Source: Candidatus Saccharicenans sp. (lineage in GTDB: Bacteria; Acidobacteriota; Aminicenantia; Aminicenantales; Saccharicenantaceae). From it: 64,000 nucleotides of DNA. The notes under the pieces were generated by a model. It was given only the letters and a program-made list of their open reading frames with translations, did no database searches and was not told where the DNA came from. The stretch covers positions 1 through 64,000 of the forward strand of contig JAGOPD010000001.1 of the NCBI GenBank assembly GCA_017992175.1. The letters are read 5' to 3'. Of the stretch, positions 1 to 64,000 are shown piece after piece. Each line of letters begins with the position of its first letter. The stretch's first letter is position 1. Position numbers and translations under genes: made by a program.

Positions 1-314
1 ATAATGATTATCTGGAAATGGCCGGCGAAGCTGGCCTGGCCGGGGGCGGAGCCCTAATTCTCAGTGGATTATGGCTATTCGGTTTGGGAGTAAGACGTTA
101 TTTTAAGACCGGTGATTCTCTAACCCGCGGCCTGTCCTTAGGCGCCCTGATGGGAGTTATGGCTCTTTTTTTCCATAGCCTAACCGACTTCAGCCTCAGG
201 ATGCCCGGAAATGCTATCGTCTGGCTATCTCTTTTTGTTCTTAGCCTCAAGATTCCACTGTTTGGCTCGAGGGATTTTAGTGACGAAGATCTGAAAGGAC
301 ATGAACGTGACTGA
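1..314 (+). CDS. O-antigen ligase-like polysaccharide polymerase/ligase, C-terminal end (partial)
   Basis: The gene enters from before the window and is read in the frame of base 3. It opens with NDYLEMAGEAG, which resembles the (H)NDYLE..AE.G signature in the large periplasmic loop of Wzy_C/O-antigen ligase proteins; bases 1-2 (AT) are compatible with the preceding His codon. Two hydrophobic segments follow (about residues 12-28 and 47-80 of the visible part), with HSLTDFSLRMPGNA between them, another feature of this family. These inner-membrane proteins ligate or polymerise undecaprenyl-linked glycans. The stop overlaps the next gene by 14 nt, so the two are probably co-translated. Only the last 104 codons are visible, so ligase, polymerase and glycosylation roles cannot be told apart. 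Confidence 0.7.
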   Translation, partial: NDYLEMAGEAGLAGGGALILSGLWLFGLGVRRYFKTGDSLTRGLSLGALMGVMALFFHSLTDFSLRMPGNAIVWLSLFVLSLKIPLFGSRDFSDEDLKGHERD

Positions 315-981
315 TCTGGCTAAAAGCCGGCCCGGAGGGAAAAAGATTTTCCTGTTAATTGTCTGCTTAGCCGGTCTGGCTGTCTCGGTCTGTTCTTATC
401 TGGGTCACTATCACTTCAGCCTTTATCAATCCGAAAAAATGAAGATGCGCAGTCTGGAAAGAGATTTTGGAAAACTGCAGGGAAGACTCCAGCGGGCAGT
501 CAGCTGGTATTCTTCGCCTGAGTTTTATTTAGAGCTGGGCCGGTTGCGGCTGCTAAGAGCCATGGCTGAAATTGAATTCGGCCAGCCTGAAAAAAGTGAA
601 TCCTATCTCGGCCAGGCTTCAGAAGCTTTAAAACGGGCCATCTTTTTACGACCGGTTGATTATGCCGCTTTCTGGGAGCTAAGCAAGGTCTATTTCTTGA
701 TGAACTATCCCCTGCCGGTTTATGCTGACAAAGGGCGGGAACTCTGCTGGGAAGCCATCAACCGGGCTCCTCATGATGAGTTTCTGCTGAGCCGTACGCT
801 GGTCGTTTTTTTCGAACAATGGCTGCTTCTCTCTGAGCAAGAAAAAATGAAAATTCAACAGGCAATAAAAGGTCAGGAGGCGGCCAACCCTGGATTTCTT
901 GACCGCTTTAAAAGAAAGTGGCCAGGCGGGCAGGCCGAAAAGGAAGAACTGGCCTCCCGTCTTAAAGAGTTAGGTTTTTAA
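301..981 (+). CDS. TPR-like membrane-anchored protein
   Basis: This 226-residue protein has a short basic N-terminus, one membrane segment (about residues 16-34) and then a helical, probably extracytoplasmic region. The helices around residues 75-150 (for example QASEALKRAIFLRPVDYAAFWELS) have the spacing of tetratricopeptide repeats. It overlaps the preceding ligase-like gene by 14 nt, and TPR proteins often accompany O-antigen ligase genes, so a role in surface-polysaccharide assembly is inferred. The start is uncertain: ATG at 301 lies too close to the AAAGGA at 294-299, and GTG at 307 would be better spaced. No catalytic motif is seen. Confidence 0.65.
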   Translation: MNVTDLAKSRPGGKKIFLLIVCLAGLAVSVCSYLGHYHFSLYQSEKMKMRSLERDFGKLQGRLQRAVSWYSSPEFYLELGRLRLLRAMAEIEFGQPEKSESYLGQASEALKRAIFLRPVDYAAFWELSKVYFLMNYPLPVYADKGRELCWEAINRAPHDEFLLSRTLVVFFEQWLLLSEQEKMKIQQAIKGQEAANPGFLDRFKRKWPGGQAEKEELASRLKELGF

Positions 982-1067
982 CCAGTGATTAATCGGCCTT
1001 CAGACCAGAAAGGGGTGGGACGGAGAAAGGCTTTAAGAACTATAATATTAAAGCAGGATAAAAAAGG

Positions 1068-1640
1068 ATGAGCGATAAAATCAGAAGATTAGGCCGCAGC
1101 TTTTATGAGCAATCAACCTTAAAAGTAGCCCGCGAACTGCTCGGTAAATATATTGTCAGAATAGCCGGTTCAAAAAAGCTAACCGGTAAAATCGTTGAGA
1201 CCGAAGCCTATATCGGACCAAAAGATAAGGCTTCGCATGCTTACGGAGGTAAGGTGACTCCCCGCAACCGGGTAGAATATCTGGCTGGCGGACACATCTA
1301 TATCTATCTGGTCTACGGGATGTACTGGCAATTAAATATTACCACCGGCCAGGCCGGAAAGCCCGAATGTGTCTTAATCAGAGCTCTCCAAGTTCCCGGC
1401 GAAAGTAAAGAGCTGGCCTCAGGGCCGGGCAAGCTCTGCCGCTATTTACAGCTGGATAAATCTTTTTACGGGGAAGATTTAACCAGGTCTAAAATTATCT
1501 GGGTTGAGGATAGAGGAGAGACCATTAAGCCCGCCCAACTGGAGAGAACCCCCAGGATAGGTATTGATTATGCCGGCCCCTACTGGTCACAAAAAAAATG
1601 GCGGTTTATCCTTAAACCAGGAAAAACCGGGAGCCGGTAA
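1068..1640 (+). CDS. mpg: DNA-3-methyladenine glycosylase (AAG/MPG family)
   Basis: This 190-residue protein excises alkylated purines such as 3-methyladenine, and often hypoxanthine, to start base-excision repair. It matches the AAG/MPG family along its length: an N-terminal ARELLGK segment, the conserved GKIVETEAYIGPKDKASHAYGG stretch holding the family's catalytic Glu, the IYLVYGMYWQLNI segment and the ASGPGKLC turn. The length is normal for bacterial members. An AGGA lies about 9 nt upstream of the ATG, and a TATAAT at 1041-1046 could be a -10 box, though no good -35 accompanies it. The glycosidase gene follows after 13 nt, so the two may be co-transcribed, without an obvious functional link. 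Confidence 0.9.
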   Translation: MSDKIRRLGRSFYEQSTLKVARELLGKYIVRIAGSKKLTGKIVETEAYIGPKDKASHAYGGKVTPRNRVEYLAGGHIYIYLVYGMYWQLNITTGQAGKPECVLIRALQVPGESKELASGPGKLCRYLQLDKSFYGEDLTRSKIIWVEDRGETIKPAQLERTPRIGIDYAGPYWSQKKWRFILKPGKTGSR

Positions 1641-1653
1641 AAAAGGAGATAAA

Positions 1654-2817
1654 TTGAAAACAAAACTGAAAAAAATATCTAGCCTTCTGGTCTTAAGCTT
1701 TCTCCTGGTGATTACCCTGAATGGCTCTCAGCTCAAATCAGATGAAATACGTACATCAACTGTCAGGTTCAGTCATTTTCTCCGCGGCCTAAACTTGCCT
1801 TACTGGTTCTGGCTAAATCAGGGAGAACTCCAGCCGCTCCCAAAAAGATATTCAGCCGGTGATCTCAGTCTGATTAAAAAACTGGGTTTTACTTTTGTGA
1901 GGGTGCCAGTTGATATGGCCAACATTTATGCTCCCGACCGGGATGACAGGCTTGATCCGGCTGCCCTCGAACTTCTACTCTCCGGAATAAAAATTATCCT
2001 GAAGAGCGGCCTGGCTGTTAATTTTGATCTCCACAGTATTTCTCAAAAAACCGGTGGTTCCAATTATTCTGGTCCTCTCGGCCAGGACGAAAAATTCACC
2101 GCTGAATTTATCAATTTCTGGCAGCACCTGGCTGAGAAGCTGGCCATCTTCGATCCTGACTGGCTGTTGATTGAACCGATGAATGAACCGGTTTTTCTGT
2201 TAGAAGAATATAAATGGCCGCCAATTCAAAAACAACTATTGCAGGCCATAAGAGAAAAAATGCCTGACCACACTCTGCTGGCGACTGGCGCCCTGTGGTC
2301 TAATCTACCGGGGTTGCTCAGCCTTCAGCCGGTTGATGACCCTAATGTCTGGTATAATTTTCATTTTTATGATCCTCATCTCTTTACTCACCAGGGGGCA
2401 ACCTGGGGTGCACCTTATGAAAAGGATCTCAGGCAGGTTCCTTACCCCTCTTCACCGGCAGCGGTAGAAAAAGCCATTTCCTTAGTTGAAGATGAGAATT
2501 TGAAGAAATATCTCCGGACTTATGGGGAAGAGCGCTGGGACGGTCAGAAAATTGAAACCGAAATTCTTAAAGCCGTAGACTGGGCAGAAAAATACGGAGT
2601 CAGGCTTTTCTGCAACGAATTTGGAGCTTACCGGGACTATTGCTTGCCGCCATTTCGCCGGGCCTGGATCAGGGATGTCCGGCTGGCTCTCGATAAGTAT
2701 CGGATCGGCTGGGCCATGTGGGAATTTGATGGAAGCTTTGGCCTCGTTTTCCGGGAAAAAGGCCGGGCAATAACCGATAAAGATATAGCTTCAGCTCTTG
2801 GCCTAAAGTTGAAATGA
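1654..2817 (+). CDS. Secreted glycoside hydrolase family 5 (cellulase-like)
   Basis: This 387-residue protein starts at TTG 1654, preceded by AAAGGAG at 1642-1648. The reading frame stays open upstream into mpg, but only this start puts a signal peptide (basic start, hydrophobic residues about 9-22) at the N-terminus. The body is a GH5-type TIM barrel: FVRVPVDMANIY, NFDLHS, acid/base Glu about 178 in EPMNEP, His/Tyr in NFHFYDP, and the nucleophile Glu about 322 in CNEFGAY, followed by WAMWEFDG. GH5 enzymes cleave beta-1,4-glucans, mannans or related glycans by a retaining mechanism; the substrate cannot be read from sequence. It probably acts outside the cytoplasm. Confidence 0.85.
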   Translation: MKTKLKKISSLLVLSFLLVITLNGSQLKSDEIRTSTVRFSHFLRGLNLPYWFWLNQGELQPLPKRYSAGDLSLIKKLGFTFVRVPVDMANIYAPDRDDRLDPAALELLLSGIKIILKSGLAVNFDLHSISQKTGGSNYSGPLGQDEKFTAEFINFWQHLAEKLAIFDPDWLLIEPMNEPVFLLEEYKWPPIQKQLLQAIREKMPDHTLLATGALWSNLPGLLSLQPVDDPNVWYNFHFYDPHLFTHQGATWGAPYEKDLRQVPYPSSPAAVEKAISLVEDENLKKYLRTYGEERWDGQKIETEILKAVDWAEKYGVRLFCNEFGAYRDYCLPPFRRAWIRDVRLALDKYRIGWAMWEFDGSFGLVFREKGRAITDKDIASALGLKLK

Positions 2818-2835
2818 AAAAAAGCCTCTAAGGCT
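2817..2835 (-). terminator. Probable intrinsic terminator for the minus-strand gene at 2846-3340
   Basis: Read on the minus strand, AGCCT-TAG-AGGCT forms a 5-bp hairpin followed directly by seven T residues (plus-strand A-run at 2817-2823). It lies in the 28-nt gap between the convergent GH5 gene and the 164-residue protein gene. The stem is short, so efficiency is uncertain. Confidence 0.5.
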
Positions 2836-2845
2836 GACCGGAAGA

Positions 2846-3340
2846 TTAACCGCTGGTTAAAATTTTATAGCTGTCACAAATTTCCTTGAATTTGTCCTTG
2901 ACCTCTTTAGGGAGTGTAGAAGCAGAAATCCGGCCAAACAATTTGAGACGCGAAATTTGATCAAGATAATGTTCTACCTGATCTGCCTGGCCTAATTGAT
3001 AGGCAGAAACAGTCAGATAAACATAGGCCTGGCCGAGAAGATCAGGCTCATCCAGCAAGCCGAAAGCAGCTATCTTAAAATTCTCAAAGGCCTTTTTATA
3101 ATCGCCACGGTTAAAGTTGGCTCTGGCTTCTTCAAAAACCTTGAGATAGAAAGGGTCAGTAACCAGCTGATGCCCGGACGAAGTGGACTGAGCAGCCAGT
3201 TTGGTGCTGCCCCCGGCCAGCAGAATAATAAACAGGCTCATCGAGATGAACAAAACAGGTCCCCTCTGCCTGCGAGCAATCAACTTCTCTTCTCCATGCC
3301 TGAACTGACTTTTACCCTTTTTCTGTTGATAAGACAACAA
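2846..3340 (-). CDS. Secreted or membrane-anchored TPR-like protein of unknown function
   Basis: I do not recognise this 164-residue protein as a named family. After a basic N-terminus (about residues 1-28) it has one hydrophobic segment (about 30-46) ending in LAAQS, which could be a signal-peptidase site or a membrane anchor. The rest is helical with TPR-like repeats (ARANFNRGDYKKAFENFKIA, then YVYLTVSAYQLGQADQVEHYL). It is convergent with the GH5 gene and divergent from the ATP synthase cluster, and looks like a single-gene unit with its own terminator. An overlapping plus-strand frame at 2996-3358 has no such features and is a shadow. Confidence 0.65.
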   Translation of the reverse strand: MLSYQQKKGKSQFRHGEEKLIARRQRGPVLFISMSLFIILLAGGSTKLAAQSTSSGHQLVTDPFYLKVFEEARANFNRGDYKKAFENFKIAAFGLLDEPDLLGQAYVYLTVSAYQLGQADQVEHYLDQISRLKLFGRISASTLPKEVKDKFKEICDSYKILTSG

Positions 3341-3355
3341 ATTAAGATTTATTAT
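3326..3355 (+). promoter_or_regulatory. Possible sigma-70 promoter of the F0 cluster
   Basis: TTGATA at 3326-3331 and TATTAT at 3350-3355 are separated by 18 nt and point toward atpZ, whose start is about 50 nt downstream of the predicted transcription start. The -35 box lies inside the 5' end of the divergent gene. Support comes only from the match to consensus. Confidence 0.35.
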
Positions 3356-3414
3356 TGAATATTATAGTGATTAATGCAAGAAAAAGGTAGCTTTATCTGG
3401 AGGAGAGGAAATCA

Positions 3415-3663
3415 TTGGTTCGCCCTGATTTTAAGAAGATGACAGCGGTGTCCTCTTTAGCCCTGATTTTGCCCTCCTCGATTGCTGTCGGCCTGGCTAT
3501 TGGTTATTTACTTGACCGCTGGTTTAAAACCGAGCCTTATCTGCTGCTTATCTGGCTGGTCTTCGGTATAATATCAGGATTATTGAATCTTTTCCGCGGG
3601 ATAAGAAAATATTTAAGAGAAAATGAAGCCCCGGACAGCCTCAATAAAAAGGAAGATGAGTAA
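3415..3663 (+). CDS. AtpZ/AtpI-family F0-associated small membrane protein
   Basis: This 82-residue protein starts at TTG 3415 behind a strong GGAGGAGAGG ribosome site. It has two membrane segments (about residues 12-31 and 41-60) with the LPSSIAVGLAIGYLLDRWF signature of the AtpZ/AtpI family, small proteins encoded at the head of F-type ATP synthase operons. Family members assist c-ring assembly or Mg2+/Ca2+ uptake; which applies here is unknown. It is the first gene of the atpZ-I-B-E group. Confidence 0.8.
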   Translation: MVRPDFKKMTAVSSLALILPSSIAVGLAIGYLLDRWFKTEPYLLLIWLVFGIISGLLNLFRGIRKYLRENEAPDSLNKKEDE

Positions 3664-3675
3664 ATCAGGTGTCAG

Positions 3676-4077
3676 ATGGAAGAAATAACCTCTCCCGATC
3701 AGTTTGAAAAATCTTTAAAAAGAGTTCCGGTTGAGACTTTAGCTATAGGTTGTCTGGCCTCGATTTTAGTTCTGTTATTCTTTGATCCCGTCTCGGCGGT
3801 TCTGGTGGCCGGGGGAGCCATCCTGGCCGCCGTTGGCTTTATTAGCCTGAAATCTTTTGTTAACCGTTATCTCGGCGGAAAGAGAACTGTCCTGGTGAAG
3901 AGGGCCCTGGTCCTGTTCAGCCTGCGCCTTTTATTGATTTGCCTGATCTTTTTGGCTATAATTTTTATCTTTAGAGGAAAGGTTATTGCTTTCGTTGCCG
4001 GCTTTTCTTCAATGGTGGTAGCCGTCTTGATAGAAGCCATCAGAAACCTGGTGAATATAAAACAATGGAAGGCTTAG
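3676..4077 (+). CDS. atpI: ATP synthase subunit I
   Basis: This 133-residue protein has about four membrane segments (around residues 23-40, 40-57, 73-95 and 98-115) and lies between AtpZ and subunit a, the usual place of AtpI. AtpI proteins act as chaperones or stabilisers of c-ring assembly. Sequence conservation in this family is poor, so the call rests mainly on topology and position. A weak AGGTG precedes the ATG by about 5 nt. The gene overlaps atpB by 13 nt, implying translational coupling. Confidence 0.75.
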   Translation: MEEITSPDQFEKSLKRVPVETLAIGCLASILVLLFFDPVSAVLVAGGAILAAVGFISLKSFVNRYLGGKRTVLVKRALVLFSLRLLLICLIFLAIIFIFRGKVIAFVAGFSSMVVAVLIEAIRNLVNIKQWKA

Positions 4078-4808
4078 AGCATTCTCTTCCCCTGGTCCAG
4101 GGCTTTAATCTGATTTTTGGCCCGGTGGTGGCAGCTGTCCTCAGAGTCTTCGGCCAGGAAGTTAAAGATCCCTACCACTTGATACCAGACTATGTGGTCA
4201 TGAGTATTATAGTAGTTGTTTTACTATCTATCCTTCTGGGCCTTTTCGGCCGGCGATTGCAGCTTGTTCCCACCAGGTCCCAGGTTATTCTGGAGAGCCT
4301 GATTGATTTCTTTGAAGGCCTGATTGACGATACGATGGGCTTAGAAGGCAGAAAATACCTGCCTCTGGTGGCTTCGGTCGGACTTTTTATTCTAACTGCT
4401 AATCTTCTTGGCTTAATTCCCGGTTTTATGGCTCCAACCAGTAAATTGAATGTGACTCTGGGCTGCGCTCTGGTTGTCTGGCTTTATTATCACTGGCAGG
4501 GGATTAAAGCTCAAGGTTTGTTCGGCTATCTGAAGCACTTTACGGGCGGAAACCCATTTCTGGCCCCGCTGCTCCTGCCAATTGAAATCATTTCCCATTT
4601 GTCCCGGCCGGTTTCGCTTTCCATGCGTCTTTTTGGCAATATTTTTTCTGAAGAATTATTAATTCTGATCATGCTATCCATCATTCCCTATCTTTTACCT
4701 TTGCCTTTTATGGCTATAGCCATTTTTACTGCTGTCATTCAGGCTTATGTCTTTGTTTTGCTGACCTGCATCTACTTAGCCGGAGCGGTGGAGGAAGAAC
4801 AAGAATGA
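4065..4808 (+). CDS. atpB: F0F1 ATP synthase subunit a
   Basis: This 247-residue membrane protein forms the ion channel half-sites against the c-ring. It shows the conserved helix SRPVSLSMRLFGNIFSEELL, with the essential Arg in SMRLFGN, the NLLGLIPG segment in the middle and a C-terminal AVIQAYVFVLLTCIYL helix. Length and order match bacterial subunit a. It overlaps atpI by 13 nt and is followed after 30 nt by the c-subunit gene. Genes for b, delta, alpha, gamma, beta and epsilon are not here, so the ATP synthase genes are split in this genome. Confidence 0.95.
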   Translation: MEGLEHSLPLVQGFNLIFGPVVAAVLRVFGQEVKDPYHLIPDYVVMSIIVVVLLSILLGLFGRRLQLVPTRSQVILESLIDFFEGLIDDTMGLEGRKYLPLVASVGLFILTANLLGLIPGFMAPTSKLNVTLGCALVVWLYYHWQGIKAQGLFGYLKHFTGGNPFLAPLLLPIEIISHLSRPVSLSMRLFGNIFSEELLILIMLSIIPYLLPLPFMAIAIFTAVIQAYVFVLLTCIYLAGAVEEEQE

Positions 4809-4838
4809 TTGAGAATATAACCAAAAGGAGTATTTTAC

Positions 4839-5174
4839 ATGACAAAAAAAGGTAAGACCTTAGCCCTGTTGCTTTTTTCCCTGATGGTCTCTTTCAGTCC
4901 GCTGGCTGCCCAGACTGTTGATCCGGCCCGGGCTTCTCTATTTAAGCTGTCGCTAATCGTGGGAGGAGCCGTGATCACTGTCGCCGTGGTCGCCGGAGCT
5001 TTCGGCCAGGCTAAAGCCATAACTTCAGCCTGCGAGAGCATTTCCCGCAACCCGGCTGGCGGGCAGAATATCCGCGGTATCCTGATTTTCGGCCTGGTGT
5101 TGATTGAAACGCTGGTTATTTATGCTTTGCTCATCACCATCATCATCCTCATGGTCAAATGGGGAGCTTATTGA
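4839..5174 (+). CDS. atpE: F0F1 ATP synthase subunit c with sodium-type ligands and an N-terminal extension
   Basis: This 111-residue protein has an extra N-terminal hydrophobic segment (about residues 7-24, ending LAAQ) that looks like a signal peptide, followed by the usual two-helix hairpin (about 33-60 and 80-106) with SISRNP in the loop. The ion-carrying carboxylate is Glu90. Gln57, Glu90, Thr91 and Tyr95 fall at the positions of Gln32, Glu65, Ser66 and Tyr70, the sodium ligands known from the Ilyobacter tartaricus c-ring, with identical spacing. A sodium-translocating enzyme is therefore inferred. AAGGAG lies 8 nt before the ATG. A normal c subunit is 75-90 residues; the excess is the leader. 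Confidence 0.93.
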   Translation: MTKKGKTLALLLFSLMVSFSPLAAQTVDPARASLFKLSLIVGGAVITVAVVAGAFGQAKAITSACESISRNPAGGQNIRGILIFGLVLIETLVIYALLITIIILMVKWGAY

Positions 5175-5202
5175 TTAAGCTGCCGTCCTGCTGACCTGAT
5201 AG

Positions 5203-6090
5203 ATGGCTGTTAATTTTTTTCAAATTATTCTAGCTTCCTGGAAAAGGTTTAACGATGACCGCTGTTTTACCGCGGCCATCGTTATTTCTTATTTCTCTCT
5301 GCTTGGCCTGATTCCTTTAATTGCCCTCTTCGCCTTTCTTGGGGGGAAAATTCTTGGTAATTCTGAACTTATTTTCCGCAGTTTAAATATTTTTACTGAT
5401 GAATTTTTTGCTCAGATGGATCCGGCTTTTTTCCAAAAGCTTCAAGCCTTAGGCGGCAGTCTGTCCAATCTGGGCTGGTTCGGGATTATCGGGTCTCTAA
5501 TCGCCGCCTCTTTCCTCTTTTCGAATCTGCTAACCACCATCAACAGGATCTTCCGGGCTAAATATAATCATTCCTTTATTTATAACCGGCTGATTGAATA
5601 TGTGGTTATGCTTCTTATCGGTGTTTTCTTACTGCTGTCTTTATCAATTACTGCTGTCTGGATTGCCTTCCAGCAATTGCTCCGCCAGAGCCCGGTTTTT
5701 TCCGGATTTATTAATCCCCAGGCGGTTAATGTCCTGAACAGCTTCTTCTTTCAGTATCTTCTGCCCTTCTTCTTAACTTTTTTAATGATCTTTATCCTTT
5801 ATAAGTTTATACCCGAGGTCAGAGTTCAGACCCGCAGTGCTCTGCTCGGAGCCGCTATTACTGCTGTCTTCTGGGAGATATTTAAAAGGGGTTTTGCTTT
5901 CTATGCGATCCACTTTTCAGCGGTCGGCCTGGTGCTGTCCAGAGTCCTGGCCGGTACCCTGACTTCTGTTATTTTTTTCCTTCTCTGGATCTCGTCTTCC
6001 CTGGTTATTTTGCTGTGGGGAGCTGAACTGGTGGCCATTATGAATGAAAACAATGAACTGGCCAGCTATCACCGTTCCCGGCCAGCCTGA
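5203..6090 (+). CDS. YihY/BrkB-family inner-membrane protein
   Basis: This 295-residue polytopic protein has the YihY/virulence factor BrkB pattern (family formerly annotated as RNase BN): an N-terminal amphipathic FNDDRCFTAAIVISYFSLLGLIPLI segment, the LWGAELVAIMNE C-terminal region and about six membrane segments. The function of the family is not settled; transport or envelope roles have been proposed. It follows atpE by 28 nt on the same strand and could be read from the same transcript, but it is not an ATP synthase component. No clear ribosome site precedes the ATG. It is convergent with trxA. Confidence 0.85.
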   Translation: MAVNFFQIILASWKRFNDDRCFTAAIVISYFSLLGLIPLIALFAFLGGKILGNSELIFRSLNIFTDEFFAQMDPAFFQKLQALGGSLSNLGWFGIIGSLIAASFLFSNLLTTINRIFRAKYNHSFIYNRLIEYVVMLLIGVFLLLSLSITAVWIAFQQLLRQSPVFSGFINPQAVNVLNSFFFQYLLPFFLTFLMIFILYKFIPEVRVQTRSALLGAAITAVFWEIFKRGFAFYAIHFSAVGLVLSRVLAGTLTSVIFFLLWISSSLVILLWGAELVAIMNENNELASYHRSRPA

Positions 6091-6103
6091 TCAGGTATTT
6101 GTT

Positions 6104-6439
6104 TCAGACCGGCTGAAGGTGACGTCCTAAAAAAGTTTCCAGCTTGGATTTAGTTGAAGCTCCGGTCAGAGAATCAACCGGCTGCCCGTTCTTGAAAAGA
6201 ATCATAGTCGGAATGCTCAGGATCTGATAGCGGCTCGACAGGCCTGAATTCTCGTCAACATTGAGTTTGACCACCTTTAGTTTCCCCTGATAACTTTCAG
6301 CTAGGTCTTCTATCACTGGTGCCACCATTTGACAGGGTCCACACCAGGGGGCAAAGAAATCAACCAGCACTGGCAAATTGGACTTAAGTACTTCCTGCTC
6401 GAAATTGCTTTCATTGAGTTGAAGAACTTTATTGCTCAT
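6104..6439 (-). CDS. trxA: Thioredoxin
   Basis: This 111-residue cytoplasmic dithiol-disulfide oxidoreductase has the canonical FFAPWCGPC active site (Cys33 and Cys36), the cis-Pro in SIPTMILFKNGQ and normal thioredoxin length. Its ATG overlaps the stop of the upstream glycogen synthase gene in an ATGA, so translation is coupled, and AGGAGG lies just inside the end of glgA. The pairing of thioredoxin with glycogen synthase is unusual and could be functional or incidental. A thioredoxin reductase is not in the window. Confidence 0.95.
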   Translation of the reverse strand: MSNKVLQLNESNFEQEVLKSNLPVLVDFFAPWCGPCQMVAPVIEDLAESYQGKLKVVKLNVDENSGLSSRYQILSIPTMILFKNGQPVDSLTGASTKSKLETFLGRHLQPV

Positions 6440-7893
6440 CCTGACCTCCTTTTTAACCTGACGGCTTTTTGATAAAGAATTTCATATTGAGAAATAACCC
6501 GTGTCCAGGAATTATTCTGATCTAGACAGCGGGACATGATGTTTGACCAGACCTCCGGCTGCCGGTAAAAGGTCAGGGCTTCTCTCACCGCTCTTAAAAA
6601 GGCCTGGCTGGAATAGTCGCCAAACTCAAAACTATGACCGGAATTATTTTCTGGAGAGAAAGGCTCCATCGATTCCCGCAAACCGCCGACTGACCTGGCT
6701 ACCGGTACCGTTCCATATCTCATAGCTTGCATCAGGGTTAGCCCGCAGGGCTCTTCGAGCGAAGGCATCAATAAAAGATCAGCGCCGGCGATCACCCGGT
6801 GAAAAAATCCTGGGCTCAAATCGAGCTGAACGCCCAGTTTTCCCCGGTGAATGTCCTGAAGCTTCAAAAGCGCCTGTTCATAAATCTCATTGCCCTGCCC
6901 GGCTACTACCAGACCGCAATCCAGATCCAGGAGATCATTAATGGCTTCAAGGATCAGCTCTATACCTTTTAATCTGGTCAGATAGCCAACCACAGCTAAC
7001 ACCGGCCTGGTTTCATTGAGCTGCAGGCCAAAGTCTTTAATCAACTGTCTTTTACAGGCTTTTTTCCCGGAGAGGTCAGCAGGGGAAAAATTGGCCGGAA
7101 TCAGGGGATCAGTGGCCGGGTTCCACTCTTCAGTGTCTAAACCATTTCTCAGGCCGTAAAGCGGCTTATTCCTTTTTGAGAATAAACTGCTGACTTCTTG
7201 ATGATGCTTTAAAACTTCGTCCCGGTAGCTTGCACTGACCGTATTAACCACTTCTGAAAAAAGTATGCCGGCCTTCAGAAAATTAAATTTACCCCTGAAG
7301 GCTAACTGATGGGAATTGAGATAGTTCCAGCTAAGACTGGTCAGTCCGAGAGATTCGGCCGGGAATTCTCCCTGATAAGAAAAATTATGGATGGTCAGAA
7401 GAGCAGCTGCCTTTTTCAGGTTCGGTTTTTTTTGATAAATCGATTTTAGGAAAAGAGGCGCAACGGCGGTTGCCCAGTTATGGCAGTGAATTACATCCAG
7501 CTTCATTCTGGAAGCAGCGAGGAATTCGCAGACCGCCCGGTTAAGAAAGATAAACCTTTCATCATTATCGAGATAATCACCCTTAGGCGAGCCATAGATA
7601 TAATCCCGGTGAAAATACTTTGGCTGATCAATAAGATAAAGGCTGTATTTATCAACTTCAGCCTTGAAAACTGCGGTCTGGAGCTTCTTAGAGCCAACCG
7701 GCACCAGAAGCTCAGGTTGAAGAGCTTTTTTGTTAAGGGATTCAAGTTCAGACCGGCGGTAATAAGGCAGAAAAACAGATACTTCATGACCAGCCCTGGC
7801 CAGGTACTTGGCCAATCCAGCTATGGCTTCGGCCAGCTCGCCTGATCTGGCATAAGGAGATAATTCCGGGGTAAGAAGAGCAATTTTCAGCAT
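6436..7893 (-). CDS. glgA: Glycogen (starch) synthase, GT5 family
   Basis: This 485-residue enzyme adds glucose from ADP- or UDP-glucose to the end of an alpha-1,4-glucan. The N-terminal Rossmann domain begins KIALLTPELSPYARSGELAE; the usual KTGGL nucleotide-loop motif reads RSGEL here. The C-terminal GT-B domain carries GYLTRLKGIELI and SLEEPCGLTLMQAMRYGTVPVARSVGGL, typical of GT5. Length agrees with bacterial GlgA. TAAGGGAAA precedes the ATG, and a good promoter lies at 7910-7938. The altered KTGGL-type motif leaves donor specificity open. Other glycogen genes are not present here. Confidence 0.88.
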   Translation of the reverse strand: MLKIALLTPELSPYARSGELAEAIAGLAKYLARAGHEVSVFLPYYRRSELESLNKKALQPELLVPVGSKKLQTAVFKAEVDKYSLYLIDQPKYFHRDYIYGSPKGDYLDNDERFIFLNRAVCEFLAASRMKLDVIHCHNWATAVAPLFLKSIYQKKPNLKKAAALLTIHNFSYQGEFPAESLGLTSLSWNYLNSHQLAFRGKFNFLKAGILFSEVVNTVSASYRDEVLKHHQEVSSLFSKRNKPLYGLRNGLDTEEWNPATDPLIPANFSPADLSGKKACKRQLIKDFGLQLNETRPVLAVVGYLTRLKGIELILEAINDLLDLDCGLVVAGQGNEIYEQALLKLQDIHRGKLGVQLDLSPGFFHRVIAGADLLLMPSLEEPCGLTLMQAMRYGTVPVARSVGGLRESMEPFSPENNSGHSFEFGDYSSQAFLRAVREALTFYRQPEVWSNIMSRCLDQNNSWTRVISQYEILYQKAVRLKRRSG

Positions 7894-7909
7894 TTTCCCT
7901 TAGATAAAA

Positions 7910-7938
7910 ATAATAGCTGTCTTAGATTCAAAAATCAA
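7910..7938 (-). promoter_or_regulatory. Probable sigma-70 promoter of glgA-trxA
   Basis: On the minus strand TTGATT (7938-7933) and TATTAT (7915-7910) are separated by exactly 17 nt. The predicted start is about 10 nt before the glgA ATG. It lies in the 90-nt gap between nadK and glgA, suggesting glgA-trxA is independent of the long upstream operon. Confidence 0.5.
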
Positions 7939-7983
7939 ACCAACAGGGAACTGCCTTACAGGAGAGAATTAAATTAACCCGGG

Positions 7984-8841
7984 CTATTCAGCCCAGCCAA
8001 GCTTTTCTTTAACCAGGTTGTAATAGCTGCGCCAGGGAGAGGTCACCAGCTGAAGTTCCAGAACAGATTTCCTGATTTCAATTATTTCATTCTTATCAAT
8101 GGTCTGTCCTCTTTGCCCGTCAATAGTGATAAAGACTTTTTCTTCCGGTGATAACAATTTAATTTTGATGTCTGAATCAGCCGGAATCAGCAATGGCCGG
8201 AAAGACAGGGTATGGGGGCAGATTGGAGTCAGAATGATAGTCTCGACTCCAGGGTGAACGATTGGCCCTCCAGCTGAAAGAGAATAAGCCGTAGAGCCGG
8301 TTGGACTGGATAAAATTAAGCCATCTCCTTTTAACCTGGTCACTTCCTGCCCGTTGATATAAATCAACATCTCTATCATCCGGGCCAGAGCCCCTTTATT
8401 CAAAACCACATCATTCAAACAGAGATCGGCCTGATCTTTATACTTCACCTCAAGCAGAGTCCGCTGGCTGATGAAGCCATTCTCATCCTTTAAAAAGGCT
8501 TCCAGGACGGGAAAAGCCTCGTCGACAGGAATTTCAGTCAAAAAGCCAAGGCGGCCAAGATTCAGCCCGATGACCGGTACACCGGCTCTGGCAGCCGGGG
8601 CGGCTATACTTAGCAGGGTGCCGTCTCCACCCAGAACGATGATGGCCTGACTTAAGGCCGCCAGGTCTTCCCGCCGGCAACCGCCAGATAAATTCAGCTT
8701 CCGAGCTGCCACTTCTTCCAGCAGGCAATTAATCCCCTGCCTTTCAAGATAGCTCATGATCTCCTTCAGGATTTTTTCTATTCCCGGAGCATGCGGCTTA
8801 ATAGCAATTCCTATTTGGTCAATTTTTTTCTTCCTGTCCAT
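7984..8841 (-). CDS. nadK: NAD kinase
   Basis: This 285-residue cytoplasmic enzyme phosphorylates NAD to NADP. It has the defining IIVLGGDGTLLS motif (GGDG at residues 71-74), the LNLGRLGFLTE segment and DGLILSSPTGSTAYSLSAGGPIVHP, which shapes the NAD site. Length is normal. Its start overlaps tlyA by 23 nt, and it is the last gene of the long co-directional run. A short GGGCT/AGCCC inverted repeat spans the stop codon (7981-7994) but lacks a clean T-run. Confidence 0.95.
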   Translation of the reverse strand: MDRKKKIDQIGIAIKPHAPGIEKILKEIMSYLERQGINCLLEEVAARKLNLSGGCRREDLAALSQAIIVLGGDGTLLSIAAPAARAGVPVIGLNLGRLGFLTEIPVDEAFPVLEAFLKDENGFISQRTLLEVKYKDQADLCLNDVVLNKGALARMIEMLIYINGQEVTRLKGDGLILSSPTGSTAYSLSAGGPIVHPGVETIILTPICPHTLSFRPLLIPADSDIKIKLLSPEEKVFITIDGQRGQTIDKNEIIEIRKSVLELQLVTSPWRSYYNLVKEKLGWAE

Positions 8842-9619
8842 CGGTTAACGTCTCCTCAACGATCTTTTTCAGGTTATTCTGGCTCAGGCCGCCGGCCTCA
8901 GGCTTTAACCAGACCAGAAATTCCTGATTGCCCTTTTGTCCTAAAACAGGACTGGCCACCAGCCCCTGGACACTAAAGCCAAGAGAGACTACTCCAGCCA
9001 GCACTTGCTCAAGCACCTGGCGGTGGGTTTCTCTGTTTCTGATTATACCTTTTTTGCCCACCTGGTTTCGACGGGCCTCAAACTGAGGTTTGACGAGGGC
9101 GATCAGATCTCCTTGTTTGATTATATTTTTTACAGCTGGCAGGATCTTGAGGATAGAGATAAAGGACACATCCATGACCACCAGCTCTGGCCCGTCTTTT
9201 AAGTCGGAGGGCTCCAGATAACGAGCGTTCTTCTCAATAGTCTTGACCCTGGGATCCCGGGCCAGTTTCCAGTCAAGTTGCTTGATATTAACATCAACTG
9301 CATAGACCTGGCGGGCTCCTGCCTGGAGGAGGCAATCGGTAAAACCGCCAGTTGATGAGCCAATGTCAAGAGCGGTAACTCCCCGGGTTTTGACCGGAAA
9401 AACCTGAAGAGCCCTGGCCAGTTTAGCCCCGGCCCGGCTCACGTAGGGGAAAGACTGCTCAATAGCCAGAGCAGAATCCGGGCTAATCAGGGTGCCTGGT
9501 TTGGTGACAGCCTGGCCATTGACTTTGACCTGGCCGGAAATAATTAGAGCCTGAGCCTTCTCCTGGCTGGGGGCTAATCCCTGCCCGACCAGCAGGAAAT
9601 CAAGTCTGATTTTATTCAT
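8819..9619 (-). CDS. tlyA: TlyA-family rRNA ribose methyltransferase
   Basis: This 266-residue protein has an N-terminal S4 RNA-binding domain (RLDFLLVGQGLAPSQEKAQA, VKVNG) and a FtsJ-like SAM methyltransferase domain with ALDIGSSTGGFTDCLLQAGA. TlyA enzymes 2'-O-methylate 16S and, in some bacteria, 23S rRNA; the name hemolysin is historical. It lies between dxs and nadK, an arrangement common in many bacteria where tlyA follows the xse-ispA-dxs block. No strong ribosome site precedes the ATG, consistent with coupling to dxs 23 nt away. Confidence 0.93.
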   Translation of the reverse strand: MNKIRLDFLLVGQGLAPSQEKAQALIISGQVKVNGQAVTKPGTLISPDSALAIEQSFPYVSRAGAKLARALQVFPVKTRGVTALDIGSSTGGFTDCLLQAGARQVYAVDVNIKQLDWKLARDPRVKTIEKNARYLEPSDLKDGPELVVMDVSFISILKILPAVKNIIKQGDLIALVKPQFEARRNQVGKKGIIRNRETHRQVLEQVLAGVVSLGFSVQGLVASPVLGQKGNQEFLVWLKPEAGGLSQNNLKKIVEETLTDGQEEKN

Positions 9620-9642
9620 TTTGCTGGGTGACCGGAGCGCCT

Positions 9643-11520
9643 TTAGCTCGAATAAAAGCGGCTGATATCTTCCACCAGGCTATCAGCATCGAGCCTCAGC
9701 AGTTTTCTTATCTCTTCTGCCTTCCCCACCGGGTAAAGAGCTGAAGTCAGGCCAAAACTTTTGAACCTGAACTGATACAACCCCTGGCGGTCGAGAAGCT
9801 CCCTGACGGCAGTGCCGAAGCCTCCTTCCAGAATACCCTCTTCCAGAGTGAAAATCGTCCTGGCTTTTTGAGCCTGGCTGATAATCAACTCTTTATCCAG
9901 CGGCCGGGCAAAGCGGGCATTGATGACAGCTAAGGACAGGCCCTTTTCTTCCAACCGGTTGGCCACTTCCAGAGCGGTATGGACCGGATAGCCATAAGCA
10001 ATAATCAGGTCCTGCCCAGGTTTCAGCAGTTCTGCCTGGCCAGCGGGCAGAAAAGAAAAATTGGGGTCGACCTTGACTCCGAAGCCTTTACCTTTGGGAA
10101 ACCTGATGGCGACTGGATGCCCATACTGGAAAGCAGAATAAATCATCTGACGAAGCTCATTTTCATCCTTGGGAGCCATCAGGATCATATTTGGCAGGTG
10201 TCTGAGGTAAGCAATATCATTAATACCCTGATGAGTTGGGCCGTCTTCTCCCACCAAGCCTGCCCGGTCGAGGGCGAAAATTACTGGCAAATCCATTAAA
10301 CAAACATCATGAAAAATCTGATCATAGGCCCGCTGGAGGAAAGTAGAATAAATAGCGACTACCGGCTTAAGACCAGCTATAGCCAGGCCCGCCGCAAAAT
10401 TAACCGCATGTTGCTCGGCTATACCTACATCAAAAAACCGGTCAGGATGTTCAGCCGCAAACCTATTAAGCCCGGTGCCATCAGTCATAGCAGCGGTGAT
10501 GGCCAGGATCGAGTCATCCTGGCTGCCCAGATCAGCTATGGCTTCACCGAAAACTTGAGAAAAAGTTGGGTTGTTCTCCTGACGGGTTGGGACCCCGGTA
10601 TTAATATTGAAAGGTGAAGAGCTGTGAAATTTTTCCGGGTCAAGCTGGGCCGGCCGGTACCCCTTTCCTTTCTGAGTAACACAGTGAACCAGCACCGGGC
10701 CCGGATATTCCCTGGCATTTTCAAAAGCTTCAATTAAGGAATGAAGACTGTGCCCGTGAATCGGGCCGACATAACGGATCCCCAGCTCTTCAAAAAAGAT
10801 GCCGGGGAAAAAAGTCTTCTTCATCAGGTCTTCAAAAGCCCGGGCAGTTTTTATTAAAGGACGCCCAATTTTTGGAATAGACCTCAAGACTGATTTGGCC
10901 TGTTCTTTCATCTTCAAAAAGGGCTGGCCGGAAGCCATATATGACAGATAGCTGGACAGAGCCCCGACGCTTGGCGAGATGCTCATTTCGTTATAATTCA
11001 GAACAATGATTAATCTCTCCCGGAGGTGCCCAATTTGATTTAAAGCTTCGTAAGCTGCCCCGCCAGTCAAGCTGCCATCTCCAACTACCGCGATGACGTT
11101 ATAGTCTTCATGTTTTTTGTCCCTGGCCACGGCCAGTCCGAGAGCAGCCGACAGGGCGGTAGAAGCATGACCGGTATTATAAATATCATGCTGGCTTTCT
11201 TCCCGGCTGGGGTAACCCAATAAGCCTCCCGATTGGCGTAAGCGGCTGAAGGCTTCCCGCCGGCCGGTAATTAACTTGTGGGTATAGCACTGATGGCCGA
11301 CATCCCAGATAATCTTGTCTCGCGGAGAATCAAAAACATAATGAAGAGCCAGAGTTAGCTCGACTGCTCCGAGATTAGAGGCCAGATGCCCGCCATTCCG
11401 GGCCACCGTCTCGATGATTTTTGCTCGGATTTCTGAGGCCAATTCCTTCAGTTCATTCAGTGACAGTTTTTTCAAATCCTGGGGAGAGTTTATCTTAAGC
11501 AACAGTTTTTCCGGACTCAT
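9643..11520 (-). CDS. dxs: 1-deoxy-D-xylulose-5-phosphate synthase
   Basis: This 625-residue thiamine-diphosphate enzyme condenses pyruvate and glyceraldehyde 3-phosphate, the first step of the MEP isoprenoid pathway. It shows the catalytic-His segment DVGHQCYTHKLITGR, the ThDP motif GDGSLTGGAAYEALN, and the transketolase-type pyrimidine segment with DRAGLVGEDGPTHQG. Length is normal. Its ATG overlaps the stop of ispA by 4 nt (ATGA), placing two isoprenoid genes in direct translational coupling. Confidence 0.97.
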   Translation of the reverse strand: MSPEKLLLKINSPQDLKKLSLNELKELASEIRAKIIETVARNGGHLASNLGAVELTLALHYVFDSPRDKIIWDVGHQCYTHKLITGRREAFSRLRQSGGLLGYPSREESQHDIYNTGHASTALSAALGLAVARDKKHEDYNVIAVVGDGSLTGGAAYEALNQIGHLRERLIIVLNYNEMSISPSVGALSSYLSYMASGQPFLKMKEQAKSVLRSIPKIGRPLIKTARAFEDLMKKTFFPGIFFEELGIRYVGPIHGHSLHSLIEAFENAREYPGPVLVHCVTQKGKGYRPAQLDPEKFHSSSPFNINTGVPTRQENNPTFSQVFGEAIADLGSQDDSILAITAAMTDGTGLNRFAAEHPDRFFDVGIAEQHAVNFAAGLAIAGLKPVVAIYSTFLQRAYDQIFHDVCLMDLPVIFALDRAGLVGEDGPTHQGINDIAYLRHLPNMILMAPKDENELRQMIYSAFQYGHPVAIRFPKGKGFGVKVDPNFSFLPAGQAELLKPGQDLIIAYGYPVHTALEVANRLEEKGLSLAVINARFARPLDKELIISQAQKARTIFTLEEGILEGGFGTAVRELLDRQGLYQFRFKSFGLTSALYPVGKAEEIRKLLRLDADSLVEDISRFYSS

Positions 11521-12380
11521 GATTGTCCCTCTGGTAAGAATTCAAGCTGACTGGCAAAATACTCCAGGAAGCTGGAGTTGATATCAGCTCTCTTTATAGT
11601 TTCAATCGCCTGGCTTAGCCAGTTGTTGACCTGATCTTTCGCCTTTTGGGGCCCGAGACACCTGGCCAGGTTAGGCCGGAAATTCCCGGCAGGAACTATG
11701 TCCGTTTTGATATCTTCCAGGTCATCTCTCAATTGCCAGGCCAGTCCCAATCTGGTTCCATAGTCGTCAAGAGCCCTGATCTGAGGCAGGCTGGCAGAGG
11801 CCAGCTTCGCCCCGCTGACCACTGAAACCCGGATCAGCCCGGCTGTCTTTTTTTTAGCCAGTTCTTCGTAGGCCTCAATACTCGTTTCGCCCGGATCAAA
11901 ACTCAGGTCAAGCCATTGACCGGCAATCATCCCGGCCGGACCAGCCGCCCGGGCGATGTCCTGGCAGACTTCTTCTTTTAACTGCGGGCCGCCTGGCGGC
12001 CAGGGAGCCACCGACAGAATTTCAAAAGCCAGAGACAGCAGTCCATCACCAGCCAGTAGAGCCAGAGCTTCGCCAAACTTTTTATGACAGGTTGGCTGCC
12101 CGCGCCGGACATCATCATTGTCCATAGCTGGCAGGTCATCATGAATCAGCGAATAATTATGAATATACTCAATGGCACAGGCGTAGGGCAGCAGGATTTT
12201 TTCTGTTAAACCAAAATATTCTCCTGAAACCAGCAGCAAAATGGGACGGATTCTCTTCCCGCCGGAGAAAACTGCATAGCGCATGGCGGCCAAAACCCTG
12301 GAATCATCCCCGGTCAGATAGGAAGCCAGAGCCTCTTCGAGGCAGGCCCTTTTCTCCTGAAGATAATCAATTGGTTCCAT
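11517..12380 (-). CDS. ispA: Polyprenyl diphosphate synthase, farnesyl-type
   Basis: This 287-residue enzyme condenses IPP with allylic diphosphates. The first Asp-rich motif is DDLPAMDNDD, preceded by HNYSLIH, closely matching the farnesyl-diphosphate synthase IspA pattern; the second is LRDDLEDIKTD. The product is therefore probably C15, though chain length cannot be fixed by eye. The frame is open further upstream, but ATG 12380 is chosen because AGGA lies about 8 nt before it, xseB occupies the upstream stretch, and homology begins shortly after. It ends in a 4-nt overlap with dxs. Confidence 0.93.
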   Translation of the reverse strand: MEPIDYLQEKRACLEEALASYLTGDDSRVLAAMRYAVFSGGKRIRPILLLVSGEYFGLTEKILLPYACAIEYIHNYSLIHDDLPAMDNDDVRRGQPTCHKKFGEALALLAGDGLLSLAFEILSVAPWPPGGPQLKEEVCQDIARAAGPAGMIAGQWLDLSFDPGETSIEAYEELAKKKTAGLIRVSVVSGAKLASASLPQIRALDDYGTRLGLAWQLRDDLEDIKTDIVPAGNFRPNLARCLGPQKAKDQVNNWLSQAIETIKRADINSSFLEYFASQLEFLPEGQS

Positions 12381-12411
12381 GATTGGTTCCTGGGCGCCGA
12401 TTATTTCCGGT

Positions 12412-12726
12412 TTATTTGTCGTTTTCCTCGTCCGGTTCTTCCTGACCGGCTTCTTCCTCTGGCTCTGCCTGTCTGAAATCGGCTTCCAGATCCTCCAGTT
12501 CAAATTCCCGGGCTTTCAATGCCCCCTTCTCATCCTTGATCAAAATTTCAACCTTTTTCTCGGCTTTGTCCAGTTCTGATCTCAGAAATCTGGCTAATTT
12601 TATCCCTTTTTCAAACAGGGCTAATGATTCATTTAAGGACAGGCCGCCTTTTTCCAGTTTGTTAACAATCAGCTCCAGTTCACTCAGGGCTTTTTCAAAA
12701 TTCATTTCCCGACCTTTAGTATTCAT
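12412..12726 (-). CDS. xseB: Exodeoxyribonuclease VII small subunit
   Basis: This 104-residue protein contains the compact helical-hairpin core FEKALSELELIVNKLEKGGLSLNESLALFEKGIKL of XseB, followed by an acidic tail (about residues 75-104, rich in Glu and Asp). It forms the many-copy stalk of exonuclease VII with XseA, degrading single-stranded DNA. The ATG overlaps the xseA stop by 4 nt. A second in-frame ATG seven codons downstream is also possible. Confidence 0.92.
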   Translation of the reverse strand: MNTKGREMNFEKALSELELIVNKLEKGGLSLNESLALFEKGIKLARFLRSELDKAEKKVEILIKDEKGALKAREFELEDLEADFRQAEPEEEAGQEEPDEENDK

Positions 12727-14108
12727 TTTGTCTCCTTGATGAATCTTGATTCTATTTTTATCCCGGGATCAATGTCTTTGACCTGGCAGTTAATTTCCCC
12801 GCGGTAAAACGAAACAATCAGATCTTCGCCGGGCTCAACTTCAGTGGCCTTAACCACTGGCAGCAGGCCACCCGCTTTCCAGCAAATTGCATATCCCTTC
12901 TTGAGAATGTTCAAAGGTGAAAGATTGGAAAGAGAAGAAGACAGCTTTTCCCAGCCGGCTTCATGATCTTTCATTTTTAGCTCGATGAGATGTTTGAGCT
13001 TTTCTGCCTGGGCTTCAGCTCGCGCCCGGCTTTCACTGATGTACCTTTTCTCTTCAAGTACCGCTCTAACTGACCTGGTCTTCAGGTCGTCGACCCGCTG
13101 AGCTAAAGTCATCAGCTTCACCTGAAAATTACGGTAGATGTACTCTTCAGCCAGGAGATTGACCTTGTTTCTTTTGATTTCGAGCAGATACTTTTCAGCC
13201 TGACCAAGCCGGGCGGCTAACTGGTCAATTCTAATCCTGAATTCTTCTTCCTTGGCCACAACCATTTCAGCCGCAGCTGAGGGGGTTGAGGCTCTGATGT
13301 CGGCCACAAAATCAGCAATGGTAAAATCGATTTCGTGGCCAACGGCTGAGATGACTGGCTTGGTTTTCATGCAATTAAAAATAGCCCGGGCTACCACCTC
13401 TTCATTGAACGCCCACAGGTCTTCTACTGACCCGCCGCCCCGTCCGACGATAACCACATCAATGTCATCTCTCTGCCTGAAATAATCGAGACCAGCGGCA
13501 ATTTGCTCAGCTGCTCCTTCACCCTGAACCTGAGCAGGGTAAATGACCAGATGGAGGCGGTTAAACCGCCGTTCGAGAATGCGCAGTATATCTCTGATGG
13601 CCGCTCCGGTTGGAGAGGTGACAATGCCAATCGTTTTGGGCAGAAGGGGAAGTTTCTTCTTATACTTTTCATCAAACAGGCCTTCAGCCCGCAGCTTTTC
13701 TTTGAGCTGTTCAAAAGCCAGCTGGAGGGCTCCCTTTCCCCGCAACTCGAGTTTTTCCACTACCAGTTGGTACTCGCCGCGCGCCTGGTAAACAGCTATT
13801 TTCCCTCCGCAGATAACCTTGATTCCATTTTTTAATTCAAATTTTGGCAGAAGCGAATTCTTCCTGTTTTCGGTCTGAATTCGGAAGGCGCTAAATTTAA
13901 AGAGGACAGCCTTTAACTGCACTTCTTCCTGAGACTGGTCATCTTTCAGGGTGAAATAATAATGACCGGATGATGGCTGCCTCAGGTTGGAAATCTCGCC
14001 TTCCACCCAGACGAAAGGAAAAGAGCTTTCCAGTTCGAAACTGATGAGTTTAGTTAGCTCGCTGACTGTATAAACTTTGTCCTTTATGATCAGGCTATCA
14101 GTCTTCAA
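12723..14108 (-). CDS. xseA: Exodeoxyribonuclease VII large subunit
   Basis: This protein of about 461 residues is the catalytic subunit of exonuclease VII. It has the N-terminal OB domain (YTVSELTKLISFELESSFPFVWVEGEISN), the catalytic region GIVTSPTGAAIRDIL, VIVGRGGGSVEDLWAFNEEVVARAI and SAVGHEIDFTIADFVADIRASTPSAAAE, then a coiled-coil region. No ATG start exists. TTG 14108 is preferred because GAGGA lies 5 nt before it; TTG 14120, four codons upstream, is the alternative. Either start overlaps the end of ymdB. Confidence 0.94.
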   Translation of the reverse strand: MKTDSLIIKDKVYTVSELTKLISFELESSFPFVWVEGEISNLRQPSSGHYYFTLKDDQSQEEVQLKAVLFKFSAFRIQTENRKNSLLPKFELKNGIKVICGGKIAVYQARGEYQLVVEKLELRGKGALQLAFEQLKEKLRAEGLFDEKYKKKLPLLPKTIGIVTSPTGAAIRDILRILERRFNRLHLVIYPAQVQGEGAAEQIAAGLDYFRQRDDIDVVIVGRGGGSVEDLWAFNEEVVARAIFNCMKTKPVISAVGHEIDFTIADFVADIRASTPSAAAEMVVAKEEEFRIRIDQLAARLGQAEKYLLEIKRNKVNLLAEEYIYRNFQVKLMTLAQRVDDLKTRSVRAVLEEKRYISESRARAEAQAEKLKHLIELKMKDHEAGWEKLSSSLSNLSPLNILKKGYAICWKAGGLLPVVKATEVEPGEDLIVSFYRGEINCQVKDIDPGIKIESRFIKETK

Positions 14109-14901
14109 GACTATCCTCAATCATAATTTCTCTTTTTATACTTAAAGCTTTTCCGGTCTGAGAGTCAATCTCAATCAGGACGGCCGCCAGGATCAGGCCT
14201 TTATTGGCTGGCTCAAACTTTTGCGGCCGGCCGGTTAAAAACCGGCTGATGGCCTGTTCGGGCTTCATGCCGATGACTGAATCCAAGCCGCCAGCCATGC
14301 CAACATCGGATATATAAGCCGTTCCCCGCGGTAAAATTCTATCATCAGCTGTCTGAATGTGAGTATGGGTGCCAAGCAGGGCTGATACCCGGCCGTCAAG
14401 AAACCAGGCCAGGGCCTGTTTTTCAGAAGTGGCTTCAGCGTGGAAATCAATAATGACGACGGGTGTCCGGGCTAAAATTGTTTCAAGATCTTTTTCTGCC
14501 CGGCGAAAGGGGCAATCTACCGGTTCCATAAAGACCCGTCCCTGGAGATTAAGAACGGCAGCCTTTATGCCATTTTCATTCTGAAAGAGGTAATAGCCAT
14601 GCCCGGGGTTACCTTCAGGATAATTGGCTGGCCGGATGAGCCGCGGTTCTTTATCGAGGTAATTGAAAACCTCCTTCTTATCCCAGATATGATTGCCGGA
14701 AGTCAGCACCTCAACCTGCAATAAGAGTTCCCGGCCAATGTCTTCGGTCAGGCCGATACCTCCCGCCGCATTTTCTCCGTTGGCGATTACCAGATCAGGG
14801 CAGTATTTTTTTTTGAGGTCAGGCAGAAACCGGCTAACTGCCTGACGCCCGGGACGGCCAACGATATCTCCAATAAAAAGAACCTTAAAATTATCTGGCA
14901 T
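14098..14901 (-). CDS. ymdB: YmdB-family metallophosphoesterase
   Basis: This 267-residue protein has all metal-binding motifs of the YmdB family: [34 protein letters not shown] and [12 protein letters not shown]. In Bacillus subtilis YmdB hydrolyses 2',3'-cyclic nucleotides and affects biofilm and motility decisions. As in Bacillus it lies directly downstream of the RNase Y gene, here overlapping it by 11 nt, which supports a link with RNA turnover products. Length is normal. Confidence 0.93.
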
Positions 14902-16459
14902 ATTCTACCGCTCTCATTTCTCTGATGACCATTACCTTAATCTGGCCGGGATAATCGAGCTCTTCCTTGATTTTCTGAGCTATATCTCTAGCAATGACAG
15001 CTGCTTGATCGTCAGAGATTTTCTGGGCATCAACAATGATCCGTATCTCGCGCCCGGCCTGCAGGGCAAAAGCCTTAGCCACACCTTCAAAGGAGGTAGC
15101 AATCTGCTCGAGTTTTTCCAGCCTTTGAACATAGGTTTCAAGAAGTTCCCGGCGGGCTCCAGGCCTGGCTGCTGACAGAGTATCAGCCGCCTGAACCAGG
15201 ACAGCTTCCACCGAAGGAAAATCTATATCCCGGTGATGAGAGGCAATCGCCTGAACCACCGCTTCAGTTTCTCCGTATTTCTTGGTCAACTCCACTGACA
15301 GTTCGGTATGAGTTCCTTCGTAGTCTTTATCAACGGCCTTGCCTATATCATGGAGCAGACCGGCTCTCAGGGCTACCGTCACCTCCAGGCCAAGTTCCCT
15401 GGCCATCAGAGCCGCTAGCAGAGCGACTTCTTTTGAATGCTGGAGGACGTTTTGCCCGTAGCTTGTCCGGTACTTAAGTTTTCCCAGATATTTGACCAGT
15501 TCCGGATGCATGTTCTGAATTCCAAGCTCCAGTAGAGTGTTTTCACCTTCCTGCTTTATTTTTTCTTCCAGTTCAACTTTGACCTGTTCGACAATGTCTT
15601 CAATTCTGGCTGGATGAATCCGGCCGTCAGCCACCAGCTTTTCGATGGCCATTCTGGCCAATTCCCGCCGTAAGGGATCAAAACTCGACAGGATGACAGC
15701 TTCAGGAGTATCATCAATGATAATATCTACGCCAGTAGCCATCTCCAGGGCCCGGATATTACGGCCTTCCCGCCCGATGATCCGGCCTTTCATATCATCC
15801 GAGGGCAGGTCCACCACCGACACGGTGGTCTCAACGACATGTTCGGCTGCTGACCGCTGAATAGCATTGGAAATTATTTCCCGGGCTAAGACTTTGCCTT
15901 TTTCTTTGGTTTCTTCCTCAATTCTCCTGACTGTCTGAATAGCCTGGAGCTTGGCTTCATCTTCAATTTTGTGAACCAGCATATTTTTAGCTTCTTCCTG
16001 AGTCAGTCCTGATATTCTTTCCAGTTCCTTAGTCTGTTTTTCCAGAGCTTCGTGTATTTTTTGTTCGAGCTGTTCCAGCTCTTTTTCCTTAGCATACAAG
16101 CGCCTTTCTTTAACTGAAAATTCTTTTTCTTTTCTTTCCAGATTCTGATACCGTCTCTCCAGAGCTTCTTCTTTATGGAGTAGCCGGCGTTCCTGTTCGG
16201 TCAGCTTATATCTTTTTTCCTTGGTCTGAGCTTCAAACTCAGCCTGCCGGGCAGCATCCTTTTCCCGGGCTTCGCCCTCAACCTGCCTCTTAATTTTTTC
16301 GGCTTCCTGTTCTGCTCTGGCGACAATTTCTTTAGCTTTTTCTTCGGCTTTCAGGATACCTTTCAGGCCCTGGCTTCGTTTGAGAAAGACAAAAATCAGG
16401 ATTAAAAGCAGAATAGCTAAAAGTGGAATTCCCACCAGTAATAATGTTTTCATCTTCAA
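14891..16459 (-). CDS. rny: Ribonuclease Y
   Basis: This 522-residue endoribonuclease starts mRNA decay. It has an N-terminal membrane anchor (about residues 5-26), a long charged coiled coil (about 35-190), a KH domain (around [23 protein letters not shown]) and an HD domain ([14 protein letters not shown], with [10 protein letters not shown]). AGGAGG lies about 8 nt before the ATG. Domain order and length match RNase Y. Position next to ymdB matches Firmicutes; here the pair is also joined to zapA and the pheST/infC operon. Confidence 0.97.
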
Positions 16460-16511
16460 ACCTCCTCGCCGGACTGCTGGTCAAAAGAGTTTACAAGGAG
16501 GTCAGGTAGTG

Positions 16512-16643
16512 TCAGGCTGACTCGCCGCTGGACGGTTGCCCCTTAAGCTGGCCGACAGGATCAAACCAGTCTTCTTCAAGCTTATGGCCAGAGATAGACT
16601 CGAGAACTAATTTATCAAAAGAATTAATAGTTAATTCTCCCAA
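16512..16643 (-). CDS. Possible small ORF between zapA and rny
   Basis: The zapA-rny gap holds an open frame of 43 codons from TTG 16643, two bases after the zapA stop. An internal ATT at 16628, preceded by GGGAG at about 8 nt, is a second start candidate giving 38 residues. The peptide reads like real coding sequence, with acidic LVLESISGHKLEEDWFDPV in the middle and a polar Ser/Gly-rich end. I recognise no family. It may be missed by gene callers because of its length and start codons. An inverted repeat, GAATTAA-TAG-TTAATTC at 16621-16637, covers its beginning and could affect translation. Confidence 0.35.
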   Translation of the reverse strand: MGELTINSFDKLVLESISGHKLEEDWFDPVGQLKGQPSSGESA

Positions 16644-16644
16644 A

Positions 16645-16974
16645 TTAAGGGGTGAGTTTTTCCAGTGGATTAAAATCAGATTCATAGTTCTTTACCTGAG
16701 CCTCAAGTTGAGCCAGCTCATTTTCCAGCCGGTCAAAAGCCTCTCTTAAACCGGCTGCCTCCCTTTCGGCTAAAAACAGTTCATCAGCTAGATTTAAGGC
16801 AGTTAGAACAGCTATTTTGGCTAAATCTGAAGACCGAGATTTAGCTGCCACTTCCTGCATTTTCTGATCAAGATAGGAGGTTAACTGGCTGATATATTCT
16901 TCGTCTTCTTCTCCTTTGACGCAGATCCGGTATTTATTTCCAAAAATTTCAATTTCAATTACTTTTTCGCTCAT
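16645..16974 (-). CDS. zapA: Cell division protein ZapA
   Basis: This 109-residue protein cross-links FtsZ protofilaments at the Z-ring. The N-terminal part VIEIEIFGNKYRICVKGEEDEEYISQLTSYLDQKMQEVA and the segment KIAVLTALNLADELF are characteristic of ZapA; the C-terminal half is a coiled coil. The ATG overlaps the upstream coiled-coil gene by 4 nt (ATGA). Its place between pheT and rny is common in bacteria where zapA follows pheST. Confidence 0.9.
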   Translation of the reverse strand: MSEKVIEIEIFGNKYRICVKGEEDEEYISQLTSYLDQKMQEVAAKSRSSDLAKIAVLTALNLADELFLAEREAAGLREAFDRLENELAQLEAQVKNYESDFNPLEKLTP

Positions 16975-17231
16975 ATTCCCAATTTTTCTATCTGGGCAAT
17001 TAGAGCTTCTAATTTGTCTTTAACCGCTTCCTTCTCTTGACGAAGCTGATTAAGTTCTTCGGTCATCAGGCCAAAGGCTTTTAGCTTTTCTTCCAGCTCT
17101 TTTTTTTCACCCTTGAGCTGCTTGGCTTCATCCTTCAGCCGGGCATTTTCAGCAGAAAGGCGGTTAAAATGTTCTACGATCTGAGAGATTTTGCCCTCCA
17201 GTATTTTAATCCGCTCAATCTCGGTTGTCAA
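16971..17231 (-). CDS. ZapB-like coiled-coil protein
   Basis: This 86-residue protein is almost one continuous coiled coil with heptad-spaced Leu/Ile and many Lys/Glu residues. Size, composition and a 4-nt overlap with zapA suggest a ZapB-like Z-ring partner that would bind ZapA. Coiled coils match many families by composition alone, so the assignment rests mainly on context. It follows pheT by 10 nt. Confidence 0.7.
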   Translation of the reverse strand: MTTEIERIKILEGKISQIVEHFNRLSAENARLKDEAKQLKGEKKELEEKLKAFGLMTEELNQLRQEKEAVKDKLEALIAQIEKLGI

Positions 17232-17241
17232 TTTGCCCTCC

Positions 17242-19284
17242 TTACCTCAATTGAATCTTCAGAGTCGATTTCAAATGAGAAATAATGTTTAACATTGCCC
17301 GGTCAACTTCTTCGGCCAGAAGAGTTCGGGACTCATGCCGGAAAAAGAAACGGACCGAATAGCTAATCTGACCGGCTGGCAGGCTGCCGCCCTCAAACCG
17401 GTCATAAATTTCAAATCTCTCCAGATAAGGAACATTAAGTTTTTTCAGCTGGGCGTCTATAGCCTGGAAATTGACTTGAGCCTCGATCAGAAAGGATAGA
17501 TCACGTACCATCCCCGGGTACCTGGGAACCGGAGTAAAAACAAAAGCCCGGGGCTGGCGATTGAACAAAACAGCCAGATTAAGCTCCCCGGCATAAGCTA
17601 ATTTTTCCAGTTCATAGGCCTTTCTTATTTCCGGCTTTATGAGCCCGAGATAGCCAGCTGTTTCATTTTTAGTCAAGATCTTAACCGACTGACCGTTCTC
17701 AAAAAAGCTCTGATCTTCTGGTTCAAAAACTGGGGCCTCATAACCCAGGTAAAAAAACAGATCCTCAATTGCCCCTTTCAGGTAAAAATAATCAGTCTCA
17801 CCGGCGGGTTGATCCCAGCTTTTCTGCTCTTGCCGGCCGCTGGTCAGCAGGCTAAGATGTAATTCTTCGCTCTGCTGTCCATCTGCTTCCCAGAAATAAA
17901 CCTTACCCGTTTCAAAGATATGAACTCCATTAGCTTCGCGATTATAATTCCAGACAGCATTTTCTACCAGACCAGGCAGGAGGGAAGTTCTGAGGATTGA
18001 AGTCCGGGAAGAAATGGGGTTCCGGAGCTCAATTGGCTGTAACCCGGTTTGCCAGATTTTTTCTTTTTCCGGGTCGGCCAGGCTGAAGTTTATAACTTCA
18101 TCGAGACCGTAATGAAGTAAAGTTTCTTTCAAGAGCCAGAGACAATCCTGTTCCTTATTGTCCGGTAGTTCAAAAGACCGGGCTGGGGTGACTTCACTCG
18201 GGATCCGGTCATAGCCAAAAAACCTGGCAATTTCTTCGATCAGATCTGCTTCTCTTTCCAGGTCTACGCGGAAACTGGGAATTTCGGCTATCCAGACTCC
18301 AGGCTTCTGCTCATTCAATTTGAGGCCGAGAGCAGTGAGGGTCCTGGTGACAAATTCTTCCGGCACTTCTATCCCGAGCAGTTCGCTGATTCTTTTCAGG
18401 CGCAGGGGGACGGATTTGGGCTTCCTCTGGTTGGGATAAACATCAAGCAAGCCCCTGGAGACTTTTCCTCCGAACTGGCCTAGTAGGGAAGCGGCCATCC
18501 TGGCTCCCAGGGGGGCCGCATTGATGTCAACGCCCCGCTCAAAGCGGTAAGAAGCATCAGTCGACAGGCCAAGTTTTTTGGCGGTTAGCCTGATAGACAC
18601 CGGGTCAAAATTAGCGCTCTCAATAAAAACGTCTGTTGTCTTTTCCGTTATACCCGATTCCTCGCCACCGATGATACCAGCTAAGGCTACGGGCTTACTG
18701 TCATCAGCGATGACCAGCATATCTGGGGTTAATTCCACTGGCTGACCTTCCAGAGTGCGAATGAACTCGCCTTTTCTGGCTCTTCTGACAATAATTCTGG
18801 CCTCTTTTAACCGGTTCAAATCAAAAGTATGAAGTGGCTGGCCAAGGGAGAAACAAACATAATTGCTGATATCAACTATGTTATTTATGGGACGAAGCCC
18901 GATAGCTTCAATCCGCTTCTTTAGCCACTCCGGGGAAGGGCCAACTGCTACTCCTTTGACCACCAGGCCACAATAACGCGGGCAGAGCTGGCTATCCAGC
19001 ACCTGAATATCAATCAGGTCAAAAGTTGACTCCTCCAGTTCACTCAGCTGCCAGGCCGGCACTTTTAGAGGCAAGCCAAAGAGAGTAGCCAGTTCTCGAG
19101 CGACACCCAGGTGGCCCAGAGTATCGGGCCGGTTGGCGTAAGTTTCAATTTCATAGACTGTATCCCCCTCAATTTCCTTAGTTGATTCAACCATTAAACC
19201 GATCTGGTCAAAATATTTGGCCAGTTCCCCGGGGGGGAGGTTGAGAGCAATGTATTCTTTTAGCCAGTCGTATGAAATGTTCAT
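17242..19284 (-). CDS. pheT: Phenylalanine--tRNA ligase beta subunit, short form without the EMAP domain
   Basis: This 680-residue subunit, with PheS, charges tRNA-Phe. It begins MNISYDWLKEYIALNLPPGELAK and goes within about 40 residues to YEIETYANRPDTLGHLGVARELA. The roughly 110-residue tRNA-binding EMAP-like OB domain that normally sits between these is missing, which explains the length (about 790-800 in Escherichia coli). The B3/B4 editing region (CPRYCGLVVKG, NNIVDISNYV), the B5 region and the C-terminal FDX-ACB anticodon domain (PRYPGMVRDLSFLIE) are present. It overlaps pheS by 4 nt. Confidence 0.96.
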   Translation of the reverse strand: MNISYDWLKEYIALNLPPGELAKYFDQIGLMVESTKEIEGDTVYEIETYANRPDTLGHLGVARELATLFGLPLKVPAWQLSELEESTFDLIDIQVLDSQLCPRYCGLVVKGVAVGPSPEWLKKRIEAIGLRPINNIVDISNYVCFSLGQPLHTFDLNRLKEARIIVRRARKGEFIRTLEGQPVELTPDMLVIADDSKPVALAGIIGGEESGITEKTTDVFIESANFDPVSIRLTAKKLGLSTDASYRFERGVDINAAPLGARMAASLLGQFGGKVSRGLLDVYPNQRKPKSVPLRLKRISELLGIEVPEEFVTRTLTALGLKLNEQKPGVWIAEIPSFRVDLEREADLIEEIARFFGYDRIPSEVTPARSFELPDNKEQDCLWLLKETLLHYGLDEVINFSLADPEKEKIWQTGLQPIELRNPISSRTSILRTSLLPGLVENAVWNYNREANGVHIFETGKVYFWEADGQQSEELHLSLLTSGRQEQKSWDQPAGETDYFYLKGAIEDLFFYLGYEAPVFEPEDQSFFENGQSVKILTKNETAGYLGLIKPEIRKAYELEKLAYAGELNLAVLFNRQPRAFVFTPVPRYPGMVRDLSFLIEAQVNFQAIDAQLKKLNVPYLERFEIYDRFEGGSLPAGQISYSVRFFFRHESRTLLAEEVDRAMLNIISHLKSTLKIQLR

Positions 19285-20315
19285 CTTCGGTTAAACTGCC
19301 TCAAAAATCTCAGATCATTTTCATAAAAATAACGCATCTCGGGAATTTCATAAGCCAGCATGGCTGTCCGGTCAATACCCAGGCCAAAAGCCCAGCCGCT
19401 GTATTTTTCCGGGTCAATATTGACATTTTTGAAAACCTGGGGATCAACCAGGCCGGCTCCCAGAATTTCTTTCCAGCCGGTTCCGCCGCACACCCGGCAT
19501 TGACTATCCTGACCATGGCAGGCTAAACACTCAATGTCCACTTCGGCTGAGGGTTCAGTAAAAGGAAAGAAACTCGGGCGAAAGCGAAGCTTGACCTTTT
19601 CGCCAAACAAAGCCTTAATAAAATATTCAAGCGTTCCTTTAAGATGAGCAAAAGTTATACCCCGGTCAACCACCAGCCCTTCGACTTGATGAAACATGGG
19701 CAGATGAGTAGGATCAGCTGTTTCCCGCCGATAGACTTTGCCCGGGATGATGATGCGAATAGGCGGTTTCTTTTTTTCCATCACCCGGATTTGAACCGGG
19801 GAAGTATGGGTCCGCAGCAGTAGCTGGTCGTTTATGTAAAGAGTATCCCAGCTGTCACGGGCCGGATGATAGGGGGGGAAATTAAGGGCTTCGAAATTAT
19901 AATAATCAGTTTCTATTTCCGGGCCATCTTCGACTGAAAAGCCCATGGAGACAAATATTTTCTCTATTTTTCTCTGGAAAAGAGTCAAAGGATGAGGAGC
20001 ACCCCAGTAGATTCTTTTGCCGGGTAAGGTCAGATCACTGACCGTTTTTTCAGCCCTGGGCCGCCGCAATTGCTCTTCGAGTTCAGCCAGGGTCTTCTGA
20101 ACTTCCATTTTAAAATTATTGAGAACGACCCCGGCTGCCTTTTTTTCCTCGGGCGGCAGTTGCTTCAGTTCCTCAAAAAGCAGTGTTAAATGGCCCTTTT
20201 TCCTGCCCAGAAAAGCTTGTTTTACCTCTTCTAACTCTTTTATATTTTTAGTTTTGGCGGCCAGATCGTTAAGAACCTGGCGGTACTGCTCTATTTTCTC
20301 GGGCAGGCTGCTCAT
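19281..20315 (-). CDS. pheS: Phenylalanine--tRNA ligase alpha subunit
   Basis: This 344-residue catalytic subunit of the alpha2beta2 enzyme has an N-terminal coiled coil (about residues 1-85) and a class II core with LLRTHTSPVQIRVM, GKVYRRETADPTHLPMFHQVEGLVVD and the C-terminal GLGIDRTAML motif 3. Two CxxC pairs (CLACHGQDSQCRVCGG) form a likely zinc site. It overlaps rplT and pheT by 4 nt on either side, so the three are tightly coupled in the classic thrS-infC-rpmI-rplT-pheST order. Confidence 0.97.
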   Translation of the reverse strand: MSSLPEKIEQYRQVLNDLAAKTKNIKELEEVKQAFLGRKKGHLTLLFEELKQLPPEEKKAAGVVLNNFKMEVQKTLAELEEQLRRPRAEKTVSDLTLPGKRIYWGAPHPLTLFQRKIEKIFVSMGFSVEDGPEIETDYYNFEALNFPPYHPARDSWDTLYINDQLLLRTHTSPVQIRVMEKKKPPIRIIIPGKVYRRETADPTHLPMFHQVEGLVVDRGITFAHLKGTLEYFIKALFGEKVKLRFRPSFFPFTEPSAEVDIECLACHGQDSQCRVCGGTGWKEILGAGLVDPQVFKNVNIDPEKYSGWAFGLGIDRTAMLAYEIPEMRYFYENDLRFLRQFNRR

Positions 20316-20680
20316 GTCCTTGGAGAAGCTTGGGCCTGTTTAATCTGCTCAGCCAGATAAGCAAAGGTAGCTGGAGCTTTAACCGCCAGTTCAGCCAGAA
20401 TCTTCCGGTCAAGTTCAATCTTTAGATTTTTAAGTCCCCTGATAAACTGATTGTAAGGAAGACCATTAGCCTGAGCTCCGGCTTTAATCCTGATGATCCA
20501 CAATTGCCGGAAATCTCTTTTTTTAGCCCGGCGGTCGCGATAGGCATACTGCAGGGATTTTTCCACAGCTTCTTTGGCTGTGCGGTAATTGCTTTTTTTA
20601 GTTCCCCAGTAACCCTTAGCTGAGGCTAATATTTTTTTGCGGCGCTCTCTTTTCTTAGAGCTTCTTTTTACTCTTGGCAT
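20312..20680 (-). CDS. rplT: 50S ribosomal protein L20
   Basis: This 122-residue basic protein matches L20 throughout: MPRVKR at the start, KGYWGTKKSNYRTAKEAVEKSLQYAYRDRRAKKRDFRQLWI, and NQFIRGLKN. L20 binds 23S rRNA early in assembly and, in Escherichia coli, represses translation of the rpmI-rplT message; no equivalent pseudoknot was identified here. The final codons overlap pheS by 4 nt, and rpmI lies 51 nt upstream. Confidence 0.97.
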   Translation of the reverse strand: MPRVKRSSKKRERRKKILASAKGYWGTKKSNYRTAKEAVEKSLQYAYRDRRAKKRDFRQLWIIRIKAGAQANGLPYNQFIRGLKNLKIELDRKILAELAVKAPATFAYLAEQIKQAQASPRT

Positions 20681-20731
20681 AATTTTTCTCCTTTCCTGCT
20701 GGTGCTGTCTGCCTTTCGGCCAAACCGGCCC

Positions 20732-20932
20732 TTAAAAGTCATAAGGCAGCATCTTTTTAACTGTCTTCAGGTCAGCTGAACTCAACTCAGCTTTCTTGCC
20801 TAACTGTCTGATTCTTTTGGCAGACTTTTTGGTCAGAATATGGCTTTTATTAGCTTTTTTGTGGAGCACCTTCTTGTTCGCCGTTATTTTGAACCTCTTT
20901 TTGGCTGCTCGGTTGGTTTTTAGCTTTGGCAT
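20732..20932 (-). CDS. rpmI: 50S ribosomal protein L35
   Basis: This 66-residue protein has the L35 signature MPKLKTNRAAKKRFKIT and HILTKKSAKRIRQL. The frame is open nine codons further upstream, but ATG 20932 has a perfect AGGAGG 5 nt before it and gives the normal L35 N-terminus. The unusual point is that this start lies 83 nt inside infC in another frame, so the first 27 codons of L35 and the last codons of IF3 share DNA. Confidence 0.95.
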   Translation of the reverse strand: MPKLKTNRAAKKRFKITANKKVLHKKANKSHILTKKSAKRIRQLGKKAELSSADLKTVKKMLPYDF

Positions 20933-21488
20933 CTTTTCCTCCTGTTTTTGTCGGAACAACCAGGGCGATACTGGCCCAGTCCTGGTTTTTCACTTCTCCA
21001 TCTAACCGGGCTATATCAGCTATGTCCGATAAAATTCTATTCATAACCTGATAGGCCATCTCGGGATGAGATCTTTCCCGGCCTCTGATCATAATCGTAA
21101 TTTTAACCTTATCTCCCTCTTCGATAAAGCGGCGGATATGTTTCAACTTGAAATTGTAATCATGAATACTTATTTTCGGCCTGAATTTAATTTCCTTAAT
21201 CTGAGCCTGTTTCTGGTGTTTCTTGGCCTCATGTTCTTTCTTATGGAGCTCATACAGGAACTTGCCATAATCCATGATCCGGCAAACGGGTGGAGAGGCC
21301 TGAGGAGCAATCTCGACCAGATCAAGTCCCTTCTCCCTGGCTAGGGCCAGGGCCTGGGGGACTGACATCACCCCTAATTGATTCTTGTCTTCATCAATTA
21401 CTCTAATTTCTGGTGCCCTGATCATTTCATTTATCCTGTGGGGATGCTCCTTAGCTTTTGGGGGACGAAAAGGTTCTCTTTGGAAAAT
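20850..21488 (-). CDS. infC: Translation initiation factor IF-3 with AUU start and extended tail
   Basis: This 212-residue protein binds the 30S subunit and enforces correct start-codon choice. The family's beginning (RINEMIRAPEIRVID) lies upstream of the first ATG at 21425, so that ATG is not the start. In frame, ATT at 21488 follows a perfect AGGAGGT by 5 nt, matching the conserved AUU start by which IF3 represses its own synthesis. The core contains GLDLVEIAPQASPPVCRIMDYGKF and KHIRRFIEEGDKVKI. After VVPTK a tail of about 31 residues rich in Lys, Gln and Asn overlaps rpmI out of frame by 83 nt. Confidence 0.95.
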   Translation of the reverse strand: MFQREPFRPPKAKEHPHRINEMIRAPEIRVIDEDKNQLGVMSVPQALALAREKGLDLVEIAPQASPPVCRIMDYGKFLYELHKKEHEAKKHQKQAQIKEIKFRPKISIHDYNFKLKHIRRFIEEGDKVKITIMIRGRERSHPEMAYQVMNRILSDIADIARLDGEVKNQDWASIALVVPTKTGGKDAKAKNQPSSQKEVQNNGEQEGAPQKS

Positions 21489-21500
21489 AGGTGACCTCCT
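21486..21500 (-). promoter_or_regulatory. infC ribosome-binding site and AUU start, probable IF3 autoregulation point
   Basis: On the minus strand AGGAGGT (21500-21494) is followed by CACCT and the start codon ATT (21488-21486). The Shine-Dalgarno sequence overlaps the thrS stop codon TAG (21501-21499). An extended Shine-Dalgarno with AUU is the known arrangement for IF3 feedback in Escherichia coli and many other bacteria; regulation here is inferred from that. Confidence 0.85.
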
Positions 21501-23421
21501 ATATTTTTATTTCTAAAGATTTTTCTTGAATTAACTGTTTTAGTCTAGGGAGCAAGGTGTCTATCTTCATCTCACCCAGATCTCCCTGACCGTGTATTCT
21601 CAAAGAGAGACTGCCACCGTTCATTTCTTTGTCACCGACAATGGCCATTAGCGGAATCTTCTCTATTTCAGCCTGTCGAATTTTCTTCCCGATTTTTTCC
21701 CGGGAGTCATCGACTCTGGCTCTCAAGCCTTCTCCGGCTAACCTGGTCTGAAGTTCTTTAGCATAAGCTTCATGCCGGTCAGCGATGGGCAAAATGATCA
21801 TCTGGACCGGTGACAGCCAGAGAGGGAAGTTTCCCACATAATGCTCAATTAGGACACCAAAAAACCGTTCCATTGAACCCAATAAAGCCCGGTGAACCAT
21901 AAAGGGGCGATGAAAGTTGCCGTCTTCGCCGACATAAGACAGGTCGAATCTTTCAGATAGATTGAAGTCCAGCTGAACAGTCGTACACTGCCATAAACGG
22001 CCAATAGCGTCTTTTATTTTGATATCTATTTTCGGGCCATAAAAAACGCCTTCACCCTCATCTAACTGATAAGGCAGGCCAGAGCTTTTCAGGGCTTCTT
22101 CCAGAGCTTTTTCGGCCTTATCCCAGTCCTCGAGGCGGCCAACATACTTTTCCGGCCTGGTAGCTAAATAGACTTGATAATTTTCAAAACCGAAAGCCCG
22201 GAGCAGCCTGATAGCCAGGCGGATGACTCCCTTAATTTCGTCTTCTAACTGATCCTCGCGGCAAAAGATATGGGCATCATCCTGGGTAAAGCCCCTGACC
22301 CGAAGCAGGCCATGGAGAACGCCGCTCCTCTCATAGCGATAAACTGTGCCAAGTTCGGCCCAGCGCAAGGGTAATTCACGGTAGGATCGCTGCCGCGATT
22401 TGTAAGCGATGATATGAAAGGGGCAATTCATTGGCTTGAGCTGATACTGGCAGCCTTCCAGTTCTAACGCCGGGTACATGGCTTCATAAAACTCGGTGTG
22501 TCCGCTCTTCTTCCAGAGATCCAGCTTGGCGATATGAGGAGAATAAATAAAATCATAGCCATCTTTGAGGTGTTCTTCTTTCCAGAAGTTTTCAATTAAA
22601 TGACGGATGATTGAGCCTTTTGGCTGCCAGATAACCAGGCCGGCTCCCAGATCGTCGCTGGTCTGAAACAACTCAAGCTCCTGGCCCAGGCGGCGGTGAT
22701 CACGTTTTCTGGCTTCTTCCAGAAAGAACAGGTAATCATCCAGTTCTTTCTGGCTGAAAAAGGCTGTCCCGTAAATTCTTTGTAACTGGGGGCCGTGTTC
22801 ATCGCCTTTCCAGTAAGCTCCGGAAACTGAGAGTAATTTAAAATGCTTGATATAACCGGTCGAAGGTAAATGAGGCCCAAGGCAAAAATCAATGAAGTTC
22901 CCCTGCTCATAACAGGTAACTTCAGAGCCGCCTTTTTCCTGAACTAGTTCCACTTTAAGCGTCTGGCCGCGCTCGGCAAAAATCCGCACCGCCTCCTCTT
23001 TTTTTAAGACCAGGCGCCGGATGGGAAGATCCTCTTCAGCTATTTCCCGCATTCTGGCCTCAATAGCTATGAGATCATCGAGAGTAAAAGCTGTCTCCCG
23101 CAGAAAATCATAATAAAAACCAGTGTCCGTCGCTGGCCCAATCCCAGCCTGAACGCCTGGAAAGAGGTCGAGAACAGCCTGAGCCAGCAGGTGGGAAGCG
23201 CTGTGCCAGAGAATGTCAAGAGCTTCGGGCTCAACGGCAGTTACCGGTTCAAGCTGGCGATCGTGATCGGCCGGATAGCTCAGATCCAGTAGTTCCTGGC
23301 CGCTGCGGAATAATACAGGCCTGTCTTCTAAACCCAGCTGAGGCAGGAGATCAGATAGTGGTTTCCCCTTGGGCAAAGAAAAGACAGACTCCCCAACTTT
23401 AATTTTGATTAGTTCTTCCAT
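21499..23421 (-). CDS. thrS: Threonine--tRNA ligase
   Basis: This 640-residue class II synthetase charges tRNA-Thr. It has an N-terminal TGS domain (residues 1-65), the second-additional editing domain with HSASHLLAQAVLDLFPG (HxxxH zinc motif), the catalytic core with MNCPFHIIAYKSRQRSYRELPLR and YRYERSGVLHGLLRVRGFTQDDAHIFC, and a C-terminal anticodon domain. Length matches the full bacterial enzyme. It is the first protein gene of the long minus-strand run. The 74 nt between tRNA-Val and thrS are too short for a T-box, and no clear ribosome site precedes the ATG. Confidence 0.97.
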   Translation of the reverse strand: MEELIKIKVGESVFSLPKGKPLSDLLPQLGLEDRPVLFRSGQELLDLSYPADHDRQLEPVTAVEPEALDILWHSASHLLAQAVLDLFPGVQAGIGPATDTGFYYDFLRETAFTLDDLIAIEARMREIAEEDLPIRRLVLKKEEAVRIFAERGQTLKVELVQEKGGSEVTCYEQGNFIDFCLGPHLPSTGYIKHFKLLSVSGAYWKGDEHGPQLQRIYGTAFFSQKELDDYLFFLEEARKRDHRRLGQELELFQTSDDLGAGLVIWQPKGSIIRHLIENFWKEEHLKDGYDFIYSPHIAKLDLWKKSGHTEFYEAMYPALELEGCQYQLKPMNCPFHIIAYKSRQRSYRELPLRWAELGTVYRYERSGVLHGLLRVRGFTQDDAHIFCREDQLEDEIKGVIRLAIRLLRAFGFENYQVYLATRPEKYVGRLEDWDKAEKALEEALKSSGLPYQLDEGEGVFYGPKIDIKIKDAIGRLWQCTTVQLDFNLSERFDLSYVGEDGNFHRPFMVHRALLGSMERFFGVLIEHYVGNFPLWLSPVQMIILPIADRHEAYAKELQTRLAGEGLRARVDDSREKIGKKIRQAEIEKIPLMAIVGDKEMNGGSLSLRIHGQGDLGEMKIDTLLPRLKQLIQEKSLEIKI

Positions 23422-23495
23422 TAACTTAACTTAATCTTGACCTTAATTCTACCATAAATAAGGCTTGCTTTTATCCCCATGAACATCAGGGTTAA

Positions 23496-23570
23496 TGGTA
23501 GGCGCGGAGGGGATTGAACCCACGGCCTCTTCCGCGTCAAGGAAGCGCTCTCCCACTGAGCTACGCGCCT
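23496..23570 (-). tRNA. tRNA-Val (anticodon GAC), CCA encoded
   Basis: The minus strand folds into a complete cloverleaf: acceptor AGGCGCG/CGCGCCT, D stem GCTC/GAGC, anticodon stem CTTCC/GGAAG with loop TTGACGC (anticodon GAC, reading GUC/GUU), and T loop TTCAATC. The T stem GTGGG/CCCTC has one T-T mismatch. The discriminator is A and CCA is encoded (23498-23496). It lies 74 nt upstream of thrS on the same strand and has its own TTGACA promoter. Confidence 0.93.
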
Positions 23571-23595
23571 GCCCACTATTTTTCAAAGCTCCTAT

Positions 23596-23625
23596 ATATT
23601 AATGAAATCCCCCTTAGCCTGTCAA
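23596..23625 (-). promoter_or_regulatory. Sigma-70 promoter of tRNA-Val(GAC)
   Basis: A perfect TTGACA (23625-23620) and TAATAT (23601-23596) are separated by 18 nt. The predicted start is about 20 nt before the tRNA. It may also drive thrS and the operon behind it by read-through, since no terminator is seen between tRNA-Val and thrS. Confidence 0.65.
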
Positions 23626-23742
23626 GTTAAGGGCTGACCGCCGGTCAGGAAAGTCAGCTGCCGGTTAGCTGGAGGAAAACAGGCTTGGTTCTTTTCTGAT
23701 TTCCCGGTTTTGAACCACAGTCATTAGTTCACTCACTCCCGG

Positions 23743-23771
23743 CTGGCATAAAATCAAGGCTGAGCTATAAT
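23743..23771 (+). promoter_or_regulatory. Promoter placed for a leaderless transcript (phosphodiesterase gene)
   Basis: CTGGCA (23743-23748) and TATAAT (23766-23771) are separated by 17 nt. Only six bases lie between the -10 box and the ATG at 23778, so transcription should begin at or next to the start codon. No Shine-Dalgarno sequence fits in between. Confidence 0.55.
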
Positions 23772-23777
23772 AAAATC

Positions 23778-24248
23778 ATGATTGGCCTGATGTCAGATTC
23801 GCACGATAATTTAATCGCCATCAATAAGGCCATCAGCCTGTTTAACCAGGTTGATTGCTCGTTGGTCATTCATGCCGGAGATATCATTGCCCCCTTTGCT
23901 GCCCGGGAACTCCGAAAATTAAAATGCCCGGTCAAGGCTGTCTTTGGCAATTGCGATGGTGAAAAAGAAGGGCTGGTTAAGATCTTTAAGGATCTGGGCG
24001 AGATAAAACCAGCCCCGTTTGCCCTGACTCATGCTAACCGCCGCCTGGTTGTTTCTCATTATCCTTTAGAGGACCCGCCAGAAGAGGCCGAAGTGGTGGT
24101 CTTTGGCCATACCCATCGCGCTCAGGTAAGCCAAGAAGGCAATTGCTTGATGATCAACCCCGGAGAGACGGGGGGTTGGGTAAAAGGAGTAAGCACGGTT
24201 GTTCTCCTTGATACCGATGAGCTAACGGCCGAGATCATAATTCTATGA
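23778..24248 (+). CDS. YfcE/MJ0936-type metallophosphodiesterase
   Basis: This 156-residue protein has the compact metallophosphoesterase motif set: GLMSDSHDN, HAGDII, FGNCDGE, VVSHYP and VVFGHTHRAQV. Small members of this family are cytoplasmic Mn2+-dependent phosphodiesterases active on model substrates; the natural substrate is not known. It probably has a leaderless start (see promoter at 23743). A 45-codon basic gene follows after 57 nt and could be co-transcribed. Confidence 0.9.
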   Translation: MIGLMSDSHDNLIAINKAISLFNQVDCSLVIHAGDIIAPFAARELRKLKCPVKAVFGNCDGEKEGLVKIFKDLGEIKPAPFALTHANRRLVVSHYPLEDPPEEAEVVVFGHTHRAQVSQEGNCLMINPGETGGWVKGVSTVVLLDTDELTAEIIIL

Positions 24249-24305
24249 TTAGAAAATCTATAAAAACCGCTGTTGGCTGCCGGTTGACGGCCGGGAGGTG
24301 AGCTG

Positions 24306-24443
24306 GTGGGTAAAATCATTGGTAATCGTCAAAAACCAGGCTGGCAGAGGGTGAGAAAGTCAAAGGCCGAAAATCAAAAGCGGCTTTTAAAGAAATTTCA
24401 GGACCAAAAAAAGAATAGTCCGGCGACCACAAAAAAAGGTTAA
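24306..24443 (+). CDS. Small basic protein of unknown function (45 residues)
   Basis: GTG 24306 is preceded by GGGAGGTG with 6-nt spacing, a very good ribosome site. The 45 codons give a highly basic, Lys/Gln-rich peptide starting MGKIIGNRQKPGWQRVRKSK and ending in TTKKG. Composition suggests nucleic-acid or ribosome binding, but I recognise no family. It lies between the phosphodiesterase and the GTPase operon, whose promoter is downstream, so it more likely belongs with the phosphodiesterase. Confidence 0.5.
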   Translation: MGKIIGNRQKPGWQRVRKSKAENQKRLLKKFQDQKKNSPATTKKG

Positions 24444-24548
24444 AAAACCAGACGGGTCCGACTGGTCGTCACGAATTGGAGCCGGGCCGCTGTCTCACCG
24501 GTCTGGCTGAAATTGAGTAGAGGCCAGATTCTGCCGCCAGCATTCAAT

Positions 24549-24578
24549 TAGACTTTAACCCCTGTTTTTTGCTATACT
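24549..24578 (+). promoter_or_regulatory. Possible promoter of the GTPase-arcC-OTC operon
   Basis: TAGACT (24549-24554) and TATACT (24573-24578) are separated by 18 nt. The predicted start leaves a leader of about 65 nt ending in AAGGAG (24637-24642), 7 nt before the ATG at 24650. The -10 box is good and the -35 moderate. Confidence 0.4.
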
Positions 24579-24649
24579 TATAGTTCTTGATTGCCGGTCA
24601 GGATAGCAATCGAGCTAATTATAAAAAAATTATCATAAGGAGCTTGAAA

Positions 24650-25954
24650 ATGAGAAAAGTCATTATTATGGGAGCGGCCGGGCGAGATTTTCACAATTTC
24701 AATGTCTATTTTCGCGATAATCCTGATTACCGGGTAGTGGCTTTTACTGCTACCCAGATCCCGGATATTGAAGGCAGAAAATATCCGGCGGCGCTGGCCG
24801 GAAAGCTTTATCCCAAAGGAATTCCAATCTATGCTGAATCTGAATTGACTGATCTCATCCAGAAATATAAAGTCGATGAGGTCCATTTTGCTTATAGCGA
24901 CGTTCCTCATGACTATGTGATGCACAAGGCCTCGGAGGTAATGGGGGCCGGCGCCAGTTTTGTTCTGCTCGGGCCAGATGATACGATGATTAAGAGCCGC
25001 AAGCCGGTAGTCTCTGTCTGCGCAATCAGAACCGGTTCGGGCAAGAGCCAGACGACCAGAAAAGTGGCGTTGACTCTTAAAGCTAAGGGGCGCCGGGTGG
25101 TGGTCATCAGGCATCCTATGCCCTATGGCGACCTGGAAAAGCAGAAGGTTCAGAGATTTGCGACTTACGAAGATCTCGACCGATATGAATGCACAATTGA
25201 AGAGAGAGAAGAATATGAACCCCATATTGACAATGGCATCGTCGTTTATGCCGGCGTTGATTATGGGGCTATTCTGAAACAGGCGGAAAAGGAAGCCGAC
25301 GTCATCATCTGGGACGGCGGTAACAATGATTTTTCTTTCTATAAATCCGATCTGGAAATAGTCGTGGTTGACCCTCACCGGGCTGGTCATGAGCTAAGTT
25401 ATCATCCCGGGGAAACTAATTTCCGCCGGGCTGATGTCTATGTCGTTAATAAAATGGATACAGCTGAGCCGGAAAAAATTCAGCTGGTGCTGGATAACAT
25501 TAAGAAGATTAACCCTGGGGCTAAAGTCATTAAAGCCAATTCACCAATTTTTGTTGATGATGGCTCTCAAATTACCGGTAAAAAGGTTCTGGTCATTGAG
25601 GATGGACCGACTCTGACTCATGGCGGTATGCGCTATGGAGCGGGCATTGTCGCTGCTCAGAAATACAAAGCAGCCGTGATCATTGACCCCAGGCCTTATG
25701 CTGTGGGCAGCATTAAAAAGACCTTTGAAAAGTATAACCATCTGGATAAAGTTCTTCCGGCTATGGGTTACGGAGAAAAACAGACGAGAGAACTGGCTGC
25801 TACCATCAACAGAATAGATTGTGATCTGGTGATAAGCGCTACTCCTATTGATCTTAACCGGGTAATTAAAGTTAATAAACCCATGCTCCGGGTGCGCTAT
25901 GAACTGGAGGAAGGTGGCCTGCCCAATATTAAATCTGTTTTAAAGGAATTTTGA
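24650..25954 (+). CDS. Predicted GTPase of the cyclic 2,3-diphosphoglycerate synthetase-like family (COG2403 type)
   Basis: This 434-residue protein begins with a nucleotide-binding-like RKVIIMGAAGRDFHNFNVYF segment. A P-loop follows (RTGSGKSQTT, about residues 128-137), then DVIIWDGGNND as a Walker B candidate and the guanine-type VNKMD. This layout fits the cPGS-like predicted GTPases. True cPGS makes cyclic 2,3-diphosphoglycerate in methanogenic archaea; bacterial homologues have no established role. The start with AAGGAG is preferred over an in-frame ATA at 24587. Carbamate kinase follows after 78 nt, suggesting a role in carbamoyl-phosphate or amino-acid metabolism. Confidence 0.8.
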   Translation: MRKVIIMGAAGRDFHNFNVYFRDNPDYRVVAFTATQIPDIEGRKYPAALAGKLYPKGIPIYAESELTDLIQKYKVDEVHFAYSDVPHDYVMHKASEVMGAGASFVLLGPDDTMIKSRKPVVSVCAIRTGSGKSQTTRKVALTLKAKGRRVVVIRHPMPYGDLEKQKVQRFATYEDLDRYECTIEEREEYEPHIDNGIVVYAGVDYGAILKQAEKEADVIIWDGGNNDFSFYKSDLEIVVVDPHRAGHELSYHPGETNFRRADVYVVNKMDTAEPEKIQLVLDNIKKINPGAKVIKANSPIFVDDGSQITGKKVLVIEDGPTLTHGGMRYGAGIVAAQKYKAAVIIDPRPYAVGSIKKTFEKYNHLDKVLPAMGYGEKQTRELAATINRIDCDLVISATPIDLNRVIKVNKPMLRVRYELEEGGLPNIKSVLKEF

Positions 25955-26032
25955 ACCTGAGTGACGGCTGGAAGGGACGCCGCCGGGAAAAATCACCGAG
26001 GATAAAAACAGGCAAGGTTAAGGCGACAGAAG

Positions 26033-27019
26033 ATGAAGGCGAAAGTTGCACTGATTGCTTTTGGCGGAAATGCCATTCTGCCTGAAAACCAGAAAGGTTT
26101 ACAGGCAGAGCAAATGCGCCAGGCCCAGAAAGCAGCAGAACTCATGGTCCAGATCATCAAAAAGGGCTATGAGCTCATTGTTGTTCATGGGAATGGTCCC
26201 CAGGTGGGAAATTTGCTGATTCAAATGGAAGAAGCGGCCAATAAAATTCCGCCTTTCAGCCTTGATGTCTGTGATGCCATGACTGAAGGCAGCATGGGTT
26301 TCATGCTGGAAAAAGCCATCATTAACGAGCTTCGGCGTCAATCGATAGATAAGGATGTGGCTACCGTTATAACCCAGGTGGTGGTAGATAAAGACGATCC
26401 GGCTTTCGGGAAGCCGACCAAGCCGGTTGGCCCCTTTTACCCTAAATTCAGGGCTCAACAGCTATCCCGGCAAAAGAAATGGACAATGGTAGAAGATGCA
26501 GGGCGGGGTTTCAGGCGGGTTGTTCCTTCTCCGCTGCCGATTGATATTGTCCCCAAATGGATGATCAGAGATCTGGTCATGTCTGGCCGGGTAGTGATTG
26601 CCGCCGGAGGCGGCGGCATCCCGGTTATCATCAACAGCCGCGGCCTGTATGAAGGGGTGGAGGCCGTCATTGATAAAGACTATGCTTCGAGCCTTTTAGC
26701 CAGGGAAGTTGGAGCTGAATTGTTCATTATTCTGACTGGCATTTCCCGTGTTTATTATCATTTGGGCCGGCCGGATCAGGCACCTCTGCCAGTCATTACA
26801 GTAGAAGAAGCCAGGAAATATCTGGAAGAAGGAGAGTTCCCCGCCGGTTCCATGGGTCCCAAAATTAGAGCGGCTATCGAGTATATTGAAGCCGGTGGGA
26901 AAGAAGTTCTTATTACCTCCGCCAGTCACCTGAAAGCTGCTCTGATTAACCGGTCCGGAACTAGAATTGTCTCAGCTGTGCCAGCCAGCTCAAACTTAGC
27001 CATCGGAGGACAAATATGA
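26033..27019 (+). CDS. arcC: Carbamate kinase
   Basis: This 328-residue enzyme interconverts carbamoyl phosphate plus ADP with carbamate plus ATP. It has the amino-acid-kinase fold motifs AFGGNAILP, VVHGNGPQVGNLL, a catalytic region with VIAAGGGGIPVI, AVIDKDYASSLLA, and FPAGSMGPKIRAAIEYIEAGGKEVLITS. Length is normal. It overlaps the next gene, ornithine carbamoyltransferase, by 4 nt (ATGA). Together they could run the last two steps of arginine or citrulline catabolism, giving one ATP per carbamoyl phosphate. No arginine deiminase gene is in the window. Confidence 0.95.
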   Translation: MKAKVALIAFGGNAILPENQKGLQAEQMRQAQKAAELMVQIIKKGYELIVVHGNGPQVGNLLIQMEEAANKIPPFSLDVCDAMTEGSMGFMLEKAIINELRRQSIDKDVATVITQVVVDKDDPAFGKPTKPVGPFYPKFRAQQLSRQKKWTMVEDAGRGFRRVVPSPLPIDIVPKWMIRDLVMSGRVVIAAGGGGIPVIINSRGLYEGVEAVIDKDYASSLLAREVGAELFIILTGISRVYYHLGRPDQAPLPVITVEEARKYLEEGEFPAGSMGPKIRAAIEYIEAGGKEVLITSASHLKAALINRSGTRIVSAVPASSNLAIGGQI

Positions 27020-27936
27020 AAAAGGATTTTATTACCATCCATGATTTGAGCCGTTATGAATTCAATGAAATTCTGGATATGACCGAAAAGATGAAGAAAA
27101 ATCCAGGGAAATACCACTCGGTGCTGAAAGATAAAATTCTGGCTATGATTTTTCAGAAACCTTCTCTCCGGACGAGAATGACCTTTGAAGTCGGCATGCT
27201 GCAATTGGGCGGTGAAGCCATTTATCTGGCTCCCTCTGATATTCAAATAGGTTCTCGCGAAAGCGTCCGGGATATAGGTAAAAACCTCGAGCGCTGGGTT
27301 GATGGGATTATGATCAGGACCTTTGGACATAATATCATCCTCGAACTGGCCGAAAGCACCAGGCTGCCAGTCATCAATGCCCTGACTGATCTTCTTCATC
27401 CCTGCCAGGCCATGGCTGACTTTTTCACCTTGCTGGAAAAGAAGGGTAGCCTGGCTGGCCTGAAGCTGGCTTATGTGGGCGATGGCAACAATGTGGCTCA
27501 CAGCCTGATGCTGGCTGCAGCTAAAGCCGGAATGAAAATGGCGGTAGCGACTCCGCCTGGCTATGAGCCCAAAGCCGAGATTATAGACTGGGCCAGGGAA
27601 GATGGGCACAGCACTGATTTTGAACTGACCATCACTAATGACCCGGCCGAAGCGGTTAAAGAGGCAGACGCCATCTATACTGATGTCTGGGCCTCGATGG
27701 GCCAGGAAACAGAAAAGGAAACCAGGAAGAAGATTTTTGCTCCTTATCAGGTTAACCGGGAATTATTTTCCAGAGCCAAGCCTGGAACTTATTTCATGCA
27801 CTGCCTGCCGGCCCACCGGGGAGAAGAAGTAACGGATGAGATTATCGATTCACCCAATTCTATAGTCTATGATCAGGCTGAAAATAGATTACATGTCCAG
27901 AAAGTCATAATGATGATTCTAATGGGGAAAAAATAA
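27016..27936 (+). CDS. argF: Ornithine carbamoyltransferase
   Basis: This 306-residue enzyme transfers the carbamoyl group between carbamoyl phosphate and ornithine. The carbamoyl-phosphate site is FQKPSLRTRMTFEVG, an SLRTR variant of the STRTR motif. The HPCQAMADF segment and the ornithine-binding MHCLPAHRGEEVTDEI are present, and VYDQAENRLHVQ closes the protein. Length is standard and there is no knotted YgeW-type extension. Coupling to carbamate kinase argues for a catabolic direction, but biosynthesis of citrulline cannot be excluded. Confidence 0.93.
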   Translation: MKKDFITIHDLSRYEFNEILDMTEKMKKNPGKYHSVLKDKILAMIFQKPSLRTRMTFEVGMLQLGGEAIYLAPSDIQIGSRESVRDIGKNLERWVDGIMIRTFGHNIILELAESTRLPVINALTDLLHPCQAMADFFTLLEKKGSLAGLKLAYVGDGNNVAHSLMLAAAKAGMKMAVATPPGYEPKAEIIDWAREDGHSTDFELTITNDPAEAVKEADAIYTDVWASMGQETEKETRKKIFAPYQVNRELFSRAKPGTYFMHCLPAHRGEEVTDEIIDSPNSIVYDQAENRLHVQKVIMMILMGKK

Positions 27937-27939
27937 CCA

Positions 27940-30057
27940 ATGGATAAAGAAAATTTAAAAATTACAGCCATTACCCCTGAAGATATGGCTGTAGTCGAGC
28001 AAGAATTAATCAGGACCAACCGGCCCTGGCCGGCGGCTGAACTGGCCGGGAAGCTGGCTTTTGCCAAGACGGCCAGCGAACGTCATCAGGCTGTTAAAAT
28101 TTATGATTCCAATGCCCGTTATGAAATTGGGGATTTTATCTATAAAGAATATGATGAAAATCTCCAGGTCGGAAGCAAAGCTACCGAGCCTTTTCAGGGC
28201 GGGGTGGTTCTTAAAGTCGTAAATAAGACCAGGCTGCCTAATTTCCCTTATGAAATGCTGGAAGTCGATTATGATGGCGGGGGGCCTTTCCGGCGCTATC
28301 TTGATTACATGAAAAAGACTAAAACCGAGGTCTTGCTGCCCTCCAATCCTGACGGGCAGGGCAAAGAGCCTGAGATCCTTGAGGAGGAACGCGACCCGCG
28401 GCAGACTGAACTACCAATGACGGAAAAGGATATTAAGGCCCTCGAGAGAAACTTGAGAAAAGCCCTGAGCAGCTCACCTGCTTTCTTTAGCTGGAATGAT
28501 TTCTGGCAATTAAGTTCCAAAAGGATTGAGATTCCTGAAGAAAAAATCAAAGAAATTTCAGACGAGTTAGCGGTGGCCCAGTCTTCTCTTTCGACTGAAG
28601 AAATAGTGAAGAAGTATTTTGGCCTGGAGCCATCCAGTGATCTCTTTGAGCTTTATTGTTTGAGTTTAAATGCCTGGCTGGAGAAAAAATACCGCCGTGA
28701 TTTTATCTGCCTATCGACTGCTAACTGGGGCAAGTGGCACCTGAAGAGTGTGCTAAACAGGCTGCCGGAAGGCCTGCCGATTGCCAGTCCACTGGCTTCC
28801 GTCCCCGATCTCGGGCAGGGAGAAGGCCTGCAGTACACCCGGATTGATTCTTTTCCGTTTAAAGTCTATCTGACCTGGCGGGAAATTCTATCCGGGGCAA
28901 TCCGCCTCCCAAGAAGCCTGTCCCGCGAATTTACCTCGAGAGAATATCAGCTTATAGATGACGAAGATGGCAAATCCTATACAGTTTATTATTATCCCGA
29001 GGGGAATTATTTCCTGGGCCTGGGCGAGTATTTCCGGGCCAATAATATTCCTCAGGGAACAAGTCTGACTATTAACCGGAAAGCCCAGGATGCCTTTACT
29101 TTCTGGATCAAGAAATCCAAGAAAAAAACTGCCACCTACCAGCTGGAATATGATCCGGCCACTGGCCGCTTCAGTTTGGCCAAGGAAGAGGTCTTTACCC
29201 TGGCCCTGGCTAATAAGACCCTGAATCTGGACAGAGAAGCAGTAGCTTACTTGCTGGGCAGGCAAGAAGAAAGCCAAGGATTAGATCTGCGGCAGTTGTT
29301 GGTAAAAGTCTTCAAGACACCGGAGCTGACCGGCAATAACCGCTCTTTGCATTTTCTCCGGGCCTACCATCTGGTTGACCTGCTCCAGGCTACAACCGCT
29401 GAAGATGTTGAATATGTACTGAATAATGCTCCTGAATTTGTTGCTTCAGAGAAAAAGGAAGGTATCTATATTTATCAGGAGTCTCTTGAACCGAAGGAAG
29501 TCCCTGTTGAGGAAGAAAAAGCAGCAGCCTCATTTCTGGAATCATTGGTCGAGCAGCTGGCTGGCAGTGGAGCTGAGGCCGGGCCCGAAGTCAGCCAGGA
29601 ATCAGCTGTGACTGAAAAACCGGTGCAGCCCGGGGCTGAAGAGGTAGAAGCAGTAATCCGGGGGCCGGAAGCTGTTATCACCCCTGCTCAGCGGCCTGAA
29701 ATCAAAGTTACTCTCGAGCCGGTTAAAAAGGGCAAAGAAAAAGAGAAAGAAGAGAAGCCGGCTAAAAAGAAGAAAGGGCCAGCTGAAGAGAAAAAGTTCA
29801 AGCCAAAAAAAAGCGACCGGCGGCTGATTGAGGAAAGAATTGTCGAGGAAGAATCTGAAATAGAAGCCCTGGAGGCAGTTAAGGCTCAGAAAGAAGAAGC
29901 AGAGGAAGGAGCTGAAGCTGAGGACAAAACTATCCAGGTTGAACTCGAAGCAGCCAAGCAAGAGGCTAAATTTGGTTTCTTTGCTGAAATGTTGAAATCA
30001 GCCCTGACCAAAAAACAGCCGGAACAGAAAGAAGAAGAACCTGAAGAGAAAAAATAG
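27940..30057 (+). CDS. Large protein of unknown function with charged C-terminal tail
   Basis: I do not recognise this 705-residue protein. The first 530 residues or so look folded and soluble: a mixed alpha/beta N-terminus (residues 1-130, with SNARYEIGDFIYKEYDE), helical parts around 165-260, and a middle region with SYTVYYYPEGNYFLGLGEYF. From about 540 to the end it is low-complexity Lys/Glu/Ala and probably disordered. No signal peptide, membrane helix or nucleotide motif is seen. It starts 3 nt after ornithine carbamoyltransferase, so it is in that operon. The tail resembles those of some RNA- or ribosome-associated proteins only in composition. Confidence 0.75.
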   Translation: MDKENLKITAITPEDMAVVEQELIRTNRPWPAAELAGKLAFAKTASERHQAVKIYDSNARYEIGDFIYKEYDENLQVGSKATEPFQGGVVLKVVNKTRLPNFPYEMLEVDYDGGGPFRRYLDYMKKTKTEVLLPSNPDGQGKEPEILEEERDPRQTELPMTEKDIKALERNLRKALSSSPAFFSWNDFWQLSSKRIEIPEEKIKEISDELAVAQSSLSTEEIVKKYFGLEPSSDLFELYCLSLNAWLEKKYRRDFICLSTANWGKWHLKSVLNRLPEGLPIASPLASVPDLGQGEGLQYTRIDSFPFKVYLTWREILSGAIRLPRSLSREFTSREYQLIDDEDGKSYTVYYYPEGNYFLGLGEYFRANNIPQGTSLTINRKAQDAFTFWIKKSKKKTATYQLEYDPATGRFSLAKEEVFTLALANKTLNLDREAVAYLLGRQEESQGLDLRQLLVKVFKTPELTGNNRSLHFLRAYHLVDLLQATTAEDVEYVLNNAPEFVASEKKEGIYIYQESLEPKEVPVEEEKAAASFLESLVEQLAGSGAEAGPEVSQESAVTEKPVQPGAEEVEAVIRGPEAVITPAQRPEIKVTLEPVKKGKEKEKEEKPAKKKKGPAEEKKFKPKKSDRRLIEERIVEEESEIEALEAVKAQKEEAEEGAEAEDKTIQVELEAAKQEAKFGFFAEMLKSALTKKQPEQKEEEPEEKK

Positions 30058-30059
30058 CC

Positions 30060-30076
30060 TCAGCTCTTCAAGCTGA
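30060..30076. terminator. Possible bidirectional terminator hairpin
   Basis: TCAGCT-CTTCA-AGCTGA is a perfect 6-bp hairpin that fills the 20-nt gap between two convergent stop codons (30057 and 30078). It has only a poor T-run on either side, so the terminator role rests on position and the stem. Confidence 0.3.
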
Positions 30077-30077
30077 T

Positions 30078-31181
30078 TTAGATTATCAATCTCTTTGAAC
30101 CAAGACGGCGGGTCAGCCCTAACTCATCCAGAAATTCGAGAAGAGGAATAGCATATTTTCTGGACAGCCCGGTCATTTCTTTAAACTCGCTAACCGTTAA
30201 TTCTCTCTGACCATGTTTCTTTTTTTCAGCCAGCTGGTTTTTTATTTCTTCCAGCCAGCTGACTGGCAGGATAAAACCTTCGCGGCTCTCCACTATTTTC
30301 TTTTTCTGAAGAAGAAGTTCAACCATGGTCTCCAGGCGGCTGGGATGGACCTTAAATGTCCTGGCCAGTTCGTCGAGGGAGAAAGCAGAAAACTTCTGGT
30401 CAAGAAGCATCTTTTCGATGGCAGCCATAATCTCATTTTCTTCTGCCGATAAACTGGTTTCAAAACCCCGGAGTGAAACCTGCTCACCGCTGATTTCTAT
30501 TTGCCCATTCTTTAACAGCCGGTTAAGAGCCAGCCAGAGAACTGGCTTTGGAACCCTGAATTTCTCTTTGAGTTTTTTTATTGGGGCCCCGGTTTCCCCT
30601 GGCCGCCGCTGATGATAGTCTTGAATAAAGCTCATCACTTTCCCGGCCAGAAAATCAAAGGTGTTCCTGCTCAGGAGAAAAAGAGGTGAAAATTCCAGGA
30701 TAAAGAGCTGGCCTTCTTTTTCGAGAGCCACCGCTAACTGGCTGAGCCGGGAGGAACCCAACCGGCAAAAAGCTTCCATCTCTGGTTGACGCAGACCTTT
30801 GATCCCGGCCTCTTCGGTCAGGGCCAGCAGCATGGATTTCTCCCCGCCGGCAAATCTATCCAGCCGCTGGATTAGATTTTCCTCTTTTTTTATCTTTTTC
30901 AGCTGGCCAGCCTGGGGGTAAATTACCCTGAGCCAGATGGTCAGCTCAGACCCTGGAAGTTTAAGGTGAAAACTGTCGCCCCATCTGAGGTCAAACGGCA
31001 GGCTGGCTTCTACTCTCAGGTAAGGGAGGTTGAACCTGGGTGAAGCCAGACAGGTGGTCTCTATTTTGGCCTGGAACTGGCCCTGGCTGTTGGTGATCTG
31101 GCCGGTCTTATTTTCTGTCCGGGATATTTCAGGCCATTCCTGACCCGGCAGGGCATAAAAAACGTTCACCATTGAGCTCAT
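30078..31181 (-). CDS. SelB-like protein: C-terminal winged-helix domains without the GTPase
   Basis: This 367-residue protein matches the end of the selenocysteine elongation factor SelB. Residues about 50-110 resemble the last strands of SelB domain III (RWGDSFHLKLPG), and the rest resembles the winged-helix array of domain IV. The end, SRKYAIPLLEFLDELGLTRRLGSKR (residues 340-364), is nearly the SelB consensus for the SECIS-binding wing. The GTPase domain and domain II, roughly 350-400 residues in normal SelB, are missing; there is no P-loop or NKxD. RNase R lies immediately upstream, so the missing half is not adjacent. It may work with a separate GTPase or be a repurposed RNA-binding protein. 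Confidence 0.75.
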   Translation of the reverse strand: MSSMVNVFYALPGQEWPEISRTENKTGQITNSQGQFQAKIETTCLASPRFNLPYLRVEASLPFDLRWGDSFHLKLPGSELTIWLRVIYPQAGQLKKIKKEENLIQRLDRFAGGEKSMLLALTEEAGIKGLRQPEMEAFCRLGSSRLSQLAVALEKEGQLFILEFSPLFLLSRNTFDFLAGKVMSFIQDYHQRRPGETGAPIKKLKEKFRVPKPVLWLALNRLLKNGQIEISGEQVSLRGFETSLSAEENEIMAAIEKMLLDQKFSAFSLDELARTFKVHPSRLETMVELLLQKKKIVESREGFILPVSWLEEIKNQLAEKKKHGQRELTVSEFKEMTGLSRKYAIPLLEFLDELGLTRRLGSKRLII

Positions 31182-31209
31182 CTTGTTGTTCTCTTACTTT
31201 CCTGGCCTT

Positions 31210-33273
31210 TTAATCAATTTTATCCGCCAGCCTAAACTCAACCTTTCTTAGAATTGGATTGCAACTGACCATTTTAACTCTCACCTTTTCTCCAAGGGAG
31301 AAGGTAACTCCGCTTCTCCGTCCGCGCAGGGTTTTCTCATCTCTTTTCAGGAAATAGTCATCACCCAGGGCCGAGTAAGGTAACAGGCCGTCTATAAAAT
31401 AGTCATCCAGCTCGACGACCAGTCCTGCCCGGTTGATGTCGGTTATTATCCCGCTGAAGTCCTCGCCCAGTTTGTCTTTGAGCAGGCGCATTATTCTCCA
31501 CTGGATGAGGGATCTTTCGGCCTCATCGGCCAGCCGTTCCCGCTGGGAGCAGTGTAAGGCCAGGTCAGCTAAGGGCAGAGGCCTGGGCTTTTTCCCGGTC
31601 AGGGCTCTTTTTAACAGGCGGTGGACAACCAGATCAGGATAACGCCGGATGGGCGAAGTAAAATGAGCATAAACCGACTGAGCCAGTCCAAAGTGGCCGC
31701 AGTTCTGGTCAGAATAAACTGCCAGCCGCATTGACCTTAGAACCTGAATGGTGATGAATTTTTCTTCAGGCTGGCCTTTAAAAGTTTCAATAATTTTCTG
31801 GAGGTGAGCTGACTTTATCTGGCTGGCCCGCGGCAATTCCAGGCCAAAGTGAACCAGCAGGTTCCTTAATTTTTCCAGGTCGGATCTGGTCGGAGCCGGA
31901 TGAACCCGGTAGAGACAGCCATAATCAAGTTCAGTTAGATAGGTGGCGACCGCCACATTGGCCGCTAACATAAATTCTTCAACCAGGCAATGGGCCTCAT
32001 TTCGCTCGGAAGGAACCACCGCTGTCAGCAGTCCTTCCCGGTAGACCAGTTCCGGCTCGAGTAAATCAAAATCCAGACTGCCCTGCTTGAGCCGGCGGGC
32101 TTTAAGCACCTGAGCCAGATGCCTCATGACGAACAAATCGTTGAGAAGATAACTGTAGCGCCCCCGTTCCTCTGGATCTCCCTGAAAAATTTTATAGACG
32201 GAAGTATAGGTCATTCTCTCCGAGGTCTGAATAATTGACGGGTGAAAATCAGTCTGAATAATGTCGCCTCTCTCATCTATTTCTATTACAGCTGAGACGG
32301 TCAAGCGGGGGACCCTGGGTCTCAAGCTGCATAAATCGTTGGACAATTTTTCAGGCAGCATAGGCAAAGTTAGATCCGGAAAATAAACGCTGGTTCCACG
32401 AAGGTAAGCTTCCTGGTCAAGTGGAGAACCTGGTTTGACATAATGAGAGACGTCAGCAATATGGACTCCCAGGAGATAATGGCCATTGGCCAGTTTCTTG
32501 ATGCTCAGGGCATCATCAAAATCCTGGGCTTTCTCTCCATCAATGGTGATGGTTATCCAGCCCCGATAATCTACTCGGCCAGCAAAATCTTCAGGCCGGG
32601 GCGCGGCTGGCAGGGCCGCGGCTTCAGCCAGTGCTTCCCGCCCAAACTTGTCCAGCAGGTTATACTGGTTTATCACCACTTTAAGATCTACTTCTGGTTC
32701 GTCCTGATAGCCAAGTATTTTTTTTACTTCTAAGGACTGACGATCGATTTCGATTATCTGACCTGGTTTCGGTCTCTGCCGGCTTCTCAGTTTAACCAGA
32801 AATGGTTCTTCATGAACTGTGTCCAGGGGGAGAGCAAAAGGCTGATAATTAATTTCAAGATACAACCCGAAAATTGCAGTCCGGCCCCTTTTTAATATTC
32901 TGGTCACCCGTCCTTCTGCTTTGCCTTTCGGCCCGTCTTCTCTGACCATGACCTCAACCAGGTCGCCGGTCAGGGCTCCCGCCGTCTGACCGGGAGGAAT
33001 AAAAATATCGGCTGAACTGCCTTCAGCAGTCTCCGGGGTAACAAAAGCGAAACCGCGCTTGTTTAAAGAGATAATCCCCCGGCCGATTTTATTCCGGGGG
33101 AGGGCCTGAACTTTATCACCCTTCAGTTTGAGGAGTCCTTTTTTATCCAGATAGCCAAGCAGCCCCTTTAATTTTCTCCTTTCGGTTTTATTCAGGTTGA
33201 GGCTCCTGGCCAGTTTTACCAAACTAACCGGGTTCTTATTTTTTTCTAAATATTCAATTATTTCCTTTTCCAT
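31210..33273 (-). CDS. rnr: Ribonuclease R (RNB-family 3'-5' exoribonuclease)
   Basis: This 687-residue processive exoribonuclease degrades structured RNA. It has an N-terminal helix-turn-helix (residues 1-60), cold-shock domains (GRGIISLNKRGFAFVTPE), the RNB catalytic domain with TITIDGEKAQDFDDALSI and LGVHIADVSHYV, the HFTSPIRRYPDLVVHRLL segment, and a C-terminal S1 domain (GIITDINRAGLVVEL). The catalytic Asp cluster is intact. GAAGGAAAA precedes the ATG. The length fits a short RNase R lacking the long basic tail. Confidence 0.95.
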   Translation of the reverse strand: MEKEIIEYLEKNKNPVSLVKLARSLNLNKTERRKLKGLLGYLDKKGLLKLKGDKVQALPRNKIGRGIISLNKRGFAFVTPETAEGSSADIFIPPGQTAGALTGDLVEVMVREDGPKGKAEGRVTRILKRGRTAIFGLYLEINYQPFALPLDTVHEEPFLVKLRSRQRPKPGQIIEIDRQSLEVKKILGYQDEPEVDLKVVINQYNLLDKFGREALAEAAALPAAPRPEDFAGRVDYRGWITITIDGEKAQDFDDALSIKKLANGHYLLGVHIADVSHYVKPGSPLDQEAYLRGTSVYFPDLTLPMLPEKLSNDLCSLRPRVPRLTVSAVIEIDERGDIIQTDFHPSIIQTSERMTYTSVYKIFQGDPEERGRYSYLLNDLFVMRHLAQVLKARRLKQGSLDFDLLEPELVYREGLLTAVVPSERNEAHCLVEEFMLAANVAVATYLTELDYGCLYRVHPAPTRSDLEKLRNLLVHFGLELPRASQIKSAHLQKIIETFKGQPEEKFITIQVLRSMRLAVYSDQNCGHFGLAQSVYAHFTSPIRRYPDLVVHRLLKRALTGKKPRPLPLADLALHCSQRERLADEAERSLIQWRIMRLLKDKLGEDFSGIITDINRAGLVVELDDYFIDGLLPYSALGDDYFLKRDEKTLRGRRSGVTFSLGEKVRVKMVSCNPILRKVEFRLADKID

Positions 33274-33329
33274 TGTTTTCCTTCAAATTTTCTTTGATCA
33301 AAATTTACCATTTTTATGGCTTTAGAGTT

Positions 33330-33968
33330 TTAATAATAAAAAAGAGAGACATAAGGAATCTGGCTGGCCTGTCTTCTGGCCTTAATCAGTCTGGTTTGCT
33401 GAATTTCAGCCAGGAGAGAAGCTGGCTTTCCCGGAAAATCCAGTTGAACCTCCTTGAAACTTGCCTGTTTCTCTTCCTCCGGGGCCAGCTCAAAAAGACG
33501 CCGGTCAATTTCCTCATCCAGCTCTTCCAGTTTATTTTCGTCAGGCTCAGGGCTCCCCAGCAGGGCCAGAGCCTGTTTAAATAATTCCCTTAAGTCCTCG
33601 AATTCAGCCGGAAGTTGCCCGAGGAAAGCCTCTACCTCAATCCTGGCTTTATTTTTCTTTTCACCTGGTTCAATTCTGGGCGCAGCCTGACCCACCAGCC
33701 GGTCTTGATAGCTGGCATAAGCCTTCAGGACTTCTTTTTCACACTGACTCAGTGAATAAATATTCCGTTTTTTTCTTCTTTTGAGCTGTCTCGAGAAAGT
33801 TTGATCAATTCCCTCTAGAATGGGCTCCAGTGGAATACCCAGCTTTTCCCAATCAGAAATCAAAGCCAGATCGCGCGGGGGCAGGAAGAACATGGCTGTC
33901 TGGTGCTTTAGAAATTGGCGGACTATTTGCTGATAATAGTCCTGGCGGCTGGCTTCGTCTGGCTTCAT
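33330..33968 (-). CDS. Conserved hypothetical protein
   Basis: This 212-residue soluble protein starts with a segment reminiscent of an unnamed family seen in Deltaproteobacteria- and Acidobacteria-like genomes (FLPPRDLALISDWEKLGIPLEPILEGIDQTF). A basic stretch (RQLKRRKKRN) follows, then an acidic, helical second half. No catalytic or membrane motif is visible. It overlaps coaX by 4 nt and lies 56 nt before RNase R, so it is part of the valS-birA-coaX operon. I assign no function. Confidence 0.7.
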   Translation of the reverse strand: MKPDEASRQDYYQQIVRQFLKHQTAMFFLPPRDLALISDWEKLGIPLEPILEGIDQTFSRQLKRRKKRNIYSLSQCEKEVLKAYASYQDRLVGQAAPRIEPGEKKNKARIEVEAFLGQLPAEFEDLRELFKQALALLGSPEPDENKLEELDEEIDRRLFELAPEEEKQASFKEVQLDFPGKPASLLAEIQQTRLIKARRQASQIPYVSLFYY

Positions 33969-34744
33969 TTTTTCTCCCGGCGGCGGTTCTTTTCATAGAG
34001 GAGCCTCAGCCCTTCAAGGACCAGGTTGGGCTCGACCTGATTGATGGCCTTAATCTCCGGGGCGATCAGGTCAGCCTGCCCGCCCGTGGCAATGACCGTC
34101 GGCCTGGATTGAAGCTCAGCCGACATCTCGGCAATAATTTGATTGACCAGCCCTATATAACCGAAATAAAGGCCTGATTGCATGCTGGCCACAGTATTCC
34201 GGCCAATAGCTGTTCTGGGTTTTTTAATTTCGATCCGGGGCAGGCGGGCCGTCCGAAGATAGAGAGCTTCAGCTGAAATCTGAATTCCGGGAGCAATTGA
34301 TCCACCCAGGTATTCGCCGGCGGCTGAGATGGCATCAAAAGTAGTAGCAGTCCCGAAATCTACTACCAGACAGGGGCCACCATATTTTTCATAAGCGGCA
34401 CAGGCCGCCACAATCCGGTCAGAACCAACTTCGGCCGGGTTTTCATAAAGAATTGGCAGGCCAGTCTTAAGACCGGAACCAACCAGCAGCGGCTTGACCT
34501 TAAAAAATCTCTCGACGGCCTGCTGAATGACCGGGGTAAGGGGTGGAACAACTGAAGAGATAATTGCTCCTTTGATTTTCTGTGAGGTTAGCTTTTCATG
34601 GCCAAGCAAGCTGGAAAGAATCAGGCCATATTCATCGGCAGTCTTTTCCCGGTCGCTTTTGATTTTCCAGTTAGCCAGTAGCTTCCTGGCCTGGTAGACA
34701 CCAAGAGCAATGGTCGTATTGCCGATATCAAGAACCATGATCAT
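33965..34744 (-). CDS. coaX: Type III pantothenate kinase
   Basis: This 259-residue enzyme phosphorylates pantothenate in the first step of coenzyme A synthesis. It shows VLDIGNTTIALGVY (phosphate loop), SSVVPPLTPVI, GSDRIVAACAAYEKYGGPCLVVDFGTATTFDAIS and GGSIAPGIQISAEAL, all typical of CoaX. An alternative ATG is two codons downstream; GGAG precedes the first. The adjacent birA gene is a common neighbour of coaX in bacteria. Confidence 0.95.
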   Translation of the reverse strand: MIMVLDIGNTTIALGVYQARKLLANWKIKSDREKTADEYGLILSSLLGHEKLTSQKIKGAIISSVVPPLTPVIQQAVERFFKVKPLLVGSGLKTGLPILYENPAEVGSDRIVAACAAYEKYGGPCLVVDFGTATTFDAISAAGEYLGGSIAPGIQISAEALYLRTARLPRIEIKKPRTAIGRNTVASMQSGLYFGYIGLVNQIIAEMSAELQSRPTVIATGGQADLIAPEIKAINQVEPNLVLEGLRLLYEKNRRREKK

Positions 34745-34756
34745 TGTTTTCTCCTG

Positions 34757-35518
34757 TTAATCATTTCCATCCATGACTTTAATTATTTCCGAAGCATAAT
34801 ATTTTTTATTTTCCTGGCCGGTTTGGAGGATTAAACTTCCATCCTGACCAAGGCTGATAAACTGACCCTTCACTTGGCCGGCTGGCTCCTGGATGATTAG
34901 AGTCTGGCCTGGAGAGAAGCAAAGTTTTTTCTCCAGCCTGCCGATAATTAGATCCGCCTGCCCTTCCTTAAGCTTATTATACCAGAACTGCAGTTCCTTA
35001 CCAAGGAGCTGGAATAATTCTTCTGGCTGATAATTCTGGCCGCTGGCCAGATAAAGCGAACTGGCCAGACTGGCCACTCCGGCTGGAAAATCTTCCTGGC
35101 GGTGATTTAAGTTTATACCAAAACCAGCCACGACATAAGACTGACCGGCCTGAGTGGTCTGGCTTTCGCATAAAATTCCGCCGATTTTTCTGCCTTTAAA
35201 CAGCAAATCGTTGGGCCATTTTAAATTAATGTTTACGCCGGCCAGCTTGTCTATAGCCTCTGCTGCAGCCAGGCCGGCAGTCAGCGGTACCAGATTTAAA
35301 AAAGCCACCGGTGGCCGGAGAAGAAAAGAAACATAGAGCCCTTTTTTGGCGGGCGAGTGCCAGTGGCGGCCTCTGGTCCCCCGGCCGGCTGATTGTTCAT
35401 CAGCTAAAACCGCTGTTCCTTCTGGAAAACCAAGCCGGGCCAGTGTCCGGCCAAAGTCCATGGTGGAACTCAGACTGGCAAATCTAAAAGACAACTCGCC
35501 AAAATTTATAGCTTCCAT
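34757..35518 (-). CDS. birA: Biotin--[acetyl-CoA-carboxylase] ligase, without DNA-binding domain
   Basis: This 253-residue protein activates biotin as biotinyl-AMP and attaches it to carrier-protein lysines. Catalytic motifs are GRGTRGRHWHSPAKKGLYVSFLLRP, LKWPNDLLFKGRKIGGILCE and VAGFGINLNHR. The N-terminal helix-turn-helix of repressor-type BirA is absent, since the catalytic fold starts at about residue 10, so it should be a pure ligase. A C-terminal SH3-like domain is present. It sits 12 nt upstream of coaX. Confidence 0.94.
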   Translation of the reverse strand: MEAINFGELSFRFASLSSTMDFGRTLARLGFPEGTAVLADEQSAGRGTRGRHWHSPAKKGLYVSFLLRPPVAFLNLVPLTAGLAAAEAIDKLAGVNINLKWPNDLLFKGRKIGGILCESQTTQAGQSYVVAGFGINLNHRQEDFPAGVASLASSLYLASGQNYQPEELFQLLGKELQFWYNKLKEGQADLIIGRLEKKLCFSPGQTLIIQEPAGQVKGQFISLGQDGSLILQTGQENKKYYASEIIKVMDGND

Positions 35519-35547
35519 GGTCTATATTTTAACTGATTAGCGGGAGA

Positions 35548-38184
35548 TTATGATTTTTTCAATTGAGATAAACTTTTAAGCAGCTTTTCTCTCTTCAGCT
35601 GAAGTTCCTGTTGCCGCTGCTGATGTTCGGCTACCACGGCTTGAGGCGCTTTTTGCTTGAAATCTGGATTCTCCAGACGGAAGACGAGTTTGGTTAAATC
35701 TTCTTCGAGACGGGCCAGCTCTTTTTCTAACCGCTCGATTTCCGGAGCGCTGTCAATAGCCCGGGCCAGCTGCAGTCCGATTTCGGTTGTTCCAGCCACG
35801 CCCTTGAGTAGATTATTGGCGGCCGGCATTTCGGTGACATATTCAATTCTATCAACGCCAGCCAGCTGCCTGATGGCTTCCTCATACGAACCGGCCAGGC
35901 TGTGACTTTTCTTTCCTTCGCTTATCCAGAGATTGACTTTCTCTTTAACCGGCAGCTGGTTTTCAGCCCTGATCGTCCGGATTTCAGAGATAAGAGCCTG
36001 CAGAAACTTCATCGTCTCTTCAGCTTCCTCATCCAGCCAGCGGCGATTGGCTTCGGGCCAGCTCTCGGTCAGTAAGGACAGGCCGCTCTCCGGCAGATGA
36101 TGCCAGATTTCCTCGGTGATAAACGGCATAAAAGGATGCAGAAGCTTTAGAATCTTATCGAGAGTGTCTTCCATCACTGCCTGAGTATTTTTGTTACCCT
36201 CCTTGAGTTCGGGCTTGATAAATTCGATATACCAGTCGCAGAATTCATGCCAGATAAAGTGATAAATAGTTTCGGCCGCCTCATAGAACTTATAGTTCTT
36301 CAGCGACTCATTTAATTGCTCAGTTACCTTAGTCAGGCGACTGCGGATCCAGCGGTTGGGCAGGGAAAGAGCCTGCTGGTCAGGCTCGATTGTTTCTTCG
36401 CCCAGGTTCATCAGGACAAAACGGGAGGCGTTCCAGATTTTATTGGCGAAAGCCCGGTAGCCGGCCATTCTTTCCTCAGAAAGAGCAATGTCCATCCCGG
36501 GGACAGCTAAAGAAGCTAAGGTGAAGCGCAGAGCATCTGTCCCGTATTTATCGATCATTTCCAGCGGGTCAATGATATTGCCTTCGGATTTACTCATCTT
36601 TCTTTTTTTAAGATCCCGGACCAGACCATTGATAAAGACTTCTCTAAAAGGAACATCCTTCATAAATTTAAGGCCCATCATAATCATCCGTGCTACCCAG
36701 AAGAAAATGATGTCGAATCCAGTTGACATCAAATCGGTCGGATAGAAGACTTTGAGATCTTCCGTCTTTTCTGGCCAGCCCAGGGTGGCAAAAGGCCACA
36801 GAGCAGAGGAAAACCAGGTATCAAGAACATCTTCATCCTGGACCACCGGTCCACCGCACTTCTCGCAGGCGGCTGGCCTGTCCATAGCTACCATAACCTG
36901 GTGGCAGTTCTGACAGTAATAGGCCGGAATACGGTGTCCCCACCACAGCTGCCGGGAAATACACCAATCATGAATTTTATACATCCAGTCAAAATAGGTC
37001 TTGGCCCAGTTCTCCGGGATAAAAACAATTTTGCCGTCTTCAACAGCCCTGATGGCTTCTTTGGCCAGTGGCTCGATTTTGACAAACCATTGCCAGGAAA
37101 GATGGGGCTCGATAACCGTTTTGCAGCGATAGCAATGTCCAACCGCATGGCTGTAATCCTCAACTTTAACCAGATAGCCAAGCTGTTTGAGCTTTTCAAC
37201 TACTTTTTCCCGGCAGGCGAAACGATCGAGGCCCTTAAATTCTTCCCCGGCTGCTTCAGTCATCCGGCCGTTGCCATCAATGACGATAATCTGCTCCAAA
37301 CCATGCTTTTTACCCAGTTCAAAGTCAACCGGGTCATGAGCTGGCGTGACTTTAACTGCTCCGGTCCCGAAATCTTTTTGGACCTGTTCGTCAGTGATGA
37401 CCGGAATAAGCCGGTTCTGAAGCGGCAGCAGAACTTTCCGGCCATGAAACTTTTTATAACGTTCATCATCGGGATGAACAGCTACGGCAGTATCGCCCAG
37501 CATCGTCTCGGGCCGGGTGGTGGCTACGACGACGGCCTCATCAGTGCCGGGTAAAGGATATTTTATGTACCAGAGATGGCCCTTAACTTCCTGATGCTCG
37601 ATTTCAATATCGGAGAGAACGGTCTGGCAGCGGGGGCAGCGGTTAACCAGATAGTAATCGCGGTAGATCAGGCCCTCCTGGTAAAGAGAGACAAAAACAT
37701 AATTAACCGCCCTGGAAAAACCCTCATCGAGGGTAAATCTTTCCCGTGACCAATCGAGCGAACAGCCCAGGCGCTTGAGCTGCTCAGTTATGACGCCGCC
37801 GTATTTTTCCTTCCATTCCCAGGCCAGACGCAGAAATTCCTGGCGGCCAACATTTTCCCGGCTAAGACCCTTAGTTTTTAAACTCTGCTCGATGACATTG
37901 TGAACGGCAATTGAAGCATGATCAGTTCCGGGCAGCCACATGGTGTTATAACCCTGCATTTTTTTCCAGCGGACAATGATATCAGGCAGGGTAAAGCACA
38001 GAGCATGACCCATATGAAGGACCCCGGTCACGTTGGGCGGGGGCAAGACCAGGGAAAATTTGGGTTTATCGGATTTTATCTGGCCTTCAAATAGCTTTTC
38101 CTCCAGCCAGAATTTTGACCATTTCGCTTCGACCGGTTTCGGGTCATAGGCTTTTTCTACAACTTTCTTTTCTCTTGTCGTCAT
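35548..38184 (-). CDS. valS: Valine--tRNA ligase
   Basis: This 878-residue class I synthetase charges tRNA-Val. The HIGH motif is HMGH in PPPNVTGVLHMGHAL and the KMSKS motif is KMSKSEGN. The CP1 editing domain (TTRPETMLGDTAVAVHPDD), a zinc-like CxxC pair (CQNCHQ...CEKCGG) and the C-terminal coiled-coil arm (last 65 residues) are present. GGGGAG precedes the ATG. The gene begins one base after the receiver-like gene ends and is followed by birA after 29 nt. Confidence 0.97.
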   Translation of the reverse strand: MTTREKKVVEKAYDPKPVEAKWSKFWLEEKLFEGQIKSDKPKFSLVLPPPNVTGVLHMGHALCFTLPDIIVRWKKMQGYNTMWLPGTDHASIAVHNVIEQSLKTKGLSRENVGRQEFLRLAWEWKEKYGGVITEQLKRLGCSLDWSRERFTLDEGFSRAVNYVFVSLYQEGLIYRDYYLVNRCPRCQTVLSDIEIEHQEVKGHLWYIKYPLPGTDEAVVVATTRPETMLGDTAVAVHPDDERYKKFHGRKVLLPLQNRLIPVITDEQVQKDFGTGAVKVTPAHDPVDFELGKKHGLEQIIVIDGNGRMTEAAGEEFKGLDRFACREKVVEKLKQLGYLVKVEDYSHAVGHCYRCKTVIEPHLSWQWFVKIEPLAKEAIRAVEDGKIVFIPENWAKTYFDWMYKIHDWCISRQLWWGHRIPAYYCQNCHQVMVAMDRPAACEKCGGPVVQDEDVLDTWFSSALWPFATLGWPEKTEDLKVFYPTDLMSTGFDIIFFWVARMIMMGLKFMKDVPFREVFINGLVRDLKKRKMSKSEGNIIDPLEMIDKYGTDALRFTLASLAVPGMDIALSEERMAGYRAFANKIWNASRFVLMNLGEETIEPDQQALSLPNRWIRSRLTKVTEQLNESLKNYKFYEAAETIYHFIWHEFCDWYIEFIKPELKEGNKNTQAVMEDTLDKILKLLHPFMPFITEEIWHHLPESGLSLLTESWPEANRRWLDEEAEETMKFLQALISEIRTIRAENQLPVKEKVNLWISEGKKSHSLAGSYEEAIRQLAGVDRIEYVTEMPAANNLLKGVAGTTEIGLQLARAIDSAPEIERLEKELARLEEDLTKLVFRLENPDFKQKAPQAVVAEHQQRQQELQLKREKLLKSLSQLKKS

Positions 38185-38185
38185 G

Positions 38186-38809
38186 CTAACTTTTTCTCCC
38201 CTGATTTTTTAGTCTATGACTATGACTATCAGTACCTTCAGCCTGGTGGCTCAGCGCCGCTATAATTTCCGGTGCCAGCTTCTCCCTGATTTTTTCCTCA
38301 AGTTCCTTTTCGGCTGATTGAATTTCTTCCTGGACCAACAGGCGCACTTCTCTTCTTAACTCTGAAGGCAGAGCTGACTGAGATAAGTTTTTCTGAGCTG
38401 ATTGGACCTCGGGCAGCTCTTCCGGCAGGGTATCTGGAATCTTATTTTTTTCAATGGTTTCTTTAATGGCGGTGGCCAGGCTTTCAGAATAAAAAGGCTT
38501 ATGAAAAACTTGCTCGGGCCTGAGGGTTGGAATAAATTCCTTGGTCAACGGTTCAAATGTCCCGGTCACCAGGAAAACCGGAACCCGGCCGGCGGCTGAT
38601 AACCGGTTATTCAGGCTGAGAGCATTTTCTGTTGAATCGAGGATTGATTGCTCGAGGATAACAGCTTCAGGTGTCAAACTATCCAGAAAGCGGTTGACCT
38701 CATCGAGACTGGCAGCCAGATGAAGCTGGTAATTCCCCTCAGGAAAGACAGACTGGCAGAGCCTCTTTAAAACCGGGCTGTCAGAAGCCACAATCAGGTT
38801 ATAAGCCAC
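38186..38809 (-). CDS. Pseudo-receiver domain protein (degenerate response regulator)
   Basis: This 207-residue protein has a CheY-like receiver (about residues 3-118) followed by a charged, helical segment (about 125-207) with no output domain I know. The phospho-acceptor position is Glu53 (AVILEQ) instead of Asp. The acidic-pocket Asp10, the Thr82-region residue (VTGT) and Lys104 (FHKPF) are kept. Glu at the acceptor site may mimic permanent phosphorylation. It starts at GTG 38809 behind GAGGAAG and ends one base before valS, so it leads the valS operon. Confidence 0.75.
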   Translation of the reverse strand: MAYNLIVASDSPVLKRLCQSVFPEGNYQLHLAASLDEVNRFLDSLTPEAVILEQSILDSTENALSLNNRLSAAGRVPVFLVTGTFEPLTKEFIPTLRPEQVFHKPFYSESLATAIKETIEKNKIPDTLPEELPEVQSAQKNLSQSALPSELRREVRLLVQEEIQSAEKELEEKIREKLAPEIIAALSHQAEGTDSHSHRLKNQGRKS

Positions 38810-38905
38810 TCTCTTCCTCGCTATAATTAGCCATAACTAATTAGAAAATGATAATTTACTCTACATTTTTAGCTATTTTCTGTCAATTAAACCGGCCGCG
38901 GAGGG

Positions 38906-41900
38906 TCAGTATTCCAGATGAACCACCCCTGAACCAAAAAGCTCTTCCAGCTGGTCAATTAAAAGCTGTGACGGGAAGACTTTCTGGAATTCAGCTGACT
39001 GGATAAGATACGTGGAGGAAGGGCTTTCCAGCTGAAGGTAAAGAGGACAGTCACCGGGGTAAGCGGCCAGAATCTGTTTTAAATGCTCCAGATCTTCTCC
39101 GCTCAGGGTCTCGACTGGAATATGAACCGTTATCTTCCTGGCTAATTTTTCAAAGGCTTCAACCAAAGGCATAATTTGAGAAGCTATGATCTTTTTAGCT
39201 TCAAAACTGTCGGCTGACATTTTACCTTTAAGCCAGATGATCTGCCCCTCCAGAAGATAATGATTGAATTTGTTGAAAGTATCAGGGAAAATTGTCACAT
39301 CTACCTTACCGGTCAGGTCTTCCAGCACCATAGTTGCCATTCTCTCTTCTTTTTTGGTTCTTAAGGGCTTAATCGAAACAACTATTCCGGCCAGCCTGAC
39401 TTCCCGGTCAAAATCCTTTTCCGGGTCCAGAGCTTCAATAGTGTGACTGGTTATGGCTGGCAGCCTGGACCTATAAGAGGCTAAGGGATGGCTGGAAAGA
39501 TAGGTGCCAAGTACTTCTTTTTCATAGGCCAGGCGCAGTTCTTCATCCCATTCGTTCCTGGTCAGAATATTAGGGGGAATTTCCGGAGCCGGGAGGTATT
39601 CATCGCCAAAAAGAGAAAGGGCACTTTCTTCCCTGGCTTTCTGCTTCTGCCGGCCATATTCAAGAAGAGTATCAATCGACTCAAAAAGCTGGGACCGTTT
39701 CCAGCCAAGAGAATCAAAAGCGCCGGCTTTAATCAAACTCTCCAGAGCTTTGCGGTTTAAAATCCGCGAGTCATATTCTTCAAAAAGATCAAAAAGATTT
39801 TTAAAGCTGCCTTTCTTTTCCCTCAGGACAATTATTTCTTTGACCGTATTTTCACCGACATTCTTAACAGCTGATAAGCCCATCCGGATATTCTGCCCTT
39901 CCACCGAGAAATGATAATGGCTGTAATTGACATCGGGGGGAAGAATAGTCAGACCCAGTTCGCGGCACTCATTAATATATTTAATGATCTGGTCCGTATC
40001 TCCTTTTTCGGCTTCTGAGGTCAAAAGAGCCGACATGAAGTGGGCCGGGTAGTGAGCTTTGAGGTAAGCTGTCTGATAAGCTAAGTAGGCATAAGCCGCG
40101 CTGTGCGATTTATTGAAGCCATATTCAGCAAACTGGGCAATCTGGTCAAATATTTTTTCGGCTTTGGCCGCGGGAATACCTTTCTGGCGGGCACCTTGAA
40201 TAAATCTGTCCCGCTGGGCTTTCATTATCTCTTTGACTTTTTTGCCCATGGCTTTGCGCAGGACATCAGCCTCAGCTAAGGTGAAGCCGGCCAGATCAGT
40301 GGCGATCCGCATGACCTGTTCCTGATAAACAATGATCCCCAGTGTTTCTTTTAAAATTGGCTCCAGCTGCGGCACCTCATAGTTAATTTTTTCCGGGTGA
40401 TATTTTCTCTGAACAAACTCTTCGGTCATGCCGCTCTTCAGAGGTCCAGGCCGGTAAAGGGCATTAAGAGCAATTAAGTCGCGGAATTGCTCGGGCTTAA
40501 ACCGCCGCAATTGCTCTTTCATCCCGTAGCTTTCAAACTGGAAAACCCCGTCGGTTGTACCCTGCTGGAAAATCCGGAAGGTCCCGGGGTCAGTCAGGGG
40601 AATTTTGTCCAGGTCAACTTTTTCTCCGGTCTCCTCCTCAATCAGGTTGAGAGCATCGGTTATAACCGTCAGGTTGCGCAGGCCGAGAAGATCCATCTTA
40701 AGCAGCCCGATACTCTCGATGTCGCCCATCGGAAACATGGTCGTAATTTCACCCTTGGCTGATTGATAAAGAGGAATAAACTCAACCAGTGGTTTTGGAG
40801 TAATAACAATACCAGCGGCGTGAATCGAAGGATGGCGGACCTGACCCTCGAGTTTTCGAGCTGCATCGAGCAGTTTAGCCATCTGTTCATTTTTTTGATA
40901 AATCTCTTTAAGCTCCGGGACGGATTTTAAAGCACCTTCAATATTGGCCTCGGGGCCTTGAGCTGGAATAAGCTTGGCTACCCGGTCAACTTCGTTGAGC
41001 GGGATTTCCATCACCCGGCCGGCATCCCGGATAGCCTGACGGGCGGCCATCGTCCCGAAGGTCACTATCTGACAGACATTTTCCTGGCCATATTTCTCAG
41101 TTACATAATCAATGATTTCCTGGCGGCGGCGGCCGCAGAAATCGATATCAATATCTGGCAGGCTGATTCTTTCCGGGTTTAAAAAGCGCTCAAAGAGAAG
41201 ATCATATTCAATCGGATCAATCTGGGTAATCCCTAAGCAATAAGCGATCAGGCTGCCGGCGGCTGAGCCCCGTCCCGGGCCAACCGGAATACCACGGTCG
41301 CGGGCCGCCTTGATCATGTCCCAGACAATTAAAAAATAGCCTTCGAAGCCCATTTGTTCGATCAGCTTTATTTCCCGCTCAAATCTCTGCTGGTACTCTT
41401 CCAGAGTGTGGGCACTTTGCCCGCTATTTATCTTTTCCTTGATGAGAGGCAGGCGCTCTTCAAACCCCTGTCTGGCTATTTCTTCAAAGTAGTCCCGGAG
41501 ATTTTTATGGTCAGGGGCCTCAAAATGGGGCAGAAAATGGCTGCCAAAGGGAAATTCAAAGTTGCAACGGGCGGCAATATGCCTGGTATTATCCAGTGCC
41601 TCGGGATAATCTTTGAATAACTCCCGCATTTCAGCCGAGGATTTAAGATAAAACTGGTCGCTCGAAAAATGCATCCGGTCCGGGTCGGATAACTTTTTCC
41701 CGGTTTGAATGCAGAGGAGAATATCCTGAATTTCAGCGTCTTCTTTCTGGAGAAAATGGACGTCATTGGTGGCGACCAGCGGAAGACCAAGCCGGCGGGC
41801 CAGGTCAACTATTTTGGGCAGGATTTTTTTCTGGTCGGGTAGGCCATGGTCCTGGATTTCAAGATAAAAATTCCCTTCGCCAAAAATCTCGAGATACTGC

Positions 41901-42388
41901 CGGGCGGCGGCCTCCGCTCTATCATCCATATCCTTGACCAGAAAATCGTTAATCTCGCCCTTGAGGCAACTGGAAAGAGCAATTAGCCCGGAGGAATGTT
42001 CACGCAAAATATCCTTATCAATTCGCGGCCGGTAATAAAAGCCTTCAAGATAAGCACTGGTGATGAGTTTACAGAGATGGCGATAGCCCTTTTCATCCTT
42101 GACTAAAAGAATTAGATGGTAATTTCCACCCTCATCGCCGTTTCCTGTTTTTTTCTCCAGCCTGGATTTCGGGGCAACATAGACTTCGCAACCCAGGATG
42201 GGTTTTAATCCCTGGCCTCTGGCCATTTTGAAAAACTCGATGGCGCCAAAAACATTTCCATGGTCGGTGATGGCTACGGCCGGCATGTTGAGGTCATTGG
42301 CAGTCTTGACCAGGTCAGAAATCCGCAGGGCTCCATCCAGAAGGCTGTATTCGGTGTGGACATGAAGATGAATAAAAGAGTTATCCAT
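38906..42388 (-). CDS. dnaE: DNA polymerase III subunit alpha
   Basis: This 1160-residue replicative polymerase has the N-terminal PHP domain (FIHLHVHTEYSLLDGALRI), the catalytic palm with GPGRGSAAGSLIAYCLGIT and the Asp triad in PDIDIDFCGRRR, a tandem helix-hairpin-helix region and a C-terminal OB domain (VRLAGIVVSIKPLRTKKEERMATMVLEDLTG). ATG 42388 is chosen because homology starts right after it; an in-frame TTG nine codons upstream (42415) has no ribosome site. guaA lies 36 nt upstream on the same strand. Confidence 0.97.
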   Translation of the reverse strand: MDNSFIHLHVHTEYSLLDGALRISDLVKTANDLNMPAVAITDHGNVFGAIEFFKMARGQGLKPILGCEVYVAPKSRLEKKTGNGDEGGNYHLILLVKDEKGYRHLCKLITSAYLEGFYYRPRIDKDILREHSSGLIALSSCLKGEINDFLVKDMDDRAEAAARQYLEIFGEGNFYLEIQDHGLPDQKKILPKIVDLARRLGLPLVATNDVHFLQKEDAEIQDILLCIQTGKKLSDPDRMHFSSDQFYLKSSAEMRELFKDYPEALDNTRHIAARCNFEFPFGSHFLPHFEAPDHKNLRDYFEEIARQGFEERLPLIKEKINSGQSAHTLEEYQQRFEREIKLIEQMGFEGYFLIVWDMIKAARDRGIPVGPGRGSAAGSLIAYCLGITQIDPIEYDLLFERFLNPERISLPDIDIDFCGRRRQEIIDYVTEKYGQENVCQIVTFGTMAARQAIRDAGRVMEIPLNEVDRVAKLIPAQGPEANIEGALKSVPELKEIYQKNEQMAKLLDAARKLEGQVRHPSIHAAGIVITPKPLVEFIPLYQSAKGEITTMFPMGDIESIGLLKMDLLGLRNLTVITDALNLIEEETGEKVDLDKIPLTDPGTFRIFQQGTTDGVFQFESYGMKEQLRRFKPEQFRDLIALNALYRPGPLKSGMTEEFVQRKYHPEKINYEVPQLEPILKETLGIIVYQEQVMRIATDLAGFTLAEADVLRKAMGKKVKEIMKAQRDRFIQGARQKGIPAAKAEKIFDQIAQFAEYGFNKSHSAAYAYLAYQTAYLKAHYPAHFMSALLTSEAEKGDTDQIIKYINECRELGLTILPPDVNYSHYHFSVEGQNIRMGLSAVKNVGENTVKEIIVLREKKGSFKNLFDLFEEYDSRILNRKALESLIKAGAFDSLGWKRSQLFESIDTLLEYGRQKQKAREESALSLFGDEYLPAPEIPPNILTRNEWDEELRLAYEKEVLGTYLSSHPLASYRSRLPAITSHTIEALDPEKDFDREVRLAGIVVSIKPLRTKKEERMATMVLEDLTGKVDVTIFPDTFNKFNHYLLEGQIIWLKGKMSADSFEAKKIIASQIMPLVEAFEKLARKITVHIPVETLSGEDLEHLKQILAAYPGDCPLYLQLESPSSTYLIQSAEFQKVFPSQLLIDQLEELFGSGVVHLEY

Positions 42389-42424
42389 GATAGCAGGCCT
42401 TTTTAAAGCGGGCAAAGAGGGGCT

Positions 42425-43957
42425 TTATTCCCATTCAATTGTTCCCGGTGGCTTCGAAGTTATATCGTAAACCACGCGGTTGATGCCGTCAACCTCATTA
42501 ACGATTCTGGTCGAAATTTTCTTCAAAAGCTCGGGGGGAGCCTGATACCAGTTGGCGGTCATGCCGTCAGAGCTCTCGACCAGACGAATCGCCACGACCT
42601 GCTGATAGGTGCGCTGGTCGCCCATGACTCCGACTGACCTCACCGGGAGAAGCACAGCAAAAGCCTGCCACAGCTTATTATAAATTCTTGCCCGGCGAAC
42701 TTCTTCGAGGACAATAGCCTCGGCTGTTCTGACCATCCGCAGGCTGTCCCGGTTGACTTCGCCGATAATTCTAACCGCCAGGCCCGGCCCGGGGAAAGGA
42801 TGCTGATGGACAAGCTCCCGGCTTATTCCCAGCTCAAGAGCCAGTGCCCTGACTTCATCTTTGAAGAGCTCGCGCAGCGGTTCGACTAACCTGAATTTGA
42901 GGTTAGCGGGCAAGCCGCCAACATTGTGATGGGATTTTATGCGATGAGAAGGGCCTTTAACCGAGGTGCTTTCGATGACGTCGGGGTAAATTGTGCCCTG
43001 GGCCAGGAATTTAACCCCGCCCAGCTTTTTAGCTTCTTCCTCAAAAATCTCAATAAAAACCTGGCCGATTATCTGGCGCTTTTTTTCCGGAGCTATGACT
43101 CCCTTTAGCCGGTCAATAAATCTGTCCTGGGCTTCGACACCTATGACCTGAAGAGAGAATTTCTGACGGAATTCCTGCAGGAGACTTTCATATTCGCCCT
43201 GGCGGAGAAGCCCGTTGTTGACGAAGATGCAGTGAAGCTGGCGGCCAACTGCTTTCTGAATGAGGAGTGAAGCAACCAGCGAGTCAATCCCACCGCTCAG
43301 ACCGCAGATGACCTTTTCCCGGCCGACCTGCTGGCGAATTTCTTTGACTTTTTGCTCAATAAAAGACTTCATGTCCCAGTCAGCTTTAAGGCCTGACAGG
43401 CGAAAGAGGAAATTGGCCAGTACTTTTTTCCCTTCGGCAGTGTGGGCCACTTCTGGATGAAATTGAACACCATAGATTTTAAGGCGTGAATTTTCTATGA
43501 CGGCTGCCCTTGAGTTTGAGGTCCTGGCGGTAATCTCAAAACCTTCGGGAATGGCCTCGAGGCGATCGCCGTGGCTCATCCAGACCTGAGTTTTATCTTT
43601 TAAGCCATGGAGAAGTCCGTGCCTATCCAGAATCCGAAGCGAGGCAAAACCATATTCTTTGCGGGGAGCTTTTTCAACCTTTCCTCCGAGGTGATGGGCA
43701 ATGAGCTGGAGCCCGTAGCAGATGCCCAGGATGGGAATGCCCAGCTGGAAGAGCCCTGGATCAGGGTGAGGCGAGTCAGGCTCATAGACACTCTTTGGCC
43801 CGCCGGATAGAATGATGGCGCCCGGGGCGAGAGCTTTTATTCTGTCGAGGGGAAGATTATAGGGGTGGATTTCAGAGTAAACGCCGAGTTCACGAACTTT
43901 TCTGGCAATGAGCTGGGTATACTGCGACCCAAAATCAAGGATGAGGGATTTATTCAT
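42425..43957 (-). CDS. guaA: GMP synthase (glutamine-hydrolysing)
   Basis: This 510-residue enzyme converts XMP to GMP. The class I glutamine amidotransferase domain has GICYGLQLIAHHLGG with the nucleophile Cys, and VQFHPEVAHT with the catalytic His and Glu. The ATP pyrophosphatase domain has VICGLSGGIDSLVASLL, and the C-terminal dimerisation domain ends in YDITSKPPGTIEWE. Length is normal. Its promoter at 43964-43992 leaves only six bases before the ATG, so the message may be leaderless. Confidence 0.97.
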   Translation of the reverse strand: MNKSLILDFGSQYTQLIARKVRELGVYSEIHPYNLPLDRIKALAPGAIILSGGPKSVYEPDSPHPDPGLFQLGIPILGICYGLQLIAHHLGGKVEKAPRKEYGFASLRILDRHGLLHGLKDKTQVWMSHGDRLEAIPEGFEITARTSNSRAAVIENSRLKIYGVQFHPEVAHTAEGKKVLANFLFRLSGLKADWDMKSFIEQKVKEIRQQVGREKVICGLSGGIDSLVASLLIQKAVGRQLHCIFVNNGLLRQGEYESLLQEFRQKFSLQVIGVEAQDRFIDRLKGVIAPEKKRQIIGQVFIEIFEEEAKKLGGVKFLAQGTIYPDVIESTSVKGPSHRIKSHHNVGGLPANLKFRLVEPLRELFKDEVRALALELGISRELVHQHPFPGPGLAVRIIGEVNRDSLRMVRTAEAIVLEEVRRARIYNKLWQAFAVLLPVRSVGVMGDQRTYQQVVAIRLVESSDGMTANWYQAPPELLKKISTRIVNEVDGINRVVYDITSKPPGTIEWE

Positions 43958-43963
43958 AGATGG

Positions 43964-43992
43964 ATTTTAGCAGAGGGCTAATTCAGCTTCAA
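43964..43992 (-). promoter_or_regulatory. guaA promoter placed for a leaderless transcript
   Basis: On the minus strand TTGAAG (43992-43987) and TAAAAT (43969-43964) are 17 nt apart. Six bases (CCATCT) separate the -10 box from the guaA ATG at 43957, so the message would begin at or very near the start codon. No Shine-Dalgarno sequence is present. Confidence 0.55.
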
Positions 43993-44005
43993 GGTATCGA
44001 ATTGC

Positions 44006-44026
44006 TTCATCTAAAATCTAGATGAA
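44006..44026. repeat. Perfect 8-bp inverted repeat upstream of guaA and phzF
   Basis: TTCATCTA-AAATC-TAGATGAA is a perfect palindrome with a 5-nt centre, 14 bases upstream of the guaA -35 box. TTGCTTCAT occurs here (44003-44011) and again about 34 nt further on, forming a short direct repeat. It could be an operator for the divergent guaA and phzF genes or an RNA hairpin. Confidence 0.4.
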
Positions 44027-44067
44027 ACTGATTCGTTGCTTCATGAGAAAATCTACACGAAAATGTT

Positions 44068-44097
44068 TTGCTTTCTGGCTGAGAATGAAGCTATATT
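44068..44097 (+). promoter_or_regulatory. Possible promoter of the phzF-type gene
   Basis: TTGCTT (44068-44073) and TATATT (44092-44097) are separated by 18 nt and lie about 60 nt before the AUU start of phzF. Moderate consensus match; no other evidence. Confidence 0.3.
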
Positions 44098-44158
44098 TAG
44101 TGGAGAGATTAGCCAGGGAGCCAAGAGATGGGTTTATACTGATTAAGGAGGTGTCAGG

Positions 44159-44944
44159 ATTAGAATTCCTTTTTATCAGGTAGATGCTTTTTCCAGCCGG
44201 GTATTCGGAGGTAATCCCGCGGCTGTCTGCCTCCTTCAATCCTGGTTAGAGGATGAGGTCCTCCGGGCTATAGCTGCAGAGAATAACCTTTCGGAGACTG
44301 CCTTTCTTGTGCCTCAAGGAAACGGAAGGTATGCCCTGAGATGGTTTACCCCATCCGTTGAAGTTGACCTTTGCGGGCATGCCACCCTGGCCAGCGGCTT
44401 TGTAATTTTATCTTTTGTAGAGCCGGCTTTACCCTCAGTCGAGTTTGAGACCAGAAGTGGTCAGCTTTCTGTCGCCAGGTCGGGAGATTTGCTGTCGATG
44501 GATTTCCCGTCTCGAAAGCCAGAACCAGCAGTAGCTCCACCTCTTCTTAGCCAGGCCCTCGGAGAAACTCCTCTTGAGGTTTTAAGTTCCAGAGACCTGA
44601 TGGCTGTCTTTAAGGACGAAGACACTATTAAGGAGATGAAGCCTGATTTTGAAAAATTAAAGCAGCTCAGAGATGTTTTCGGAGTTATTGTGACTGCCAG
44701 GGGTAAGGAATACGATTTTGTTTCCAGGTATTTTGCTCCTGGTATTGGTGTCCCGGAAGACCCTGTTACCGGTTCAGCCCATTGTACTTTAATTCCATAT
44801 TGGGCTGAGAAGCTCGGGAAGGAATATCTTCGGGCCTATCAACTTTCAAAGCGGGGAGGGGAAATATTTTGCCGTTACCAGGGAGAACGTGTAAAAATAT
44901 CAGGTAAGGTTACTCTGTATGCTAAAGGTGAGATCTGGCTTTAG
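44159..44944 (+). CDS. PhzF-family isomerase/epimerase with AUU start codon
   Basis: This 261-residue protein matches the PhzF/YddE fold: N-terminal IPFYQVDAFSSRVFGGNPAAVC, ENNLSETAF holding the family's catalytic Glu, WFTPSVEVDLCGHATLAS, and PVTGSAHCTLIPYWAEKLG near the C-terminus. The first in-frame canonical start (GTG 44309) would remove about 50 conserved residues including the catalytic Glu. In frame, only ATT 44159 precedes them, and it sits 6 nt after a perfect AAGGAGGT (44145-44152). I take ATT as the start. Physiological substrates of most PhzF homologues are unknown. A point error changing ATG to ATT is the alternative. Confidence 0.85.
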   Translation: MRIPFYQVDAFSSRVFGGNPAAVCLLQSWLEDEVLRAIAAENNLSETAFLVPQGNGRYALRWFTPSVEVDLCGHATLASGFVILSFVEPALPSVEFETRSGQLSVARSGDLLSMDFPSRKPEPAVAPPLLSQALGETPLEVLSSRDLMAVFKDEDTIKEMKPDFEKLKQLRDVFGVIVTARGKEYDFVSRYFAPGIGVPEDPVTGSAHCTLIPYWAEKLGKEYLRAYQLSKRGGEIFCRYQGERVKISGKVTLYAKGEIWL

Positions 44945-45006
44945 ACCCGGATTATCTATGGGGAAATTAGAGAAGTCTGTATATTGACTCCCTGAGGGGA
45001 GAGACT

Positions 45007-45023
45007 CCTCTAACAGATAGAGG
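45007..45023. repeat. Inverted repeat before the holin-IV-type gene
   Basis: CCTCTA-ACAGA-TAGAGG is a perfect 6-bp palindrome about 15 nt before the AAGGAGG ribosome site of the gene at 45046. A related CTCTA...TAGAG palindrome lies just after that gene (45410-45425). An operator or RNA hairpin role is possible. Confidence 0.35.
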
Positions 45024-45045
45024 TCATGCTTGATAAGGAGGTGTT

Positions 45046-45387
45046 ATGCCTTTCATCGTACGTTTAATCATTAATATGGTGGCTGTCTTGATCATCTCTT
45101 ATCTTTTTCCAAAGATGATCCGGGTTGATGGTTTTTTAGCCGCTCTGGTGGCCGCTTTTCTACTGGGGATTGTAAATTCAATTATCAAACCCATCCTGGT
45201 CTTCCTGACCTTTCCCATCACTGTCTTGACTCTGGGACTTTTCTTGCTGGTTATCAACGGATTGATGCTCTGGCTGGTCTCAGCTTTAGTAAAGGGATTT
45301 TATGTCAATGGCTTTTGGGGAGCTGTCCTGGGTTCAATTTTGATCAGCCTGGTCAGCTGGGTTCTAACGAGATTTCTCCCTTCCTGA
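45046..45387 (+). CDS. Phage-holin superfamily IV-type membrane protein (YvlD-like)
   Basis: This 113-residue protein consists of four membrane segments (about residues 5-24, 28-47, 53-77 and 88-110) with the family pattern AFLLGIVNSIIKPILVFLTFPITVLTLGLF. Such proteins are widespread in non-phage bacterial genomes and the holin name reflects only topology; the function is not established. AAGGAGG lies 6 nt before the ATG. Flanking palindromes suggest it is separately regulated. Confidence 0.85.
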   Translation: MPFIVRLIINMVAVLIISYLFPKMIRVDGFLAALVAAFLLGIVNSIIKPILVFLTFPITVLTLGLFLLVINGLMLWLVSALVKGFYVNGFWGAVLGSILISLVSWVLTRFLPS

Positions 45388-45409
45388 ATAACAGTTTTGA
45401 ATTTTCAAC

Positions 45410-45425
45410 TCTCTACCCGTAGAGA
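45410..45425. repeat. Inverted repeat between the holin-IV-type gene and sppA
   Basis: TCTCTAC-CC-GTAGAGA is a perfect 7-bp inverted repeat 23 nt after the membrane-protein stop. There is no T-run, so it is a poor terminator. It shares CTCTA/TAGAG half-sites with the palindrome at 45007-45023. Confidence 0.35.
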
Positions 45426-45572
45426 ACCAGTATTGAATATTTATCTAACTGTTTCTAATTTACCTGATTGTTTCTGAGGATGAAAACGCGGTTGGATAAA
45501 TAGTTAATAAACAAAATAGGGTAAAATGAAAGAGCAATAAAGGCGATAAAATAGACAGCCAGGAGGAGGAAA

Positions 45573-46541
45573 ATGATGAAGAAAAAATACTGGTTTTGGC
45601 TAATCCTGTTCATGCTTTTTTATTTAGCGGCCTGTTCTCCCCATTTCCATCTCGACTTTCTCGGTGAGGATAAGCTGCAGGAAGTGGTGCTTGCCCCGAG
45701 CCCGACCAAGGCGAAAATTACCGTTATTGATCTCGAAGGAGTCATCAGCTCGAATCAAGGCGGGCTTTTTTCAAGAGAAGGTGATGCTCTTTCCAGAGTT
45801 TATCAGCGCCTGGAAAAGGCTTCCTCCGACCCACAGGTCAAAGGAATCATTCTGAGGATGGATACACCTGGTGGCGATGTTACTTCGAGTGATATTCTCT
45901 ATCACGAGATTCTCCGCTTTCGCCAGAAGACTAAAGTCCCGGTGGTCGCTCTGATGATGGGGGTGGCTGCTTCGGGCGGTTATTATGTGGCCTCGGCCTG
46001 CGAGACAATTGTCGCCCATCCTTCCACTCTCACCGGTAGTATCGGGGTGATTTCAGTTTTCCCTGATGTCGAAGGCTTGATGAACAAAGTCGGGGTGAAA
46101 ACCACCGTAGTTAAATCTGGCCAGATGAAAGATGCTGGCAGCCCGTTTCGCGGCATGACTGAGGAAGAAAAGCAGCTTTTCCAGAAAATCATAGATGAGC
46201 ATTATGAGAAATTCCTGAAGGTGGTGGCAACGCGAAAGGAGAATGGTCCTTCGCTGGATGAGATAAGGAAGCTGGCTGACGGCCGGGTTTATACGGCCAG
46301 CGAGGCTCTAAAGCTCGGGCTCATTGATAAGGTCGGCTATTTCCAGACTGCACTGGAGGAGGTTTTATCCAGAGCCGGTTTAAAAGAAGCCAGAGTTGTG
46401 GCCTATACCTATTATCCCAAGAGGCAGAATAATCTCTATGCTACCTCGCTGGCTGGCACCGAGTTTATGAGCGAACCGGTGGAGAAAATCGTCTCAGAGC
46501 TTAAGACCGGCTTTTACTATTTGTGGCTGCCGGCCCTGTGA
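45573..46541 (+). CDS. sppA: Signal peptide peptidase SppA, lipoprotein form
   Basis: This 322-residue serine protease of the SppA/S49 family degrades remnant signal peptides in the membrane. Catalytic Ser134 lies in MGVAASGGYYVASA and the probable general base Lys186 in KSGQMKDAGSP; the 52-residue spacing is the same as Ser147-Lys199 of Bacillus subtilis SppA. Uniquely placed at the N-terminus is a lipobox (FYLAAC, Cys21), so the mature enzyme may be a lipoprotein rather than a transmembrane protein. AGGAGGAGG precedes the ATG. It has a single protease domain, unlike the double-length Escherichia coli protein. Confidence 0.92.
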   Translation: MMKKKYWFWLILFMLFYLAACSPHFHLDFLGEDKLQEVVLAPSPTKAKITVIDLEGVISSNQGGLFSREGDALSRVYQRLEKASSDPQVKGIILRMDTPGGDVTSSDILYHEILRFRQKTKVPVVALMMGVAASGGYYVASACETIVAHPSTLTGSIGVISVFPDVEGLMNKVGVKTTVVKSGQMKDAGSPFRGMTEEEKQLFQKIIDEHYEKFLKVVATRKENGPSLDEIRKLADGRVYTASEALKLGLIDKVGYFQTALEEVLSRAGLKEARVVAYTYYPKRQNNLYATSLAGTEFMSEPVEKIVSELKTGFYYLWLPAL

Positions 46542-46970
46542 GGTGGCTCCTCCTGGCTGCCTCAAGCTTTGGCCGAAAAGCCAGCGTGGGGCGGCTCTTT
46601 GACCCAAACTGACCTTGACAGCCCGCCAGGTTTGTGTTAATTAAAGGGCAACATGAGTACCAAACATCTGGCTGAAGAAAGTTTAGCCGGACTGGTCTGC
46701 CATCCCTCTAAAGAGCGCTTCTTTTCTTATAAAATCAAAGAATTTTGCTCCTCCATGATAATGTCTAACCCGGGCACGGGAATGGCTTGAAAATAGAGCC
46801 TGTGCCGGGTTCCTTTCCCAGGTTGTATTAGCCTGAAATTCTGCTTTCGTCTGTTGTCAGCGGCTTTCTAAGGCTTTCTTTAACGGCCATTCCTGCGTTC
46901 GGGATTCCCTCCAGAAGTTTTTGCACCGGTTTTATTTCTCTCTTTTTAGAATCTCAAAGCAGGAGGCGAA
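46542..46970 (+). other. 429-nt intergenic region upstream of metF: hairpin and possible small ORF
   Basis: No clear gene fills this gap. A stem of about 12-13 bp with one bulge is formed by 46767-46780 and 46799-46811 (AACCCGG(G)CACGGG with CCTGTGCCGGGTT), with an 18-nt loop and no T-run. An open frame of 45 codons (ATG 46653 to TGA 46790, AAAGGG 4 nt upstream) overlaps its left arm and has no recognisable product. I looked for the conserved cores of SAM, SAH and cobalamin riboswitches and found none. TAGAAT at about 46950 could be a -10 box for metF. Confidence 0.3.
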
Positions 46971-47924
46971 ATGAAAGTAAGCGAAGCCCTGATCGGCAGA
47001 AAAAAGCCCGTCCTGTCGCTTGAAATTCTGCCGCCCGATAAAGGTTCAAATGTCGAGGACCTCTATCGCCTGATTGATCCTTTTCTTGAATTCGATCCTC
47101 TCTTTATCAGTGTGACTTTTCACCAGCCTCAAAATGGGTGGTCGGTCGAAAATGGTCAGGAAATTAAGATCCGCCGCCAGCGAAGACCTGGGACAGTAGC
47201 CATTTCGGCCAGCCTGAAGCACAAATTCGGGGTAGAAACGGTGCCGCATCTGATCTGTGCCGGTTTTAACCGCTATGAACTCGAAGATGCTCTGCTTGAA
47301 CTTCACTATCTGGGACTCGAGAATATATTTGTCATCCGCGGTGATCCGCAACCAGGGGAAAAAGAATTCAGACCGGAGCCTGGTGGCCACGCCCATGCCT
47401 GTGAACTGGTCAGGCAGATTGATAATTTAAATCACGGTTATTACCTGGAAGGAGCGAAACCAGCAGCGGCGACTGATTTTTGCTGCGGGGTGGCCGGCTA
47501 TCCGGAAAAGCATCCCGAATCGCCGAGCGTGGAGTTTGATCTGTTACATCTCCAGGAGAAAGTTGAGGCCGGTGCCCGATTTATTATTACCCAGATGTTT
47601 TTTTCAGCCGAAATTTATCAAAATTATCTTGGCCGTTTAAAGAAAGCCGGGATAAAGGTGCCGGTTATACCCGGTTTTAAACTGCTTTATAATCAAAAGC
47701 AGCTGGCAAAAATACCAGCCACTTTCGGAGTCAGCCTGCCACCGGCCATGGTCGAGGCTTTCGAAGCCTGCCGGACGGCTGAAGAGGAGAAGAAAACCGG
47801 CTTGAAGTTTGGTCTGGAACTGGCTGAAAAATTACTGGAAGCAGGTGCTCCCGGAATTCATATTTTTACCATGAGTCAGAAGGACCCGGTGATAAACTTG
47901 TTAAGAATCTTGTTCAAAAAATAA
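46971..47924 (+). CDS. metF: Methylenetetrahydrofolate reductase
   Basis: This 317-residue flavoprotein reduces 5,10-methylene-THF to 5-methyl-THF for methionine synthesis or C1 metabolism. The TIM-barrel motifs are SLEILPPDKGSNVEDLYRLIDP, FISVTFHQPQ, ENIFVIRGDPQPGE and ARFIITQMFFSAEIYQNYL. A Cys-containing CCGVAGYPEKHPESPS segment follows. AGGAGG lies 5 nt before the ATG. The next gene is metH, which uses its product, 41 nt downstream. No MetV/RnfC2-type partner is nearby. Confidence 0.94.
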   Translation: MKVSEALIGRKKPVLSLEILPPDKGSNVEDLYRLIDPFLEFDPLFISVTFHQPQNGWSVENGQEIKIRRQRRPGTVAISASLKHKFGVETVPHLICAGFNRYELEDALLELHYLGLENIFVIRGDPQPGEKEFRPEPGGHAHACELVRQIDNLNHGYYLEGAKPAAATDFCCGVAGYPEKHPESPSVEFDLLHLQEKVEAGARFIITQMFFSAEIYQNYLGRLKKAGIKVPVIPGFKLLYNQKQLAKIPATFGVSLPPAMVEAFEACRTAEEEKKTGLKFGLELAEKLLEAGAPGIHIFTMSQKDPVINLLRILFKK

Positions 47925-47965
47925 AAAAAGCAAATAGGGAAGGCAGGAAAAAGAGGAGACGATAA

Positions 47966-50533
47966 ATGAGAATAGGAAAACAGAGCCGGATTGAAAATAT
48001 AGCTAAAGAAAAGGTTATAATTTTTGATGGCGCTATGGGCACGAGTCTCCAGAAATTAAGCCTAACGCCAGACGATTTCCGTGGAAAAGAGGGTTGCTAT
48101 GAAATCCTTAACCTTTCCCGGCCGCGGGTGGTAAGTGAAGTCCACGCTTCCTTTCTTGAAGCCGGTTGCGAAGTTATTGAAACCAATACCTTTGGAGCCA
48201 ATCGCCCTGTCCTTGAAGAATACGGCCTCGGGGATAAAGCTTACGAGATTAATCTGGCCGCCGCCCGGCTGGCTAAGGAAGTTGCCTCTTCTTTTTCCAC
48301 CGCTTCGCGCCCGCGATTTGTTTCGGGCTCAATTGGACCGGGGAAAAAGTTGCCCGGCCTGGGGCAGATCGGTTTCGATGAATTGAAAGATTCTTATTAC
48401 GAGCAGGTCTCGGGTCTGGTCGAAGGTGGGGTTGATCTTCTTCAGGTCGAAACTGCCCAGGATCTTCTTCAGATAAAAGCCGCGCTGGCTGCTATTTTCG
48501 GGGTTCAAAAAGAAAAAAATCAGCGCCTGCCGGTGATGGTCACGGTGACGGTGGATAAGGCCGGGCGTCTTCTTCTGGGAACAGACATGCCGACTCTCAT
48601 TACGGCTCTTTCCAGTTTTCCTCTTTTTTCTTTAGGACTGAATTGCGGCGATGGTCCACAGGCTATGGTTGAGGCGCTGCACCAATTAAATAAGAATTCG
48701 CCCTTTCTTCTTTCGGCTCTGCCCAATGCCGGGCGTCCGGTTCTAAAAGATGGAAAATACATCTATGATCTTTCTCCAGAGGGGCTGGCCACAGAAATCA
48801 AAAGATTTGTGGAGGAGTTCGGGGTGCGCCTGGTCGGCGGCTGCTGCGGAACAACACCCGAGCATTTAAAAGCGGTGGTAAGAGAAGTTGACGGTCTTCA
48901 TCCGGCCCGAAGACATTACCGCTTTTCCCCCGGCTGTGCTTCGACCTTCAGAGCTCAGCCTTTTCGGGTCAAGCCGCGGCCTTTAATTATTGCCGAGAGA
49001 ACCAATGTCAATGGGAGCCAGGCCTTCCGGCGGCTCCTTTTGAAGGAAGATTTTGAAGGAATGATTGAAGTCGCTCGGGATCAGCAAAAGGAAGGAGCTC
49101 ATCTGACTGATGTGGCTCTGGCCACGCCAGGCCGGGAGGAAGAAGCCGACTGGAAAATTTTTATGCCAGAATTAAATCTCCAGCTGGAAATTCCCGTCAT
49201 GATTGACAGCAGTAACATTTCGGCTCTGGAAGCGGCTCTTAAAAATTATGGTGGTAAAGCCATTATTAACTCGATTAACCTGGAAGATGGAGGAAAGCGA
49301 GCGCAGGAGACGATAGACCTGGCTAAGGAATTCGGGGCGGCAGTTGTTGCCCTGACCATCGATGAGAATGGGCTGGCGCTGGCGGCCGAGGAAAAACTGC
49401 GCGTTGCTTCGAGACTTTATGATCTTCTGGTAAATAAAAATAATTTCAAGCCATCTGATATTTTCTTTGATCCGTTGACTCTCGCACTAGCCAGCGGAGA
49501 CCATCACCATTCTGACGCTGGCCGGGAGACTTTAACGGCCATCAGGCTTCTCAAAGAAAAATTTCCGCAGAGTCAGACAATTCTGGGCATAAGCAATGTT
49601 TCCTACGGTTTGCCGGCTGAACTCAGGCCTTATATAAACTCTATTTTTTTATCCCTGGCGCTTGAGGCTGGTCTCGATGCGGCTATCATTTATCATTCGA
49701 AAATAACGCCCCTTCAGAAAATACCCAGGAAGGTTTTAAAGCTGGGCCAGGATTTAATTTTAAACCGCCGCCGGCCCGGTTATGACCCTCTGGCTGAGCT
49801 TCTGGGCGAAAATTTATTGTTGAGTTCAACAACTCCGTCATCCAGCAGGGGAAATATCCGGCCGGAGAAAGCCCTGGTAGAAGCAGTGGTAAATGGAGAA
49901 TCAGCTCAAATTGAGGTCCTCATCCAGGAGCTTCTTAAAAAATATTCACCGCTCGAGATAATCAATAATTTTCTTTTAAAAGGCATGGACAGGGTCGGTA
50001 AGCTTTTCAGCCGGCAGAATTTGCCGCTGCCTTTTGTTCTTAAATCAGCTGAAACGGTTAAGAAAGCTTTGACCGTTCTAAAACCATATCTTCCAGCAGA
50101 CAGCGGCGAAGAAAGAAAAGGTAAAATTGTCCTGGCCACGGTTCAGGGTGATGTCCATGATATCGGCAAGAATCTCGTCGCCTTGATTCTTGAAGCCAAC
50201 GGCTTTGAAGTTATTAATCTTGGTATAAACCAGAAGGTTGAAGAAATTATCAAAGCCATAGAAGAGTTCAGTCCGCAGGCCGTCGGCTTGAGCGGTTTGC
50301 TGGTAAAATCCTGCTGGGTGATGAAAGACTATTTAGAGACGTTAAGAGAAAACGGGCTTAAAATTCCGGTTCTATGTGGTGGAGCAGCTCTGGAGAGAAG
50401 CTTTGTGGAGAAAGTTTTAAAACCCGCCTACGGAGGAGAAGTTTATTATGGCCGGGATGCCATGGCAGCTTTAGACATTATGAAAAATCTGGCAGAAAAG
50501 AAAGAAAAATCAGCCGGCAGGGCTAATGTCTAG
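47966..50533 (+). CDS. metH: Cobalamin-dependent methionine synthase, core without activation domain
   Basis: This 855-residue enzyme transfers the methyl group of 5-methyl-THF to homocysteine via cobalamin. Domains in order: homocysteine-binding (residues about 15-310, starting FDGAMGTSLQ, zinc Cys in LNCGDG and GGCCGT), pterin-binding (about 335-600, beginning IIAERTNVNGS), cobalamin cap (about 640-710) and B12-binding Rossmann domain with the cobalt-ligand motif DVHDIG (Asp729, His731). The fourth, SAM-dependent activation domain of Escherichia coli MetH is missing and is encoded separately at 50812-51648. Confidence 0.95.
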   Translation: MRIGKQSRIENIAKEKVIIFDGAMGTSLQKLSLTPDDFRGKEGCYEILNLSRPRVVSEVHASFLEAGCEVIETNTFGANRPVLEEYGLGDKAYEINLAAARLAKEVASSFSTASRPRFVSGSIGPGKKLPGLGQIGFDELKDSYYEQVSGLVEGGVDLLQVETAQDLLQIKAALAAIFGVQKEKNQRLPVMVTVTVDKAGRLLLGTDMPTLITALSSFPLFSLGLNCGDGPQAMVEALHQLNKNSPFLLSALPNAGRPVLKDGKYIYDLSPEGLATEIKRFVEEFGVRLVGGCCGTTPEHLKAVVREVDGLHPARRHYRFSPGCASTFRAQPFRVKPRPLIIAERTNVNGSQAFRRLLLKEDFEGMIEVARDQQKEGAHLTDVALATPGREEEADWKIFMPELNLQLEIPVMIDSSNISALEAALKNYGGKAIINSINLEDGGKRAQETIDLAKEFGAAVVALTIDENGLALAAEEKLRVASRLYDLLVNKNNFKPSDIFFDPLTLALASGDHHHSDAGRETLTAIRLLKEKFPQSQTILGISNVSYGLPAELRPYINSIFLSLALEAGLDAAIIYHSKITPLQKIPRKVLKLGQDLILNRRRPGYDPLAELLGENLLLSSTTPSSSRGNIRPEKALVEAVVNGESAQIEVLIQELLKKYSPLEIINNFLLKGMDRVGKLFSRQNLPLPFVLKSAETVKKALTVLKPYLPADSGEERKGKIVLATVQGDVHDIGKNLVALILEANGFEVINLGINQKVEEIIKAIEEFSPQAVGLSGLLVKSCWVMKDYLETLRENGLKIPVLCGGAALERSFVEKVLKPAYGGEVYYGRDAMAALDIMKNLAEKKEKSAGRANV

Positions 50534-50811
50534 AAGTTCAACGAGGTTAGAGCTTATGATTATGAACGAGGAAAAAAGCTGGATAGAGGGTAAACTTTTT
50601 GAATTTGTGTCTCTGCTTTTGATTTTTCTGGTCAATTCTTTATCAGGCTGAGAATGATGCCAGCTGATCCGGCTTCTTAGAGGACAATACAATGGATATC
50701 ATGCTCAAGAGAGTAAAGGCAACAAAAGGGCAAGGAGTAGAAAGAAGGCAACCGCTTGAGCCGGGTATTTTTTTATAAAAGGGGCAAAAGGCCAGAAGTA
50801 AGGATAACAGG

Positions 50812-51648
50812 ATGAACAGTAGAGAAATAACTAAGGAAGAAATTAATATCAGGCGGTTAGCCCCTGAGGAAATACCACAGCCGCCTTTCTGGGGAAGCCG
50901 CCGGTTAAAGAACATACCTCCAGAGAAGGTTCTGCCTTTTCTTAATGTCAAAGTCCTTGTTTCCAGTCGGTGGCAATTAAAGGAAAAAGCCAGCCTGCCT
51001 GTCAGCTCCCGTCTCGTTCCGGATGTGCTTCTTTCCAGTTTTTTAAAAGAAGCTCGCCGCCAAGAGCTACTATCATTTCAGGCGGCTTATGGCTATTTTC
51101 CGGCCGGCAGCCAGGGAAATAGGCTTCTGGTCTTAAGGCACGAAAGTGGCGAGTCGCCACTTGTCTTCAGTTTCCCGGCCCTTAAATCTTTTCCTGAGGT
51201 GAGCGTTGCTCACTTCTTTTTGCCCCAGGAAGCAGGGAAAAAGGATGTGGTGGCATTTTTTCTGGTGACGACCGGCCATAAACTTGACGCCTTTATTAAA
51301 GAAAAATGGACTCGCGGCGACTATGCCGATTATTTTCTCTGGCATGGCCTGAGTGCGGAGTTAACCGAAGCCCTGGCTGAATATCTTCATTTTAAAATAA
51401 GACGGGAACTGGACCTCGAGCCTAAAGGCAGGCCGGATTATGCTGCCTGCCTTAAGAAAAAATACCGCGGGCGGAGGCTCAGCCCGGGCTATCCTTCTTT
51501 CCCCCGGCTGGAGGACGAGAAAAAGATTCTGGGGCTATTAAAAGGCGAGGCAATAGGGGTCTCTTTAACAGAAACTTTTCAGCTGGTGCCAGAACTAACG
51601 ACCACTGCTCTTATTCTCCACCACCCCGATGCCGCCCGCTATTTTTAA
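50812..51648 (+). CDS. Stand-alone methionine synthase activation domain protein
   Basis: This 278-residue protein resembles the C-terminal activation domain of MetH (Met_synt_B12): PFWGSRR near the N-terminus, a helical middle with ADYFLWHGLSAELTEALAEYLH, the SAM-binding RGRRLSPGYPSFPRLEDEKKI and GVSLTETFQLVPELTTTALILHHPDAARYF at the end. It would bind SAM and reductively remethylate inactive cob(II)alamin on MetH. It follows metH on the same strand after 278 nt. That gap contains only a doubtful 31-codon ORF (50556-50651) and a T-rich stretch at about 50770. Confidence 0.85.
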   Translation: MNSREITKEEINIRRLAPEEIPQPPFWGSRRLKNIPPEKVLPFLNVKVLVSSRWQLKEKASLPVSSRLVPDVLLSSFLKEARRQELLSFQAAYGYFPAGSQGNRLLVLRHESGESPLVFSFPALKSFPEVSVAHFFLPQEAGKKDVVAFFLVTTGHKLDAFIKEKWTRGDYADYFLWHGLSAELTEALAEYLHFKIRRELDLEPKGRPDYAACLKKKYRGRRLSPGYPSFPRLEDEKKILGLLKGEAIGVSLTETFQLVPELTTTALILHHPDAARYF

Positions 51649-51663
51649 CACTCTGGCGGTGTC

Positions 51664-52023
51664 TCAGGTTTCTATCTCGAGTTTTTCCAGGTAAAGATCA
51701 CGCCCGGCGATGAGCTCCATCTCTTTTGAACCGCAGGCCGGGCAGAGATAAGAAAAAGATTCGTCCCTGATATTTCTGGCTGTAATTTCGTGACCGCAGC
51801 TCCGGCATTTAAATTTGATTTTAACCATTTTAAGCTGGAGCCTGGCTTTATCGGCGATTGTTCCCTTCTTGTAGCTCTGAAAAGCCGAGCGAAAAAGCTC
51901 GGGGACAACTCCTGATAACTCGCCTACTGAAACAACGACCTTAGTGACTTTTTTGGCGCCGGCCTGGTTAGCCTGTTGCTCAATGATAGTAAAAAGGTCA
52001 GCGACGAGTGACAGCTCATGCAT
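51664..52023 (-). CDS. hypA: Hydrogenase nickel incorporation protein HypA
   Basis: This 119-residue nickel chaperone begins MHELSLVADLF, with the Ni-binding His2. The zinc site is made of two CxxC motifs (CRSC and CPAC). It delivers nickel to the hydrogenase large subunit with HypB. It overlaps hypB by 8 nt and is the last gene of the hox operon. HypC, D, E and F, needed for the Fe(CN)2CO group, are not in the window. Confidence 0.95.
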   Translation of the reverse strand: MHELSLVADLFTIIEQQANQAGAKKVTKVVVSVGELSGVVPELFRSAFQSYKKGTIADKARLQLKMVKIKFKCRSCGHEITARNIRDESFSYLCPACGSKEMELIAGRDLYLEKLEIET

Positions 52024-52693
52024 GCTGACTGCGCCTCTCTTTGAGTTCTGCTTCTAAAAAGGCACACAGCTCGTCCAGACCTTCTCCCGTCGTAGCAGAA
52101 GTTTTAAAAACTTTAAGCCGTGGATTTATATCCAGAGCTTCTTTGATGACACGGTCAGTGTCAAAGGGCAAATAGGGTAAAAGGTCACATTTAGTCAGAA
52201 CCAGAACCTGTGAGGTGAGAAAAGCTTCGGGATATTTTTTGGGCTTATCATCACCTTCCGGTACCGAGAGCAAAACAAAACGCAGCCCTTCGCCCAGGTC
52301 GAAGCTGGCCGGACAAACCAGATTGCCCACGTTTTCGATGAATAAAAAATCGAGGCCGGCCGGTATTTGATCAAAAATTTGAGCCAGCATTTTAGCTTCC
52401 AGGTGACAGGCTCCGTGAGTCGTAATCTGCCAGGCCGGAAGACCGATTTTTCTGATTCTTTCGGCATCCCTCTCTGTTTCTATATCGCCTTCGATCACCC
52501 CCAGCCGGTAATTATCTTTAAGTTTCAGGCCGATTTTTTCGAGAAGCGAGGTTTTGCCCGAACCAGGAGCACTCAGCAGATTAACTGCCAGGATGCCATG
52601 CTCTTCCAGCTTCTTTCTGATCTGACCGGCTATCTTTTTATTTGAGCCGAGGATATCCTCAAGAACCAGCAATTCTTTTTTCTTTTGCTCCAT
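52016..52693 (-). CDS. hypB: Hydrogenase nickel incorporation GTPase HypB
   Basis: This 225-residue SIMIBI GTPase powers nickel insertion. The P-loop is SAPGSGKTSLLEK, GDIETERDAERI follows, the metal-site Cys-His appears in ITTHGACHLEAKM, and the guanine motif is TKCD. No His-rich nickel-storage stretch is at the N-terminus. It overlaps the maturation protease by 35 nt and hypA by 8 nt, a compact maturation module. Confidence 0.95.
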   Translation of the reverse strand: MEQKKKELLVLEDILGSNKKIAGQIRKKLEEHGILAVNLLSAPGSGKTSLLEKIGLKLKDNYRLGVIEGDIETERDAERIRKIGLPAWQITTHGACHLEAKMLAQIFDQIPAGLDFLFIENVGNLVCPASFDLGEGLRFVLLSVPEGDDKPKKYPEAFLTSQVLVLTKCDLLPYLPFDTDRVIKEALDINPRLKVFKTSATTGEGLDELCAFLEAELKERRSQHA

Positions 52694-53216
52694 GTCTTTT
52701 ACCTCGAGATGATGTTAGTGGTTGAAAATCAATTATAGCAGAAGGCGAGCCGGAAGAGATGACCGCTCTTAACACTTTGACCAGAAATTTATAGGCTTCC
52801 TCAAAATTTTCCTGAGCTTTTGGACTTAGCTTTTCCCTGAGTGAAAATCTATGGCCTCTGATGCCCAGGAGCCAGGCTTCTGGACTTTTCTCATAGAGGA
52901 CTTGAGTCAGGTAAAGAAGAGCTTCCGGAGAAAGGTCATGAGTGGTAAAACTTGCCTCTCCGGCGGGATTTATCTTTTTGAAGACAAAGGGCTTGCGGCA
53001 TGATTTTATAGCATCAACAACCACGACGAGTTGATGTTCAGAAAAAAGCAGGGAGTCTTCTACCTGCAGTTGATAATCAGCTTCAAGGTAAATCCCGGGA
53101 ATTTTGGCCTTTTCCAGACGGCTGATGAAGGCAGGCCCCAGTCCATCGTCCTGGCGTCCGGGATTACCAATACCGAAGACCAGAATTTTAAGGTTTTTAG
53201 CTTCGCGCTGGCTCAC
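52659..53216 (-). CDS. hoxW: Hydrogenase maturation protease (HoxW/HycI type)
   Basis: This 185-residue nickel-dependent endopeptidase trims the C-terminus of the hydrogenase large subunit after nickel insertion. It has ILVFGIGNPGRQDDGLGPAF with the family GNxxxxDDG motif, LEADYQLQVEDSLLF with a likely Ni-binding residue, and VVVDAIKS. The start is GTG 53216, whose G is shared with the TAG stop of the large-subunit gene, so translation is coupled to its substrate. The C-terminal 30 residues are extra and poorly conserved. Confidence 0.9.
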   Translation of the reverse strand: MSQREAKNLKILVFGIGNPGRQDDGLGPAFISRLEKAKIPGIYLEADYQLQVEDSLLFSEHQLVVVVDAIKSCRKPFVFKKINPAGEASFTTHDLSPEALLYLTQVLYEKSPEAWLLGIRGHRFSLREKLSPKAQENFEEAYKFLVKVLRAVISSGSPSAIIDFQPLTSSRGKRHGAKEKRIAGS

Positions 53217-54664
53217 TATTTTCTTTGGCTGTCAATAAGCTGGCCTTTAGCATCATAAAGGTCAACCTGAAGCGGCATCTGACCCAGGGCATGGGTGGCG
53301 CAGCTCAGACAGGGGTCATAAGCCCGGATGGCCACTTCCACCCGGTTAAGCATACCTTCAGTTATTTCCGGTTTTTCTGAGATGTATTTGTCTGCTACCC
53401 AGCGGACGGCCTGATTGTAGGCCTCGTTGTTATTGGTGGTGGAAACAATCAAATTAGCCATGGTCACCTGGTCATCTTTGTTTATCCGGTAATGATGGAA
53501 GAGCGTGCCGCGAGGTGCCTCGATCAGGCCGACTCCCTCCAGCTGTTTTTTGCCTTTTTTGACCAGCTTGCTGCCAGTGATGTCCGGGTCATTGAGCAGG
53601 TCTTTAATCACCTCCGCCGCATGGAGGATTTCAATTAACCTGGCCCAGTGGCTGTGAAGGGTCATATTATTGGGCTTACCGCCGGTATAAGCTTTATAGA
53701 TTTCAAATTCCTGCTGGGCTCGAGGGCTGGGAATATAATCGCAGGTGTTGAGCCTGGCGATCGGCCCCACTCGATACCAGCCTTTTTCTTTCCCCAATTT
53801 TTTGAGATAGGGAAATTTCATATAACTCCAGGGTCTGACTTCCTCTCCGATATATTTTAAATAGTCCTGGTAATCAACATCATTGAGGATTTTCCGGCCC
53901 TCGGCATCTACCGCTCTCAGGACTCCATGGTAAAAATCCAGAGCTCCGTCTTTTCTGACCAGACTGAGGTGGTTGGAAGGAAGGGCGGCAAAATTGTCCA
54001 GGACTTCCCTGTTTTCCTGATGCAATTTTTTAAAGACCTCAATAGCTTCCTGAGCCCAATCAATGATGGTGTCAATATTGTAGGGAGCCGGGGACTTGAG
54101 AAAATAATCTCTTTCTTCCGGGGTGAGGCTTTTGTTGACGCCGCCGGGTATAGCTCCGGTGCCATGTATTCTTTTGCCGGCGGTGGCTTTAATTATTTCC
54201 TGCCCGAATTTTCTGAGGATTACCCCATGGACAGCCAGCTCCCGGTGGAATTTAGCCACACCGATTATATTGCGCACGGCCGGATCAGCATCGAAACCAA
54301 AAAGAAGGTCGGGCGAAGCTAAATGAAAGAAGTGAAGCGCATGCGACTGGAGCATCTGCCCGTAATGCATCAGCCGTCTTATTTTTTCAGCCGTCGGGGT
54401 GAGCTTTTCAGGCGGCACCCCGGCAATAATATCCATCGCCTTGGCCCCGGCTAAGTGATGGCTTACCGGGCAGATACCACACAGGCGCTGGACGAGAACT
54501 GGAATTTCCCAGTAAGGCCGCCCCTGAACAAAACGCTCAAAGCCGCGGAACTCAACCACATGAAAACGAGCTTGAGAAACACGTCCCTCATCGTCCAGAT
54601 GAATGGTTACCTTACCGTGTCCTTCGACCCTCGTCACCGGTTCTATCGTTATTTTTCTGGCCAT
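53216..54664 (-). CDS. hoxH: NAD-linked [NiFe]-hydrogenase large subunit
   Basis: This 482-residue subunit carries the NiFe active site. The two CxxC ligand pairs are in RLCGICPVSHHLAGAKAMD (residues about 60-80) and DPCLSCATHALG at the C-terminus. Maturation should cut after His in DPCLSCATH and remove 24 residues ending in DSQRK. ATG 54664 gives the usual MARKITIEPVTRVEGHGK start; GAGG lies 9 nt upstream. An in-frame TTG at 54679 overlaps hoxY and is less likely. Both ligand pairs are Cys; there is no sign of selenocysteine. Confidence 0.95.
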   Translation of the reverse strand: MARKITIEPVTRVEGHGKVTIHLDDEGRVSQARFHVVEFRGFERFVQGRPYWEIPVLVQRLCGICPVSHHLAGAKAMDIIAGVPPEKLTPTAEKIRRLMHYGQMLQSHALHFFHLASPDLLFGFDADPAVRNIIGVAKFHRELAVHGVILRKFGQEIIKATAGKRIHGTGAIPGGVNKSLTPEERDYFLKSPAPYNIDTIIDWAQEAIEVFKKLHQENREVLDNFAALPSNHLSLVRKDGALDFYHGVLRAVDAEGRKILNDVDYQDYLKYIGEEVRPWSYMKFPYLKKLGKEKGWYRVGPIARLNTCDYIPSPRAQQEFEIYKAYTGGKPNNMTLHSHWARLIEILHAAEVIKDLLNDPDITGSKLVKKGKKQLEGVGLIEAPRGTLFHHYRINKDDQVTMANLIVSTTNNNEAYNQAVRWVADKYISEKPEITEGMLNRVEVAIRAYDPCLSCATHALGQMPLQVDLYDAKGQLIDSQRK

Positions 54665-54675
54665 GGTCTTAAACC

Positions 54676-55224
54676 TCAATCATATTTAATCAGTTGATAA
54701 TCAAGTTTCATCGGCCTGTTCTGAACTAAGGCAGTCAGGGCTTCCCAGATTAGATCGGCCGACGGCGGGCAGCCCGGCAAAAAGTAATCAATTTTGACTA
54801 TTTCGTGGCAGGGATAAACCCGGTCCAGGATAAGCGGCAGATCCTCATCATGGGGAATAACCCTGTCTTCCGGGGCAACCGTCGGTGAATTCAGGTAAGC
54901 TTCTTCCAGGCAATCTTTAAGGGAAATGGTATTCCGCATGGCTGGCAATCCACCCATAACGGCGCATTCACCCAGTGAGATCAGTATCCGGCAGTTTTTC
55001 CGGAAAGAACGGAGAACTTCCACGTTCTCAGCGTTGCAGCAGCCACCCTCAATTAAACCAATATCAACCGGCCGGGTAAATTTTTTTAAATCATCAATAG
55101 GTGATTTGTCAAACTCAACCAGTTCAATGAGCTCGAGCAGTCTTTCATCTATATCAAGAAAAGACATGTGGCAGCCGAAACAGCCGGCTAACGAAGCCGT
55201 GGCAATAACTGGTTTACTACTCAT
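54676..55224 (-). CDS. hoxY: NAD-linked [NiFe]-hydrogenase small subunit
   Basis: This 182-residue subunit holds the proximal [4Fe-4S] cluster: SLAGCFGCHMSFLDID near the N-terminus, then IEGGCCNAENVEVL, LGECAVMGGLPAMRN and the C-terminal DYFLPGCPPSADLIWEAL. The short length without medial and distal clusters is the group 3 HoxY form, related to NuoB of complex I. It lies between hoxU and hoxH with 9- and 11-nt gaps. Confidence 0.95.
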   Translation of the reverse strand: MSSKPVIATASLAGCFGCHMSFLDIDERLLELIELVEFDKSPIDDLKKFTRPVDIGLIEGGCCNAENVEVLRSFRKNCRILISLGECAVMGGLPAMRNTISLKDCLEEAYLNSPTVAPEDRVIPHDEDLPLILDRVYPCHEIVKIDYFLPGCPPSADLIWEALTALVQNRPMKLDYQLIKYD

Positions 55225-55233
55225 CTTGAAACC

Positions 55234-55932
55234 TCACTTCTGCCCTTCGATCTCACTGCCGATGGGCTGGTGGTCATATTTTCTCTGGCCGATGGGGCGG
55301 ATAAAACCTACCTCTTTTTTGAGAATAGCCCCGACCGGGCAGATATCCATAGCTTTCTGGATTTGATCCGGGCTGAGTTTAGCTGCCAGTTTACGGTCAA
55401 CATTTACCCTGAGATCCTTTGAACGGTTTTTCATGGCAAAAATTTTCCGGCCATCTTCAGTCTGAATAGCCCGGACGCAGCGCTGGCATTGAACGCAACG
55501 GTTATGCTCGAGCAAAAAGCCGGCATAAGCTTCAATCTGACGCTGAGGGAATTGATAGGGGAAACGGGGAACCATAATCCCGTAGCGGTAAGCTAAAGCC
55601 TGAAGTTCACAGTTTCCGCTTTTTTCACAGGCCGGACAGAAATGGTTGCCTTCGGAGAAGAGCATCTCAATAATTGCCCGGCGGTATTCAACCACTGGCG
55701 GTGTGTTATTTTCTATGGCCATGCCTTCGGATAGAGGTTGGGTGCAGGAGGCCATCCACCGGCCATTGACCATGACCGAGCAGATCCGGCAGCTGCCAAC
55801 CGGCTTGAGTCCTTCATAATGGCAGAGAACAGGAATGTAAACCCCATTAGCCTTGGCTGCCTCATAAATGGTCATCCCCTGGTCGGCTAAGCCTTCCCGG
55901 CCATCTATACTGAATTTCAATTTCTCAGACAT
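55234..55932 (-). CDS. hoxU: NAD-linked hydrogenase diaphorase subunit HoxU
   Basis: This 232-residue iron-sulfur subunit relays electrons between HoxF and HoxY. The N-terminal ferredoxin domain binds a [2Fe-2S] cluster (VLCHYEGLKPVGSCRICSV, then ASCTQPL), the NuoG-type HFCPACEKSGNCELQ binds a [4Fe-4S] cluster, and HNRCVQCQRCVRA with MDICPVGAI adds ferredoxin-type [4Fe-4S] ligands. It is the size of HoxU. The gene overlaps hoxF by 8 nt. Confidence 0.94.
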   Translation of the reverse strand: MSEKLKFSIDGREGLADQGMTIYEAAKANGVYIPVLCHYEGLKPVGSCRICSVMVNGRWMASCTQPLSEGMAIENNTPPVVEYRRAIIEMLFSEGNHFCPACEKSGNCELQALAYRYGIMVPRFPYQFPQRQIEAYAGFLLEHNRCVQCQRCVRAIQTEDGRKIFAMKNRSKDLRVNVDRKLAAKLSPDQIQKAMDICPVGAILKKEVGFIRPIGQRKYDHQPIGSEIEGQK

Positions 55933-57727
55933 CTTCTCTTTCCTCCTCGAATGTTCTGCCGGTCACCTGGCAGGCCTCTTCTACTGAGCGGGCCAAATCG
56001 AACTCAGACTTAAAGTCAGTTTCTTTATTAATCTTTTTCTCATAAAGTTCCCGGAAATTGGCCAGGCTGGTCAGAACCGGATTGGGACTGGTTTGACCAA
56101 GACCACAGCGGCTGGTAGCTTTGATTAATTTTCCCCAGGCCTCAATCTCGGTCAGGTCCTGAGCCGTTCCTGATCCTGAGACAATTTTTTCAAACTTGTT
56201 CTTGATCAGGACATTGCCAGCCCGGCAGGGGGTGCACCAGCCACAGCTTTCTTCAATGAAAAAGTCCAGGAAATTGCGGACAATTGAGAAAATATCCCTG
56301 GTTTTATTAAAAATGACAATTGAGCCGCCGGTGGCCAGATCCGAATAGCAGAGTTTGCGGCCAAAGCCAGCCTCGGACAGACACTGACCCGAGGCCCCGC
56401 CAACCTGAACGGCCAGAGTGTCCTTAGCTCCTACCAGGTCGAGCAGCCCGTTCAAAGTTAATCCCCACTCAACTTCATAGATGCCCGGGCGATGGCAGTC
56501 GCCAGAAACACTCAGCAGCTTGGTTCCGGCTGAAACTGGCGTTCCCATGGCTCTAAACCAGGCTGAGCCATGATTCAGAATCTGGGTAGCAGTAGCCAGA
56601 GTTTCAACATTGTTAACGGTGGTCGGGTAACCGAGATAACCGTTCTGCACTGGGAAAGGAGGCCGGTCTCGAGGGTCACCGCGCTTACCTTCGGCAGATT
56701 CGATCAGAGCTGATTCCTCACCACAGACATAAGCTCCTGCCCCTGATTTTATTTCAATTTCAAAATCAAAATTCTGTCCGGCAATCTTCTTCCCCAGAAA
56801 ACCATTCTGCCTCATATTTTCCAGGATATGTTCCAGGTACCTTTTGAGATAGGTGTACTCATGCCGGAGATAAAGAATTCCCAGCTTAGCTCCGACCGCA
56901 TAACCGGCGATGACCATTCCTTCAAAAACCATTTCCGGTCTCTCGGTCAGAAGAACCCGGTCTTTGAAAGTGCCTGGCTCTCCCTCATCGGCGTTACAGA
57001 CGACATAATGTTCCGGGCTTTTTTCCCTCCGGCATAATTCCCATTTGAGACCCGTTGGGAAACCAGCTCCGCCGCGGCCCATCAGATTGGCTTTCTTAAT
57101 TTCGTCAATAACTCCTTCAGGCGCCAGCTTCAAGGCCTGGTTTAGAGCCTGGCCGGTCTGATAATCGCCAAAAATCACCGGTCCTTCTTGCCTGATATGA
57201 TTTTTGACCATAGCCCTGATCAGGTCATGTTGATTGGCTCCGTCGCCGTATTCTTCGACCATAGACTGAACATCCCGCTTCTCTTTCATCATGGCGACTA
57301 TCTTTTTAACTTTTTCTTCGTTTAAAGAAGTAAAAATTACACCGTTAATAATGGCTGCTGGTTCCTGGTCGTTCATACCTATACAGGAAGTCTCGAGCAG
57401 AGTCATCAGCCCATCAGGAGAGGTCTGGCCAAAATGGCAGCCGGCTTCTTTTTCCAGGGCCAGGGCCACTTTCTCCCGGCCAGACATTTCGGAGGTTATA
57501 GAATTATTGAGGTAAATGACATATTTACCGGTCGGTCGGTCTGAGAGAAAATGATAAAAGCTGATCACTCCTTCTACTTCGGCCCGGGAAATTTTGAGGG
57601 CGGCGGCTACGGCGTCGATGGCTTGCTCAGAAATTTTTCCTTCAACTGTCTGAGCCTCTTTTAAAATATCAAGCAGTTTGGTCCGGTCTTTTTTGTATTT
57701 GGAGATTATTTTTTTTATAGAGTCCAT
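55925..57727 (-). CDS. hoxF: NAD-linked hydrogenase diaphorase HoxF, with degenerate NuoE-like domain
   Basis: This 600-residue subunit oxidises or reduces NAD(H) with FMN. Residues 1-150 are a NuoE-like domain in which three of four [2Fe-2S] ligands are replaced: Asn75, Glu80 and Asn119, with only Cys115 kept (TSCIGMNDQEP). The NuoF-like part follows: GLMGRGGAGFPTGLKWE and NADEGEPGTFKDR bind FMN and NADH, and ESCGWCTPCRAG with SRCGLGQTS binds a [4Fe-4S] cluster. GGGGACAGG precedes the ATG. It opens the hoxFUYH-protease-hypBA operon. Confidence 0.94.
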   Translation of the reverse strand: MDSIKKIISKYKKDRTKLLDILKEAQTVEGKISEQAIDAVAAALKISRAEVEGVISFYHFLSDRPTGKYVIYLNNSITSEMSGREKVALALEKEAGCHFGQTSPDGLMTLLETSCIGMNDQEPAAIINGVIFTSLNEEKVKKIVAMMKEKRDVQSMVEEYGDGANQHDLIRAMVKNHIRQEGPVIFGDYQTGQALNQALKLAPEGVIDEIKKANLMGRGGAGFPTGLKWELCRREKSPEHYVVCNADEGEPGTFKDRVLLTERPEMVFEGMVIAGYAVGAKLGILYLRHEYTYLKRYLEHILENMRQNGFLGKKIAGQNFDFEIEIKSGAGAYVCGEESALIESAEGKRGDPRDRPPFPVQNGYLGYPTTVNNVETLATATQILNHGSAWFRAMGTPVSAGTKLLSVSGDCHRPGIYEVEWGLTLNGLLDLVGAKDTLAVQVGGASGQCLSEAGFGRKLCYSDLATGGSIVIFNKTRDIFSIVRNFLDFFIEESCGWCTPCRAGNVLIKNKFEKIVSGSGTAQDLTEIEAWGKLIKATSRCGLGQTSPNPVLTSLANFRELYEKKINKETDFKSEFDLARSVEEACQVTGRTFEEEREDV

Positions 57728-57797
57728 ACCTGTCCCCTGTCCAAAAAATAGAATTATTTATATCATAACCGGAAAATTTTAAAAAGAGAAAGTTTCC

Positions 57798-57826
57798 TTG
57801 TTAACGTTTCTTCTATTGCTTATAAT
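57798..57826 (+). promoter_or_regulatory. gatC promoter placed for a leaderless transcript
   Basis: TTGTTA (57798-57803) and a perfect TATAAT (57821-57826) are separated by 17 nt. Seven bases lie between the -10 box and the gatC ATG at 57834, so transcription should begin at the start codon. No Shine-Dalgarno sequence is present. It lies in the 106-nt divergent gap with hoxF. Confidence 0.65.
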
Positions 57827-57833
57827 GATAAGC

Positions 57834-58115
57834 ATGAAATTTGATCTAAATCACTTAAGCCAGCTGGCCAATCTGAAACTGACCGGAGACGAAGAAAAAG
57901 AGTTACCCGGTCAGCTGGAAAAAATTATTGACTGGGTCGGGCAGCTTTCCCGCCTGGAAACAGATCAAGAGGAAAAATTTACACCGGTTAATTTTAGCCT
58001 CCGGCTTGAGGCTGACCAGCCGGAGGAGTCATTGCCCCCAGCCGAAGTTCTGGCCATGGCTCCGGATAAAGAAGGCGATTTTATTAAGGTCTCCAGGGTT
58101 CTGGCCGGGAAATAA
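57834..58115 (+). CDS. gatC: Asp-tRNA(Asn)/Glu-tRNA(Gln) amidotransferase subunit C
   Basis: This 93-residue protein stabilises the GatCAB complex that amidates mischarged Glu-tRNA(Gln) or Asp-tRNA(Asn). It matches GatC: LNHLSQLANLKLTGDEEKELPGQLEKIIDWVGQL, then a Pro-rich linker and KVSRVLAGK at the end. ATG 57834 gives the usual start; an upstream in-frame TTG extension (to 57798) would overlap the promoter. gatA begins 6 nt after its stop. gatB is not in the window. Confidence 0.9.
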   Translation: MKFDLNHLSQLANLKLTGDEEKELPGQLEKIIDWVGQLSRLETDQEEKFTPVNFSLRLEADQPEESLPPAEVLAMAPDKEGDFIKVSRVLAGK

Positions 58116-58121
58116 ACTGAA

Positions 58122-59594
58122 ATGAGTCAAGAACTGGTTAAGCTCGGACTGGTTGAGGCGGTCAACCTGGTCAGAACCGGTCAGGTTGACCTGGCTGAAA
58201 TTGTTGAAGATTATATCGGGCAGATAGAGCGACAGGATAAAAAAATCAAAGCCTACCTAACTTATAATTTTGGCCCGGCTTTGAACAAAGCCAGAGAGAT
58301 TGATTCCAGGTCAGAAAAAGGGAAATTAGCCGGGGCGGTTATGGCCATTAAAGATAACATTGTCACCAGGGGTCTCCGCACTACCTGCGGTTCTAAAATT
58401 CTGGAAAATTTTATTCCTCCTTATAATGCCACGGTCATTGAACGGCTGGAGGCCGAGGACGCCATTGTTATCGGGAAAACGAATCTGGATGAGTTTGCGA
58501 TGGGTTCGTCTACTGAAAATTCGGCTTTTTTCCCGACCAGAAATCCCTGGGATTTAGAGCGGGTGCCAGGCGGCAGCAGTGGCGGATCGGCGGCGGCCGT
58601 GGCCGCCAGGGAAGCGTCTGGTGCTCTTGGCTCTGAGACCGGCGGTTCAGTCCGGCAACCAGCAGCCTTTTGCGGGCTGGTTGGACTCAAGCCGACTTAT
58701 GGTCTGGTTTCTCGCTATGGCCTGGTGGCTTTTGCTTCATCTTTGGATCAAATAGGCCCGCTGGCCAGAAATGTGGCTGATTGCGCCTGGTTAACCTCGG
58801 TTATATCTGGCTTTGACCGCCGGGATTCAACCTCGGCTGATCTGCCTGTTCCTGATTATTTTTCAAACCTGGAATTGCCTTTGACTAAGAACAGGATTGG
58901 AGTGCTGGCGGAAACCTTGCTAACCGGAGTAAATCCGGAAGTGGCAGCCAATTATAAGAAAATTATTTCGAATCTGGAAAAGCTTGGCTTCAAACTGTCC
59001 ACAGTTTCTTTTCCTTCCTGGGAATATGCTCTGCCCTGCTATTATATTATTGCCCCTTCAGAAGCCAGCTCCAATCTGGCTCGTTTTGACGGCGTCCGCT
59101 ATGGTTTTAGAGCTAATTCCGGGGAGCTATCTGAAATGTATGTCAAGACCAGAACCCTGGGCTTTGGTTCTGAGGTCAAGCGCCGGATTCTAATTGGAAC
59201 TTTTGCCCTGAGTTCAGGATATTATGAGGCCTATTATGCCCGGGCGGCCAGAGCCAGACAGACTATAACCCATGAGTTCCAGACCGCTTTTAAACAGGTC
59301 GATTTTATCCTGACCCCGACTACACCCGAACCAGCTTTCAGGCTGGGTGAAAAACAGGATCCACTGTCCATGTACCTTCAGGATTATTTTACAGTGACGG
59401 CCAATCTAACCGGTCTGCCAGCTCTTTCGCTGCCTTCGGGCCTGACGGCGGCTGGCCTGCCTCTCGGGGTACAGCTCATCGGACCTGACTTTTCTGAGTC
59501 GGAATTATTTAAATTTGCTTTTTTGCTTGAAAAAAGTTTCAATTTCAAAAATAATATAGATGCAATTACAACTGTTAGGGAGGAGGAAGAATGA
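58122..59594 (+). CDS. gatA: Asp-tRNA(Asn)/Glu-tRNA(Gln) amidotransferase subunit A
   Basis: This 490-residue amidase releases ammonia from glutamine for transamidation. The amidase-signature triad is complete: Lys in MAIKDNIVTRG, Ser in PGGSSGGSAAAVAA and the nucleophile Ser in GALGSETGGSVRQPAAFCGLVGLKPTYG. It ends with FILTPTTPEPAF and LPALSLPSG segments typical of GatA. The stop overlaps the following lipoprotein gene by 4 nt. Confidence 0.96.
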   Translation: MSQELVKLGLVEAVNLVRTGQVDLAEIVEDYIGQIERQDKKIKAYLTYNFGPALNKAREIDSRSEKGKLAGAVMAIKDNIVTRGLRTTCGSKILENFIPPYNATVIERLEAEDAIVIGKTNLDEFAMGSSTENSAFFPTRNPWDLERVPGGSSGGSAAAVAAREASGALGSETGGSVRQPAAFCGLVGLKPTYGLVSRYGLVAFASSLDQIGPLARNVADCAWLTSVISGFDRRDSTSADLPVPDYFSNLELPLTKNRIGVLAETLLTGVNPEVAANYKKIISNLEKLGFKLSTVSFPSWEYALPCYYIIAPSEASSNLARFDGVRYGFRANSGELSEMYVKTRTLGFGSEVKRRILIGTFALSSGYYEAYYARAARARQTITHEFQTAFKQVDFILTPTTPEPAFRLGEKQDPLSMYLQDYFTVTANLTGLPALSLPSGLTAAGLPLGVQLIGPDFSESELFKFAFLLEKSFNFKNNIDAITTVREEEE

Positions 59595-60283
59595 AACATA
59601 AAAAATTATTTTTTCTAGGTTTAGCTCTGATGGCAGTCTTGTTTTATACTGCCTGCTCTTCAGCTCCAGAGAAAACTCTGCTGCAAAAATATTTTCATGC
59701 CCTTTCCATGAATGACAATCAGACGATGGCCTCAATGGCGGTGGAGCCCCTGGACATCGATGCAGTTAGCTACAAAATAGTCAGTTCTTCGCCAGAGTCA
59801 GTTGAACCGTTTACCCTGCCAGATTTGAACAAGAAAGAAATTGACACTAAGAAGGCAATGGATGACCACGTTGCTCCGGTAGTAGAAGCTAAGGATACTC
59901 TGGACGCAGCCAAAGATGATCTTGATAATGCCAGGACGGCTGGCTCCCGGGCGGCCTTGAAAAAAAAGGTGGAAGAGCTTCAGGCTAAATATGACCAGGA
60001 ATACAATGCTCACAAGGAACTGCAGGCAGCTTATAGCGCAGCCAAAGAAGCTGCGGCTAAAGAAGAACAGATAGCTATGTTTTCTCTCGGGGTCAAATCC
60101 ATGCCTGGAATCAGAGACCTGAGCGGTGAAATTCACTCAAAAACTGTCCAGATTAGTGTCAAAACAAAAGCTGGAACTGAGAAAAAATATAACGTCTTTT
60201 TTAAAAGATATGTGCTTAAAGATCAGACTGGTAAACCTAATAATGGCCGCTGGATAATCGTTAAATTTGAACCAGCTGCTTGA
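59591..60283 (+). CDS. Lipoprotein of unknown function with coiled coil
   Basis: This 230-residue protein has a signal sequence and lipobox YTAC (Cys22), so it is probably lipid-anchored outside the cytoplasmic membrane. Residues about 85-160 form an Ala/Lys/Glu-rich coiled coil, and the C-terminal part is a small beta-rich domain (TVQISVKTKAGTEKKYNVFFKRYVL). I recognise no named family. Its ATG overlaps the gatA stop (ATGA), coupling it to an unrelated translation gene. Confidence 0.8.
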   Translation: MKHKKLFFLGLALMAVLFYTACSSAPEKTLLQKYFHALSMNDNQTMASMAVEPLDIDAVSYKIVSSSPESVEPFTLPDLNKKEIDTKKAMDDHVAPVVEAKDTLDAAKDDLDNARTAGSRAALKKKVEELQAKYDQEYNAHKELQAAYSAAKEAAAKEEQIAMFSLGVKSMPGIRDLSGEIHSKTVQISVKTKAGTEKKYNVFFKRYVLKDQTGKPNNGRWIIVKFEPAA

Positions 60284-60326
60284 TAAGATCCGGGACTTTA
60301 GAAGCGGGAAATTATAACCAGTCTTA

Positions 60327-60354
60327 TTGACATTTGGGGATTTTTGGCTATAAA
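60327..60354 (+). promoter_or_regulatory. Promoter of the tRNA-Lys/tRNA-Glu pair
   Basis: A perfect TTGACA (60327-60332) and TATAAA (60349-60354) are separated by 16 nt. The predicted start is about 20 nt before tRNA-Lys. Confidence 0.7.
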
Positions 60355-60380
60355 TAACCTTTCAAGCGGTCAGGACTGAG

Positions 60381-60452
60381 GGGCCGTTAGCTCAGAGGGA
60401 GAGCACCGGCCTTTTAAGCCGGGTGTCGCTGGTTCGAGTCCAGCACGGCTCA
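60381..60452 (+). tRNA. tRNA-Lys (anticodon TTT)
   Basis: A complete 72-nt cloverleaf: acceptor GGGCCGT/ACGGCTC, D stem GCTC/GAGC, anticodon stem CCGGC/GCCGG with loop CTTTTAA (anticodon TTT), T arm GCTGG-TTCGAGT-CCAGC, discriminator A. CCA is not encoded. It is followed after 5 nt by tRNA-Glu. Confidence 0.96.
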
Positions 60453-60457
60453 CTTGC

Positions 60458-60532
60458 GCCCCTGTCGTCTAGCCCGGCCTAGGACATCGCCCTTTCAAGG
60501 CGGCAACACGGGTTCGAATCCCGTCGGGGGCG
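60458..60532 (+). tRNA. tRNA-Glu (anticodon TTC)
   Basis: A 75-nt cloverleaf: acceptor GCCCCTG/CGGGGGC, anticodon stem TCGCC/GGCGG with loop CTTTCAA (anticodon TTC), T arm ACGGG-TTCGAAT-CCCGT, discriminator G. CCA is not encoded. A run of T residues (60535-60542) follows and may help termination. This tRNA is also a substrate route for the GatCAB enzyme encoded just upstream if Glu-tRNA(Gln) is made. Confidence 0.96.
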
Positions 60533-60583
60533 CTATTTTTTTATTCAGATCAGGACAACCGGGCAAAAAGCTGGTCCTGCTGG

Positions 60584-61927
60584 TTAATCAAACGAAAAAG
60601 CTTTTTCCAGAAACAGCTGCTGGCAGGCAGTCACGGCTTGAGGGTCATAAAAAATTCCGCTGTTTAGACGTATCTCTTCCAGAGCCTTATCTATCCCGAA
60701 GGAGGGACGGTACGGCCGGTGAGAAGACATGGCTTCGACCACATCGGCCACTGATAAAATCCGGGCTTCAGGCAGGATTTCTCCATCTTTAAGACCGGCC
60801 GGATAACCGGACCCATCAAGGCGCTCATGGTGCTGGAGAACAATGTCGGCAATCGGCCAGGGAAATTCAATGTTTTTTAAAATCTCATAACCAGCCTGAG
60901 GATGAGTTTTAATGATCGCATATTCAAGCGCGCTCAATTTTGTTGGCTTGCTGAGAATTTCAGCCGGAACATAAAGTTTTCCGATATCGTGTATTTGAGC
61001 CGCAAATTTTATACCTTCAATTTTTACTGAAGGAAGGTTCAGACTGGTGGCTATGGCTTCAGCCAGTTGAGCGACCCGGCGCTGGTGGCCGGCCGTGTAA
61101 GGATCACGCATTTCAATCATGATGGATATAGCTTCAATTGTGCCTTTCAAGGCACTCTGGAGTTTTGCCCGGCTATCCAGCAGTTCCTGCGCCGCCCGGC
61201 GGCGGGTGGAAACATCTCTTAAAACTATCACCTGACCGCTCCAGCGGCCTGTTTCCTCTGGCAATGGGGCAATGGTCAGTTCAACCGGAATGTCCTGGCC
61301 GGTTTTGGTTTTAAGGCTTGTTTCTGGCAGATTGGCAAGCGCCAGACTGTTTTGAAAATCTATCTTTTCTCCTAAATCAAACACTTTTTCTACAGGTTGT
61401 TCAATGGCCTCCAGCTCCTTCCAGCCGGTGATTTTTTGGGCTGAAGGATTGATAAAAGTTATCCGGCCCTTTTCATTAGAAACGATAATGCCATCATCTA
61501 GGCCCTTTAAAATTGTAGATAACCAATGTTCTCTTTCCTTTAGAAGCCGCTGCACCCGGGCTTTATAAAGAGCGATCTCAATGGTCAGCTCCAGTTCCCT
61601 TTCTTCATAAGGTTTGATCAGATAACCAAACGGTTCAGTTAGTTTAGCTCGCTCGAAAGTCAAATCATCAGCGAAGGAGGTTAAATAAACAACCGGTATG
61701 GAATATTTTTCCCACAGAATGGCAGCCGCTTCAATCCCATCAACCTGGCCTTTAAGGACTATATCCATAATGGCCAGATCAGGCGGGTTATTCTCGACGC
61801 TCTGGATGACTGCTTCGCCATTTTGAACGAGGTCAGTAACCTCATAGCCAAGAGATCTGACCAGACTTACCAGGTCCCTGGCTACCAAAGCCTCGTCTTC
61901 GACTACCAGAATTCTGGCTCTGGCCAA
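60584..61927 (-). CDS. Response regulator with receiver, PAS and HD-GYP domains
   Basis: This 447-residue protein has a CheY-like receiver (residues about 4-120, phospho-Asp55 in AIMDIVLKG), a PAS domain (about 135-250, KGLDDGIIVSNEKGRITFINPSAQKITGW) and an HD-GYP domain with QIHDIGKLYVPAEIL and HHERLDGSGYPAGL. HD-GYP enzymes hydrolyse cyclic di-GMP; all key residues appear intact. TTG 61927 is preferred because GAGGGTGG precedes it by 7 nt and a promoter is placed just upstream; an in-frame TTG at 61975 lies inside that promoter's -35. The partner histidine kinase is not adjacent. Confidence 0.92.
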   Translation of the reverse strand: MARARILVVEDEALVARDLVSLVRSLGYEVTDLVQNGEAVIQSVENNPPDLAIMDIVLKGQVDGIEAAAILWEKYSIPVVYLTSFADDLTFERAKLTEPFGYLIKPYEERELELTIEIALYKARVQRLLKEREHWLSTILKGLDDGIIVSNEKGRITFINPSAQKITGWKELEAIEQPVEKVFDLGEKIDFQNSLALANLPETSLKTKTGQDIPVELTIAPLPEETGRWSGQVIVLRDVSTRRRAAQELLDSRAKLQSALKGTIEAISIMIEMRDPYTAGHQRRVAQLAEAIATSLNLPSVKIEGIKFAAQIHDIGKLYVPAEILSKPTKLSALEYAIIKTHPQAGYEILKNIEFPWPIADIVLQHHERLDGSGYPAGLKDGEILPEARILSVADVVEAMSSHRPYRPSFGIDKALEEIRLNSGIFYDPQAVTACQQLFLEKAFSFD

Positions 61928-61946
61928 TTTCCACCCTCTTGGGTGA

Positions 61947-61975
61947 ATTTTATAAATTAGTGACAGGAGTTGCAA
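61947..61975 (-). promoter_or_regulatory. Probable promoter of the HD-GYP regulator gene
   Basis: TTGCAA (61975-61970) and TAAAAT (61952-61947) are 17 nt apart on the minus strand, giving a leader of about 13 nt that contains GAGGGTGG before the TTG start at 61927. Confidence 0.45.
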
Positions 61976-62162
61976 CTAAAAAAAGTTTATCTACTTAGCC
62001 ACCAATAAGATCCCGGCCGTTTTTTCTAAGCCAGGTTCTGGCCCCGTATCTAACAGCAACCGGTAAAGTAACCTTTCCTTCGACCAGAAGATTAATTCTA
62101 AGACAGGCTTAATCACCCGGAAAACTTTTATTCCTGGTCAGAACTGAAGGTCTAAACACAAT

Positions 62163-62237
62163 TGGTGGGCGGTACTGGGTTCGAACCAGTGACCTCCGGT
62201 TTGTAAGACCGACACTCTGCCCCTGAGCTAACCGCCC
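62163..62237 (-). tRNA. tRNA-Val (anticodon TAC), CCA encoded
   Basis: A complete cloverleaf on the minus strand: acceptor GGGCGGT/ACCGCCC, D stem GCTC/GAGT, anticodon stem TCGGT/ACCGG with loop CTTACAA (anticodon TAC), T arm ACTGG-TTCGAAC-CCAGT, discriminator A and encoded CCA (62165-62163). It complements the tRNA-Val(GAC) at 23.5 kb. Confidence 0.96.
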
Positions 62238-62254
62238 GGCCAGAACTTATGATT

Positions 62255-62283
62255 AACTTAAGAGAAACTAATTCCAATGTCAA
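62255..62283 (-). promoter_or_regulatory. Promoter of tRNA-Val(TAC)
   Basis: A perfect TTGACA (62283-62278) is followed after 17 nt by TAAGTT (62260-62255), a weak -10 box. The predicted start is about 11 nt before the tRNA. Confidence 0.5.
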
Positions 62284-62355
62284 GCCGGTCAGGAAGAGCC
62301 ACCGCTTCTTTGACTCAGCTGGTTAGATAGATTAAAATAAAAACTAATAAAAATG

Positions 62356-62383
62356 TTGCCAGTCTTAAAGGCCTGTTAATTAT
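62356..62383 (+). promoter_or_regulatory. Possible leaderless-type promoter of the acyl-CoA synthetase gene
   Basis: TTGCCA (62356-62361) and AATTAT (62378-62383) are 16 nt apart, and six bases follow before the ATG at 62390. The -10 match is weak. No Shine-Dalgarno sequence precedes the ATG, which fits a leaderless message. Confidence 0.35.
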
Positions 62384-62389
62384 TGATTC

Positions 62390-64000
62390 ATGCCCGATAA
62401 AAACGATTTATCATCCTCAGCAAAACTTTCGCTGGAAGAGCTATTAAATTCCTGGCTATCCCAACCACTGCCGGCCAGTCCGGCTTTAGCTGAGAAGATC
62501 GTAACTACCGCCTCAACACTCCTGGCTTCCGGTCAGGCCGACAGCCTGAAGCCCGAGACGATCAGAACCTATCTGAATGTGACTTCCACCGCCACTTTTT
62601 TAACCGGCCTGCCTTATCCGGAAAAAAACTGGGAATGGGCTGAGACCTGTTTCCAGTTTATTCAGAGAATTGATTATAGCCTGTTAGATTTATTTGAAGA
62701 TAGAATTAAAGAAAATCATGACCAGGTGCTTTTTATTGACCTGTCTTCTTTGAAAACAGGCAACTGGACTTATTCGGAAATTGCTTCATACCTGAAACTG
62801 CTGGCCGGGTATTTTTATCTTCTGGCCGGACCCGGAGAACCACGGGTAGCCATTTTCAGCGAAAATCATTTTGATTCGGCCTGCAGTGATCTGGCCTGTC
62901 TTTTTTATGATATTCTGGTAACGCCTCTTAACCCGAGTTTTAACCTTGAAAATCTCGAACTGATTTTTAATCAGCTCGGGATCAACATTGTCATAACTGA
63001 CAACCTGGAAAGGTTGAGATTACTCGAACAGCTGAAGCAGAAAACCGGACTTAATTTTGAAATCTTAGGGCTGCAGAGAATCGAACCGGCGGGCGGGTCA
63101 AGATATCTGGGTGAGCAAATCAGAAGTTTGAATCCAAAGGAAATAGAGCAGGTTCTAGCCCGGCGGCCCCGCTTCCGCCTGACCCAGGTTTCAACCGTCA
63201 TGTATACGTCGGGTAGCACCGGTATTCCAAAGGGTGTTTCTTTCTCCACCTACAATCTTATTTCCAAAAGATTTGCCCGGGGAGCTGCTTTACCAGCAGT
63301 GGGACAGGATGAAGTTCTGCTGAGTTTTTTGCCTCTGTATCATACTTTTGGCCGGTATTTTGAACTGCTGGGCTCTATCTTCTGGCGCGGCACCTATGTT
63401 TTTTCGGGCAATCCTTCCATAGATACACTTTTAAGCTTGTTCCCCAAGGTCAACCCGACTGGCCTGGTCAGCGTACCAATTCGCTGGGTCCAGATCTATG
63501 AAAGATGCCGGGCGGCCGTGGCTGGAGCCAGAACTGAGCAGGAAAAAAATGAAGAGGTCAGGAGGATCGTCGGCTCCAGGCTCAGCTGGGGAATCTCGGC
63601 TGCTGGTTATCTTGAGCCCCGGATTTTCCATTTTTTCGCTAAATACGGGATTGATCTTATTTCTGGTTTTGGACTGACAGAAGCAACCGGCGGCTTAACC
63701 ATGACCTTGCCAGGCCGCTATGTTGACGATACTCAGGGCTGCCCTTTGCCTGGAGTCGAGCTGAAGTTAAGTCCAGAAGGGGAACTCTTAGCCCGGGGTC
63801 ACTATATCGCCCGCTATCTGGAAGATAAGGGACCAGGCGATGACCTTCCTTATCCTGGCCAGCCTGGCTCTGATTACTGGCTTAAAACCGGCGATATCTT
63901 TGAGGTTTTACCCAACGGTTATTTCCGGCTGGTCGATCGGATAAAGGATATTTATAAAAATAACCGCGGTCAGACCATTGCCCCGAGAAAAGTAGAGGAT
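62390..64000 (+). CDS. AMP-binding acyl-CoA synthetase-like protein (partial, runs off the window)
   Basis: The visible 537 codons remain open to the window end. The ANL-superfamily core is clear: the P-loop-like MYTSGSTGIPKGVSF, PLYHTFGRYFELLG, ISGFGLTEATGG, YWLKTGDIFEV and the hinge region VDRIKDIYKNNRGQTIAPRKVE. These enzymes activate carboxylic acids as acyl-AMP and usually transfer them to CoA. About 100 extra residues at the N-terminus precede the fold (with SLEELLNSWLSQPLPASPALAEKI); I do not recognise that part. The spacing of motifs fits long-chain fatty acid CoA ligases. The C-terminal lid domain is mostly outside the window. Confidence 0.88.
   Translation, partial: MPDKNDLSSSAKLSLEELLNSWLSQPLPASPALAEKIVTTASTLLASGQADSLKPETIRTYLNVTSTATFLTGLPYPEKNWEWAETCFQFIQRIDYSLLDLFEDRIKENHDQVLFIDLSSLKTGNWTYSEIASYLKLLAGYFYLLAGPGEPRVAIFSENHFDSACSDLACLFYDILVTPLNPSFNLENLELIFNQLGINIVITDNLERLRLLEQLKQKTGLNFEILGLQRIEPAGGSRYLGEQIRSLNPKEIEQVLARRPRFRLTQVSTVMYTSGSTGIPKGVSFSTYNLISKRFARGAALPAVGQDEVLLSFLPLYHTFGRYFELLGSIFWRGTYVFSGNPSIDTLLSLFPKVNPTGLVSVPIRWVQIYERCRAAVAGARTEQEKNEEVRRIVGSRLSWGISAAGYLEPRIFHFFAKYGIDLISGFGLTEATGGLTMTLPGRYVDDTQGCPLPGVELKLSPEGELLARGHYIARYLEDKGPGDDLPYPGQPGSDYWLKTGDIFEVLPNGYFRLVDRIKDIYKNNRGQTIAPRKVED

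Follow-up and report, generated by a model that had tools for sequence, protein, structure and literature searches.

What is left of the selenocysteine (Sec) elongation factor SelB when its GTPase half is gone, and what could the remainder do? The question is raised by an intact open reading frame (ORF) of 367 aa, running from ATG through stop at positions 30078..31181 (-) of the window, by which we mean the whole stretch of 64,000 nucleotides from a Candidatus Saccharicenans contig that was analyzed. It encodes a stand-alone SelB C-terminal protein made of domain III and domain IV. The first-pass annotation had read it as an intact SelB homologue lacking the GTPase half, which is right and holds class-wide, with Pfam, PDB, and the structural model all giving SelB first. 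Comparison with profiles of SelB domain IV returned SelB-wing_3 (E 2.5e-18, residues 326-365 of the 367) and SelB-wing_2 (E 3.2e-7), and the best solved relative by sequence is the Moorella thermoacetica SelB C-terminal fragment 1lva (PDB; E 6e-20, residues 128-367). In the NCBIfam selB model, the protein covers only positions 446-578 of 581, scoring 34.9 bits where the cut-off is 242; since the match is confined to these positions, the GTPase part is missing. Neither an EF-Tu-like GTPase domain (P-loop, NKxD) nor domain II was found in the 367-aa protein, whose alignment starts at SelB residue 268, the domain II/III boundary. The protein belongs firmly to the SelB domain III-IV superfamily, and it fails as a SelB elongation factor, being without GTPase, domain II, and Sec genes.

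The N-terminal part proved more complete than annotated at first. Of domain III, only the end had been recognized, whereas the whole fold has been kept. Profile-profile comparison maps residues 1-112 onto SelB 268-376 (E 1.5e-7; column-shuffled controls, E of at least 0.26), and the stand-alone family as a whole aligns with the whole of SelB beyond the domain II/III boundary (probability 100, E 1.8e-42). Additionally, one orthologue (L099) matches the domain III family PF25461 (E 4.3e-6). We therefore assign residues 1-95 (30897..31181, -) to a divergent SelB domain III beta-barrel, in agreement with the strands of the AlphaFold2 model. Four winged helices follow: winged helix 1 (WH1; residues ~96-172, with an approximate boundary; 30666..30896, -) and WH3 (residues ~241-306; 30264..30461, -), both defined by the PDB sequence match, the AlphaFold2 model, and structure search; and WH2 (PF09106; residues ~173-240; 30462..30665, -), which is basic with a net charge of +6, and WH4 (PF09107; residues ~307-367; 30081..30263, -), both defined by Pfam. 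The model, built from 40 orthologues, has a mean pLDDT of 89.3 and a pTM of 0.73 and includes the N-terminal beta domain. Its twelve best structural matches in the PDB are all SelB (1lva at E 2.4e-16), and its WH3-WH4 portion superimposes on SECIS-bound 1wsu with a TM score of 0.86 normalized to the target and an rmsd of ~2.1. Non-SelB multi-winged-helix proteins (TFIIIC and UFL1) match far more weakly, so that no unrelated family of this kind is preferred.

Within the stand-alone family, WH4 is conserved best, with a mean majority frequency of 0.70 versus 0.37-0.57 elsewhere. It ends in the signature SRKYAIPLLEFLDELGLTRRLGSKRLII (residues 340-367; 30081..30164, -), which is common to SECIS-binding SelB and confirms the C-terminal SECIS-binding signature noted in the first-pass annotation together with the winged-helix array. 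The equivalents of M. thermoacetica R606, K607, E614, D617, T622, and R624 are invariant in the proteins of the order and common to full-length SelB. R341 corresponds to R606, which we take from the work on 1wsu to be a SECIS-contacting residue, and this position is 100% Arg across stand-alone and full-length SelB. Judged from sequence, these invariant residues may reflect a constraint of the fold as well as RNA contact, and true SECIS binding by the stand-alone protein appears doubtful where the Sec machinery is absent.

The genomic context is conserved in part. The rnr gene (RNase R; 31210..33273, -; RNB domain, E 1.3e-111) lies 28 bp upstream, probably in the same operon given the conserved adjacency. 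It is preceded by u212 (33330..33968, -), whose conserved 212-aa product matches neither Pfam nor NCBIfam, coaX (type III pantothenate kinase; 33965..34744, -; PF03309, E 1.7e-76), a birA-like gene (34757..35518, -), and valS (35548..38184, -), the last two read from the sequence without a profile. Downstream is a convergent 705-aa ORF, and no GTPase gene adjoins the 367-aa ORF on either side; the coding context beside rnr, with the GTPase half not adjacent, had been described correctly. The layout valS-birA-coaX-u212-rnr-selBC is order-wide, with the stand-alone gene (selBC) on the rnr strand, often with a 4-bp overlap. Among 40 sampled loci, rnr is directly adjacent in 27 and nearby on the same strand in 31. 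A single gene, which by its sequence looks like glucose-6-phosphate isomerase, separates the two in families f5, f7, and f9, and the link to rnr is lost in family f6. Because valS, coaX, and birA are housekeeping neighbors without a functional theme, the adjacency of rnr may be historical. The 705-aa ORF (27940-30057, +), which converges on the SelB-like gene, is conserved behind arcC and OTC throughout the order; it has no NCBIfam match, a sub-threshold Pfam B3 match (E 0.003), and an acidic, lysine-rich C-terminal tail. The sole Rfam match near the locus is a tRNA gene (window positions 23499-23570, -; RF00005, 65.5 bits).

Two alternative roles can be weighed against this conservation. Winged helices bind DNA too, and in bacteria mostly do so; the array could thus have been repurposed as a DNA-binding regulator controlling, for example, its own operon, and some orthologues do give weak MarR and HTH model scores. 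However, the best conserved part of the family is the SelB WH4 surface, which binds RNA in 1wsu, 2uwm, and 2ply, and the neighboring genes encode RNA or housekeeping enzymes, so that we consider a DNA-binding regulator unlikely. The protein could instead be a ribosome-associated factor, placing domains III-IV near the A site or mRNA entry as in SelB; it would then modulate ribosome rescue or how structured mRNAs are translated, and RNase R would be its nuclease partner. The adjacency of rnr and an alignment that spans domains III-IV of ribosome-bound full SelB (5lzb; 365 alignment columns with the model) would fit this role. It is made improbable, to a similar degree, by the loss of domain III in two lineages, namely, family f4 (L087, L102, L109, and L111; 257-273 aa) and genome G162 (L081; 255 aa), in both of which the winged-helix array stays. 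Domain III has thus been lost at least twice. Length also varies in the other direction: family f5 (L092-L094, L029, and L030) has 470-aa versions with ~100 extra conserved N-terminal residues. Their comparison with domain II (E 0.0035) weakly suggests a degenerate domain II remnant, and the AlphaFold2 model of the 470-aa variant is poor (pLDDT 56).

The distribution of the protein and of the Sec genes bears on a third explanation, a split SelB whose GTPase half is encoded elsewhere, the two halves assembling for Sec decoding. SelB-wing_3 was detected in 134 of 142 Aminicenantia genomes and in all 51 genera (51/51); in the genus of the window, all 19 genomes carry exactly one match, in frames of 366-421 aa. 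SelA, in contrast, is above the cut-off in only 34 of the 142 class genomes (about a quarter), and SelD in 38. Consequently, in at least 100 genomes a SelB-type domain IV is present but no SelA is detectable. A scan of genome contigs with the single protein matched only Candidatus Aminicenantes UBA6228, which is close to the window assembly and whose stand-alone protein is 96% identical; none was found among the viral contigs scanned, and the plasmid matches were ordinary SelB or unannotated, mostly selB.

A split SelB was among the possibilities raised in the first-pass annotation, and the start of the protein falls cleanly on the SelB domain II/III boundary, as such a split would have it. 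Against it, neither selA nor selD exceeds the cut-off in any of the 19 genus genomes (0/19 for each), and relatives at least 90% complete yielded neither selA nor selD, nor an N-terminal half of SelB. In 11 genus genomes, nothing scores above the cut-off of the selB model, and in length the GTPase matches correspond to EF-Tu, EF-G, LepA, and IF2. Furthermore, tRNA-Sec scores above 57 bits occur almost wholly within genomes with Sec genes; the remaining scores, at ~52 bits or less, match those of control genomes without Sec and seem to come from other tRNAs with long arms, and no score above 52 bits occurs in the genus. The sampled SelA genomes also encode a separate full-length SelB of ~640 aa already. 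Taken with these results, a split SelB is very improbable. One genome (G300) has two SelB-wing_3 matches in frames of full-length size in addition to the stand-alone form. A 289-aa short frame from outside the class (G071) was rejected as a stand-alone form, as it overlaps a longer ORF that opens with the SelB GTPase start and represents a broken or frame-shifted full-length SelB.

The phylogeny places the stand-alone proteins apart. When 79 domain III-IV sequences were placed in a tree, a branch with support of 100/99 parted all 53 stand-alone proteins from the 26 full-length SelB of the phylum. The stand-alone clade persists at 98/94 in a second tree, to which SelB of Escherichia coli, Burkholderia, Moorella, Pusillibacter, Ilyobacter, and Tsukamurella were added. 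The full-length SelB of Aminicenantia form another clade (100/99-100), to which the stand-alone proteins are not closest; with long branches, the exact sister of the stand-alone clade is left unplaced. This separate clade means one old truncation and not repeated decay of the local selB. The stand-alone gene is under purifying selection, with a dN/dS of 0.12 for the closest pair (nearest species) and 0.09-0.30 over the pairs with measurable dS. That the gene is a pseudogene or a relic left from a Sec system since lost, or the mis-assembled selB fragment that the first-pass annotation had considered, is effectively excluded by conservation and dN/dS: although the window assembly (1.38 Mb) is just 63% complete, intact orthologues in identical gene order recur in many independent assemblies, selection maintains them, and their clade stands apart from a full-length SelB that coexists in some genomes.

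These results show that a SelB was stripped of its G domain and domain II before Aminicenantia diversified and that domain III and the four winged helices (later, in some lineages, the winged helices alone) were kept independently of Sec decoding. This ancient stand-alone derivative of SelB probably binds hairpin RNA and acts independently of Sec, for instance as an RNA chaperone, adaptor, or translational regulator. WH4 would still bind hairpin RNA via the surface that SelB uses for SECIS, and the missing G domain and domain II would preclude GTP-driven tRNA delivery, so that a hairpin-binding chaperone, adaptor, or translational regulator acting on cellular RNAs appears most likely. Of the options in the first-pass annotation, an RNA-binding regulator or a repurposed factor that binds RNA thus remains the best, if inferred, reading, with SECIS itself a doubtful ligand where the Sec machinery is missing. 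More speculatively, and guessing from gene order, the protein might be a partner of RNase R, encoded just upstream in most lineages, for instance in marking or protecting structured RNAs. It is possible, although we hold this only tentatively, that a SECIS-reading arm became, class-wide, a general hairpin-RNA binder that acts with RNase R in controlling translation or degrading RNA, which would constitute a regulator family derived from the Sec machinery.

Compared with known systems, the stand-alone protein shares with bacterial SelB (M. thermoacetica 1lva, 1wsu, and 2uwm) domain III and WH1-WH4, in the same order and with the same fold, as well as the WH4 signature (SRKY..PLLE.LD....TRR.G..R.). 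It differs in having no G domain or domain II, in occurring without SelA, SelC, and SelD, in its rnr context, and in its separate clade. The full-length SelB of Sec-using Aminicenantia (e.g., genomes G072 and G216) has the same domain IV and occurs partly in the same genomes, but it carries the GTPase and is linked to selA, selD, and tRNA-Sec. We know of no archaeal or eukaryotic Sec decoding in which the SECIS-binding role lies in a bacterial-type SelB domain IV. Unrelated proteins serve there, whereas the arm in Aminicenantia is a genuine domain IV of SelB that has been separated from its GTPase. The C-terminal domains of EFSec differ (PMC13188914). In the openly accessible literature, we found no published description of a stand-alone SelB domain IV.

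It has been proposed that SelB is the signature by which Sec decoding can be recognized (PMC1794560). For detection based on domain IV, this rule is broken by a SelB-derived protein that is near-universal in organisms without Sec, and false calls of Sec use would follow. Since the SelB arm is near-universal in Aminicenantia even without the Sec machinery, its reuse as an independent RNA-binding protein is suggested. The RNA-reading half of SelB can persist by itself for as long as a bacterial class has existed. In a group seen mostly through metagenomes, it provides a defined, testable candidate for a new family of RNA-binding proteins.
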